Part shown: in pieces, positions 1-34,729 of the stretch
Layout of the letters: each line of letters starts with the position of its first letter
How positions within the stretch are numbered: position 1 is the stretch's first letter
Notes under the pieces: generated by a model
The model's input: only the letters and a program-made list of their open reading frames with translations
What the model was told of the DNA's origin: nothing
Database searches by the model: none
Made by a program: the position numbers and the translations under genes
From: a virus
Direction: 5' to 3' (one strand)
IMG/VR virus record: IMGVR_UViG_3300035158_000277
Span: 1-34,729 of that record
Length of the DNA: 34,729 nucleotides

Positions 1-141
1 AGAGCTAAAAGTATACCTCCAGATCCCCGCGGACGAAGCGCAACATAAGGAGCTCCTGGGAAAACTTATCACTATGGGATCCGATTTCGTTCAGAAGTTC
101 TGCGGTAGACTTTTCAAAGAGGAGGAGTTGACCGAGACTCT
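1..141. repeat. Left copy of 141-bp terminal direct repeat (circular-contig overlap)
   Basis: These 141 bases are identical to 34589-34729. The repeat lies inside the head-tail connector gene, which is read continuously across the join. A repeat of exactly 141 bases equals a common maximum k-mer of metagenome assemblers. It is therefore most simply the overlap of a circular assembly rather than a packaged terminal redundancy. Confidence 0.9.
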
Positions 142-529
142 GGATGGGAACGGACTTGGGGAGATCCTTCTTTCGGAAATGGATGTTAATTCGATCACCA
201 GTTTAACGATCGAAGGGACGGCGATCCTGGCTGCCAACTTTGAATTGTATTCTGATGAAGGTTCCATAAAATTGACGGATGGATCCGTGTTCACATCCGG
301 AAGTCATAACGTGGTGGTCACGTATAAAGCCGGAACCCAGGAGGTCCCAGAGGAAATCAAATTTGTCCTTCTGGAGATCTGCGCGAGGAAGTTCAAAGAG
401 ATAGACAGCAGCCGCCAGGGAGTGAGGAGCGAATCTATGGGAGATCAGAGTATCAGTTTCTCGGATGCGCTTCTTACGGCGGAGGTCAAAGGGATCTTAC
501 AAAGGTACAGAAAGCGGGAGTCCGTTTAA
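2..529 (+). CDS. Head-tail connector protein (gp6-like), 3' part of gene split by the contig ends
   Basis: This is the continuation of the gene that starts at 34566; joined over the terminal repeat it encodes 183 aa beginning MADLITDTELKVYLQI. The N-terminal helical segment with LKVYLQIPADEAQHKELL and a following pair of Cys/Arg-rich and acidic helices is typical of the phage gp6-like head-tail connector (HK97 gp6, YqbG type), which forms a ring under the portal. Its place, after the capsid genes and before the tail-completion gene, fits that role. The internal ATG at 74 has no good ribosome site and is not the start. The stop overlaps the next ATG by one base. Family assignment is by pattern and position. 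Confidence 0.8.
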   Translation, partial: ELKVYLQIPADEAQHKELLGKLITMGSDFVQKFCGRLFKEEELTETLDGNGLGEILLSEMDVNSITSLTIEGTAILAANFELYSDEGSIKLTDGSVFTSGSHNVVVTYKAGTQEVPEEIKFVLLEICARKFKEIDSSRQGVRSESMGDQSISFSDALLTAEVKGILQRYRKRESV

Positions 530-1068
530 TGCGTCTCCATATCACAGTTGAGGGAGGAGAGATAATAGCTCGGATGCTGGGGAGCCTTCCGGAGAGAGCG
601 ATACCGGAATTGAGCAAAACCCTAAGTGGCTACGTCTTTAAGCTCCATTCCCATATTGTAACGAACAAACTATCCGGACAGGTTTTAAACGTGCAGACGG
701 GAGCCTTGCGGAGCGGACTGATACCGGTAGTCGCAAAGAGTTTAGGGAGAAAGCTGGTTGCTGCTCTGGAGACGATGGTCCGATACTGGAGGATCCACGA
801 ATTCGGAGGGACCATATTCCCCAGACAAAAGCAAGCGTTGACCGTGCCATTCCCAGGAGTAACCGGCTGGGCTGCCGATTACGAAAATACCTTCATCGCC
901 AAAGGTGTAATCTTTGAAAAACAGGAGGGCGGCCCACGACCGTTGTTCGCATTGAGGAGGTCGGTCACCATTCCGGAGCGTTCTTATCTCAGGACCTCTT
1001 TAGCAGAGACACAAGGAGAGTTGGTCGCTTCGGTCCAAGAGGCCATTTTGAAAGCGTGGGAGAGGTAG
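529..1068 (+). CDS. Tail completion / neck protein, HK97 gp10-like
   Basis: The 179-aa product has the layout of the HK97 gp10 family of neck or tail-completion proteins: an N-terminal helix with regularly spaced hydrophobics, then a conserved-looking segment around residues 45-65 (LSGQVLNVQTGALRSGL) that resembles the family's 'TGxLRxS' motif, a mid-protein aromatic HEFGGTI stretch, and a C-terminal helix starting at RSYLRTSLAET. It begins at an ATG overlapping the upstream stop (TAATG), which implies translational coupling to the connector gene. Gene order connector, gp10-like, terminator, tail tube matches siphophages. The TGxLR motif and order are seen; the family name is inference. Confidence 0.75.
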   Translation: MRLHITVEGGEIIARMLGSLPERAIPELSKTLSGYVFKLHSHIVTNKLSGQVLNVQTGALRSGLIPVVAKSLGRKLVAALETMVRYWRIHEFGGTIFPRQKQALTVPFPGVTGWAADYENTFIAKGVIFEKQEGGPRPLFALRRSVTIPERSYLRTSLAETQGELVASVQEAILKAWER

Positions 1069-1071
1069 GGA

Positions 1072-1515
1072 ATGAATACCCGATTTACGATTCTGAACAA
1101 CCTCCTGGAGCAGATGAAAACGATCTCTAAGGCCAACGGGTATCAGAACGACTATCCGCTGGTTGACCGTAAATTCAAATCGTGGGATGCGTGTCACACT
1201 TCAGAAATGCCGTCTCTGTTTTTGTTGGACGATGGGAGAGAAACAAGAGACGAGGACGAACAGGTTCAGGACTCAATTTTTGTCGGCATGTATCCGGTGA
1301 TCCTCGGATATGTGCATGACGCAAGGGATGTATCGGCCAGATTCGGAACGGTGGACGGAGATCTCAAAAGGTTTTTGTATTCCGGATTGGATCTGGGATC
1401 TAACTGTAAATGGATTGAGTTTGAGGGTTACGACGCGATCATTACCCTGGATAAGTTGATCGTCTTTCAGGCCAGAATATATATCTTTTATGATTTCTTG
1501 AAAGCGGATCCTTAA
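1072..1515 (+). CDS. Probable tail terminator protein
   Basis: This 147-aa protein follows the gp10-like gene by three bases and is preceded by GAGAGG. No motif is diagnostic. Its size, its mixed alpha/beta composition with a hydrophobic C-terminal strand (LDKLIVFQARIYIFYDF), and its position directly before the tail-tube region are those of tail-terminator proteins of the lambda gpU / HK97 gp11 type, which cap the tail tube and join it to the head. The assignment rests on gene order. It could instead be another neck component. Confidence 0.5.
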   Translation: MNTRFTILNNLLEQMKTISKANGYQNDYPLVDRKFKSWDACHTSEMPSLFLLDDGRETRDEDEQVQDSIFVGMYPVILGYVHDARDVSARFGTVDGDLKRFLYSGLDLGSNCKWIEFEGYDAIITLDKLIVFQARIYIFYDFLKADP

Positions 1516-1531
1516 AAGCAGGAGGAAAGCC

Positions 1532-1882
1532 ATGAGCGAGAACAACGCAGTTCTGGAGTTTCAGGCGGAGACGAGCAAAACAGCGGACGGATCAACTCCA
1601 GCCCTTGACATGAGAAGATACAATTCGGCGGTATTTTCTATCCGGGTCACTAACATGGCCGGAGGGAGCCCCACGATAACGCCCAAGCTGATGCACAGTA
1701 TGGACAACGTAAATTTTGTTGAGCTTTACAGCTTCGGATCCAAAAGCGCGACCGGCCATTGTGTACTCGCAATCCCGAACGATACTCAATTTGGATTTAT
1801 GGGATACGTCAGATGGGATTGGGTTCTGGGTGGAACAACGCCCAACGTGACCTTTGAGTGCGGCGGCACTGGCAAAGAATAA
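1532..1882 (+). CDS. Small structural protein of unknown function
   Basis: A 116-aa product with a strong ribosome site (AGGAGG, seven bases before the ATG). It is rich in Ser, Thr, Gly and Asn and in short beta-strand patterns (AVFSIRVTNM, FVELYSF, VTFECGG), with no membrane segment or signal peptide, suggesting a single beta-sandwich. It lies between the terminator candidate and the major tail protein, where siphophages often carry a tail-tube accessory or decoration protein. I do not recognise the family. Confidence 0.6.
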   Translation: MSENNAVLEFQAETSKTADGSTPALDMRRYNSAVFSIRVTNMAGGSPTITPKLMHSMDNVNFVELYSFGSKSATGHCVLAIPNDTQFGFMGYVRWDWVLGGTTPNVTFECGGTGKE

Positions 1883-1895
1883 CCGATCGGATCCT

Positions 1896-1903
1896 TACAT
1901 GTA
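1896..1903. promoter_or_regulatory. TACATGTA palindrome upstream of major tail protein
   Basis: An exact copy of the TACNNGTA motif, extended to TTACATGTATATA, sits in the 67-base gap before the major tail protein gene. It is bracketed by two GGATCC sequences (1889 and 1908). It belongs to the genome-wide motif family described under the array at 16061-16783. Confidence 0.7.
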
Positions 1904-1949
1904 TATAGGATCCTGTGGGCTGATAACAATTATGAGGAGGTAAGCAATT

Positions 1950-2963
1950 ATGGGAGACGTAGCCGTAGGAAGAGAGATCCTTTTTGCGTGTGCTCCGGAG
2001 ACTGCATATAATGAGGCTTGGGGATCTCCTACATTACTCGGATTGGCGGTCCCGCCTCCGGACTTTGAACCGAACATCGAGCACCTAAAGGTTAAACATT
2101 CAGATCCGAATCCAGAGGCTCATGTATACGACTTCGGCCAGGGAGTGAGGGGGTGGACCTTGAACGTGGGCGGCAAAATCCCAAAGGAAGGGATGGGGTT
2201 TCCGCTTCTTTCGCTCATGGGCAAGGTGACCACTACTGGAGACGGACCATACGATCACATTTTTGCTCCGAGCCTTCAAACTCCAGTATCTCTGAAGTGT
2301 CTTGTGAGGACACCCTTCCGGCAAGCATCCCCGACAAAAGGACAGTGGCATTTGAGGGGAGGAAGGGTGAGGGCGGCGGAGTTTGTTTTCAAACCAAACG
2401 ATTTCCCGCGGTTCAGCATGGAGCTAATAGGCGGAAGTTTTTCGTATGAGAATCTGGCAGCGGCTCCGACGATCCTCGTGCCGGCAGGAAACTATTTCTG
2501 GAGTGCTCAGGAGTACGCCGCTAATTCCCCGCACCTTCACAATGCCTATGGATGGAACATATTTACAATCAGGATAGAGAATGAACTGGCGGCGGACGTG
2601 GACGAGTCCTACGTAGTGGGATCGGATGAAAGGTTTCGTTTGGAGAGGGCTGCGTCCGAGGAAGCTTTCCGGTTCACCATAACGGCTAAAAGAATTATGG
2701 ACGAGAGCAACGCGGACGACCTGGAGGCTGCCTACGAGAATCATACTGGAGCCGGAGGAGGGGCAAATCTACTGGTGGCAGGGGTCGCCAATCTGAGCGT
2801 GAGCTCACCTTATACATTCTTAACCAAATACAAACGGACTCCGAGAGGACAGGGATTGGTTGAGGAAGAGATTGAGGCTATCGGATATAAGGGGGCAACT
2901 GGATCTCAGACCTCAATTGTGCTGACTGATGAAGAAGCCGAGCCGGTGACACAGGGAGCTTAG
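1950..2963 (+). CDS. Major tail (tube) protein
   Basis: The 337-aa protein follows a perfect AGGAGGT ribosome site. It has the character of phage tail-tube proteins: a short polar N-terminus, then alternating beta strands (WTLNVGGKI, VSLKCLVRTPF, RAAEFVFKP, FSMELIGGSFSYE) with a duplicated-looking second half (IFTIRIENEL, FRFTITAKRIM). Its place just before the frameshifting chaperone pair and the tape measure is decisive, because this order is fixed in siphophages. The C-terminal part from about residue 275 (LSVSSPYTF onward, ending in repeated acidic TDEEAEPV) may be an exposed domain. It is likely transcribed with the head-tail operon and may be regulated through the palindrome just upstream. 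Confidence 0.8.
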   Translation: MGDVAVGREILFACAPETAYNEAWGSPTLLGLAVPPPDFEPNIEHLKVKHSDPNPEAHVYDFGQGVRGWTLNVGGKIPKEGMGFPLLSLMGKVTTTGDGPYDHIFAPSLQTPVSLKCLVRTPFRQASPTKGQWHLRGGRVRAAEFVFKPNDFPRFSMELIGGSFSYENLAAAPTILVPAGNYFWSAQEYAANSPHLHNAYGWNIFTIRIENELAADVDESYVVGSDERFRLERAASEEAFRFTITAKRIMDESNADDLEAAYENHTGAGGGANLLVAGVANLSVSSPYTFLTKYKRTPRGQGLVEEEIEAIGYKGATGSQTSIVLTDEEAEPVTQGA

Positions 2964-2971
2964 GAAGTCTT

Positions 2972-3013
2972 TAGAGGACCCGAGTACATTACAGGTATAG
3001 GCGACGTCCTCTA
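2972..3013 (+). promoter_or_regulatory. Hairpin carrying a TACAGGTA motif in its loop
   Basis: TAGAGGAC (2972-2979) and GTCCTCTA (3006-3013) form a perfect 8-bp stem. The 26-base loop contains TACAGGTA (2990-2997), and AACATGTA follows at 3015-3022, shortly before the ribosome site of the chaperone gene. The stem, loop and motif are seen directly. A role as an operator, or as a partial terminator lowering chaperone expression below that of the tail-tube gene, is inference. Confidence 0.6.
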
Positions 3014-3045
3014 TAACATGTAACCGAGAGGAGAAACAGGGACCA

Positions 3046-3432
3046 ATGGAGACGATCAAAGTAGCTTTCAAAAGCTGCCTGGAGGAGGAAACCCTTCTTA
3101 CCAAAACTCTGAAGTTTGTGGATCCAGAGGAGAAGGAGATCGGCAGCGTCACTATCCGACAACTCACCAGAAGGAAAATCCTGGACCTTCAGGAGAAGCC
3201 GGTCGAAGGAATGGTTTTAGCTTCGATTGTGGAGTGGACTTTCAAAGACGCGACGGGAAAGACCCTGGAGGTAACGGAGAAAAATCTGGATCTCTTATGC
3301 AGCCGGAAGAAGGTCGATAACGATTACCAGGTTGGGATTTACAATCACCTGGTAGATCAGGTGATGCAGTTTAATTTTGTGCCTCCGGAACAGGAAAAAA
3401 ACTCAGGCGGGCAGTCATCCTCGGATTCATAG
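3046..3432 (+). CDS. Tail assembly chaperone (gpG-like), zero-frame product
   Basis: The 128-aa product lies between the major tail protein and the tape measure, the invariant position of lambda gpG. It begins METIKVAFKSCLEEETLLTKTL, has a central helical region (RQLTRRKILDLQEKP) and ends in a short hydrophilic tail (EQEKNSGGQSSSDS). About ten codons before its stop it carries the slippery heptamer A AAA AAC in the correct phase, which allows some ribosomes to enter the -1 frame and make a longer gpGT-like protein. The preceding GAGAGGAG gives a good start. Position and slippery site make the role firm even though the sequence itself is not diagnostic. Confidence 0.85.
   Translation: METIKVAFKSCLEEETLLTKTLKFVDPEEKEIGSVTIRQLTRRKILDLQEKPVEGMVLASIVEWTFKDATGKTLEVTEKNLDLLCSRKKVDNDYQVGIYNHLVDQVMQFNFVPPEQEKNSGGQSSSDS
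3396..3402 (+). promoter_or_regulatory. -1 ribosomal frameshift slippery site A AAA AAC
   Basis: Seven A residues followed by C (3395-3402) place the heptamer A AAA AAC with the zero-frame codons AAA (3397) and AAC (3400). A -1 slip re-pairs both tRNAs and continues in the frame that is open from 3375 to 3776. Programmed frameshifting at this position, between tail tube and tape measure, is established for lambda and many siphophages. Frequency cannot be judged from sequence. Confidence 0.85.
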
Positions 3433-3776
3433 ATGGGGTGGCTGCCTGTCAGCCCTTGTCGGAGGAAGCAGAGAGAGCGGGACCGCAGTTACCGGAGGAT
3501 GGGTGTCCGGGGTTCAATTGTGAAGACTGTGTATGGGTAAAATTCTTCTGTATGGACTGTGCCAGATATGGGAAATGCGAATACAAGTATCTGCCGAAGA
3601 TCTTACCAGGTAACCGACACGCGCTCTCTTTATATCCGCACATCCAGAAGGGAAATTTGCCGCTGGCAGGAGGAGTCCTGGATCAGCCACATAAACTCTT
3701 ACTTCAATTCGACATCATAAGAAGCGAGATCCAGAGACAGCAAAGAAACGAACGCTTGGCGAAGGATAAAAAATAA
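3402..3776 (+). CDS. Tail assembly chaperone frameshift extension (gpT-like)
   Basis: In the -1 frame reading runs from 3402 to the TAA at 3774-3776, adding 124 residues to the first 119 of the upstream gene, for a 243-aa fusion. A separate start at GTG 3438 is possible but has only a weak GGGG before it. The junction reads LRRAVILGFIDGV and then a cysteine-rich domain with CEDC, CMDC and a further Cys (residues roughly 30-60 of the extension), suggesting metal binding, and a charged helical end (RSEIQRQQRNERLAKDKK). In lambda the T part contacts the tail tube while G coats the tape measure. The stop overlaps the tape-measure ATG (TAATG). A TACAAGTA palindrome lies inside this gene at 3582-3589. 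Confidence 0.75.
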   Translation, partial: LRRAVILGFIDGVAACQPLSEEAERAGPQLPEDGCPGFNCEDCVWVKFFCMDCARYGKCEYKYLPKILPGNRHALSLYPHIQKGNLPLAGGVLDQPHKLLLQFDIIRSEIQRQQRNERLAKDKK

Positions 3777-5269
3777 TGGCACGACCAAGAATCTCAGAAT
3801 CCCGACACCGAGAGGTTATGATTCGGATCGGGCTGGATCCTTCCTCAATGGCTGTACCCGCTGCCAAGGCAGCCGAGTATATGCGAGCTCTTCAGGACCA
3901 AGCGACGCGATCCAATGCAAGGGTAAGTCAGAGCATAGCCCAATCCACTAAAGCATCTGACAAAATGCTTACGACTTGGGGAAGGCTTACCCTGCGAGCG
4001 TCACCCTTTGCGCTTATGACTACGGATATAGCTGGTCTGACTGCTGGAATGACCGGGTTACATGGATCCTCTAATTTGGTCCGTACCGGAATCATGGGAG
4101 CAGGAACCGCACTATCTTCTTTCCTCGGACCGGCGGGATTGGCAGCGATCGCCATTGGGGGGTTGGTAACGGCTTTTCTCCTGAAGCGAAAGGCAGCGGA
4201 CGAAGCTACGGACTCGATCGAGCGTCAGATTTCCGCTCTTACGAGCCTGGCCAAAGCAGGGAACGAGAGGGCGCGGACTCTGGCGGTCCAGGAGTTGCAA
4301 GCAGCCGAGAAGGAATTAGCGAAGGCCAAGAGCGCGGCATTTCTGGAGGCGATTAACGCGGGAATGACCATCAGCAAGGCGGACGATGAAGTTATAAGAC
4401 AGACGGCGGAACAGGAGAACAAGGTAAGGAAGCTGAGAGAGGCTTATGAGGAGTTGGGTCTAAGCGAAGAACAGTCTGTGAGGGAGAGGTTGGGTAACCG
4501 GCTTAAGTGGGAAGCGGATCACGACAAAAACCGGCTGGAGGCATACCGGGATTTCTTAAGAAAGCAATTGGGAGAGGCCGATAGATGGGCGGACGATTAT
4601 GTGCGTCTACTGAAGGAGATCCAGGACGTAGAGCTTAAGATCAGGGTGCGGGATTTCAAGCTTCATCCGGAAATTGCACAAATGGCCTGGGGCTATGCGA
4701 AGGCCGCGGAGTTGGTGAAGGAAGAGGAAGCACTCAGAAAGGCGGCGGAGAAGGAACGCAAGAAAGCTATGAGAGAATATCAGCGGGAACAGGACCAATT
4801 GGCCAGACAGGCGGAGAGGGCTCTTATGAGACACCAAAATGCTCTGGCCGGCTACGTGTCACAGATGAGCGGAGTTTTCATTTCGGCCTTTAGCGGAGTA
4901 GAGGACCGCTGGCAACAAATGCTCGAGAACATGATAATGAGTCTACTCCAATCCGGGCTTACTTCTCTGATTATGGGTATGATTTTTCCGGAGGTTGGGG
5001 CTGCAGGATTCTTTCAAAGGGCTACCGGTTTACAGCTTCAGCAAGGAACGCCATACGTGCCGCGGACAGGTTGGTATTATATGCACCAGGGAGAGGGAGT
5101 TATACCGGCACAGGAAAATATCACAAACATGAAAACGGTCACCGGCGGATCCACTACTCAAAATATCTTTGTGGTTACCCTGGATTGGAACGAGCTCACC
5201 AGGGAGCGCATAGCTCCCTATATCGAGAGAATGGCAAGTAGGCGAGAAACCAAACTCTTAACGGGTTAA
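3776..5269 (+). CDS. Tail tape measure protein (short)
   Basis: The 497-aa protein starts at an ATG overlapping the chaperone stop. Residues about 90-140 form a hydrophobic glycine-rich stretch (GLTAGMTGL ... FLGPAGLAAIAIGGLVTAFLL). Residues 145-360 are an almost continuous charged helix rich in Ala, Glu, Lys and Arg. The end is a hydrophobic globular part (LLQSGLTSLIMGMIFPEVGAAGF) resembling the C-terminal segments of tape measures near residue 400. This layout and the place after the frameshift pair identify it. At roughly 1.5 angstrom per residue it predicts a tail of only about 75 nm, shorter than lambda's. Confidence 0.85.
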   Translation: MARPRISESRHREVMIRIGLDPSSMAVPAAKAAEYMRALQDQATRSNARVSQSIAQSTKASDKMLTTWGRLTLRASPFALMTTDIAGLTAGMTGLHGSSNLVRTGIMGAGTALSSFLGPAGLAAIAIGGLVTAFLLKRKAADEATDSIERQISALTSLAKAGNERARTLAVQELQAAEKELAKAKSAAFLEAINAGMTISKADDEVIRQTAEQENKVRKLREAYEELGLSEEQSVRERLGNRLKWEADHDKNRLEAYRDFLRKQLGEADRWADDYVRLLKEIQDVELKIRVRDFKLHPEIAQMAWGYAKAAELVKEEEALRKAAEKERKKAMREYQREQDQLARQAERALMRHQNALAGYVSQMSGVFISAFSGVEDRWQQMLENMIMSLLQSGLTSLIMGMIFPEVGAAGFFQRATGLQLQQGTPYVPRTGWYYMHQGEGVIPAQENITNMKTVTGGSTTQNIFVVTLDWNELTRERIAPYIERMASRRETKLLTG

Positions 5270-5270
5270 T

Positions 5271-5882
5271 ATGACAGTAATCCTAAAAGGTGACGGAAGT
5301 CTCACATCCAGCAAATCCTTTACTACGCTGTACCTGTCTCCAGCACCCACTCCGGAGAGGGTAAGAGATAATGCGGAAGTGATCGAAGGAGACTCCGGAT
5401 ACTCCGTCCAGTATGAGAGGGGCACATTTAGAAAAATCTTCCGGCTCCGAATCCCTCTCATTACCTCCGCGGTCAAAAAGAATATCGAGAGGGATTTCTA
5501 TAACTGGATCTCCGGTCGATCAAATTGGTTCACCTTACAGCCACATGGCCAGCCACTGATAGGGGATATGACCCAACAGGGATCCAGTAGCACGACTATC
5601 TTACAGAATACATCTTTGATCCAGGACGACCAGACCTGGCGGGGATATTGGGCAGTTATCAAGAACGGCCTTGCTCAAGGGTTATGGAGGAAGATCCTAC
5701 ATTCTTATCAAAGCGCAAATCAAGTGGTGGTGGATCCTCCGTTTGATTATGCCGTCGGGACCGGAGATACTTTTATGCTTGGGTATCCGGTTCAGTTTAT
5801 GGACCATGAGATCAATTTTATTCCGCGCGCGCCGGACTGGTGGGAAGCCCAAATGACTCTGATCGAAAAGGTGATGGGATGA
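5271..5882 (+). CDS. Tail-tip protein, distal-tail position
   Basis: This 203-aa protein starts directly after the tape measure. It is beta-rich with many aromatic residues (FYNWISGRSNWFTLQPHGQP, DQTWRGYWAVI, DWWEAQMTLI). In siphophages the first protein after the tape measure is the distal tail protein or lambda gpM-like tip component, linking tube to baseplate. No signature motif is evident. The stop overlaps the next start (ATGGGATGA), indicating coupling. The role is inferred from position. Confidence 0.6.
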   Translation: MTVILKGDGSLTSSKSFTTLYLSPAPTPERVRDNAEVIEGDSGYSVQYERGTFRKIFRLRIPLITSAVKKNIERDFYNWISGRSNWFTLQPHGQPLIGDMTQQGSSSTTILQNTSLIQDDQTWRGYWAVIKNGLAQGLWRKILHSYQSANQVVVDPPFDYAVGTGDTFMLGYPVQFMDHEINFIPRAPDWWEAQMTLIEKVMG

Positions 5883-8056
5883 AAACATACACTCCGTCTT
5901 TTTGGGATCGGGTATACTATCGCCAAGCTGGAGAGAAGGCCCTTCACCTGGTTACTTTCTGGCCTGGATTCCCAGCCAATCCAGCGGATCATTATCATGT
6001 ATGCGAAGAGCATGTTAAGGTTGGATCGGATACCTTTGAGCCATTTCTAAAAAGGGTGGACTTTATCCGGATGAATGTAGACGAAGAGTCAAATCTGTCC
6101 CCAGCTAATAGTTGTCGGATTACCCTTTTGCGCGGAAGCTGGGGAGTGGAGCAGCTATTAAAAGGACATTGGCAAAAGGGACAATTGGTCGAGGTCTATT
6201 TATGGATCAAATCCTTACTGAGCTCGTCCGATAAGTTGGACATGGGACAGTTCTTTATTGACTCCGTGGAGGAAGTCACAGAGGGGCAGGTTATAATTGC
6301 CTGTAGCACCGATGAGGGCAAGCTGATTAAGGAGAAGCCCGAGCGACAACTTAATCAGACTGATTATCCGGAACTTCCCAATGATAGTAAGGACGTAAGG
6401 TGGCCTATGGTCCTGGGGGATCTCTACGAGAGCGGGAACGATCGAGCTTATCTCATGCAGAGGATCGGGAACGCATGTCCGGCTTTCTGCATCGACGGAG
6501 ACAACTTCAAATATCTGGCATATCGACATCAGAACGTAGACGGTAAAGCAGTAAATCCGAATTGGATTTTTCAATACTTCCCAGCCATGAGGCAGCTTGC
6601 GGAGTTCGGATATTTCTCCGTGACCCACAGTCCGGGGAACAATGAGTATTATATCGATATAAATGTACCGGACGGCGTAGGTCTGGGGGAGTGCCGGATT
6701 ATGCGAGTAATTCCGGAGAAGATTATCACAGCATCCACAACCTGTACGGATCCCGTCAAAGCAATAGATTTGGACAGGGATACTTACGCGATTTTTGGGA
6801 GTGTAACTAATTACCTGAATCTTCAGACGGACCATCTAAAAAGCATCGGGACGTACAAACCATCCTGGGATCCAGGATATTATTATATAGTCAGACTCGG
6901 ATTCAATTTGAGAAATGTAAACGGAACCTGGGGAGTGCAAGTAATCTCACATGGGTACGTGGCAAACTATAGCGCGACGGGATACAACGAAACTGGCATA
7001 ATCATTCAAAGCAACAATCCGGATCTGGATGTGCTTTCGGTTCTCTTTAGGATCGGGGGAGATACGACTCATGCAGAGATAGATGGAGTCCACTTTAAGA
7101 TTGAATTCTGGGACGATATGGGAATCAGCTACGAGACAACGAGAGTCAGGATCCCGCGGAACAATTTCGACCTCATGTTTGGAAGGGGCTACAAAAGAGA
7201 GGTTGTCCGGAAGGATGAGCATATCAAGCTTAATGAGATCTATGCTTTGGTCCAGGGAGCGGACGATCCTCCGGGTTCATATCCGGCCTGGGCCTATGAC
7301 CATCCCGTGACGATCATTTATTATCTGTTGAACAAACTGGCGGAGGTCCCGGAGTCGGAGATAGATCTCGTCAACTTCAATTCGGTTTATACCGACATGG
7401 GATCGTCCTGGAGCTTCGGCAGATTCTTAGATGAACCGAGAACAGTCAAGGAGCTCCTGCAAAGCTGTCTCCGAGAGGCAAACCTAAAGATGTTCAGGGG
7501 GGAAGATAACAAGTTCAAACTCTTTAGATGGATGAGGGCGGCGGCGACGCCGGATCTCGTATTCTCAAATGCAAGCAGGAATCCTTTACTGATGAAGGAT
7601 TTCAGATTCTATCTTAGCGACGTAGCTTACAATTGGTTTGATCTGGAGTACCGGTGGAACTATGCCAAAGGGGAATTTGGGAAGAGACTCCAGAGGACCC
7701 CCAATGGAGAATTAGAGGGAGGACTTGGTAACACATTTTGCAATTCGTCTTATGAAAAACTGGGCAATGTGAAGTCGGAATATCCCTGGCCGCAACTGGA
7801 ATGGGTAAGGGGAGCGGTGACCGCAGATCTCCACTTCTCGGAGATCTTACGCTGCTGGTGGAAGCCAGCGACCATAGTTGAATTCGCAAGCTCTCTGGCA
7901 GCCGGGGTCCTGAATCCTGGAGATACAATCAGGACGAACCATCCGGGCCAAAGGTGGCTGGAGGCAAATATGGATTTTCAAGTTTTGGATGTGGAAAAGA
8001 ACGGCAATCAAATAGATCTCAGGGCTATCGAGTGCCTGGATCTCGGTCACGTTTAA
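5879..8056 (+). CDS. Large tail-tip / baseplate hub protein
   Basis: The 725-aa protein is the largest in the tail-tip module. I place its start at ATG 5879, overlapping the upstream TGA, rather than the in-frame ATG at 5840 inside the previous gene. The N-terminal 150 residues (FWDRVYYRQAGEKALHLVTFW ... FFIDSVEEVTEGQVIIACST) look like a hub domain, where short beta strands describe a tail-ring fold. Residues about 270-430 contain beta-rich repeats, and 520-725 another conserved-looking block (FGRFLDEPRTVKELLQSCLREANL, LFRWMRAAATPDLVFS). It probably forms the central fibre base or receptor-contact hub. No lytic domain was seen. Family is not recognised with certainty. Confidence 0.65.
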   Translation: MKTYTPSFWDRVYYRQAGEKALHLVTFWPGFPANPADHYHVCEEHVKVGSDTFEPFLKRVDFIRMNVDEESNLSPANSCRITLLRGSWGVEQLLKGHWQKGQLVEVYLWIKSLLSSSDKLDMGQFFIDSVEEVTEGQVIIACSTDEGKLIKEKPERQLNQTDYPELPNDSKDVRWPMVLGDLYESGNDRAYLMQRIGNACPAFCIDGDNFKYLAYRHQNVDGKAVNPNWIFQYFPAMRQLAEFGYFSVTHSPGNNEYYIDINVPDGVGLGECRIMRVIPEKIITASTTCTDPVKAIDLDRDTYAIFGSVTNYLNLQTDHLKSIGTYKPSWDPGYYYIVRLGFNLRNVNGTWGVQVISHGYVANYSATGYNETGIIIQSNNPDLDVLSVLFRIGGDTTHAEIDGVHFKIEFWDDMGISYETTRVRIPRNNFDLMFGRGYKREVVRKDEHIKLNEIYALVQGADDPPGSYPAWAYDHPVTIIYYLLNKLAEVPESEIDLVNFNSVYTDMGSSWSFGRFLDEPRTVKELLQSCLREANLKMFRGEDNKFKLFRWMRAAATPDLVFSNASRNPLLMKDFRFYLSDVAYNWFDLEYRWNYAKGEFGKRLQRTPNGELEGGLGNTFCNSSYEKLGNVKSEYPWPQLEWVRGAVTADLHFSEILRCWWKPATIVEFASSLAAGVLNPGDTIRTNHPGQRWLEANMDFQVLDVEKNGNQIDLRAIECLDLGHV

Positions 8057-8071
8057 GAGGAGGATGGAAAC

Positions 8072-8398
8072 ATGGAAGGGGTCCCGATCACTGATTACTT
8101 GGACGCTCCGGTTCTGGGAATTCTGATAGGTAAGATACTTTGGGATTGGCTGAAGGCAAAAAGAAACGGGAACCCCAACGGGATGTTGAAAGAGATTAAA
8201 ACTCTGGCGGTGGAGATCAAACAAGAACAGGCGGTCCAAAAAACAAGCTTCGATGGAATGGGAGGAAAACAGGAGCAGACGAATACATGTTTACAAGAGT
8301 TGGTCAAAGCCAGCGTTAAGACCAACACACTATTAGAAGGGATCCAGGAGGAAATGAGAATGCAAAGGATAGGAAATCCTGGACCCAGAGGTTCATAA
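8072..8398 (+). CDS. Small protein with N-terminal hydrophobic helix and coiled coil
   Basis: A 108-aa product with a strong AGGAGG site. Residues about 10-27 (LDAPVLGILIGKILWDWL) form one hydrophobic helix, followed by a basic turn and then a long polar helix with heptad-like spacing (MLKEIKTLAVEIKQEQAVQ, CLQELVKASVKTNTLLEGI). The layout, one membrane helix then a coiled coil, is seen in small holins or spanin-like proteins and in hemolysin XhlA-type proteins that sit near phage lysis genes. The nearby holin-like and amidase genes support a lysis-related role, but it could equally be a tail-tip accessory. Confidence 0.55.
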   Translation: MEGVPITDYLDAPVLGILIGKILWDWLKAKRNGNPNGMLKEIKTLAVEIKQEQAVQKTSFDGMGGKQEQTNTCLQELVKASVKTNTLLEGIQEEMRMQRIGNPGPRGS

Positions 8399-8417
8399 CC
8401 TTTAAGTGGGAGGAAGC

Positions 8418-9038
8418 ATGAAACGGTCCATAGGATTGTTTCTGGTGCTTTTGTTGGCAGTACCGATCCTGGCGTATGGGGATAGCGTGGACGTTATCCC
8501 ACCACTGAGTCCGGCCTGGACTTTCAACGCGACGGATGTATTTATTCGATCCCTCCAGGACAGCATAGCCGTGCTCGAGAGCAAGCTGGCTGGCGGAAGG
8601 GGCTCGGAGAAATGGTGTACCTTTTATCAAGGTGGATTCTTTTCCTCTTACAACACTTTAAGAGAAGGGAAACGTCCGTCCGTTACATGGGCAGTCCGCG
8701 GAGCCCGACAGATCTACAGCAAGATCTGGCTCCGGGGCTCATTTGAAAGGGTCGAAGGTGAAGGCTTTGCCGCGAACAACTATCCGGGAGAGCTTATTCT
8801 ACACACCCGTGACCCAACTGGCCGGCAGTTTCAGCTTTACGGAGTCATGGGAGGAGCCCTGGCCCATCCCATAGCGGAATCAGATACAGTCAGCGTCGTT
8901 TATGGGTGGAGCCTTGGGCTGGGGGTTTTGATCCCCTTTGGAGAGACTATCGACGCGACGGTCGAGGCACAGGCAAAGGCGGTGGAGAACGACATCGTAG
9001 CCGTCCTCTGGTTTGGATTTCGACTTTTGGGCCCATGA
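8418..9038 (+). CDS. Exported protein, possible outer-membrane beta-barrel
   Basis: The 206-aa product starts at ATG 8418 after GGGAGGA. Residues 1-20 form a clear Sec signal peptide (MKRSIGLFLVLLLAVPILAY) with likely cleavage near AYG/DS. A short helix follows (RSLQDSIAVLESKL), then amphipathic strands with alternating hydrophobic residues (IYSKIWLRGSFERV, FQLYGVMGGAL, SVVYGWSLGLGVLIPFG, IVAVLWFGFRLLGP), as in small outer-membrane barrels. A phage gene for a secreted barrel is unusual and could alter surface receptors or block superinfection. The barrel call rests on strand pattern only. Confidence 0.55.
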   Translation: MKRSIGLFLVLLLAVPILAYGDSVDVIPPLSPAWTFNATDVFIRSLQDSIAVLESKLAGGRGSEKWCTFYQGGFFSSYNTLREGKRPSVTWAVRGARQIYSKIWLRGSFERVEGEGFAANNYPGELILHTRDPTGRQFQLYGVMGGALAHPIAESDTVSVVYGWSLGLGVLIPFGETIDATVEAQAKAVENDIVAVLWFGFRLLGP

Positions 9039-9049
9039 TAGGAAAGTAG

Positions 9050-9115
9050 GATACCGATAAAGGAATACCTGTAAAGCTCCGTATCACTTTACAGACATTC
9101 CGAGCCGGCGGTATC
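9050..9115 (+). promoter_or_regulatory. Long imperfect hairpin with TACCTGTA in one arm
   Basis: Three nested stems pair in order: GATACCG (9050-9056) with CGGTATC (9109-9115), GGAAT (9062-9066) with ATTCC (9097-9101), and TGTAAAG (9070-9076) with CTTTACA (9087-9093). TACCTGTA (9066-9073) lies in the left arm. There is no T-tract. It may act as a terminator-like or operator structure between the exported protein and the lysis genes. Confidence 0.5.
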
Positions 9116-9116
9116 T

Positions 9117-9200
9117 TACATGTATGGAGAGGATCCGGGGATTACAGGTAAGGCGGGACCTGGATTACCTGTATCGATTGGCTGCCGGCTAAAACATGTA
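9117..9200. promoter_or_regulatory. Cluster of four TACNNGTA-family sites before the holin gene
   Basis: TACATGTA (9117-9124), TACAGGTA (9143-9150), TACCTGTA (9166-9173) and AACATGTA (9193-9200) lie in 84 bases, following TACCTGTA at 9066. The last one is followed at once by the holin ribosome site. The segment 9182-9211 resembles 9786-9815 in front of the amidase (24 of 30 bases equal). The sites are seen directly; binding by a regulator that holds lysis genes off is inference. Confidence 0.65.
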
Positions 9201-9225
9201 ACCCGCTCGAGTGAAGGAGGCAAGA

Positions 9226-9681
9226 ATGAGCATCCTGGGATTGGCTTTCGGGGAGATCTATGCCGCGGACATCTTTGGAACGATCTTCACCTGGATCTTT
9301 GAGAAATTCGTTGTCGGAGCTTACGAGCAGCCGATTGTCGCTCTCATTCTTTTGGTCATGGGGTGGGTGGTTAAGCAGTATCTCATTCCCTGGCTGAATA
9401 CGGATCAGAAGAGAAAGTATGCCGAGCTTGTTTGCCAACTCGCCGATGAAGTGACGGACGATCTCGTAGATCAGCATCCAAACGAGAAGTGGGACGATTA
9501 TCTAAACGACGGCGTAGACAAGCTGATGGAGCTTTTGGGGATCCCTAAACGGATACCGGAGGGACCCGCAGGAGCAAAGGTTAAGAGGAAACACGAAATG
9601 GCAAGCCGGGCCATGCGAGCAGCGAAGGCAAGAAGAGAACATACGACCACCTGGTCACCTGGTCCCACCGGGTCGGGGTAA
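9226..9681 (+). CDS. Holin-like membrane protein
   Basis: Start is ATG 9226, five bases after AAGGAGG, giving 151 aa. Residues about 3-35 are hydrophobic with aromatic residues (LGLAFGEIYAADIFGTIFTWIFEKF), and 38-58 (PIVALILLVMGWVVKQYLIPWL) form a clear transmembrane helix. A soluble region (KYAELVCQLADEVTDDLVDQHP ... VDKLMELLGI) resembles that of LLH-type phage holins. The tail is basic (AKVKRKHEMASRAMRAAKARREH), as is usual for holins. It stands one gene before the amidase, the usual lysis pairing. Holin function would be to open the inner membrane to the amidase, which has no signal peptide. Confidence comes from topology and neighbourhood. Confidence 0.6.
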   Translation: MSILGLAFGEIYAADIFGTIFTWIFEKFVVGAYEQPIVALILLVMGWVVKQYLIPWLNTDQKRKYAELVCQLADEVTDDLVDQHPNEKWDDYLNDGVDKLMELLGIPKRIPEGPAGAKVKRKHEMASRAMRAAKARREHTTTWSPGPTGSG

Positions 9682-9743
9682 TCTCCGCCCTAACCCGTGG
9701 CCGGCAGGATACGGAGCTTCTGGAGGGGGGCTCCGGATCCACA

Positions 9744-9806
9744 TACTTGTAAAGGATATGGCCAGGTCGGATACTTGTAAGACCTGGCAGCCGGCTTAAA
9801 CTTGTA
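9744..9806. promoter_or_regulatory. Three TACTTGTA/AACTTGTA sites, one in a hairpin loop, before the amidase
   Basis: TACTTGTA at 9744-9751, TACTTGTA at 9772-9779 and AACTTGTA at 9799-9806 fill the 147-base gap. The middle copy occupies the 12-base loop of a perfect 8-bp hairpin, GCCAGGTC (9761-9768) with GACCTGGC (9781-9788). The arrangement repeats at 27123-27148. No sigma70 promoter could be seen here. Confidence 0.65.
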
Positions 9807-9828
9807 AAGTGCTCGAGAGGGGGATCGA

Positions 9829-10320
9829 TTGAGAGCACTCGATAAGATCTACATTCATTGTTCTGCAGGACCGAGAGGAGACCTGGATTACATCCGGAGA
9901 CTCCATACGGATCCTAAGCCGAAAGGCAACGGCTGGAGCCATATCGGCTATCACTTCGTTATAGGGAACGGCTTTCCTACTTACGAATCCTGGAGGACCC
10001 AGAATTATCAAAAGAGCAGCGACGGAAAACTCTGGATTGGACTTCCGCTCGGAACGGAAGGGATCCAGGTTAGATGGGATAACCGGACCTCCATCGGGAT
10101 CTGTCTTATCGGAAATCAGCGGTTCACTCTCAGACAGTTTCAAACTCTGGCGAAGCTCTGTAGAGATCTGGTCCATGGACAGGGGATCAATCCCCAGATG
10201 ATTCTTGGCCATCGGGAATACTGGATCCTCAAGGGCAAGCCAACAAAAAAGACCTGTCCCAATTTTGATATGGATTGGTTCAGGGGATACGTAAAACAGA
10301 TTCTTTGGGAGGGAAGATGA
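9829..10320 (+). CDS. N-acetylmuramoyl-L-alanine amidase (endolysin, T7 lysozyme-like)
   Basis: The 163-aa protein has the full Amidase_2/PGRP fold signature and cuts the bond between N-acetylmuramic acid and L-alanine in peptidoglycan. Zinc ligands are visible as His10 (IHCSA), His128 (LGHRE) and Cys143 (KKTCPNF). Lys141, two residues before the Cys, and Tyr41 (IGYHF) match the catalytic Lys and Tyr of T7 lysozyme. GICLIGN supplies the core strand. The length is that of single-domain T7-type enzymes; no cell-wall-binding domain or signal peptide is present, so export would need the holin. The start is TTG 9829 after GAGAGGGGG. Confidence 0.92.
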   Translation: MRALDKIYIHCSAGPRGDLDYIRRLHTDPKPKGNGWSHIGYHFVIGNGFPTYESWRTQNYQKSSDGKLWIGLPLGTEGIQVRWDNRTSIGICLIGNQRFTLRQFQTLAKLCRDLVHGQGINPQMILGHREYWILKGKPTKKTCPNFDMDWFRGYVKQILWEGR

Positions 10321-11072
10321 ACAGGAGAAAAGTTTTAGAGATCGCCATACCTACGGTGGTTTGGATCATTGCCCTGGTGGTTATGGTCTGGGCTTTAACA
10401 AATCATTTCGGCCATGATCTGGAAGACAAATGCGGGAACTGGCCGGATGCTTTTGACCTGGCGAATTTTATGCGACACGACATGGGGTCCGAGACGGGGG
10501 CGACGTTGGATTCGATCAGATTGCTGATCGACGATACGAGCGTTTCCGGAGACGTGCGCGTGGCCATCTATACAAGTCAAGGAACCGGAGTCGAGAGATA
10601 CCCATACGAGGTCGTTTGGGGAGACAATACCGGAAAGGCGGTGGAGAGCGGTAACGATCACTGGATGGATTGGACAACCTCCGCGGAGGATTTGACGGCC
10701 AGTGCGACCTACTGGCTGGGCTGGGTTTTGGAGAACACGGGGAACGCGATCGCTTACGCAAATCTCCAGCCGGCGAGATCCCACCGCTGGCGGAGTTTGG
10801 ATTTTACTGACGATTGGCCGAGCTCATATCCTACGACTGGATGGAGCTATAACGATAACCGATACATCATGCAAGCCTGGTACAGTTACACAGAAGAAGA
10901 AGCGGGAGAGGGTGCACCCATAAGACGACGGATCGGATGTATGCAAGTTTCTAACTTTGACAATGAAGGAGAGCCCTATGTATTCAAACCTTACGAGGGT
11001 CCGAATCCTTGGACTGATGATTGGTTTCGCCCTTCTGGTATCGCCTGGAGAGAGTCAGTCTACGGGCGGTAA
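10317..11072 (+). CDS. Membrane-anchored beta-sandwich protein
   Basis: The 251-aa product starts at ATG 10317, overlapping the amidase TGA (ATGA). Residues about 7-29 (LEIAIPTVVWIIALVVMVWAL) make a single transmembrane anchor or uncleaved signal. The following 150 residues alternate strands and turns with many Trp, Tyr and Gly (LDSIRLLIDDTSVSGDVRVAIYTS, DWTTSAEDLTASATYWLGWVL), like jelly-roll domains that bind carbohydrate or decorate fibres. The C-terminal part (VFKPYEGPNPWTDDWFRPSG) is in frame over the next start. It is the first of five consecutive exported proteins. Function unknown. Confidence 0.55.
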   Translation: MNRRKVLEIAIPTVVWIIALVVMVWALTNHFGHDLEDKCGNWPDAFDLANFMRHDMGSETGATLDSIRLLIDDTSVSGDVRVAIYTSQGTGVERYPYEVVWGDNTGKAVESGNDHWMDWTTSAEDLTASATYWLGWVLENTGNAIAYANLQPARSHRWRSLDFTDDWPSSYPTTGWSYNDNRYIMQAWYSYTEEEAGEGAPIRRRIGCMQVSNFDNEGEPYVFKPYEGPNPWTDDWFRPSGIAWRESVYGR

Positions 11073-12963
11073 GTGGTGGGGATCCTATACCGACGGGACC
11101 GGGGCGGAGGGAACGGCCATTATCGATTTTTGTACCTGGGACAGTTTAGGCTATTGGGGAAATCCAGATAGCTTCTACGTCCAGCGACGTTATCAGGGAA
11201 CGGTGATAGATAGCGTTTACGGGGATTCGACCAGTTCATATAATCTGGGCGGTGGCTGCTTTGAGGTTTCAATGTATGCTTTTCACATCGACGCGGGATA
11301 CGGTAAGTATGATATAAAAATCGAATTCAAAGGTCGATGGGGAAAACGATTCTCCATATCCGGAGGATATGAAGTTCGGCCCGAGACGGACGCAGCAGAG
11401 ATCCACGACGTTAAAGCCAAGACAGATAATTTACAGTCCGGAAAACTCGTGCAATCCTGGGGAACGGTCTTTGAGGGTTTCGAGAACGCGCAGGAATGGG
11501 AGGTAGCAGGGACGAACGCCAGGAAGCACAGCGACGAGGATCACTATACCGAAGGGAACAGCGGAATCAATCTCGTTTCGGTCGGCGGGAATGAAGCCTC
11601 CATAACAAAGAGAGTGAAGATAAATTTGGCCCATGCCCGGAATTTTATCTTCGACGCTTACGTGGCCGACACTATGGCAGGAGCAACTAAGAGCGGATCC
11701 GGATTACCATTGGCGTCTCTTATTCCTTCTGCCAGGTGGGACGAGTACGGTCATACAAAGGTGGCGGAGATCTCAAAGAGCGAGGAGACGGAACATATCA
11801 AATTCCGGATGTACACCGACACATCCGGGACTCCAAAGTATTTTGAGTATTCGATCGATCACTCCAGCATAAATCCAGGATGGAACAGTTTTGTTCTCCT
11901 CCGGGACGACGATTCCGAGTTGACAAATAGTCCGGACTGGATCGATGATATTCTCTGGATCCGTATGATCTATGACACCCAATCGACTAACACCTGTAGC
12001 GTAACCTTTGACAACTTTGCATTGAACTATAAGGCAAAGGGAGCGGTGTTCTTTCATTTCGACGATGGATCTCCGACATGGGATACAGTAGCCGCGGACA
12101 TCCTGGCCGCGCATGGATTCCGGGCAAATTGTTTCGTTATCACAGGACAGGTTGGAGCGGGGGGGTGGATCGACACCTCACAGTTACGGAATCTGGATAC
12201 AGCCTATCATTGGGAGATTGGAAGCCACACTACCCAGACAGGAAGCTTGGTCGGTGAGAGTCGAAGCAACTTACATAGTTATGTAGACGGAGCAATTACC
12301 TGGCTCCAGGATAGAGATTACGTGCCCGACTATCAATACTTTTCGGCACCTTATGGAGCAGTGGATCACGACGTGGAGGCAAAAGTCAGACATGTCCACC
12401 GGATAAACCGGGTCACCCTGAACGATAAGTATCAGCCACATTACCGCTGGAACGGAGAGGAACAATACTGGTGGAAATGCCTCTATGTGGTCCGGGCGGA
12501 TACTAACGTGGTGGACATCATGAGACGGATCCGCAAAGCAATGAAAGCCGGCACAGTGGTCACCGTGTTGTTGCACATTATTAGACATCCCGCGGAGACA
12601 CCGGCGGGAGACGTGCAATGGTGGGCGGATTCCCTGGATCTGATCTGTGACAGCTTGGCCTACTTTCAAGGACTGGATTCTCTCCGAGTCATGACCCTGG
12701 ATGAATACTTTTCCTTAATGTCCTGGGATAAACACCTTCAGGCAACAGGGGAGGAGATCAGAGAAGTAAGAGACTGGACCGGAGCCGGAGATAATGATTT
12801 TCAAATTCATTTCCCTCCGGATGGATCCGCGAATAAGGACAGTGTTCAGTATTGGAGGGTGACCGAAACCGGAGCCCACATCCACAATGGAACTTTGAAG
12901 TTTCACCACGAGAATACGGAGAGCGTGATCGATACGGTGACCAATGAAAATAACAGCTTTTAG
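10978..12963 (+). CDS. Secreted polysaccharide deacetylase-like protein with beta-sandwich domains
   Basis: The 661-aa protein starts at ATG 10978, six bases after AAGGAG, and overlaps the upstream gene by 95 bases. Residues 1-28 are a signal peptide (VRILGLMIGFALLVSPGES). Residues about 30-350 hold beta domains with carbohydrate-binding character. A NodB-homology domain spans about 355-585: FHFDDG near 360 (motif 1), GSHTTQTG near 416 (motif 2), SAPYGAVD near 457 (motif 3) and VLLHII near 530 (motif 5). The second His of the usual H(S/T)xxH is Thr, so metal binding may be weakened. NodB enzymes remove N- or O-acetyl groups from chitin, peptidoglycan or capsule. A signal peptide on a phage depolymerase-like protein is odd, because virion proteins are not normally secreted. 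Confidence 0.75.
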   Translation: MYSNLTRVRILGLMIGFALLVSPGESQSTGGKWWGSYTDGTGAEGTAIIDFCTWDSLGYWGNPDSFYVQRRYQGTVIDSVYGDSTSSYNLGGGCFEVSMYAFHIDAGYGKYDIKIEFKGRWGKRFSISGGYEVRPETDAAEIHDVKAKTDNLQSGKLVQSWGTVFEGFENAQEWEVAGTNARKHSDEDHYTEGNSGINLVSVGGNEASITKRVKINLAHARNFIFDAYVADTMAGATKSGSGLPLASLIPSARWDEYGHTKVAEISKSEETEHIKFRMYTDTSGTPKYFEYSIDHSSINPGWNSFVLLRDDDSELTNSPDWIDDILWIRMIYDTQSTNTCSVTFDNFALNYKAKGAVFFHFDDGSPTWDTVAADILAAHGFRANCFVITGQVGAGGWIDTSQLRNLDTAYHWEIGSHTTQTGSLVGESRSNLHSYVDGAITWLQDRDYVPDYQYFSAPYGAVDHDVEAKVRHVHRINRVTLNDKYQPHYRWNGEEQYWWKCLYVVRADTNVVDIMRRIRKAMKAGTVVTVLLHIIRHPAETPAGDVQWWADSLDLICDSLAYFQGLDSLRVMTLDEYFSLMSWDKHLQATGEEIREVRDWTGAGDNDFQIHFPPDGSANKDSVQYWRVTETGAHIHNGTLKFHHENTESVIDTVTNENNSF

Positions 12964-13228
12964 AATCAAGACATTTCTGCCGGCTCTGATAATCGCCGGC
13001 CTACTTTTGGCTTTACTATCAGCGGACGCTTATCCTATGCGAGTCAAGGGTAGCTGGAGATTTAAGAGCGACTTTTCTAAAAATTGGAGGTTTCAAAAAC
13101 AGGAGGAGGTAACGGTCCCAGAGTTTGCCAGACTGTACGATAACGGAGCTTACTGGCGGAGCTATCAAAACGGAACCCATAACCAACTTTATAGGAGGTT
13201 GAATAAAGATGCATGGAAGCAGCCTTAA
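12944..13228 (+). CDS. Small exported protein of unknown function
   Basis: A 94-aa product starting at ATG 12944, overlapping the deacetylase gene end by 20 bases and itself overlapped by the next gene. Residues about 10-30 (FLPALIIAGLLLALLSADAY) form a signal peptide or membrane anchor with likely cleavage after DAY. The mature part is short, basic and aromatic (GSWRFKSDFSKNWRFQKQ, YWRSYQNGTHNQLYRR). No family is recognised. It belongs to the exported operon 10317-15589. Confidence 0.5.
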   Translation: MKITAFRIKTFLPALIIAGLLLALLSADAYPMRVKGSWRFKSDFSKNWRFQKQEEVTVPEFARLYDNGAYWRSYQNGTHNQLYRRLNKDAWKQP

Positions 13229-14483
13229 AGAACAGATCCGGAATGTAGTCATGCTGTCCTTCTGTATTGTACTGATTTTGAGCGTGGTGGCTTACGCTTT
13301 CAATCGGACTTTTGGACCGGACTTCATTTCCGGAGAGGGTTTGGTTACCAGGGGAACTGGAGACGGAAAGGATTCAGTGCACGTCCAACTCGGATATGGA
13401 ATGTACTTCGACGGGGATACGGTAAAGTGGTCTTTGATCGATTGGAGCGATAGCGTGGTAACCATCCACTCGGCCCAGACGATCTCCGGAGCAAAAACCT
13501 TTTCAGCCTTAATCACCGGGACAAACGGATTGACCATTAACGCCGCGACGGTGGACTTTACCGGGGCGACGGTGACTCTGGGAACCGACGCAATCCAGAC
13601 GGCCGAGATCCAGGACGCACAGGTGGCTTGGGCAAAACTGACCTCCGCGGTTCAGGACAGCATCGACAAGCCGCGGTTTCAGTGGAAGGAAGATACAGAG
13701 GGGACCTATCGATACGGGACTCCGATCCGCTTTCAGGAAAGTACGAACATGACCATAACGGTGACGGACCACGCCGGGGATTCGGCTACGATCGCCTTTC
13801 AATCTGCCGGCGGTGCGGTGTGGCCCGGTTGGCATGAAGCGGATCAGACAAACACCCTGGACACTCTCGTTTTCAAAGAAGGTTACGGGATAAACATTAC
13901 GCAGATCACCGGGACCAACGCGGATACAATCCATGTGGAGATAGACAGCGCGGTGATGAAAAGTCTGCTAACGGTCCAGGATTTCTCCGTCCTCCATTAC
14001 AACGCCAACGCCGGAGGGATTGAGGATTCTGTGGAAATCATCTGGCCCGTATCCGGTAAGTATGGGGCGGTGACTCATTCGAATCTGGTCCGGGTGATTA
14101 ACACATCGGAAGAGGACGCGCAGTTGTGCACGTTAGAATTTGATGGTGATCGTCCAATGGGATTTGTGGGTGACTGCGATTCAATTACGCTGGATGTGAT
14201 CCGAACCTCTACGGCATCCACAACGGATGCTTATGCGAAGCTGATCTTTTACGGGATGACAACAGGCGGAGGTTATCCGGATGAGGATACGGTGAAGTAT
14301 ACCGGGAGTGCGACGGCCAGTGCGAGCGCGGGATTGCCTTCGCAGCTATCGGTAGCCGGCGGAAGCATTGGACCAATCGGGACGGGAGCTCGTCTCTTGG
14401 CAAAGGTAGAGGTCATGGTGGATCCTGCCGATACTTGCGATGTCAAGGGAAGAATCAAAGTATGGGGAGACCGGACCTACTAA
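13209..14483 (+). CDS. Tail-fibre-like protein with N-terminal membrane segment
   Basis: The 424-aa product starts at ATG 13209, ten bases after AGGAGG. Residues about 11-30 (NVVMLSFCIVLILSVVAYAF) are a membrane segment. The remainder resembles phage tail fibres: GEGLVTRGTGDGKDSVHVQLGYG near 40-65, then AQTISGAKTFSALITGTNG near 95-115, a motif common in fibre shafts, and AEIQDAQVAWAKL near 137-150. The C-terminal third is beta-rich with Gly/Ser-rich loops (GSATASASAGLPSQLSVAGGS) and might bind a receptor. Fibre proteins are assembled in the cytoplasm and do not carry export signals, so this signal is unexpected and is shared with its neighbours. Confidence 0.6.
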   Translation: MHGSSLKEQIRNVVMLSFCIVLILSVVAYAFNRTFGPDFISGEGLVTRGTGDGKDSVHVQLGYGMYFDGDTVKWSLIDWSDSVVTIHSAQTISGAKTFSALITGTNGLTINAATVDFTGATVTLGTDAIQTAEIQDAQVAWAKLTSAVQDSIDKPRFQWKEDTEGTYRYGTPIRFQESTNMTITVTDHAGDSATIAFQSAGGAVWPGWHEADQTNTLDTLVFKEGYGINITQITGTNADTIHVEIDSAVMKSLLTVQDFSVLHYNANAGGIEDSVEIIWPVSGKYGAVTHSNLVRVINTSEEDAQLCTLEFDGDRPMGFVGDCDSITLDVIRTSTASTTDAYAKLIFYGMTTGGGYPDEDTVKYTGSATASASAGLPSQLSVAGGSIGPIGTGARLLAKVEVMVDPADTCDVKGRIKVWGDRTY

Positions 14484-14506
14484 TCTTTGAAACGAGGAGG
14501 AATCCA

Positions 14507-15589
14507 ATGGTCTCCAAAACTGTTCTCTCGTGTCTATTGATACTCTGCCTGGCCGGGACGATCCAGGGGCAAGTGGAGTATACGGCGAAGGACACAATGT
14601 GGATCCTGGTGGAGACACATCTTAATTGGCAGTTGACCGATTGGGATAGTGCTTATACTCTACTCAGCCGGAATGGAGTTACCGTCGGAGACACGGTTTT
14701 TCTTATCAGTATAGAGCCGGGACGGTACAGAGGATCCATCGCCTTTGATTCGATGTCGATCCAGCCAGGAGTCTATCTGAGAGAAGATTATGCCAGTTAC
14801 TCAGGTGACACGTCCGGACAAAGCCGGGAGATAGAATTTCGGGATACCCTGGATTATACGATGCTTGCGAGAATCGGAACCGCGACGGATCCAAAAGACA
14901 TGGCCACGACTCTATTTGCTGGACAGCAGTATTTGGCTGACGACTGTTGCGGTGTCGGTGGTGGTGGAGGATGTGGTGCAGGAGCTTTCGCTTGCACCAT
15001 ATCGGTGAGGGACACAATAGCGGAAGCCGGGATTAACCTGGTTCACGTATTCCTTCGGAATTCGAATCAGGCTCCGCTTCTGAATGGATGGACCAATGCG
15101 GATGGGCTGGTGACTTTCTACACAGATAGTCTCGGAACGGGATTGCAGCATAAGATCTGGTTAGACAAACCGGGTTTTGCTTTCGATAATCCGGACAGCC
15201 TGGATCTCCGGACGGATACTACATTCACTTTCTATATGGTGGATGATTCGGTCCAGTGCTATGTCTTTTCATCGGTGTACCATCCAACTTTGACCACCTT
15301 CGCCGGAGTAGAAGTATCGGCCAGGATCTACGTACCCGGAGATTCGATAATCTACTACGAGGGGCGGATCATTTCCCCATTCACCGTAAAGGACACAACC
15401 AACTCAAATGGAGAGTGGACGCTGCCGCTTATTCCCAATGAATTTTTGGTCCCAGGAGCCACGGGCTATATTTTCAATCTCCGCTATCCCGCCAGTTGGG
15501 GTCCGTTCTTTACCGGAGTAGATGCAGACACCTTTACGGTCCCAGCTTTGAAGAGTTGCCAATATGATTCGCTGGGATCCTATCCCTAA
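14507..15589 (+). CDS. Secreted multi-domain beta protein, adhesin- or fibre-like
   Basis: The 360-aa product starts at ATG 14507, seven bases after GAGGAGG. Residues 1-22 are a signal peptide (TVLSCLLILCLAGTIQGQ). A domain of about 120 residues follows, then a Cys/Gly cluster near 148-163 (CCGVGGGGGCGAGAFAC), then two Ig-like or carboxypeptidase-regulatory-like beta-sandwich repeats (ISVRDTIAEAGINLVHVFL and the later GVEVSARIYVPGDSIIYYEGR). It ends the exported-protein operon. An inverted repeat overlaps its stop codon. The frequent DS/DT pairs resemble secreted proteins of Fibrobacteres-Chlorobi-Bacteroidetes or Zixibacteria-like bacteria, but this is a weak hint. Confidence 0.55.
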   Translation: MVSKTVLSCLLILCLAGTIQGQVEYTAKDTMWILVETHLNWQLTDWDSAYTLLSRNGVTVGDTVFLISIEPGRYRGSIAFDSMSIQPGVYLREDYASYSGDTSGQSREIEFRDTLDYTMLARIGTATDPKDMATTLFAGQQYLADDCCGVGGGGGCGAGAFACTISVRDTIAEAGINLVHVFLRNSNQAPLLNGWTNADGLVTFYTDSLGTGLQHKIWLDKPGFAFDNPDSLDLRTDTTFTFYMVDDSVQCYVFSSVYHPTLTTFAGVEVSARIYVPGDSIIYYEGRIISPFTVKDTTNSNGEWTLPLIPNEFLVPGATGYIFNLRYPASWGPFFTGVDADTFTVPALKSCQYDSLGSYP

Positions 15590-15605
15590 AAGCGGGATCC
15601 CAGCG
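15570..15605 (+). terminator. Inverted repeat overlapping the last stop codon of the exported operon
   Basis: CGCTGGGATCC (15570-15580) pairs with GGATCCCAGCG (15595-15605): an 11-bp perfect stem and 14-base loop containing the TAA of the upstream gene. No T-run follows, so it is either a weak or factor-dependent terminator, or an mRNA 3'-end stabiliser. Confidence 0.5.
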
Positions 15606-15813
15606 GATCAGTACCTGGAGTCCTCAGCATAGCTGGCTCTCATTCTCCAGGGGCTCCACGCTGCGCAAACCTCCACCTACTCATATATCCAGCCTATCCC
15701 TGAAAGTCGCTCTACGAGGCTCTAATCGCTTCGGTTTACCAGTATAGCGGCGCCCAGGGGGCAATTTGTCTCAGAGGCTCCGGATTCCGGTCTTCGAAGG
15801 GATCCCTAAAAGG

Positions 15814-15960
15814 TTCTCCACAAAGCTTTAACAGGGTTGTCCACATGTTTTCAACACCTATGGACAACTTCAGAGGTTGCGGGATAAGGGGTTAGGGAAG
15901 TGCTCAACATTTCCACAGAGGTTATTGTTATTATTGGTTTTTTATCTTTTGATTTTAAGA
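15814..15960. other. Candidate replication origin: DnaA-box-like sites plus AT-rich tract
   Basis: TTCTCCACA (15814-15822) and TTGTCCACA (15837-15845) each differ by one base from the DnaA box TTATCCACA. TATGGACAA (15859-15867, reverse orientation) and ATTTCCACA (15909-15917) differ by two. GTTGTCCA and TGGACAAC form an inverted repeat (15836-15868). Directly after lies an AT-rich stretch (15919-15960) containing TTATTGTTATTATTGG that could unwind. The phage shows no helicase, primase or polymerase, so host initiation at such a site is plausible. Box similarity is seen; origin function is inference. Confidence 0.45.
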
Positions 15961-15995
15961 AGCAGAGAGTGTGCCAGAATTGGAGCGGGGAGAGG

Positions 15996-16025
15996 AAAAA
16001 TTTCGCGCGCGCCGAAGTTTTTTTT
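15996..16025 (+). terminator. Intrinsic terminator
   Basis: AAAAATTTCG (15996-16005) pairs with CGAAGTTTTT (16013-16022) with one T-G wobble, closing a CGCGCGC loop, and is followed by the rest of an 8-T run (16018-16025). The A-run on the left gives a shorter T-tract on the minus strand, so it may work in both directions. It would stop transcription coming from the exported-protein operon before the array. Confidence 0.7.
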
Positions 16026-16119
16026 GATCAGGAGGATCCCCAGGATTGAGCTCATTTCTATACATGTACTGGCCGACGTCACCTATACCCGTTTCCGATC
16101 TATTGCATGTAGGATCCAC

Positions 16120-16155
16120 CAGGTGGGCTATACTTGTATTTGACCTGGCCACCTG
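16120..16155 (+). promoter_or_regulatory. Hairpin with TACTTGTA in the loop
   Basis: CAGGTGG (16120-16126) pairs with CCACCTG (16149-16155); CCAGGT/ACCTGG just offset offers an alternative pairing. The TACTTGTA site (16131-16138) is in the loop. This repeats the arrangement at 2972-3013, 9761-9788 and 27123-27148. Confidence 0.5.
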
Positions 16156-16644
16156 CTATACATGTTAAAGATCGATCGCGTTTCCGGACCCGGTTCACCA
16201 TAGGGATATCGAATACAAGTATCTGCCGGCAGCCAAGTCTTACCTGTAAGAGAGTGGAGCTTACTGCAGGACGAATACCTGTAAGAGTCCGCTGCGGGAT
16301 CTCTCAGCGGGGCAATACCTGTAAACGTGGCCACGTCGAAAGGACCCGGATCCTCCAGGAGGAGTTTACCGGTAAGCTCCGCAGCGGGGGGATCCACAAT
16401 TTACGAATTCGCGGATTTGTAAATTCCGGTTCTCCGCTGCGGAATCCGTCCGGGAAGGAGACTTGTATCCGCTGGGCCCTCGGCATACCTGTAAGCCTCC
16501 GCGGCGGATCCCTCCGGAAAGCAAACATGTAAGGGACCCGGGTTCAAAACAGGTATTGGGCGGAATCCGGATCCCAAAAGCTATACATGTGAGAGATCGA
16601 TGCCGATACAGGTAAGTCTCCTGCAGGAGATCTCCCAGAGAGGA

Positions 16645-16678
16645 TCCTGCCGGCGACGTTCATACCTGTATCGGAGGA
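16645..16678 (+). repeat. 34-bp perfect direct repeat, copy 1
   Basis: The segment from TCCTGCCGGCG to TCGGAGGA, containing TACCTGTA (16663-16670), recurs without change at 34114-34147. It is the longest exact repeat noticed outside the contig ends and an internal gene duplication. The flanks differ. It shows that more than the 8-bp core is conserved in these two sites. Confidence 0.85.
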
Positions 16679-16775
16679 GCTGCTCGGCGGATACAGGTAA
16701 AGAGGATCCCCAGGAGATCCCCAAAGGACCATATTCCGGAAATCCGCTGTCTTGCATAGGATTAAGTCAAACGAA

Positions 16776-16802
16776 TACATGTATAGCTACGTATCATATT
16801 AT
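16776..16802 (+). promoter_or_regulatory. Promoter-like sequence: TACATGTA over the -35 position, TATTAT -10
   Basis: TACATGTA (16776-16783) is followed by TATTAT (16797-16802). With a 17-base spacer the -35 hexamer would be AATACA, sharing only ACA with TTGACA. The same design, with a 12-base instead of 13-base gap and shared TATTATAGG, occurs at 26244-26271. Such a weak -35 covered by a palindrome suggests a regulated promoter for the early operon that starts at 16846. Confidence 0.55.
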
Positions 16803-16845
16803 AGGAACAGTAAAGAGCAGACCCTTAACCGAAAGGAGCAGACCC

Positions 16846-17154
16846 ATGACCTTCCGGATCACAAAAGAAGAGTGGATCGCCAATCGCCGTCTTTCGACGG
16901 CGGACGTGATCGACCGGTTACCCGCGGAAGCGAAAGAACACGCCTACATCGTCGGAGCCTGGGTGTGGATTAACTTTCCGGATAAGCCGGAGGATGAGAT
17001 CCTGAATCAGATAAAGGATCTCGGATTCCGGTACAGCCGAAAGCGGAAAGCCTGGCAGCATCCTTGTGGAGTGTTCAGACCTGGAGCTCCATACGATCCC
17101 AGAGACAAGTATGGAGTGACCCCGATCGAGGAAAAGGAACTGGTCACAGCTTAG
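16846..17154 (+). CDS. Small conserved-looking protein, unknown function
   Basis: A 102-aa product starting at ATG 16846 after AAAGGAG. The middle reads VGAWVWINFPDKPEDEILNQI and then GFRYSRKRKAWQHPCG, which resembles small phage and plasmid-encoded domains in which a predicted helix is followed by GFRW..KRKAW. The function of that group is unknown to me. It is the first gene after the regulatory array and so a likely earliest transcript. No Cys cluster or membrane segment is present. Confidence 0.65.
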   Translation: MTFRITKEEWIANRRLSTADVIDRLPAEAKEHAYIVGAWVWINFPDKPEDEILNQIKDLGFRYSRKRKAWQHPCGVFRPGAPYDPRDKYGVTPIEEKELVTA

Positions 17155-17163
17155 AGATCCAAT

Positions 17164-17218
17164 CCCACCTTGAAAAGTCCGTAGGGACGAAACGCCGGAG
17201 AGATCCGGCGTCGATGGG
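17164..17218 (+). ncRNA. Hammerhead-ribozyme-like three-way junction
   Basis: In the 82-base gap between two genes the + strand can fold as follows. Stem I is CCCACC (17164-17169) with GATGGG (17213-17218), with one C/A mismatch. Junction TTGAAAA (17170-17176). Stem II is GTCC/GGAC with loop GTAG (17177-17188). Junction GAA (17189-17191). Stem III is ACGCCGGA/TCCGGCGT with a GAGA loop (17192-17211). A single C (17212) closes it. Junction lengths 7/3/1, G10.1-C11.1, G12A13A14, A15.1-U16.1 and C17 match the type I hammerhead. The core has U3 and A8 in place of C3 and G8, a paired change. Cleavage would fall after 17212. Activity is not proven. Confidence 0.45.
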
Positions 17219-17236
17219 CAAACACAGGGAGGAGAT

Positions 17237-17443
17237 ATGAAACCTATTTTTGAGCGTGACAAAAAGAAGGCCCTGGAGTTGGCAAAGCGACATAGTGGAA
17301 GCTTCGTTATCTTTTCAAAAGCACCCGGGGAATCAGGTCCACACTCTGACGATTGGGGTTACTGGATCGAAGAGGAGCCGGGAATGATCCGGACATGGGA
17401 AAAGATAATATACGATCCAGAGATCGGAGAAATCAAAGACTAA
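17237..17443 (+). CDS. Small hypothetical protein
   Basis: A 68-aa product with GGGAGGAG before its ATG, directly downstream of the hammerhead-like element. It begins MKPIFERDKKKALELAKRHSG, a basic helix, then has a Gly/Ser/Pro turn and acidic strands (DDWGYWIEEEPGMIRTWEKI). No family is recognised. It would be on the 3' product if the ribozyme-like element cuts. Confidence 0.55.
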   Translation: MKPIFERDKKKALELAKRHSGSFVIFSKAPGESGPHSDDWGYWIEEEPGMIRTWEKIIYDPEIGEIKD

Positions 17444-17468
17444 CCGATAACCTTAACAGGGAGGAACA

Positions 17469-17783
17469 ATGGGTACAAGGTTTGAGACAAGAGGGCAAGA
17501 AACCAAAGCCGTCAAGGAAGCTCTTCAGAAAGCCGGCATAAATGCCAGGGTGACCCACGGAAAAGGAACGGCTTGGGGATGGTTACAAATTAACATCGGA
17601 GCCGGCCAGGACTTCGGAGAGCATGAGAAAGGGGATCGACACACTCTTTGCCGGTCGGATTGTCCCAGGTGCGTAGGGATCCGGAGTATGAGGTCCCACA
17701 CTTTCACGTCAGGGAATGGCGAGAAGTCGGAGAGGAGATCCGGGCTGGCGGGACCTACTAAAAAAAAGCAATTTTTCTCTTGA
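17469..17783 (+). CDS. Small hypothetical protein, C-terminal half possibly out of frame
   Basis: The 104-aa frame starts well (GGGAGGAAC before ATG) with RFETRGQETKAVKEALQKAG and ARVTHGKGTAWGWLQINIG, a pattern seen in small phage and plasmid proteins (possibly LPD29-like). After about residue 55 it becomes Arg/Ser-rich and runs into a promoter. Over 17669-17760 the frame shifted by -1 gives a much more protein-like end, VRRDPEYEVPHFHVREW, closing at TAA 17758-17760. A small indel, a frameshift, or a second tiny gene would explain this. No classical slippery heptamer was seen. Confidence 0.5.
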   Translation: MGTRFETRGQETKAVKEALQKAGINARVTHGKGTAWGWLQINIGAGQDFGEHEKGDRHTLCRSDCPRCVGIRSMRSHTFTSGNGEKSERRSGLAGPTKKKQFFS

Positions 17784-17808
17784 CAAGTATAGAAACCTGT
17801 ATTATCAT
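17780..17808 (+). promoter_or_regulatory. Sigma70-type promoter with AACCTGTA in the spacer
   Basis: TTGACA (17780-17785), a 17-base spacer and TATCAT (17803-17808) form a strong promoter. The -35 overlaps GACAAGTA (17782-17789) and the spacer holds AACCTGTA (17794-17801), both one base off TACNNGTA. A protein bound to either would block RNA polymerase, which supports the idea that the motif is an operator. It should drive the zinc-ribbon and RecT genes. Confidence 0.75.
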
Positions 17809-17840
17809 AGAATCCGGCGGACTCAAAAGGAGCGGACCCA

Positions 17841-18011
17841 ATGGAAGTCCTCAAAGATGAAACCGGAAACGGATTAGATTTGGATCCCTGCAAAAGATGT
17901 AAGGCGAACGGTGAAGGGGAAAAGGTCTGTCCCTGTGAAATTCACAGCGGGGAGATCCACCGGATCGGACATCGGATCGTCCGGTTCGCCTGTGAAGAAA
18001 AGCCGAGTTAG
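17841..18011 (+). CDS. Tiny zinc-ribbon-like protein (56 aa)
   Basis: A 56-aa frame from ATG 17841, with AAAGGAG placed eight bases upstream, ends at TAG 18009. Residues 17-34 read PCKRCKANGEGEKVCPCE, two Cys pairs (CxxC and CxC) like a small zinc knuckle, followed by basic IHRIGHRIVRFAC. Such proteins often bind nucleic acid or act as phage regulators. It is the first gene after the sigma70 promoter at 17780. Confidence 0.6.
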   Translation: MEVLKDETGNGLDLDPCKRCKANGEGEKVCPCEIHSGEIHRIGHRIVRFACEEKPS

Positions 18012-18033
18012 TAGGGAGGGGAGAAACAGACAA

Positions 18034-18120
18034 ATGATTAGGATGGTTCTCTTAAACCGGAGGTCCCCAGCCTCCGGACGCGGGTCTGCTCGGAGGACCG
18101 TCCTTCTTGTTTGTATATAA
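18034..18120 (+). CDS. Possible leader ORF over alternative hairpins
   Basis: ATG 18034 follows GGGAGGGGAG and opens a 28-codon frame (MIRMVLLNRRSPASGRGS...) that spans two hairpins and ends at TAA 18118-18120. The peptide is Arg-rich and not protein-like. It may be a translated leader controlling the downstream genes, or a chance frame. Confidence 0.3.
   Translation: MIRMVLLNRRSPASGRGSARRTVLLVCI
18057..18110 (+). terminator. Terminator-like hairpin with a competing upstream hairpin
   Basis: CCGGAGG (18057-18063) pairs with CCTCCGG (18071-18077). Overlapping it by two bases, GGAC plus GGTC (18076-18086, three-base bulge) pair with GACCGTCC (18096-18103), followed by the T-rich TTCTTGT. Mutually exclusive stems ending in a T-tract, inside a small leader ORF, are the layout of an attenuator. 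A TATAAT follows at 18116-18121 without a -35. Confidence 0.45.
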
Positions 18121-18142
18121 TCCGGAAAGGTGGTGATGCTTA

Positions 18143-18334
18143 TTGTCGGAGTTCAGAGTCAAACTGGATCTTGTCTCCGTAGATCCCGATCCGGCACAGG
18201 TGGCTCTTAAGCTGAAGAGTAGGGCGAAGGGAAATCCCAAACTCAAAAAGGCTTTTGCGGCTGTCGAGTTGGCAATCGGGACAAACGACTTCAGCGGCTT
18301 TTCTGTCAAGGTGGTCAACGGAAAGAAGAAGTAG
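18143..18334 (+). CDS. Small hypothetical protein upstream of recT, in the same frame
   Basis: A 63-aa product from TTG 18143, preceded by AAAGGTGGTGA. It is basic and helical (VALKLKSRAKGNPKLKKAFAAVELAI). It ends in TAG (18332-18334), and the same frame then stays open for 43 codons into the RecT start at 18464. It may be an accessory to the annealing protein. Readthrough of the TAG would fuse the two. No family is recognised. Confidence 0.55.
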   Translation: MSEFRVKLDLVSVDPDPAQVALKLKSRAKGNPKLKKAFAAVELAIGTNDFSGFSVKVVNGKKK

Positions 18335-18463
18335 GAGGAGGCGGATCCAAAGAAGGGAAGCGGGATCCAAGCCGAAGTTAAGGATCCCGCCGAAGGGAAG
18401 AAACAGCACAAAAGCCAATATAGATGGGCTCTGGAGCCTGTCAAGGAAAAAAGGAAAAAAGTT

Positions 18464-19648
18464 ATGAAGACAGCCAAAGAAGAACCGAGAGCAGCACCGG
18501 CGGCCAAAAGATCAGGTGGAATGAGTCCCGCGGAGGTTATAGACTTCATTCAGAAAAAGCTACCAGGAGAAGTCCGGGAGGCATTGGTCCGCAGACTTAT
18601 GATGGACCATATAGAACCACTTAGACAAAAGCTGGAGACAGCCCTGGATCACCTGGATCCAGAGAGTCCGATAGTAGGCGGAGCACCATTGCCGACGATC
18701 GCTCAGATCATGGATTGGTTTTATCCTGGCTGTCCGGAGAGCGTGGCCTTTCTCTTTATCCGCACATGTCAGACTTATGGCCTTAGTCCATACCGGCGAC
18801 AGATCAAACTAATAGCCAAGAGAAAGAACATAGCAGAACGTGGACAGCCAAAAGAGTACGTACAGACCTGGCCAATGGTGATCGACTATCGAGTTTATAT
18901 CTCTTACGCCAAGAAGGATCCGAGATACGATTACTTCAAAGCGGAGTTGATATATCCAGGTAACGACAAAACCAAAAAGCCAACTGGAGCCTGGATTAAG
19001 ATCTACATGAAGGGAAAGACGGAGCCCTTCTATTGGGAAGTGGACGCGAAAGAAGTAGAGCAGCAGGGCGATATGTGGAAAGAGGGGTCGAGCGGAGGGA
19101 TGCGGAAGCACATGCTTCTTAAGACCGTTATCAAACAGGGACATGAGCTTTTCACTCCGGAACACTTGGCCGGCTTAAGTTCGGTCGATAGCGGAGTGTT
19201 GGACATGGCCGGCAGATCCGCGGACGAAGTCGATCAAATCCTGGATCCACCGCCACAAAAGCGGGTAGCTCCTCCGGTAAACGCAGAGTTTTTTGATGGT
19301 CAGCCGGGCGGATCGAAAGAGGAGCCCACGAAACCCGAAGAAGCTACGGAGCCAGCGGAGGAGACGGAGGTTACGAGATCTCTAAAGCAACGGATAAAAG
19401 ATCTGGTCGAAGCATCTGAGATCTCATCGGAGCAGTATCGGGGTTTAAGAGAGACGGCAAGTAAGGCCGTGCAGGAAGATCCAGACAAGGCGACCCTTCT
19501 TAAATGGATTGGCCAACTGGAGAGAGCGGTCAATTATCAGAGAGAACAAAAAGCAAAGACGGATTCGGATTCAGCAAGCGATCACCCCCGGGATTCGGAT
19601 CCGAAGCAGAGCGGTGAGACGGTCGGTGAGGGAGACTTACCGTTCTGA
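18464..19648 (+). CDS. recT: RecT/Bet-family single-strand annealing protein with SSB-like C-terminal tip
   Basis: The 394-aa protein has the RecT/Bet core at about residues 75-255: FIRTCQTYGLSPYRRQIKLIA, then MVIDYRVYISYAKKDPRY, and MRKHMLLKTVIKQGHELF..EHLAGL, matching the family's substrate-binding blocks. It anneals complementary DNA strands in recombination-dependent replication. No partner exonuclease of the RecE or Exo type was recognised. From about residue 265 the chain becomes acidic, Ser/Glu/Asp-rich and unstructured, and ends GEGDLPF, resembling the D-D-I-P-F tip by which SSB recruits repair and replication proteins. The phage has no separate SSB, so this tail may supply that docking function. 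Start ATG 18464 follows AAGGAAAAAAG. Confidence 0.85.
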   Translation: MKTAKEEPRAAPAAKRSGGMSPAEVIDFIQKKLPGEVREALVRRLMMDHIEPLRQKLETALDHLDPESPIVGGAPLPTIAQIMDWFYPGCPESVAFLFIRTCQTYGLSPYRRQIKLIAKRKNIAERGQPKEYVQTWPMVIDYRVYISYAKKDPRYDYFKAELIYPGNDKTKKPTGAWIKIYMKGKTEPFYWEVDAKEVEQQGDMWKEGSSGGMRKHMLLKTVIKQGHELFTPEHLAGLSSVDSGVLDMAGRSADEVDQILDPPPQKRVAPPVNAEFFDGQPGGSKEEPTKPEEATEPAEETEVTRSLKQRIKDLVEASEISSEQYRGLRETASKAVQEDPDKATLLKWIGQLERAVNYQREQKAKTDSDSASDHPRDSDPKQSGETVGEGDLPF

Positions 19649-19683
19649 TCCTCCCTCAACACTCCCTCAACTTTGCGACAGGT

Positions 19684-19713
19684 CCGGTCCCAGATCTGCC
19701 CACCTGGGACCGG
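19684..19713 (+). promoter_or_regulatory. Leader hairpin
   Basis: CCGGTCCCAG (19684-19693) pairs perfectly with CTGGGACCGG (19704-19713), loop of ten bases, ahead of the ribosome site of the 19738 gene. The stem sequence is close to that of the hairpin at 22699-22738. No T-tract follows. Confidence 0.55.
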
Positions 19714-19737
19714 GCTCAAAATGGGAAGGAGCAGAGG

Positions 19738-19971
19738 ATGTTAACCTTTAGTGGATTTGTCGGATACCCAGGAGCGGCGTTTGTCCTGGTGGATCTTGTG
19801 GTAGAAGGGATCCATTTCGGAGAGGCTATCCTTCCGAGACAAGTATGGGAAAATCTGAAGTTGTTGAATCGACCGGTGGTTCGGTTGCCGGAATCAATGA
19901 TCGAAGTAAAGGAGAGGGGAGGGTATGAGAAAAGCGTCAAGCTGGATCCGGAAACGCCGGCGGTTAATTGA
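19738..19971 (+). CDS. Small hypothetical protein
   Basis: A 77-aa product with GGAAGGAGCAGAGG before ATG. It has a hydrophobic start (MLTFSGFVGYPGAAFVLVDLVVEGI) and a polar remainder (EAILPRQVWENLKLLNRP). It overlaps the next gene by 47 bases in another frame. No family is recognised; the hydrophobic part is too weak to call a membrane helix. Confidence 0.5.
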   Translation: MLTFSGFVGYPGAAFVLVDLVVEGIHFGEAILPRQVWENLKLLNRPVVRLPESMIEVKERGGYEKSVKLDPETPAVN

Positions 19972-20122
19972 GGAAGCGAAGAAGGGGAATCTGGAGGCAC
20001 AGAGGTATTGTCACTTTCAGCTACAGATCAATGTTCTGCACAACGGAGAGAGGGAGATCGATCTGGAGACTAAATTCAAAGAGGAGAACGGAACTTTATG
20101 GAGACTCGAAAATCGGACCTAA
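19925..20122 (+). CDS. Small hypothetical basic protein
   Basis: A 65-aa product whose ATG follows GAGAGGGGAGGG. It begins MRKASSWIRKRRRLIEEAKKGN, strongly basic and helical, with a more acidic end (EREIDLETKFKEENGTLW). It overlaps both neighbours in different frames. Unknown function. Confidence 0.5.
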   Translation: MRKASSWIRKRRRLIEEAKKGNLEAQRYCHFQLQINVLHNGEREIDLETKFKEENGTLWRLENRT

Positions 20123-20307
20123 AAGGGGAGATCAAATTTGACGGGGTGGTGGGAAAAGCCAATCTACGGGACTATCAGAATGGAAGGGATCTAAGCTTAA
20201 TCGTCTGGAGTGACTTTGGATCGGCGACGGTTTTTGATGTGGTGGAGGTCCAGGTGAGACTCCGGATAAAGCCGACGGAACCAAGCGGGGAGACAAAGAG
20301 GAAATGA
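20098..20307 (+). CDS. Small hypothetical protein
   Basis: A 69-aa product starting at ATG 20098, with GAGGAG about twelve bases upstream, and ending at TGA overlapping the next ATG. Strand-like segments (LSLIVWSDFGSATVFDVVEVQVRLRI) suggest a small beta fold. Unknown function. Confidence 0.5.
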   Translation: METRKSDLKGEIKFDGVVGKANLRDYQNGRDLSLIVWSDFGSATVFDVVEVQVRLRIKPTEPSGETKRK

Positions 20308-20579
20308 ATAAATCGAAATCTTTAGAGAGGACGGCCCGATCATACATTCAGCAGTTGATCGAAGCCTGGAGCAAAAAGCTGGAGAGTCTGTGTACGCAAG
20401 AGGAAGGCGGTCTTGTTTTGATGTGCCGGATCATGGAGAAAAATCCGGATCTCAAATTCTCCCCAGCGGAGACACAGAAGGCCCAAGATCTGATGAAGGA
20501 CTGGACGCTGAGATTCCGGAGGCAATCGCGTCAAATGAGATCGGAGTTGCACAGGGTTATTTTGCCAATGATAAAGTAG
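20304..20579 (+). CDS. Small helical hypothetical protein
   Basis: A 91-aa product coupled to the previous gene by ATGA. It is almost wholly helical and basic (SYIQQLIEAWSKKLESLCT, MKDWTLRFRRQSRQMRSELHRV). It sits between recT and rusA and may be a recombination accessory, but no motif supports that. Confidence 0.5.
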   Translation: MNKSKSLERTARSYIQQLIEAWSKKLESLCTQEEGGLVLMCRIMEKNPDLKFSPAETQKAQDLMKDWTLRFRRQSRQMRSELHRVILPMIK

Positions 20580-20587
20580 GGGAAACC

Positions 20588-20818
20588 ATGCCAGTAGAAC
20601 ACAAGATCCCAGATTACCAGGTTAAGGCTTTCCCTGGTAACAAGAGCTTTACAGTCCGGCGAATAGAAGTGGAGAAAGCGGAGGGATTGGTCGAGGACGT
20701 AGTTAGGGTAAAGCTCTGGAGCCGGACCAAAGGAAAGGATCCTCCGTTCTATCTGATGGGCAAAAGAGAAAACGTCCGAAATATGGTCCACAATCTGCTC
20801 GTGCTGCTTAACCTGTAA
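20588..20818 (+). CDS. Small hypothetical protein
   Basis: A 76-aa product from ATG 20588 with AGGGGAAA before it. Its last codons AAC CTG TAA form the AACCTGTAA version of the palindrome, so coding and site overlap. It is beta-like in the middle (AFPGNKSFTVRRIEVEKAEG) and helical at the end. Unknown function. Confidence 0.5.
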   Translation: MPVEHKIPDYQVKAFPGNKSFTVRRIEVEKAEGLVEDVVRVKLWSRTKGKDPPFYLMGKRENVRNMVHNLLVLLNL

Positions 20819-20852
20819 GTGACCCGGGCGCATTACTTGTAAAGGTGGATCT

Positions 20853-21266
20853 GTGACTGAAAGACGAATTAAGTTTGAGATCTCCGCTCGTCTCCCATCA
20901 TATCACGAATTAACCGGAGGAAGAAACTGGAAGATTCGGACAGCCATTAAGAGAGAATTTATGACTACCTTTTTTTATGGTATCAAAGAGGGGATCCAAT
21001 CAGCCAGCTTTCGTGCTCCCAGGAATCCAGCCTACTTTCAAAGCCGGGTCCTGGTGCATCTGAAAATCTTCGGCAGATGGCGCGGACCTCCAGACAGAGA
21101 TAATTATATTCAGTCAGCCGGCAAGCTCATTGTGGACCAACTGTTCGACACAAGAACCCGCAGGGCAGCGGTTCGCCTTTTGCTCGATGATAGATTCGTA
21201 GAATGGGGAACGGTGGAATTCGAGCAAGGAGATCCGAAGGTTGAGGTAATCCTTCAGGAGATTTGA
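20853..21266 (+). CDS. rusA: RusA-family Holliday junction resolvase
   Basis: The 137-aa product starts at GTG 20853 after AAAGGTGG and TACTTGTA (20834-20841). It carries the RusA pattern: PPDRDNYIQSAGKLIVDQLF at about 77-97 (the DxDN..K..D catalytic block, here with Asp80, Asp82 and Asp94 as acidic residues) and LLLDDRFVEWGTVEFEQGDP near 110-130. RusA cuts four-way DNA junctions symmetrically. Length is slightly above the usual 120. It would resolve intermediates made by the RecT protein before packaging. Confidence 0.85.
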   Translation: MTERRIKFEISARLPSYHELTGGRNWKIRTAIKREFMTTFFYGIKEGIQSASFRAPRNPAYFQSRVLVHLKIFGRWRGPPDRDNYIQSAGKLIVDQLFDTRTRRAAVRLLLDDRFVEWGTVEFEQGDPKVEVILQEI

Positions 21267-21279
21267 AAGAGAGGGAGAC

Positions 21280-21483
21280 ATGGGAAGGAAAAGGTCGAGA
21301 TTCAATCCAAGTAAGTGCCCGATCTGTGGATGCAAACAAGCGAGAGCCGTAGCGGTGGCCACGTTGACCCGGCTACAAAAGGTAGAGCAGATACTTTACG
21401 CATGTGCGAGGCCCGGCTGTCCTCAGAAATATTGGTATATTCCCAGAGCTCTGAAGAATAAGATCATTCTGGCGGAGCGATGA
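21280..21483 (+). CDS. Zinc-ribbon protein, Ogr/Delta-like
   Basis: A 67-aa basic product. CPICGC at about residue 13 is followed 25 residues later by CARPGC, giving C-x2-C-x25-C-x4-C. This spacing resembles Ogr/Delta zinc-finger proteins of P2-type phages (C-x2-C, about 22-24 residues, C-x4-C), which activate late promoters by contacting RNA polymerase. If the likeness is real, this is a candidate for the protein that reads the dispersed regulatory sites, but the P2 site (TGT-N12-ACA) is not the motif seen here. The next gene starts by an ATGA overlap. Confidence 0.55.
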   Translation: MGRKRSRFNPSKCPICGCKQARAVAVATLTRLQKVEQILYACARPGCPQKYWYIPRALKNKIILAER

Positions 21484-21680
21484 AATTTATTCTACACAAA
21501 GCACTCCGGAACTATCGGGTCCCGGCTCTGGATCCAAAGCGAAAGCCCTTCACTATCCGGAAGGGACAGGAATTACTCAAGATTGAATTCGAGCCAGGAG
21601 AGATACACATGCACAGAGGGAAACCACATCTGGACCTCTGGGGAGAGAAGCTGGAGAGATTGAGGAAGATCCTAACATGA
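21480..21680 (+). CDS. Small hypothetical protein
   Basis: A 66-aa product coupled to the zinc-ribbon gene (ATGA). It reads RNYRVPALDPKRKPFTIRKGQELLKIEFEPGEI, a likely small beta barrel, then HMHRGKPHLDLWGEKLERL. Unknown function. Confidence 0.5.
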   Translation: MKFILHKALRNYRVPALDPKRKPFTIRKGQELLKIEFEPGEIHMHRGKPHLDLWGEKLERLRKILT

Positions 21681-21689
21681 GGAGCATCT

Positions 21690-22028
21690 ATGCAGAAAAT
21701 GGAGGTTGTGATTTTTGATTTGGAAAGAGACGGACAGATCCATCCGAGATTAAGATTTACGGAGGAAGTCCTGGAGGATCTGGTGAGCAAATTCAAAGAG
21801 ACAACTGATCGGATTGGAGCTTTTCTTCTAAGTAGACAGTTCGATTTGAGTAAACCCATTGGAAGAGTGATAGAGATAAGGCGAGAGGGAAATAAACTTC
21901 TGGCAAAGATCGAATCGACTGAAGATGTTTTCAAAAGAGGGAGATTCGCAATCGGGGTTCTAACGGAACAGGATAAAGAAAAGGGGACAATCCTGGGATG
22001 GCATAGTATATCATGGATAGCTCGATAG
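21690..22028 (+). CDS. Hypothetical protein of about 112 aa
   Basis: The ATG follows GAGGAG. The chain has a beta-helix-beta pattern (EVVIFDLERDGQIHPRLRFTEEVLEDLV, GRVIEIRREGNKLLAKI, GTILGWHSISWI), well conserved in feel, but no family is recognised. Two TACNNGTA-family sites follow its stop. Confidence 0.5.
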   Translation: MQKMEVVIFDLERDGQIHPRLRFTEEVLEDLVSKFKETTDRIGAFLLSRQFDLSKPIGRVIEIRREGNKLLAKIESTEDVFKRGRFAIGVLTEQDKEKGTILGWHSISWIAR

Positions 22029-22104
22029 AAGCAAATGGAGGACCCACGATACACGTATCAAAACATGTAACACCTGGTGGATTCTGAGGGGAAGAAACGG
22101 AATC

Positions 22105-22185
22105 ATGCCTTACAAGAACTTCATTCACATAACCCTAAATTGGCGAGATCCTATACCTGTAGAGTTAGCTGCAGGAAACTTGTAA
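22105..22185 (+). CDS. Possible 26-codon leader peptide
   Basis: ATG 22105 after GAGGGGAAG opens MPYKNFIHITLNWRDPIPVE... ending at TAA 22183-22185. It spans the TACCTGTA site, and its last codons AAC TTG TAA are another site copy. It could be a leader or a chance frame. Confidence 0.25.
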   Translation: MPYKNFIHITLNWRDPIPVELAAGNL

Positions 22186-22209
22186 AGATCGTTCTGATCA
22201 GGACGATCT
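22186..22209. promoter_or_regulatory. 24-bp near-perfect palindrome
   Basis: AGATCGT, T, CTGATCAG, G, ACGATCT is a dyad with a single mismatched pair (T/G), framed one base away on each side by AACTTGTA and TACAGGTA. It lacks a T-tract. It may be a hairpin terminator or an operator for a different protein. Confidence 0.6.
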
Positions 22210-22243
22210 ATACAGGTACGGGATCCGGAAGGAGGTAAGAAGT

Positions 22244-22591
22244 ATGGGACGATCTGCAATACGCTGTTGTGATTGCGATAAAGCCGGAGACTCCAGTTTG
22301 CAGGGTGAGGGCTGGTGGGGAGCGGACAAAAAGAAATGGGGTCCGGAGCATCATTTTTTTGGAGGGCGGTTGCTTCTGGCCATCAGGCCGAACGTCCGGG
22401 ATAAAGACAAGAGATACTGGATCTGCCGGGAGTGTCTATACAAACACTCTAAGCAAAGCGACAAGGAATTCAAAGACTGGATCGAGAAGATGGACCGCAA
22501 GGTGGACGAGAGCCGGGAGAAGGCCAAGAAGAAAACAGAAGGCAGGGGGAAGGGGGCGGGTGGAGCAAAAAAGAAGAGACGAACCATCTAA
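22244..22591 (+). CDS. Zinc-ribbon protein with basic tail
   Basis: A 115-aa product after a perfect AAGGAGGT site. CCDC at residues 8-11 and CREC near residue 65 can form a four-Cys zinc site, with GWW and FFGGRLLLAI between them. From about 90 onward it is a Lys/Arg/Gly-rich tail (REKAKKKTEGRGKGAGGAKKK), typical of nucleic-acid binding. It is likely a regulator or DNA-binding early protein. No family is recognised. Confidence 0.55.
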   Translation: MGRSAIRCCDCDKAGDSSLQGEGWWGADKKKWGPEHHFFGGRLLLAIRPNVRDKDKRYWICRECLYKHSKQSDKEFKDWIEKMDRKVDESREKAKKKTEGRGKGAGGAKKKRRTI

Positions 22592-22636
22592 AAGAGAGGA
22601 GGTAGATATAGAGGAACGGGTTGTCACATATTCCTT

Positions 22637-22738
22637 TGTTCTTGGCTCTCCGTAGGAGGGCGGTACGCTGGAAGAACAGAGGGATCCATAGTTTGCCCTG
22701 GCCGGTCCCGCACACATCCGATGAAACGGGACCGGCCA
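22637..22738 (+). promoter_or_regulatory. Multi-hairpin leader
   Basis: TGTTCTT (22637-22643) pairs with AAGAACA (22672-22678) around a 6-bp stem closed by a three-base loop (22646-22660). Then TGGCCGGTCCCG (22699-22710) pairs perfectly with CGGGACCGGCCA (22727-22738), loop of 16 bases. The last stem ends 17 bases before the next start. The 164-base gap is thus mostly structured RNA. Confidence 0.6.
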
Positions 22739-22755
22739 AAGAAAAAGGGGGAGCA

Positions 22756-23196
22756 ATGAGCATCCAGAATATCGAGGAGCAGATCCTAAAGTCAATACAG
22801 GAGAGAATCAAAATGTCAAAGGTAATTTATAAGGGTGAACCGACAAACGATAAGGGTATGGGTGACCAGCCAGTCCACGTATTGAGAGGGGAAAAGATAG
22901 ATCCTCTGGAGGACCTGGTGGAGGAAGGGGCAAAGGGATTCAATTGGGGATATGGAGGAACCGGACCGGCGAATTTGGCTCTCTGCATAGTCAAAGACTT
23001 TTTCGGAAAGGAGGCTCCACAAGTCCAGTTTTATCACGACCTCAAATGGAATGTGATAGCCGGGCTGAAGCAGGGACAGAGCTTTCAAATCACCAGCGAA
23101 GATCTAAACAAATGGTGGGAGGATTTCCTTCAGCGGAATCGTGATGTAGAAAAAAGACTCAAAGAAGCCGCAGGAAAAGGACAGCTAACAGACTGA
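22756..23196 (+). CDS. DUF6166-like protein
   Basis: The 146-aa product starts at ATG 22756 after GGGGGAGC. It carries FNWGYGGTGPANLALCIVKDFFG at about 69-91, then VQFYHDLKWNVIAGLKQGQSFQ and a terminal helix with WWEDFL. The F.WGYGGTGPA.LA pattern is the hallmark of a small family (DUF6166) found in phages and bacteria, of unknown function. Recognised from memory of the pattern. Confidence 0.65.
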   Translation: MSIQNIEEQILKSIQERIKMSKVIYKGEPTNDKGMGDQPVHVLRGEKIDPLEDLVEEGAKGFNWGYGGTGPANLALCIVKDFFGKEAPQVQFYHDLKWNVIAGLKQGQSFQITSEDLNKWWEDFLQRNRDVEKRLKEAAGKGQLTD

Positions 23197-23233
23197 AGAA
23201 GGGAAAACCAAAAAGATCGAAGGGAGGTAAGCA

Positions 23234-23932
23234 GTGTCGGTAGAAGAAAAGCGCGGTTGTGGATTCCGGGTAGTCGGGGGATTATACCTGGTCGGCGGTC
23301 CTGGTCGGGTCGTATGTGACCGATTCCCCTATCCGGTAGGAGAGTGCCCGACATGTGGTCATGGGATTAAGCCGAGCCTGGGAATTCGCTGGATGGACGG
23401 AAAGGAATTCTTTGGAGGCAACTGCAAAGCTCTGACGATGGAGCAGAAGGGAACGCCGGCCCTGGCTCCTTGTCACGGAGTGCATTGCCCGATCTGTTAC
23501 AGTGATGAGCTCGGAACGGTCGGCTTAATGTGGGTCGGGGAAAACTTCTATCCCAGCATGGAGGATTTTGAGGAGGAGGCGGAGAAGGTAGGTGTATCGA
23601 AACGCATATCCTCAGTCCCAAAGAAACTGATCCTGGGGGAGACTTGGATCCTATTGGTCCATCCCAAAGGGATCAAAGAAAAGCTGCCGGACCAAATACT
23701 GGACGGTCTAAAAGTCGAGAGCTACGCTTGGAAGCCCTGCATCTTTCACGCTTACAAACCGGTGCGGATAGAGAAGATCGTAACGGACCAAACGCCGGCG
23801 GAAGAGATCGAAAAGCTGAAGCTCCGCGGAATTACTCCGGTGGAGGTCCCGCACGACGATCCGGATCACAATCCCAAGCGGAAGAGACGAGGACCGGAAT
23901 TACCGATCAATCCAGATTCTCCAGGGGAATGA
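23234..23932 (+). CDS. Conserved phage protein with Cys motifs, unknown function
   Basis: The 232-aa product starts at GTG 23234 after GGGAGGTAAG. It carries RGCGFRVVGGLYLVG (7-21), CPTCGHGIK (38-46), HCPICYSDEL (83-92), LMWVGENFY, VSKRISSVPKKLILGETWILLVHPKG (124-150) and a Pro/Lys-rich end. This combination matches a phage family I recall as uncharacterised, with two likely zinc-binding Cys pairs. Role unknown. The stop overlaps the next start. Confidence 0.6.
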   Translation: MSVEEKRGCGFRVVGGLYLVGGPGRVVCDRFPYPVGECPTCGHGIKPSLGIRWMDGKEFFGGNCKALTMEQKGTPALAPCHGVHCPICYSDELGTVGLMWVGENFYPSMEDFEEEAEKVGVSKRISSVPKKLILGETWILLVHPKGIKEKLPDQILDGLKVESYAWKPCIFHAYKPVRIEKIVTDQTPAEEIEKLKLRGITPVEVPHDDPDHNPKRKRRGPELPINPDSPGE

Positions 23933-24204
23933 TGAAAAAGCAGACTTGGAATTCTTTCGTCGATAGGCGGATCTGGCGGTTAAGAATGAACGCCCGAGCG
24001 CAGATGATCCCGGACTGGCAGACTTGGAATTCTTTCGTCGATAGGCGGATCTGGATGATCCCGGACTGGCCGATGCGCTTAGAAGCATTTGAGTTGACTT
24101 TGACAGAGATCATGGGATTTGCAAAGAGCTTCGGCGTAACACCTGGAACGGTGGATCGGGTATTCTGTGAAGAATTCGAAGCTGCGATACGGGATCAAAC
24201 CTGA
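23929..24204 (+). CDS. Small protein with recent internal duplication
   Basis: A 91-aa product starting at ATG 23929 (ATGA overlap). QTWNSFVDRRIW occurs at about residues 5-16 and 31-42, and MIPDW at about 26-30 and 43-47, with DNA repeats that are identical. The C-terminal part (LTLTEIMGFAKSFGVTPGTVDRVFCEEF) is helical with a turn resembling a helix-turn-helix. The DNA identity indicates a young duplication kept in frame. Confidence 0.55.
   Translation: MMKKQTWNSFVDRRIWRLRMNARAQMIPDWQTWNSFVDRRIWMIPDWPMRLEAFELTLTEIMGFAKSFGVTPGTVDRVFCEEFEAAIRDQT
23940..24054 (+). repeat. 37-bp and 17-bp direct repeats inside the 23929 gene
   Basis: 23940-23976 is identical to 24018-24054 (offset 78, 26 codons) and 24003-24019 to 24054-24070 (offset 51). 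Both offsets keep the frame. The two duplications are interleaved, so copying happened in at least two steps or by a templated switch. Confidence 0.9.
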
Positions 24205-24215
24205 AGGGGATTAAG

Positions 24216-24746
24216 ATGGATCTACTGGTGACCACTCCAAAGAACAGGATCCAGGAAGCCGCGGAGGAGGCGGAGAGAGCTAAGAGGGAGGGAGGATACT
24301 ACTTCAGAAAATTCCGCACACGTCCACAGCATCACCGGACCGGCGAACGTATCTTTTATGTCATGGATGGATTCATAAGGGGTTACGCCAGGAGCTTTTT
24401 CGTTTTGGAAGGTCCGAGAAAGGTGACAGTTAGATATAAGGATTTGGATCCAAAGATAATCTGGATGAAAACAAGAGGGCGGCCAACGCAGCATTTCTTT
24501 TTACATTCTAAGGAAAAGCTGGAAGGACCGGACTATTTGACGCGGGGAATTCTCCGAGACTACTATCACGAATTCTCCGAGGGATGGTGGGTTCTTATGA
24601 ACGTGGCAAGCTGGATCTGGATCAGACCTTTTCCTCTGAGAGGCTTTCAGGGATGGAAGTATATTCGACCGGCGGATGTGAGAACAATCGGAACGGAGAA
24701 AGCTGGAGGATGGCTGGATCCAATGCCGGAGATCCCTAAATGCTGA
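24216..24746 (+). CDS. Hypothetical protein with a YVMDGFIRGYA motif
   Basis: The 176-aa product after GAAGGGGATTAAG has IFYVMDGFIRGYARSFFVLEGP near 46-67, TVRYKDLDPKIIWMKT, then aromatic-rich strands (WWVLMNVASWIWIRPFPLRGFQGWKYI). The pattern 'VYVEDGFIRGY' occurs in phage and plasmid proteins, some with a PUA/ASCH-like fold, which suggests a nucleic-acid-binding domain. Function unknown. Confidence 0.5.
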   Translation: MDLLVTTPKNRIQEAAEEAERAKREGGYYFRKFRTRPQHHRTGERIFYVMDGFIRGYARSFFVLEGPRKVTVRYKDLDPKIIWMKTRGRPTQHFFLHSKEKLEGPDYLTRGILRDYYHEFSEGWWVLMNVASWIWIRPFPLRGFQGWKYIRPADVRTIGTEKAGGWLDPMPEIPKC

Positions 24747-24961
24747 TCGTCGTAACCAAAAAAGGAATGAGGGCTCTGCTCGAGATCTCCAGGGTGGATC
24801 TGGTACATCTGGACCGGGATCCCACCGGTTTAATGGGAGCCAACTTGGAAGATTCTGGAGGGGTCCTTAAGGCATGGATCTATCACTTCAGGAGCGGAGG
24901 GGAGAAGGTGATTCTGCCCAAAAGGATTTTTGGTTTAAGGACTCCTGCAGGAAGAAATTGA
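24740..24961 (+). CDS. Small hypothetical protein
   Basis: A 73-aa product whose ATG overlaps the upstream stop region. MLIVVTKKGMRALLEISRVD then DLEDSGG-like loops and VILPKRIFGLRTP. Its end lies ten bases before a strong promoter. No family recognised. Confidence 0.5.
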   Translation: MLIVVTKKGMRALLEISRVDLVHLDRDPTGLMGANLEDSGGVLKAWIYHFRSGGEKVILPKRIFGLRTPAGRN

Positions 24962-24970
24962 AAAAAGTTC

Positions 24971-24999
24971 TTGACAAGGTGGAGAAGCCTAATTTATAT
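24971..24999 (+). promoter_or_regulatory. Sigma70-type promoter
   Basis: TTGACA (24971-24976), a 17-base spacer and TTATAT (24994-24999). A 6-bp dyad GTCTGT/ACAGAC (25002-25016) lies over the expected start point (about 25006) and could be an operator. This promoter faces the RNA element and the ParB-methyltransferase-radical SAM-terminase genes. Confidence 0.75.
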
Positions 25000-25026
25000 G
25001 GGTCTGTGAAACAGACACTTAACAGA

Positions 25027-25100
25027 GGCCCAGGCCGGCAGGATACTTCTCAGGCGAGCGTAAGCGCCATCTATTGAGAAGCATCGCAACGGCCTGGGCC
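25027..25100 (+). ncRNA. Structured RNA / riboswitch-like leader
   Basis: A 10-bp stem GGCCCAGGCC (25027-25036) with GGCCTGGGCC (25091-25100) encloses a symmetric 9 x 9 internal loop (25037-25045, 25082-25090), a 7-bp stem CTTCTCA (25046-25052) with TGAGAAG (25075-25081), a one-sided ATCTAT bulge, and a hairpin GGC-(GA)-GC capped by a GTAA tetraloop (25053-25068). It begins about 20 bases after the predicted start of transcription and ends 24 bases before the ParB-like gene start. No terminator T-tract follows. It does not match a riboswitch or ribozyme class I can recall. Confidence 0.55.
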
Positions 25101-25123
25101 GTCTTACATCTGACGAGGGGAAG

Positions 25124-25678
25124 ATGAAACTACGCCAATTTTTAATCTCCGATCTAAAGTATCTGAGGGAAGATCCCAACGAAATGACCGCGGAGGAATT
25201 CCGGACTCTGAAGGATTTTCTGGCGGACGTTGGGATGGTGGATCCGATCGTAGTCAATCAGGATGGACTTGTGATCGGGGGAAAACACCGGTGTCGCGCC
25301 TGGACAGAATTAGGAAATAAAAAGATCCCCGGAGTAGAGGTCTATGTTCAGCCAGGCAAAGAGCAGAAGGTGGCTCTTGGACTCAATAAAATCAAAGGAC
25401 ATTGGAACGAGCCGAAACTTTTATCGGCATTGCAGCGGATAGCGACCGAGGATCCCTCCGCGGTCACGCTAACCGGTTTCAAAATGGGAGAAGTGCAAAG
25501 ACTTTCGGTCAGAAGTTTTGGGGTAGGGAGATTGACGGAGGTCACAGATGAAGTCAGAGATTTCAAGAAGGTACACGTCCTATTCTCTATGTCGCCGAAA
25601 ATCTATCAAGCGGTCCAGGAGCTCCTAAAACAGATCGGAGATAAGGAAGGGGTGGAGGTTGAGCAGGGTGCAAACTGA
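25124..25678 (+). CDS. ParB/Srx-fold protein
   Basis: The 184-aa product has the N-terminal ParB domain: LRQFLISDLKYLREDPNEMTAEEF, then LADVGMVDPIVVNQDGLVIGGKHRCRAWTELG (about 36-67), where GGKHR matches the CTP/ATP-binding GxxR box, and VYVQPGKEQKVALGLNKIKGHW. It lacks the helix-turn-helix that would bind parS. Phage ParB-fold proteins of this size often stand beside methyltransferases and may act in DNA modification or as CTP/ATP-dependent switches. It is first in the operon after the RNA leader. Confidence 0.75.
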   Translation: MKLRQFLISDLKYLREDPNEMTAEEFRTLKDFLADVGMVDPIVVNQDGLVIGGKHRCRAWTELGNKKIPGVEVYVQPGKEQKVALGLNKIKGHWNEPKLLSALQRIATEDPSAVTLTGFKMGEVQRLSVRSFGVGRLTEVTDEVRDFKKVHVLFSMSPKIYQAVQELLKQIGDKEGVEVEQGAN

Positions 25679-26213
25679 CAACAGCTATCCGGAAGAAAAG
25701 ATCGGACTAAGGACCAAACACCTACCGGACAAAAGCAAGATCCGGGTCCTGGATTGCTTCGCTGGTGATGGGAGGATCTGGGAGAGTGTCCAAATGCAAA
25801 CGGACAAAAGTCTGGTTGTGACATCTATAGAGAAAGAGGACAGAGGATCGGCCCTTGCTCTAAAGGGGGATAACGTGAAGTGGCTCCGAGTGCTGGATCT
25901 AACAAAATTCGACGTTATCGACCTGGACGCTTACGGCGTACCCTTCCGGCAATTGGAGGTCCTATTCGCCAGGGTGGGAAAGAGAACCGGCAAGATGCAC
26001 ATCTTTGTAACTTACATCCAAAGCCAGTATGGAGCGATTCATTATGGTATGCTGGAGATCTTGGGCTATCCGCGAAGCATGATTCGCAGATGCCCGACGA
26101 TGTTTTATCGGAAAGGTTGGGAAAAGTTTTTGTCATACCTGGGAACCAGAGGAGTAAGACAGGTAACGCATCGGTCCTATCAAAAAAAGCATTACGTACA
26201 CTTTAGGATCTGA
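25668..26213 (+). CDS. SAM-dependent methyltransferase, Trm1-like
   Basis: I choose GTG 25668 (181 aa), nine bases after GGAGG; the in-frame TTG 25659 is too close to that site. IRVLDCFAGDGRIWESV (about 24-40) is motif I, TSIEKED marks the acidic ribose-binding loop, and DVIDLDAYGVPFRQLEVLF (about 86-104) resembles the DLDPYGSP active-site motif of tRNA guanine-26 dimethyltransferase Trm1. The usual Pro is Ala and Ser is Val. A tRNA or guanine N2 target is therefore possible. It overlaps the ParB-like gene. Confidence 0.7.
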   Translation: MQTDNSYPEEKIGLRTKHLPDKSKIRVLDCFAGDGRIWESVQMQTDKSLVVTSIEKEDRGSALALKGDNVKWLRVLDLTKFDVIDLDAYGVPFRQLEVLFARVGKRTGKMHIFVTYIQSQYGAIHYGMLEILGYPRSMIRRCPTMFYRKGWEKFLSYLGTRGVRQVTHRSYQKKHYVHFRI

Positions 26214-26217
26214 GCCA

Positions 26218-26269
26218 TACCTGTATAACAAGGGACCACCGGATACATGTATAAGTCCGTATATATTAT
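26218..26269 (+). promoter_or_regulatory. TACCTGTA plus TACATGTA/TATTAT promoter-like sequence
   Basis: TACCTGTA (26218-26225) is followed by TACATGTA (26244-26251) and TATTAT (26264-26269). ATACATGTATA, a spacer of about nine bases and TATNATATTATAGG repeat the sequence at 16775-16804 with one base less. The two are the clearest candidates for a phage-specific promoter class. Confidence 0.55.
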
Positions 26270-26296
26270 AGGGGAAGAAACAGAAAGGATCCAGAC

Positions 26297-27106
26297 ATGC
26301 GAACGATCTATGTACCAAAGGGAAGAGCATTTGAGTATTCACCCTTGGCCCTAAACATCTACTCCGGATGTGACCACGGCTGCCAATACTGCTATTGTCT
26401 CAATTGGGATCAGAACTGGCATAAGAAACCGGTCAAACCTAAAGACGACATCCTGGTCAAAGCAGAGAAGGACGCACGGCGAATAAGAGGATCAAAGGAT
26501 CAGGTCCTTATATCCTTCGCCGGAGATCCATACTGCCAGGCAGAGGACCGTTTCGACATAACTCCAAAGGTGCTCGGGATTCTTCTGGACCAACGGATCC
26601 CAATAGCTTTATTGACAAAAGGCGGACACAGAACTTTAAGGAACCGACATACGATAAGGGCTTTTGGGGATCACATTAAAGTAGGGGCTACGTTGACCTT
26701 TGATAACGAGGCAGAGTCCAAGAAATTTGAACCTGGAGCAGCCGTACCCCAGGATCGAATTGAAACCCTGAAAACTTTAGCTTCGTTGGGAGTCAAAACA
26801 TGGGCAAGCCTGGAGCCGGTGATCTGCACGGATCAGGTTTTGGCTCTGATAGAACGGACCCATCATTTCGTAGACCACTACATGATCGGGGTCCTAAATT
26901 ACTTTAGCCAGGGAAACCAACGGGCGAAGGACTTCCGGGAGGTTATCTTAACACTCCGGAAACATGGATCGCAATTTTATATCAAAGAGGACCTACAGCT
27001 TCGTATAATCAAAGAGGGAAAGATAGACCTTCGACCAGAAGAGACAGACAGAACCCTTTACGACGTGACTCCATTTCCGGAGGAACAAGTTGGCCTGGAA
27101 GTGTGA
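26297..27106 (+). CDS. Radical SAM protein, SplB/photolyase-like
   Basis: The 269-aa product holds IYSGCDHGCQYCYCLNW (about 22-38) with the CxxxCxxC iron-sulphur motif (Cys26, Cys30, Cys33), VLISFAGDPYCQAED as a GGE-like SAM contact, IALLTKGGH, LTFDNEAESKKFEPGA, and WASLEPVICTDQVL. The order resembles the spore-photoproduct-lyase-like radical SAM group found in phages. Its substrate could be a nucleobase or tRNA. The neighbouring Trm1-like methyltransferase and ParB-like gene suggest one modification pathway. Confidence 0.8.
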   Translation: MRTIYVPKGRAFEYSPLALNIYSGCDHGCQYCYCLNWDQNWHKKPVKPKDDILVKAEKDARRIRGSKDQVLISFAGDPYCQAEDRFDITPKVLGILLDQRIPIALLTKGGHRTLRNRHTIRAFGDHIKVGATLTFDNEAESKKFEPGAAVPQDRIETLKTLASLGVKTWASLEPVICTDQVLALIERTHHFVDHYMIGVLNYFSQGNQRAKDFREVILTLRKHGSQFYIKEDLQLRIIKEGKIDLRPEETDRTLYDVTPFPEEQVGLEV

Positions 27107-27122
27107 GAATACAAGTTTGCAG

Positions 27123-27148
27123 CCGGCTACGGTTACCTGTATAGCCGG
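27123..27148 (+). promoter_or_regulatory. Hairpin with TACCTGTA in a 12-base loop
   Basis: CCGGCTA (27123-27129) pairs with TAGCCGG (27142-27148); the loop ends in TACCTGTA (27134-27141). Size and design equal 9761-9788. A near site, TACAAGTT, lies at 27110-27117. It stands ahead of the terminase genes. Confidence 0.6.
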
Positions 27149-27177
27149 ATCTTCTCCGTTCAGGTTTGTTCAGGCAA

Positions 27178-27699
27178 ATGGGACTAACCAAGAAACATTT
27201 CGAATTCCTAACTCTGAAGTGGGATAGCAACTTAACATACGAGCAGATAGCCGAAAAACTCAAGGTACGTGAACGGACCTTATACAAATGGCAGAAGAGG
27301 AAAGATTTTAGGGAAGCGGAAGAAACCTGTATAGCGAAAGGAGTAAGGGATGCCGAGATAGTTCTTGGGAGAAACGCGAGACGGGCAGCGGAGACGATGG
27401 TTCTACTTACAGCCACGGAGAACGATCCCAAGACCTATGAATTCAGGCAGAGTGGAGAAACGGTTCTACGAGCAGCCAGCGCGATCTTAAAAGCTCTGGG
27501 GCTCGGAGAGAAAACCTCCAGCGAGGGGGAAAGTTCTGATGGAGGTCAGGACCGACTCGAAAGAGATTTTTACAAAACTGTTGGATCGTTGCCCGACGCC
27601 GAGCTTAAGTTACTTACTTCGATGCTGCGAAGCCGTCTCGGATCTCCGGGCACATCCAAGATGGGCTCTCGCTTCGGTTCACCAAACGGAAAGACGTAA
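27178..27699 (+). CDS. terS: Terminase small subunit
   Basis: The 173-aa product (from ATG 27178; TTG 27166 is an alternative, both with weak ribosome sites) starts GLTKKHFEFLTLKWDSNLTYEQIAEKLKVRERTLYKWQKRKDF, a helix-turn-helix for binding packaging DNA, followed by helices (AEIVLGRNARRAAETMVLL, FRQSGETVLRAASAILKALG) for the oligomer ring. It overlaps the large-subunit gene by 161 bases. The overlapping C-terminal tail (FYKTVGSLPDAELKLLTSML) looks like real protein. Confidence 0.8.
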   Translation: MGLTKKHFEFLTLKWDSNLTYEQIAEKLKVRERTLYKWQKRKDFREAEETCIAKGVRDAEIVLGRNARRAAETMVLLTATENDPKTYEFRQSGETVLRAASAILKALGLGEKTSSEGESSDGGQDRLERDFYKTVGSLPDAELKLLTSMLRSRLGSPGTSKMGSRFGSPNGKT

Positions 27700-29230
27700 G
27701 TCTCTGGACTTCGATCGATTTCCGTATCTGGTGGATCTCTACAGAGACGAGAGTCCGGACATCGCCGTTAGGAAACCTACGCAGTGCGGAATCACTACAT
27801 GGCTGATCGTTGACGCTTTCCGTTTTGCCATCGAGGGACTGCGTTACTTCTACGTCTTACCGACTATAGATCTCCGAAATTCAGTTGTGGCCGACAGAGT
27901 AGATCGAGCCATTGCGGACTGTCCGGAATATCAAGAGCGCATTACTGAGACAGACGGAATGGAGGGGATCGATCCCATAGATAACAGGGGATTGAAAACC
28001 TGGGGAGCGACCGGGACTATTCTCTTTGTTGGATCCAATTCCCGCAAGTCCTTTTTATCCTATCCCGCGGACGTTATAGCGATCGACGAAAGGAACGAGT
28101 GTAACGAGGACAACCTGGCCCTGGCTCCGGACCGGCTGATGGAATCGAATTATAAATACAGCCGAGAGGTCGGAGTCCCAACATATCCGGACCGGGGAAT
28201 CGACGCGACTTTTTCACAATCGGACCGGAAGCGATGGACATTCCGCTGCGGATCCTGCAGGACCCACCAGGAACTCTCTTTTTTCGATAACATTGTTCGC
28301 CAGACAGCAGACGAGGAGTGGGAGCTTCTGGACACAAAATGGGAAAAGAGATCTCCGGAGGATGCAAAGGTCTTTTGCCGGAAGTGCGGGGGGATCCTCA
28401 ATCGTCTGGGAAAGGCGGAATGGATTCCGGAGGACCAGCAGGCGGACATATCCGGATACACTCTCTCCAGACTCATAAATCCTCAAAGCACAATAGGCAA
28501 GATCTGGTTGACCTACCTGGAGGCCCTGAAGAACGAAAGCAAACTCCAGCGGTTTCATAATTCTATTCTCGGACTTCCCTACTCAGCCAAAGGCCGGCAG
28601 TTGACCCAAGCGATCCTGGATCTATGCGTCAAGGCCGGCGGAAATTACGGACTCAAATCGACTGGCAAAAATACGTTCATGGGCGTGGACGTTGGCAAAG
28701 TTAATTACGTGGTGATAGAAGAACTAAAGAGAGGCGGAATCCGAAAACCGATTTGGATTGGAACGGTCCGGAGCCTAACAGAGTTGGACGATAAAGTAAA
28801 GCAGTTCAAAGTTGGGACGGCGGTCGTGGATGCCAGGCCCGAGACATCGGAGGCCCGACGATTCGTAAACCGGATGAAAGGTAAATGCAAGGTGTGGCTC
28901 TGTGAGTATTCTAAGGATGTGCTGCTGGAGGAGCCGGTTGTCAAGGAGGAGGAACGAATCATTCAGGTGGACCGGACACAGGCGATCGATTCTACGGTAA
29001 GCGGATTCTTGGGACAGGAAATCTTACTGCCTGGGAACGCTTCGACATTGGATGGAGGGGAGCTCTATAGACAGCTTCAGGCTCCGGTAAGAATCATGGA
29101 TCCGACAGGAAAGAGGTATGTTTGGGATGAAGGCACGAAACAGGATCATTATTTTCATGGATTCGTTTACGCGGATCTGGCGATAAGAATCAAAGGGAGA
29201 TTGCCTACGCCGAGAGTGAGGTTAATCTGA
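27539..29230 (+). CDS. terL: Terminase large subunit, GpA-like
   Basis: The 563-aa product starts at ATG 27539, about nine bases after GAGGGGG. FDRFPYLVDLYRDESPDIAVRKPTQCGITTW (about 58-88) is the GpA-type ATPase start with a Gln-x-Gly P-loop, then YFYVLPTIDLRNSVVADRVDRA and VIAIDERNECNEDN (Walker B region). A zinc ribbon (CGSCRTHQ at about 237, CRKCGG at about 278) is typical of GpA members. FMGVDVGKVNYVVIEE begins the RNase-H nuclease domain (about 380-540). It pumps DNA into the head. GpA similarity suggests cos-type or related packaging, but ends cannot be inferred here. Confidence 0.88.
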   Translation: MEVRTDSKEIFTKLLDRCPTPSLSYLLRCCEAVSDLRAHPRWALASVHQTERRKSLDFDRFPYLVDLYRDESPDIAVRKPTQCGITTWLIVDAFRFAIEGLRYFYVLPTIDLRNSVVADRVDRAIADCPEYQERITETDGMEGIDPIDNRGLKTWGATGTILFVGSNSRKSFLSYPADVIAIDERNECNEDNLALAPDRLMESNYKYSREVGVPTYPDRGIDATFSQSDRKRWTFRCGSCRTHQELSFFDNIVRQTADEEWELLDTKWEKRSPEDAKVFCRKCGGILNRLGKAEWIPEDQQADISGYTLSRLINPQSTIGKIWLTYLEALKNESKLQRFHNSILGLPYSAKGRQLTQAILDLCVKAGGNYGLKSTGKNTFMGVDVGKVNYVVIEELKRGGIRKPIWIGTVRSLTELDDKVKQFKVGTAVVDARPETSEARRFVNRMKGKCKVWLCEYSKDVLLEEPVVKEEERIIQVDRTQAIDSTVSGFLGQEILLPGNASTLDGGELYRQLQAPVRIMDPTGKRYVWDEGTKQDHYFHGFVYADLAIRIKGRLPTPRVRLI

Positions 29231-31323
29231 TGTTCGAATCTGTCAAAGATCGGATCTGGGAGTATGTGTTCAGCCAGCTTAAGAGCAGGAGGTTGTTTGA
29301 GCATTACGCGGAGGATTGGGAAGAAGATCATGGACACCGGGGAGACGTGGACGCGGAGAAATATGCAAAGAGCTATTCTCTGGCAGTCTGGGCTTTCGTC
29401 TGCATCCGGACCATAGCGGAAACCGCTGCGTCAGTCCCGTTGAGGTTCTATCGGGAGTCTGGAGGAGAGCGCAAGGAAATAACCTCTGGCCGGCTGGTAG
29501 ATCTATTCTCGGAAGTGAATCCCTTTATGAGTTATAGGGATCTGATCGAATCGACCGCGGCATTTCTCCAGATCGACGGAAACGCTTACTGGATCCTGGA
29601 GGGCGGGGAGAATCCTACGGAGATTTTTCCGGTGCATCCATACCGGATAAAGATCGTTCCGGACAAGAAGGAATTTATAGGAGGATACCTCTATGAGCGG
29701 AACGGTAGGAGGATTGGATTCATTCCGGAGGACGTGATCCACTTCAAAAACTTTCACGCGGAGGATGATTACTACGGACTCTCTCCGATGAAGGTAGCCA
29801 GGACCACCCTTACAACGGATTGGTTCGCCAGAAGATCCAATAAAGAGCTTTTCAAAAATACACACCGGCCAGGAGCTCTCTTAGAGAGCGATCAGGAAAT
29901 GGACAAAAAGGTAATTCGACGCCTAAAGAAGGATTGGGATCTTGCTCATAAGGGGGTGGCCAACTGGCACAGATTAGTTGTCCTGGAGGGAGGGCTAAAG
30001 TACAAAGATACAATCCTGAAGCCCAAAGATCTTGAATTCCTCCAGTTGATGAATATGAACAGGGAAGAGGTCTGCGCGATTTTCAGAGTCCCTCCGGCAG
30101 TGGTTGGAATCTTTCGATATGCGAACTATGCTAACTCCAGGGAGCAGATGAAAGTGTTCTGGGTGAATACGATTCTGCCTCTACTCCGCAAGTGTGCGGA
30201 CAAACTTAACGAGAGATTCATTCCCTTTATGGAGAAGGGAGCTTTTTGCGAATTCGATACCTCCGAGATCCAAGAACTCCAGGCGGATGAAAAAGAAGTT
30301 GCGGAAACGCTCGGGGGTCTGGTGGATCGAGGGATCTTCACAATAAACGAAGTGCGACACGACTATTACAACAAACCTCCGGTAGAGTGGGGAAATGAGC
30401 CACAACCGAAGCCGACACTTTCCCTGCCTGCAGGAATAGGATCCTTGAGTTTGATAGACAATCGAGCACCAGGCAAAACTAAGGAGGCGGGGGATCCTCC
30501 GGGTTTTGATCCGACTGAGGAAGAGAAAGCCATCTGGCTGATGTTCGACAAAGAACTGACTCAAGAAGAACAAGGGCTAAAGCCTTTGATCGTTGCCTTT
30601 ATGTCGCAGCAAAAGGATAGGGTTCTCCGGAAGGTCGAGAGTGAGGGCGAGGATTGGCTGGCGACGATCAAACGGAAATACAAAAAGAAAATGAAGCGGG
30701 GATCTCAGTTCAAAGTAGGTGAGCACGAACTGGAGAGGATCTTCGCTCTCCTGCAGGAGAATGAATTATTTACGGATGCGACCAGACAGTATCTTTTGGA
30801 CATGATCCAAAGAGTCGGAAAGGATACTCTTATATCTCTGGGGATCGGAGCCAACTTCATAATGGACGAAGCCGCGGAACTTTGGCTCCGGACCAAGATC
30901 CAAAGGTTTGTACGATCGGTAAACGAAACCACCAGAAGGCAGTTGGCCAGCATCATAACGGAGGCCCTAAAGCAAGAGTATACGATCCAGGAGATCTCCC
31001 AGCAGATAGCGGACCACCTGGACCAGACCAGAGATTATCGATCGGACCGGATAGCCAGGACAGAGGTTATCGGACATCATAACTTTGGGGTGTGGAAGGG
31101 GATGGTGGAATCCGGGGTGGTGCTGGAGAAAAAGTGGATTTCTACTATGGACGATCGAGTGAGGGATACACACGCTGAGGCACACGGACAGACCAAACCC
31201 TTACTGGAGCCCTTTGAGGTCGGAGGAGCTTTGCTGATGTTCCCTGGAGACTCCCAGGAAGGCTTTCCGGAGGAAGTCATAAACTGCCGGTGTGCACATG
31301 TAGCGTCGAAACTTAAAGAATAG
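29230..31323 (+). CDS. Portal protein fused to a MuF-like minor head domain
   Basis: The 697-aa product starts at ATG 29230 overlapping the terL stop. Residues about 40-380 are an HK97-type portal (SLAVWAFVCIRTIAETAASVPLRFYRE, LIESTAAFLQIDGNAYWILE, EVCAIFRVPPAVVGIF). After an acidic linker (about 400-440), 440-620 is helical, and 620-697 is a MuF/SPP1 gp7-like domain (RIARTEVIGHHNFGVWKGMV, WISTMDDRVRDTHAEAHGQ, EEVINCRCAHV). Portal and MuF are normally separate adjacent genes; here they are one chain, so portal and internal head protein are delivered in fixed 1:1 ratio. Confidence 0.85.
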   Translation: MFESVKDRIWEYVFSQLKSRRLFEHYAEDWEEDHGHRGDVDAEKYAKSYSLAVWAFVCIRTIAETAASVPLRFYRESGGERKEITSGRLVDLFSEVNPFMSYRDLIESTAAFLQIDGNAYWILEGGENPTEIFPVHPYRIKIVPDKKEFIGGYLYERNGRRIGFIPEDVIHFKNFHAEDDYYGLSPMKVARTTLTTDWFARRSNKELFKNTHRPGALLESDQEMDKKVIRRLKKDWDLAHKGVANWHRLVVLEGGLKYKDTILKPKDLEFLQLMNMNREEVCAIFRVPPAVVGIFRYANYANSREQMKVFWVNTILPLLRKCADKLNERFIPFMEKGAFCEFDTSEIQELQADEKEVAETLGGLVDRGIFTINEVRHDYYNKPPVEWGNEPQPKPTLSLPAGIGSLSLIDNRAPGKTKEAGDPPGFDPTEEEKAIWLMFDKELTQEEQGLKPLIVAFMSQQKDRVLRKVESEGEDWLATIKRKYKKKMKRGSQFKVGEHELERIFALLQENELFTDATRQYLLDMIQRVGKDTLISLGIGANFIMDEAAELWLRTKIQRFVRSVNETTRRQLASIITEALKQEYTIQEISQQIADHLDQTRDYRSDRIARTEVIGHHNFGVWKGMVESGVVLEKKWISTMDDRVRDTHAEAHGQTKPLLEPFEVGGALLMFPGDSQEGFPEEVINCRCAHVASKLKE

Positions 31324-31338
31324 AGAAGGAGAGTAGTC

Positions 31339-33705
31339 ATGGCCAACAGAATTCAAGTCCCACGTTTTCGGGATGGATTGGACCTCCGTTCGGTATTGGG
31401 AAAGGTGGAATTCAAACCGGAGGAAACGGAGGACTGGATCCACATACCGGTTGACGATAAAGACAAATTCGATCCGGACACATTTAAACACGTCTGGCTC
31501 TCCGAGGAGAAGGGAATCGCATCCGTCCAGGGGAAGTATACTGGAGAGGATACGATGAAGGTATACAAGCTGATGTTTGACAAGTCGAAGGGCTGGACCA
31601 TGGATTCCGCGAAGGAGTGGGCGCGGGATCATGATTTCACCCCAAAAGCGATCTGGGACGGACCAATAGATGGTCGGGTGGTCCCGCAGCGGAGCGCACC
31701 GGTGGAGTTCAAAAGTATAGATTTTGCGACTCGGACCATCGAAGGATTCATTTCGACGGACGATCTGGACTGTTACAAAGATATAGTGGTCCCGACAGCT
31801 TTTGCCAAAGCGATCGATCCATACATGCGAAACCCGATAGTCTGCTACATGCATGATTGGTATCACGCCATCGGAAAGGTCCTGGCATTGGAGATCCAGG
31901 AGAAGGGACTATGGGGTAAGATCTTTATTTCGGAGACGGCGGAAATGATCTGGACGTTGATCGAGGAGGGGATCCTAAAGGCTTTCAGCTACAGTTACGA
32001 TTTCCCCAACGGCGACCAGGATTGGACCATGCACGGGGAGGTAAGAGTTATAAGCAACGTGGAGCTTCTGGAGACTTCAGTCGTTACCATACCGGCAAAT
32101 TCCTTCGCGCTCTTTGAACAGGCCAAAAGCAAAAGTATAGTGATCCCTGCACCATTCAATCAGATAAAGCTCTTTGGAGAAAGGAGGAGAGAGCCCGAGA
32201 AGAAAACAAAAACAGATGGAGGAGACAATCCCTCCAAAGAAGGCAAATCCAAAACTACCAAAGTGGAGGTTAAAGGTATGCCACCGAAAGACGATGAGAA
32301 ATTCGTAGCCGACGCAGCCTGGAAACGGTCCGTCGATGATGGGCTAAAGTTTCTGGGTGAAGTGAAGCCCCGACTGGAGCAACTGAAGGACGGTCCGTCA
32401 GAGGCGGATTGGGAACAGTACAAGGCCAACACGAAAGACGAGCTCCTGGAGCACGTCAAGAGTGTCAACAGGGAAACGCGACGGCTGGAGTTTCAAAGCT
32501 TCGCGGACAAGGATCCATACGTCAACACACCGGCTCTCCAGCATCCCCTTCTCTATCTCAAGAGGAAGCCGGTGGAGAAGTTTGCGGCCCTCCTGGGAAT
32601 CACCACCAAGGACCCGGCAGCGAAGAACGTCCAGGAAGCAGCCGACGATCTTCTGATTACCCACATGCTAATGAAGCGGCATGGCGAGAACTATCAAGGC
32701 ATGAAGAGCCTGGCCATGTTCGACCGTTACATGGAGGTATCAGAGGACTTCCGGAAGGCGATGGACACCGCAACGGCCACGGAAGGTCTGGAGTGGATCC
32801 CGACAGAACTCTCGGCGGATCTGATCGATCAGATAAGCTTGGAGTTGCGGGTGGCTGCTCTCTTCCGTAGGTTCTGGATGCCCACACCGGTTTTCAAGTT
32901 TCCGGTAAAGACGGGAGGATTCACCGTCTATTACCTATCGGAAGCGACTGCCGACGTGGACGAGAAGATCCCGACAAGCGACATCCCAACCGCGGACGTG
33001 ACGTTCACCGCTCGTAAGCTCGGAGGCCGTCTGTTGGTTTCCTCGGAGCTAACGGAGGATTCGATCGTGGCCGTTCTGCCGTTAATCAAAAAGGAGATCG
33101 TGGACGGTCTGGCCGACGGACAAGAGGACTGCATCATTAACGGGGATAGGAGTTCGACGCACCAGGACTCCGACGTGACCAATGCAAAGGACCGGAGAAA
33201 GGCGTTCGCCGGTCTGCGCAAGCTATGTCCTGCCGCGAGCTTTAGGGACGTGACCACTTACGATATAGCAGACCTCCGGGCAGTCCGAGCTCTGATGGGC
33301 AAATACGGAGTGGATCCCTCGAAGCTCTGTCACGTTATGAGCATCGGGGCGTACATGACAACCTTGAGCTTTTCGGAGGTCGCAACGGTGGACAAGTTCG
33401 GGGAGAAGGCGACCTGGCTTAAGGGGTATCTGTCAGCCATCGACGGAATTCCTATCGAGATCTCGGAGAAGGTCCGGGAGGATCTGAACGCCTCCGGAGT
33501 CTACGATGGAGTCACCACCACCAAGACCCTAACCATCCTGGTCCGCAAGGATGCTTATCTGATCGGTGACCGGAGGATGCCGACGGTCAAATCCGCTGCG
33601 AACATCGAGACGGACCAGGAGGTAACGGTGGTCACTCAGCGGATGGACTTCGAGAAGAAGTTTGCAGCCGCGGAGAAGGATGTCGCCATAAACTACAACG
33701 TCTAA
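31339..33705 (+). CDS. Prohead protease fused to HK97-type major capsid protein
   Basis: The 788-aa product starts at ATG 31339 after GAAGGAGAG. Residues 1-115 are an N-terminal domain (WIHIPVDDKDKFDPDTF, AKEWARDHDF). 120-270 is an S78 prohead protease (FATRTIEGFISTDDLD, YMHDWYHAIGKV with His about 171, GILKAFSYSYDF with Ser about 215, LLETSVVTIPANSFALFE). 275-420 is a charged linker and helical delta domain like a scaffold. 420-788 is the HK97-fold capsid (AALFRRFWMPTPVFKFPVKTGG, LGGRLLVSSELTEDSI, EDCIINGDRSSTHQDSDV). Protease would cut itself and the delta part away. An in-frame internal start at 32278 could also make the capsid part alone. Confidence 0.9.
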   Translation: MANRIQVPRFRDGLDLRSVLGKVEFKPEETEDWIHIPVDDKDKFDPDTFKHVWLSEEKGIASVQGKYTGEDTMKVYKLMFDKSKGWTMDSAKEWARDHDFTPKAIWDGPIDGRVVPQRSAPVEFKSIDFATRTIEGFISTDDLDCYKDIVVPTAFAKAIDPYMRNPIVCYMHDWYHAIGKVLALEIQEKGLWGKIFISETAEMIWTLIEEGILKAFSYSYDFPNGDQDWTMHGEVRVISNVELLETSVVTIPANSFALFEQAKSKSIVIPAPFNQIKLFGERRREPEKKTKTDGGDNPSKEGKSKTTKVEVKGMPPKDDEKFVADAAWKRSVDDGLKFLGEVKPRLEQLKDGPSEADWEQYKANTKDELLEHVKSVNRETRRLEFQSFADKDPYVNTPALQHPLLYLKRKPVEKFAALLGITTKDPAAKNVQEAADDLLITHMLMKRHGENYQGMKSLAMFDRYMEVSEDFRKAMDTATATEGLEWIPTELSADLIDQISLELRVAALFRRFWMPTPVFKFPVKTGGFTVYYLSEATADVDEKIPTSDIPTADVTFTARKLGGRLLVSSELTEDSIVAVLPLIKKEIVDGLADGQEDCIINGDRSSTHQDSDVTNAKDRRKAFAGLRKLCPAASFRDVTTYDIADLRAVRALMGKYGVDPSKLCHVMSIGAYMTTLSFSEVATVDKFGEKATWLKGYLSAIDGIPIEISEKVREDLNASGVYDGVTTTKTLTILVRKDAYLIGDRRMPTVKSAANIETDQEVTVVTQRMDFEKKFAAAEKDVAINYNV
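32278..33705 (+). CDS. Possible internally started major capsid protein
   Basis: ATG 32278 is codon 314 of the fusion, eight bases after GGAGG (32265-32269), and would yield 475 aa starting MPPKDDEKFVADAAWKRS: helical delta domain plus capsid. Hundreds of capsid subunits are needed for few proteases, so a second start with a good ribosome site makes sense, as with nested scaffold genes of lambda. Whether the site is used needs protein data. Confidence 0.5.
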   Translation: MPPKDDEKFVADAAWKRSVDDGLKFLGEVKPRLEQLKDGPSEADWEQYKANTKDELLEHVKSVNRETRRLEFQSFADKDPYVNTPALQHPLLYLKRKPVEKFAALLGITTKDPAAKNVQEAADDLLITHMLMKRHGENYQGMKSLAMFDRYMEVSEDFRKAMDTATATEGLEWIPTELSADLIDQISLELRVAALFRRFWMPTPVFKFPVKTGGFTVYYLSEATADVDEKIPTSDIPTADVTFTARKLGGRLLVSSELTEDSIVAVLPLIKKEIVDGLADGQEDCIINGDRSSTHQDSDVTNAKDRRKAFAGLRKLCPAASFRDVTTYDIADLRAVRALMGKYGVDPSKLCHVMSIGAYMTTLSFSEVATVDKFGEKATWLKGYLSAIDGIPIEISEKVREDLNASGVYDGVTTTKTLTILVRKDAYLIGDRRMPTVKSAANIETDQEVTVVTQRMDFEKKFAAAEKDVAINYNV

Positions 33706-33766
33706 ATCCAGGATCCGGATTTAGAGGTTGCGAACTCGAGACGCAAACATGTAACGAGGAGGAAGC

Positions 33767-34060
33767 ATGGGTAACACAATTATGAACCCGGTAAACATAA
33801 CGCGGGTAACATCCGGAATTGGAGACGGAGCGGCGGCGGGGAATGACATTACCATTACCGGAATCAAAGTGGGTGACCATATCGTTGCCGCGTATCACAT
33901 GCCAGGTCTGGACGCTTCAGCCGGCAAGATACCGAAGGCCAATCTGACGGACGAGTGCACCATCACGGCGGACGATACGGTCCAGTGCAGCAGCACCGAC
34001 ACAAACGGTACGAACGAACAGCTTTGGGTCTGGTGGGTCACGGCAAGCGACGCGCCTTAG
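33767..34060 (+). CDS. Small head protein, possible decoration protein
   Basis: A 97-aa product after AACATGTA (33746-33753) and GAGGAGGAAGC. It is rich in Thr, Gly, Asp and Ala with strand patterns (ITRVTSGIGDGAAAGNDITITGIKVGDHIVAAY, ANLTDECTITADDTVQC). Its place directly behind the capsid gene and ahead of a strong hairpin suggests high expression, as for decoration or head-fibre proteins. Family not recognised. Confidence 0.55.
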   Translation: MGNTIMNPVNITRVTSGIGDGAAAGNDITITGIKVGDHIVAAYHMPGLDASAGKIPKANLTDECTITADDTVQCSSTDTNGTNEQLWVWWVTASDAP

Positions 34061-34079
34061 AGGGGATCTGGCTCCTAAG

Positions 34080-34106
34080 CAGGGAGGGGATCAATTCCCC
34101 TCCCTG
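34080..34106 (+). terminator. Strong hairpin after the capsid genes
   Basis: CAGGGAGGGGA (34080-34090) pairs perfectly with TCCCCTCCCTG (34096-34106) around TCAAT. It is an 11-bp GC-rich stem with five-base loop, 20 bases behind the decoration gene. There is no T-run, so it may be a partial terminator or protect the 3' end of the abundant capsid message. Confidence 0.65.
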
Positions 34107-34113
34107 TAGATCC

Positions 34114-34147
34114 TCCTGCCGGCGACGTTCATACCTGTATCGGAGGA
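34114..34147 (+). repeat. 34-bp perfect direct repeat, copy 2
   Basis: Identical to 16645-16678 and contains TACCTGTA (34132-34139). Here it opens a cluster of four motif copies in a gap between structural genes. Confidence 0.85.
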
Positions 34148-34216
34148 TATCGACCAAAACCTGTAACGCTGGCCACGGATACAAGTAACGGAAGCGGATC
34201 CGGAACAATACATGTA
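34132..34216. promoter_or_regulatory. Four TACNNGTA-family sites between head genes
   Basis: TACCTGTA (34132-34139), AACCTGTA (34158-34165), TACAAGTA (34180-34187) and TACATGTA (34209-34216) lie in the 199-base gap that follows the capsid hairpin. No recognisable -10/-35 pair was seen, so these sites are not simply parts of promoters. Located just downstream of the strongest structural genes, they fit a role in stopping transcription. Confidence 0.65.
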
Positions 34217-34259
34217 AGGGATATCCGGATCCATCTTCAGAAAGGAAAGAGGACCTAAG

Positions 34260-34559
34260 ATGTTGCTCAAATTCAAAAAGAGTGGACCACTCCAAGAGTA
34301 TCACGGCAAGGGGAAGATCCATTTCGTAGACGGTGAAGAGGCGGAAGTCCCAGAGGAAAAGGGCAAATATCTACTGGAGACTTTTCCGGAAAACTTCTCG
34401 GAGGGATCCAAAGAGACGGATCCTCCGGGAGACACCATACCTCCAGGAGGGGAGGAAAAAAGCGATGCCACGGAGACCGCAGGGCCGGAAAAAGGGACCG
34501 GGGCCGAAGGGGCGGAAGAAGGACCAAATTCAGAACAAGCTCCGGCGCCAGAGGAGTAA
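34260..34559 (+). CDS. Small acidic protein of unknown function
   Basis: A 99-aa product after GAAAGGAAAGAGG. A short ordered start (MLLKFKKSGPLQEYHGKGKIHFVDGEEAEV, KGKYLLETFPENF) is followed from about residue 48 by a Pro/Glu/Gly-rich disordered tail (TDPPGDTIPPGGEEKS onward). The start resembles small phage head proteins that lie between capsid and connector genes. Function unknown. Confidence 0.55.
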   Translation: MLLKFKKSGPLQEYHGKGKIHFVDGEEAEVPEEKGKYLLETFPENFSEGSKETDPPGDTIPPGGEEKSDATETAGPEKGTGAEGAEEGPNSEQAPAPEE

Positions 34560-34565
34560 CAAGTA

Positions 34566-34729
34566 ATGGCAGATCTCATTACGGATACAGAGCTAAAAGT
34601 ATACCTCCAGATCCCCGCGGACGAAGCGCAACATAAGGAGCTCCTGGGAAAACTTATCACTATGGGATCCGATTTCGTTCAGAAGTTCTGCGGTAGACTT
34701 TTCAAAGAGGAGGAGTTGACCGAGACTCT
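34566..34729 (+). CDS. Head-tail connector protein, 5' part (continues at position 2)
   Basis: The gene begins at ATG 34566, six bases after the upstream stop, and runs off the window; the frame continues at position 2 to the TAA at 527-529. Reading on gives MADLITDTELKVYLQIPADE, the true N-terminus of the connector. No separate ribosome site beyond GAGGAG inside the upstream stop region was found, so it is probably coupled to the previous gene. Confidence 0.8.
   Translation, partial: MADLITDTELKVYLQIPADEAQHKELLGKLITMGSDFVQKFCGRLFKEEELTET
34589..34729. repeat. Right copy of 141-bp terminal direct repeat
   Basis: Identical to 1-141. See the left copy. Confidence 0.9.

Follow-up and report, generated by a model that had tools for sequence, protein, structure and literature searches.

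The large non-coding region of this virus genome carries, at positions 16061 to 16783 (the hub), a dense array of the short dyad TACNNGTA, which we regard, with moderate confidence, as the densest station of a genome-wide network of operator- or stoperator-type sites for a dyad-binding regulator. In the following, an exact copy of this dyad is referred to as an A site and a copy with one mismatch as a near-A site; the window is the whole 34,729-bp virus record from IMG/VR. The window contains 33 A sites versus 2.9 expected, with a maximum of 8 in the 100 shuffles run as the control that an earlier note on this DNA had proposed. Our recount of the hub agreed with that note in finding 12 exact and 7 near copies, far above the approximately 0.06 exact copies expected there by chance. 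Among palindromes with 3-bp half-sites and a 2-bp center, TAC ranks second, after the GGA/TCC palindrome, which is common all over this genome. The 2-bp center matters, because TACNNNGTA, with its 3-base spacer, is not enriched (3 copies versus 2.4 expected). By the same count, host LexA (SOS) boxes of the Bdellovibrio type, TTAC-N3-GTAA, which have a three-base spacer (PMC8565304), do not fit.

Nearly all A sites lie between genes. Of the 33, 31 fall in the listed intergenic DNA, which comprises 2,451 bp, or 7.1% of the genome (binomial P ~1e-33), and the two located within genes (722 and 3582) match the chance expectation. Outside the hub, there are 19 exact A sites in intergenic DNA, distributed over most of the twelve listed gaps, including those between late genes. 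In two further gaps, a near-A site closely precedes a gene or a promoter (17794 and 33746), and the gaps at 17155-17236 and 24962-25123 have no A site. Often, there are 2 to 5 copies per gap, the final one usually 12 to 63 bp ahead of the start codon. The earlier note described the array as a central control element, which captures the hub as the densest station but is too narrow, because nearly every longer gap holds an A site, late-gene gaps included. The aligned sites share a 10-bp core, WTACNNGTAW, within the extended consensus SNWTACNNGTAWNS, with A/T only directly to the left of TAC, almost only A/T to the right of GTA, and G/C beyond. Distances between A sites are irregular (18 to 93 bp), and Tandem Repeats Finder detected no tandem repeat and no hub-wide iteron unit. 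The preservation of the core with a drifting center, the irregular spacing, and the near-confinement to intergenic DNA provide good support for the earlier proposal that the array consists of protein-binding dyads and is not a tandem repeat. An asymmetric variant, AACNTGTAAC, which may be a distinct element, has five exact matches, each of them on the + strand (3015, 9193, 22062, 33746, and 34158), some of them just upstream of a Shine-Dalgarno sequence.

Coordinates of A-site clusters, promoter-like and origin-like features, and genes in the window
Feature	Position	Strand	Remarks
DnaA-box-like cluster, four one-mismatch matches (15814, 15837, 15848, 15909)	15814-15917	+	
Outlying exact A site	15737-15744		Left part of large non-coding region
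Terminator-like inverted repeat AAAATTTCG...CGAAGTTTT with T8 tail	15996-16026	+	Left border of array
Hub array, A dyads with interleaved GC-rich B palindromes	16061-16783		Exact: 16061, 16131, 16214, 16241, 16276, 16316, 16367, 16486, 16607, 16663, 16692, 16776; one mismatch: 16086, 16104, 16159, 16460, 16524, 16548, 16584
A site (16776-16783), then promoter-like CGTATCATATTATAGG	16776-16802	+	Stretch common to 26244-26275
Best sigma-70-like promoter, TTGACA-17-TATCAT	17780-17808	+	
Gap site TACATGTA (1896), GGATCC on either side	1888-1912		Kept in L001
TACAGGTA - GACGTC - AACATGTA	2990-3024		L001: TACAAGTA - GACGTC - TACATGTA
Gap cluster, A sites 9066, 9117, 9143, 9166, 9193	9066-9202		Midpoint palindromes GGATCC, GGACC, GGCTGCC
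Gap cluster, A sites 9744, 9772, 9799	9744-9808		Midpoint palindromes TGGCCA, GGCAGCC
AACCTGTA - CCCGGG (exact midpoint) - TACTTGTA	20810-20841		Ahead of gene at 20853
Gap cluster, A sites 22050, 22062, 22154, 22177, 22211	22050-22218		Long palindrome around TGATCA; 22154, 22177, 22211 kept in L001
TACCTGTA and TACATGTA upstream of promoter-like TATATTATAGG	26218-26275		L001: TACAGGTA - TGGCCA - TACCTGTA
Near-A TACAAGTT, palindrome AGCCGGCT, A site TACCTGTA	27110-27141		Ahead of small-terminase gene; A site 27134 kept in L001 as TACAAGTA
Near-A AACATGTAAC	33746-33755	+	Just upstream of Shine-Dalgarno, 33767 gene; L001: AACATCTAAC
Gap cluster, A sites 34132, 34158, 34180, 34209	34132-34224		Palindromes GATATC, TGGCCA, CGGATCCG, GGATATCC
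RecT gene	18464		
ParB_N-like protein	25124-25678		Match to N-terminal domain only
Radical SAM protein gene	26297		
Small terminase gene	27166		
Large terminase gene	27539		
Portal gene	29230		
Head protease/major head protein gene	31339		

Scans of IMG/VR with TerL, RecT, portal, and major head protein revealed one close relative (L001 and L002, which are one contig; here L001). It shows ~80% DNA identity and covers positions 22.1 to 34.7 kb and 1 to 4.2 kb of the window, with the hub outside. As evidence against its reading, the earlier note had looked to relatives that keep the flanks and lose the cores. The seven gaps shared with L001 display the opposite, the TAC/GTA core being 94% identical, compared to 75% for the NN center and 74% for the other spacer. 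Changes of the center from the window to L001 include CT to AG at 26218, AT to CT at 26244, CT to AA at 27134, and AG to AA at 2990. A preserved core with the NN center at background is the pattern that a dyad contacted on its half-sites would be predicted to leave.

Few A sites coincide with recognizable promoters, and three promoter-like places (16776, 26244, and 17780-17808) have an A or near-A site. The stretches at 16776 and 26244 share the A site plus CGTAT(C)ATATTATAGG, and the 26-kb copy is kept in L001; judging from its sequence, the 16776-16802 stretch is probably an early promoter that an A site overlaps. In the 17780-17808 promoter, the near-A site AACCTGTA (17794-17801) lies directly upstream of the -10 element.

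Building on the enrichment, the gap location, and the conservation of A cores and of the B palindromes (see below) observed in one relative, we envisage that a DNA-binding protein of symmetric, probably dimeric, structure would recognize WTACNNGTAW in nearly all longer gaps. At the three promoter-like places, where the A site overlaps the region from -40 to -10, its binding would block or gate initiation, whereas in the remaining gaps the A site could form a roadblock or serve as a gap operator, in the manner of the stoperators of phage L5 or the SPBRE elements of SPbeta. In the hub, with its ~19 sites beside the DnaA-box-like cluster, many dimers might assemble and hold off early transcription and perhaps replication. 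Because the hub adjoins DnaA-box-like matches and AT-rich DNA, it may couple the control of both processes. The midpoint palindromes would mark the point at which two adjacent dimers come face to face across the DNA. Binding, dimer state, repression, and any role of the B palindromes are predictions made from sequence.

The second layer of the array, absent from the earlier note, consists of B palindromes, which vary in sequence (TGGCCA, GACGTC, GGATCC, CAGCTG, CCCGGG, GATATC, CTGATCAG, and GGGCCC, for example) and are centered ~10 to 16 bp from most A-site centers. They are found in 31 of 38 site flanks in the hub, 32 of 54 in the other gaps, and 17 of 26 in L001, as opposed to 7.3 ± 2.6, 8.9 ± 3.3, and 4.0 ± 2.2, respectively, when the spacers are resampled. 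A midpoint test, devised after the pattern had been seen, considered palindromes with arms of at least 3 between neighboring A pairs, near sites included. Of 38 such pairs from the window and L001 (the L001 pairs being partly orthologous), 19 had a palindrome exactly at the midpoint, and any other shift within 4 bp yielded one in at most 3 of the pairs. In the window alone, this is the case for 15 of 31 pairs (post hoc binomial P ~2e-14, palindromes having a local density of 3.4%). These are 7 of the 16 hub pairs and 8 of the 15 pairs outside the hub, and the A-A spacing of midpoint pairs varies from 22 to 38 bp. Pairs of exact sites form a smaller sample, because near sites lying between them split the pairs; a midpoint palindrome is found in 4 of 14, versus a total of 1 over the twelve other shifts. 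The B palindromes defined in the window are 92% conserved in L001 (109/118), a level that equals that of the TAC/GTA cores (94%) and exceeds that of the flanks (74%), and with palindromes defined in L001 the conservation is 86% versus 69%. The B sequence differs from locus to locus, some gaps sharing the same one (TGGCCA, GACGTC, GGATCC, or GCCGGC). In two gaps, the palindrome that L001 has at the equivalent position is not that of the window (GATATC/CAGCTG, in a gap that aligns poorly between the window and L001, and GGACC/TGGCCA).

Statistics and conservation thus establish the B layer, which is the truly odd part of the array and lacks a convincing mechanism. The operator network leaves it unexplained, since the B elements differ in sequence and are nonetheless palindromic and located at the exact midpoint at variable A-A spacing. 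We know of no operator system in which midpoint palindromes that vary between loci, yet are conserved at each locus, would be expected. As a tentative possibility, the A-B-A lattice might be a new control element in which fixed dyads alternate with sequence-free palindromes, selected for their symmetry and midpoint position. The symmetry could then be read by a second protein or involve DNA pairing (cruciform or palindrome-palindrome). What selects symmetry without sequence is a testable question.

A role in replication or partition, suggested in the earlier note, is unlikely. The hub would then be an iteron- or centromere-like array bound by an initiator, segregation, or copy-control protein, with the dispersed sites as secondary loading sites. 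Its 19 sites in ~720 bp would suit such an array, and directly to its left lies the DnaA-box-like cluster, which comprises 4 of the 37 such matches genome-wide within 104 bp, followed by AT-rich DNA to ~15960, and is, by its sequence, a likely replication origin. No replicase was recognized among the proteins scanned, which makes host-driven initiation plausible, and a ParB_N-like protein is encoded in the genome. However, that match covers the N-terminal domain only, and neither ParA nor a replication initiator was recognized among the proteins scanned. The hub has irregular spacing in place of the regular tandem direct repeats of an iteron origin, nearly all longer gaps hold the same sites, late genes included, and the GC skew keeps its sign at the hub and the DnaA-box-like cluster. 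The neighboring DnaA-box-like cluster is the only basis for the earlier suggestion. The inverted repeat at the left border of the array is a plausible terminator, found as an inverted repeat and not listed by the consensus terminator scan. In the left part of the non-coding region, there are also three copies of CTATCCCTAAAAG-like 13-mers (15580, 15694, and 15800), 106 to 114 bp apart.

It is quite unlikely that the array consists of spreading selfish palindromes (REP- or MITE-like), inverted-repeat units copied between gaps whose symmetry would be a relic of their origin. The exact midpoint position of B points to units that arose as inverted repeats, the same B recurs in several gaps, and an exact 32-bp copy, CTGCCGGCGACGTTCATACCTGTATCGGAGGA, is common to 16647-16678 in the hub and 34116-34147 in a late-gene gap. 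On the other hand, most units have only A in common, no transposase was recognized, and the complementarity of the stretches separating A from B is close to background (27/87, one long palindrome excluded). In a relic, B should therefore have lost its symmetry as well, whereas it is palindromic and conserved.

RNA-level elements, i.e., hairpins in a long + strand transcript that would serve in processing, stability, or attenuation, are very unlikely. Compared with dinucleotide shuffles, the hub does fold better, on either strand (z scores of -4.7 and -6.2), but its energy is unchanged when its blocks are permuted (-290.6 ± 6.6 after permutation versus -292.8), so there is no larger RNA design, and no Rfam family matches. 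Structured RNA in the hub can therefore be discarded, as can hairpins as the source of the symmetry: the A centers are complementary in only 3 of 22 midpoint pairs, the flanks are not complementary beyond background, and loopless six-bp palindromes cannot form hairpins. Clear hairpins do exist in other gaps, namely long ones in the late-gene gaps at 34083-34114 and 33703-33726, which are conserved in L001 and have no clear T tail.

Equally improbable are activator or phage-specific promoter elements, with the site recruiting RNA polymerase to each gene block via a phage activator such as the Ogr/Delta-like protein encoded at 21280-21483. The usual position of the last site in each gap, the presence of an A site in place of a good -35 element in the 16776 and 26244 stretches, and the orientation of all AACNTGTAAC variants along transcription would fit such a role; the symmetry of the site, its frequent 2 to 5 copies per gap, and its 19-fold occurrence in the hub do not. 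The Ogr/Delta activator sites of P2 and P4 have the form TGT-N12-ACA, a geometry that differs from that of the A site and is not enriched here (3 versus 4.0 expected). The 21280-21483 protein, a small zinc finger (CxxC...CxxxxC) that is weakly Ogr-like (Ogr_Delta match with a Pfam E value of 0.17, below the gathering score) and has a low-confidence structure model (pLDDT of 61), is a candidate late activator. The earlier note had named one of the zinc-ribbon proteins or the protein of 16846 as possible binders. The searches lend these candidates no real support, with a sub-threshold match for the 21280 zinc finger, no enrichment of Ogr-type sites, and no DNA-binding match for the 16846 protein; structure models of two candidate proteins were too weak or gave no match. 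No integrase, repressor, GntR-family protein, or other regulator was recognized by Pfam, PHROGs, and NCBIfam among the proteins scanned, a set that includes part of the small reading frames. For this reason, the binder may come from the host or have an unrecognized fold.

By analogy, the A sites would work like the dispersed operator networks of L5 (stoperators) and SPbeta (SPBRE/MrpR), with membership in no named system assigned. To our knowledge, such networks are known in few phage groups only. The Streptomyces phage phiC31 has conserved inverted repeats, symmetric operators dispersed between genes; the A sites resemble these in symmetry and location, but the phiC31 palindromes are longer, and we know of no alternating second palindrome layer in that phage. 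The stoperators of L5 and other cluster A mycobacteriophages are dispersed repressor sites, asymmetric and oriented with transcription, most of them off promoters and few at real promoters (PMC6550527). The intergenic location of the A sites and their rarity at recognizable promoters are similar. In contrast, the main site here is a symmetric 8- to 10-bp dyad, only the minor AACNTGTAAC variant being strand biased; the dyads occur 2 to 5 per gap and 19-fold in the hub, with a layer of palindromes interleaved, and the above scans recognized no cognate repressor. The SPBRE of the Bacillus phage SPbeta is a 15-bp motif found in about ten intergenic promoter regions and bound by MrpR, a protein with the tyrosine-recombinase fold; it had been proposed from sequence long before the protein was found (PMC10516654). 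The present sites likewise form a repeated element in many intergenic regions, but that study describes no dense array of SPBRE, and no protein of the MrpR fold was recognized in this phage. The DNase-footprinted box of the Escherichia coli regulator RspR, a host regulator with a single target, is ATACnnGTAT (PMC8249747). It matches the ATACNNGTAT dyad, with the same 2-bp center and a W flanking the core at either end. This match hints at a dimeric winged-helix protein, which may come from the host; however, the phage has no recognizable relative of RspR and no GntR-family protein among those scanned. The sites are numerous and conserved and have an unrecognized binding protein, so that the binder should be directly findable; with SPBRE and MrpR, sites found before the protein led to a new repressor.

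Positions 1 to 141 of the window are an exact direct terminal repeat of 34589-34729 (141 bp), and the L001 contig spans this junction; the genome is therefore probably complete, and it is probably circular or circularly permuted. All genes assigned here are on the + strand, including, besides those in the table, genes for a tail tube protein and an amidase. The 20853-21266 protein resembles by eye a RusA-type Holliday junction resolvase (GPPDRDNYIQSAGK...) and had no match in Pfam, NCBIfam, PDB, or phage tblastn searches. A tmRNA called by ARAGORN at 9561-10067 overlaps coding genes, has an atypical tag (VKDMARSDTCKTWQPA), and is probably spurious.

Portal relatives in bacterial genome contigs show no more than ~31% identity, and a distant viral contig (L127; 45% portal identity) lacks the array. 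Triple-site pattern searches of IMG/VR returned, among the matches listed, only coding-like repeats or regular tandem repeats, and none of the triple-site arrays screened had midpoint palindromes. The L204 record (IMGVR_UViG_3300009788_000242) contains 46 copies of TTCCGGAA versus 1.9 expected, several of them paired at a distance of 27 bp with a TTGACA on the reverse strand in between (e.g., 13195-13229); this resembles a network of phage operator pairs built on a different dyad.
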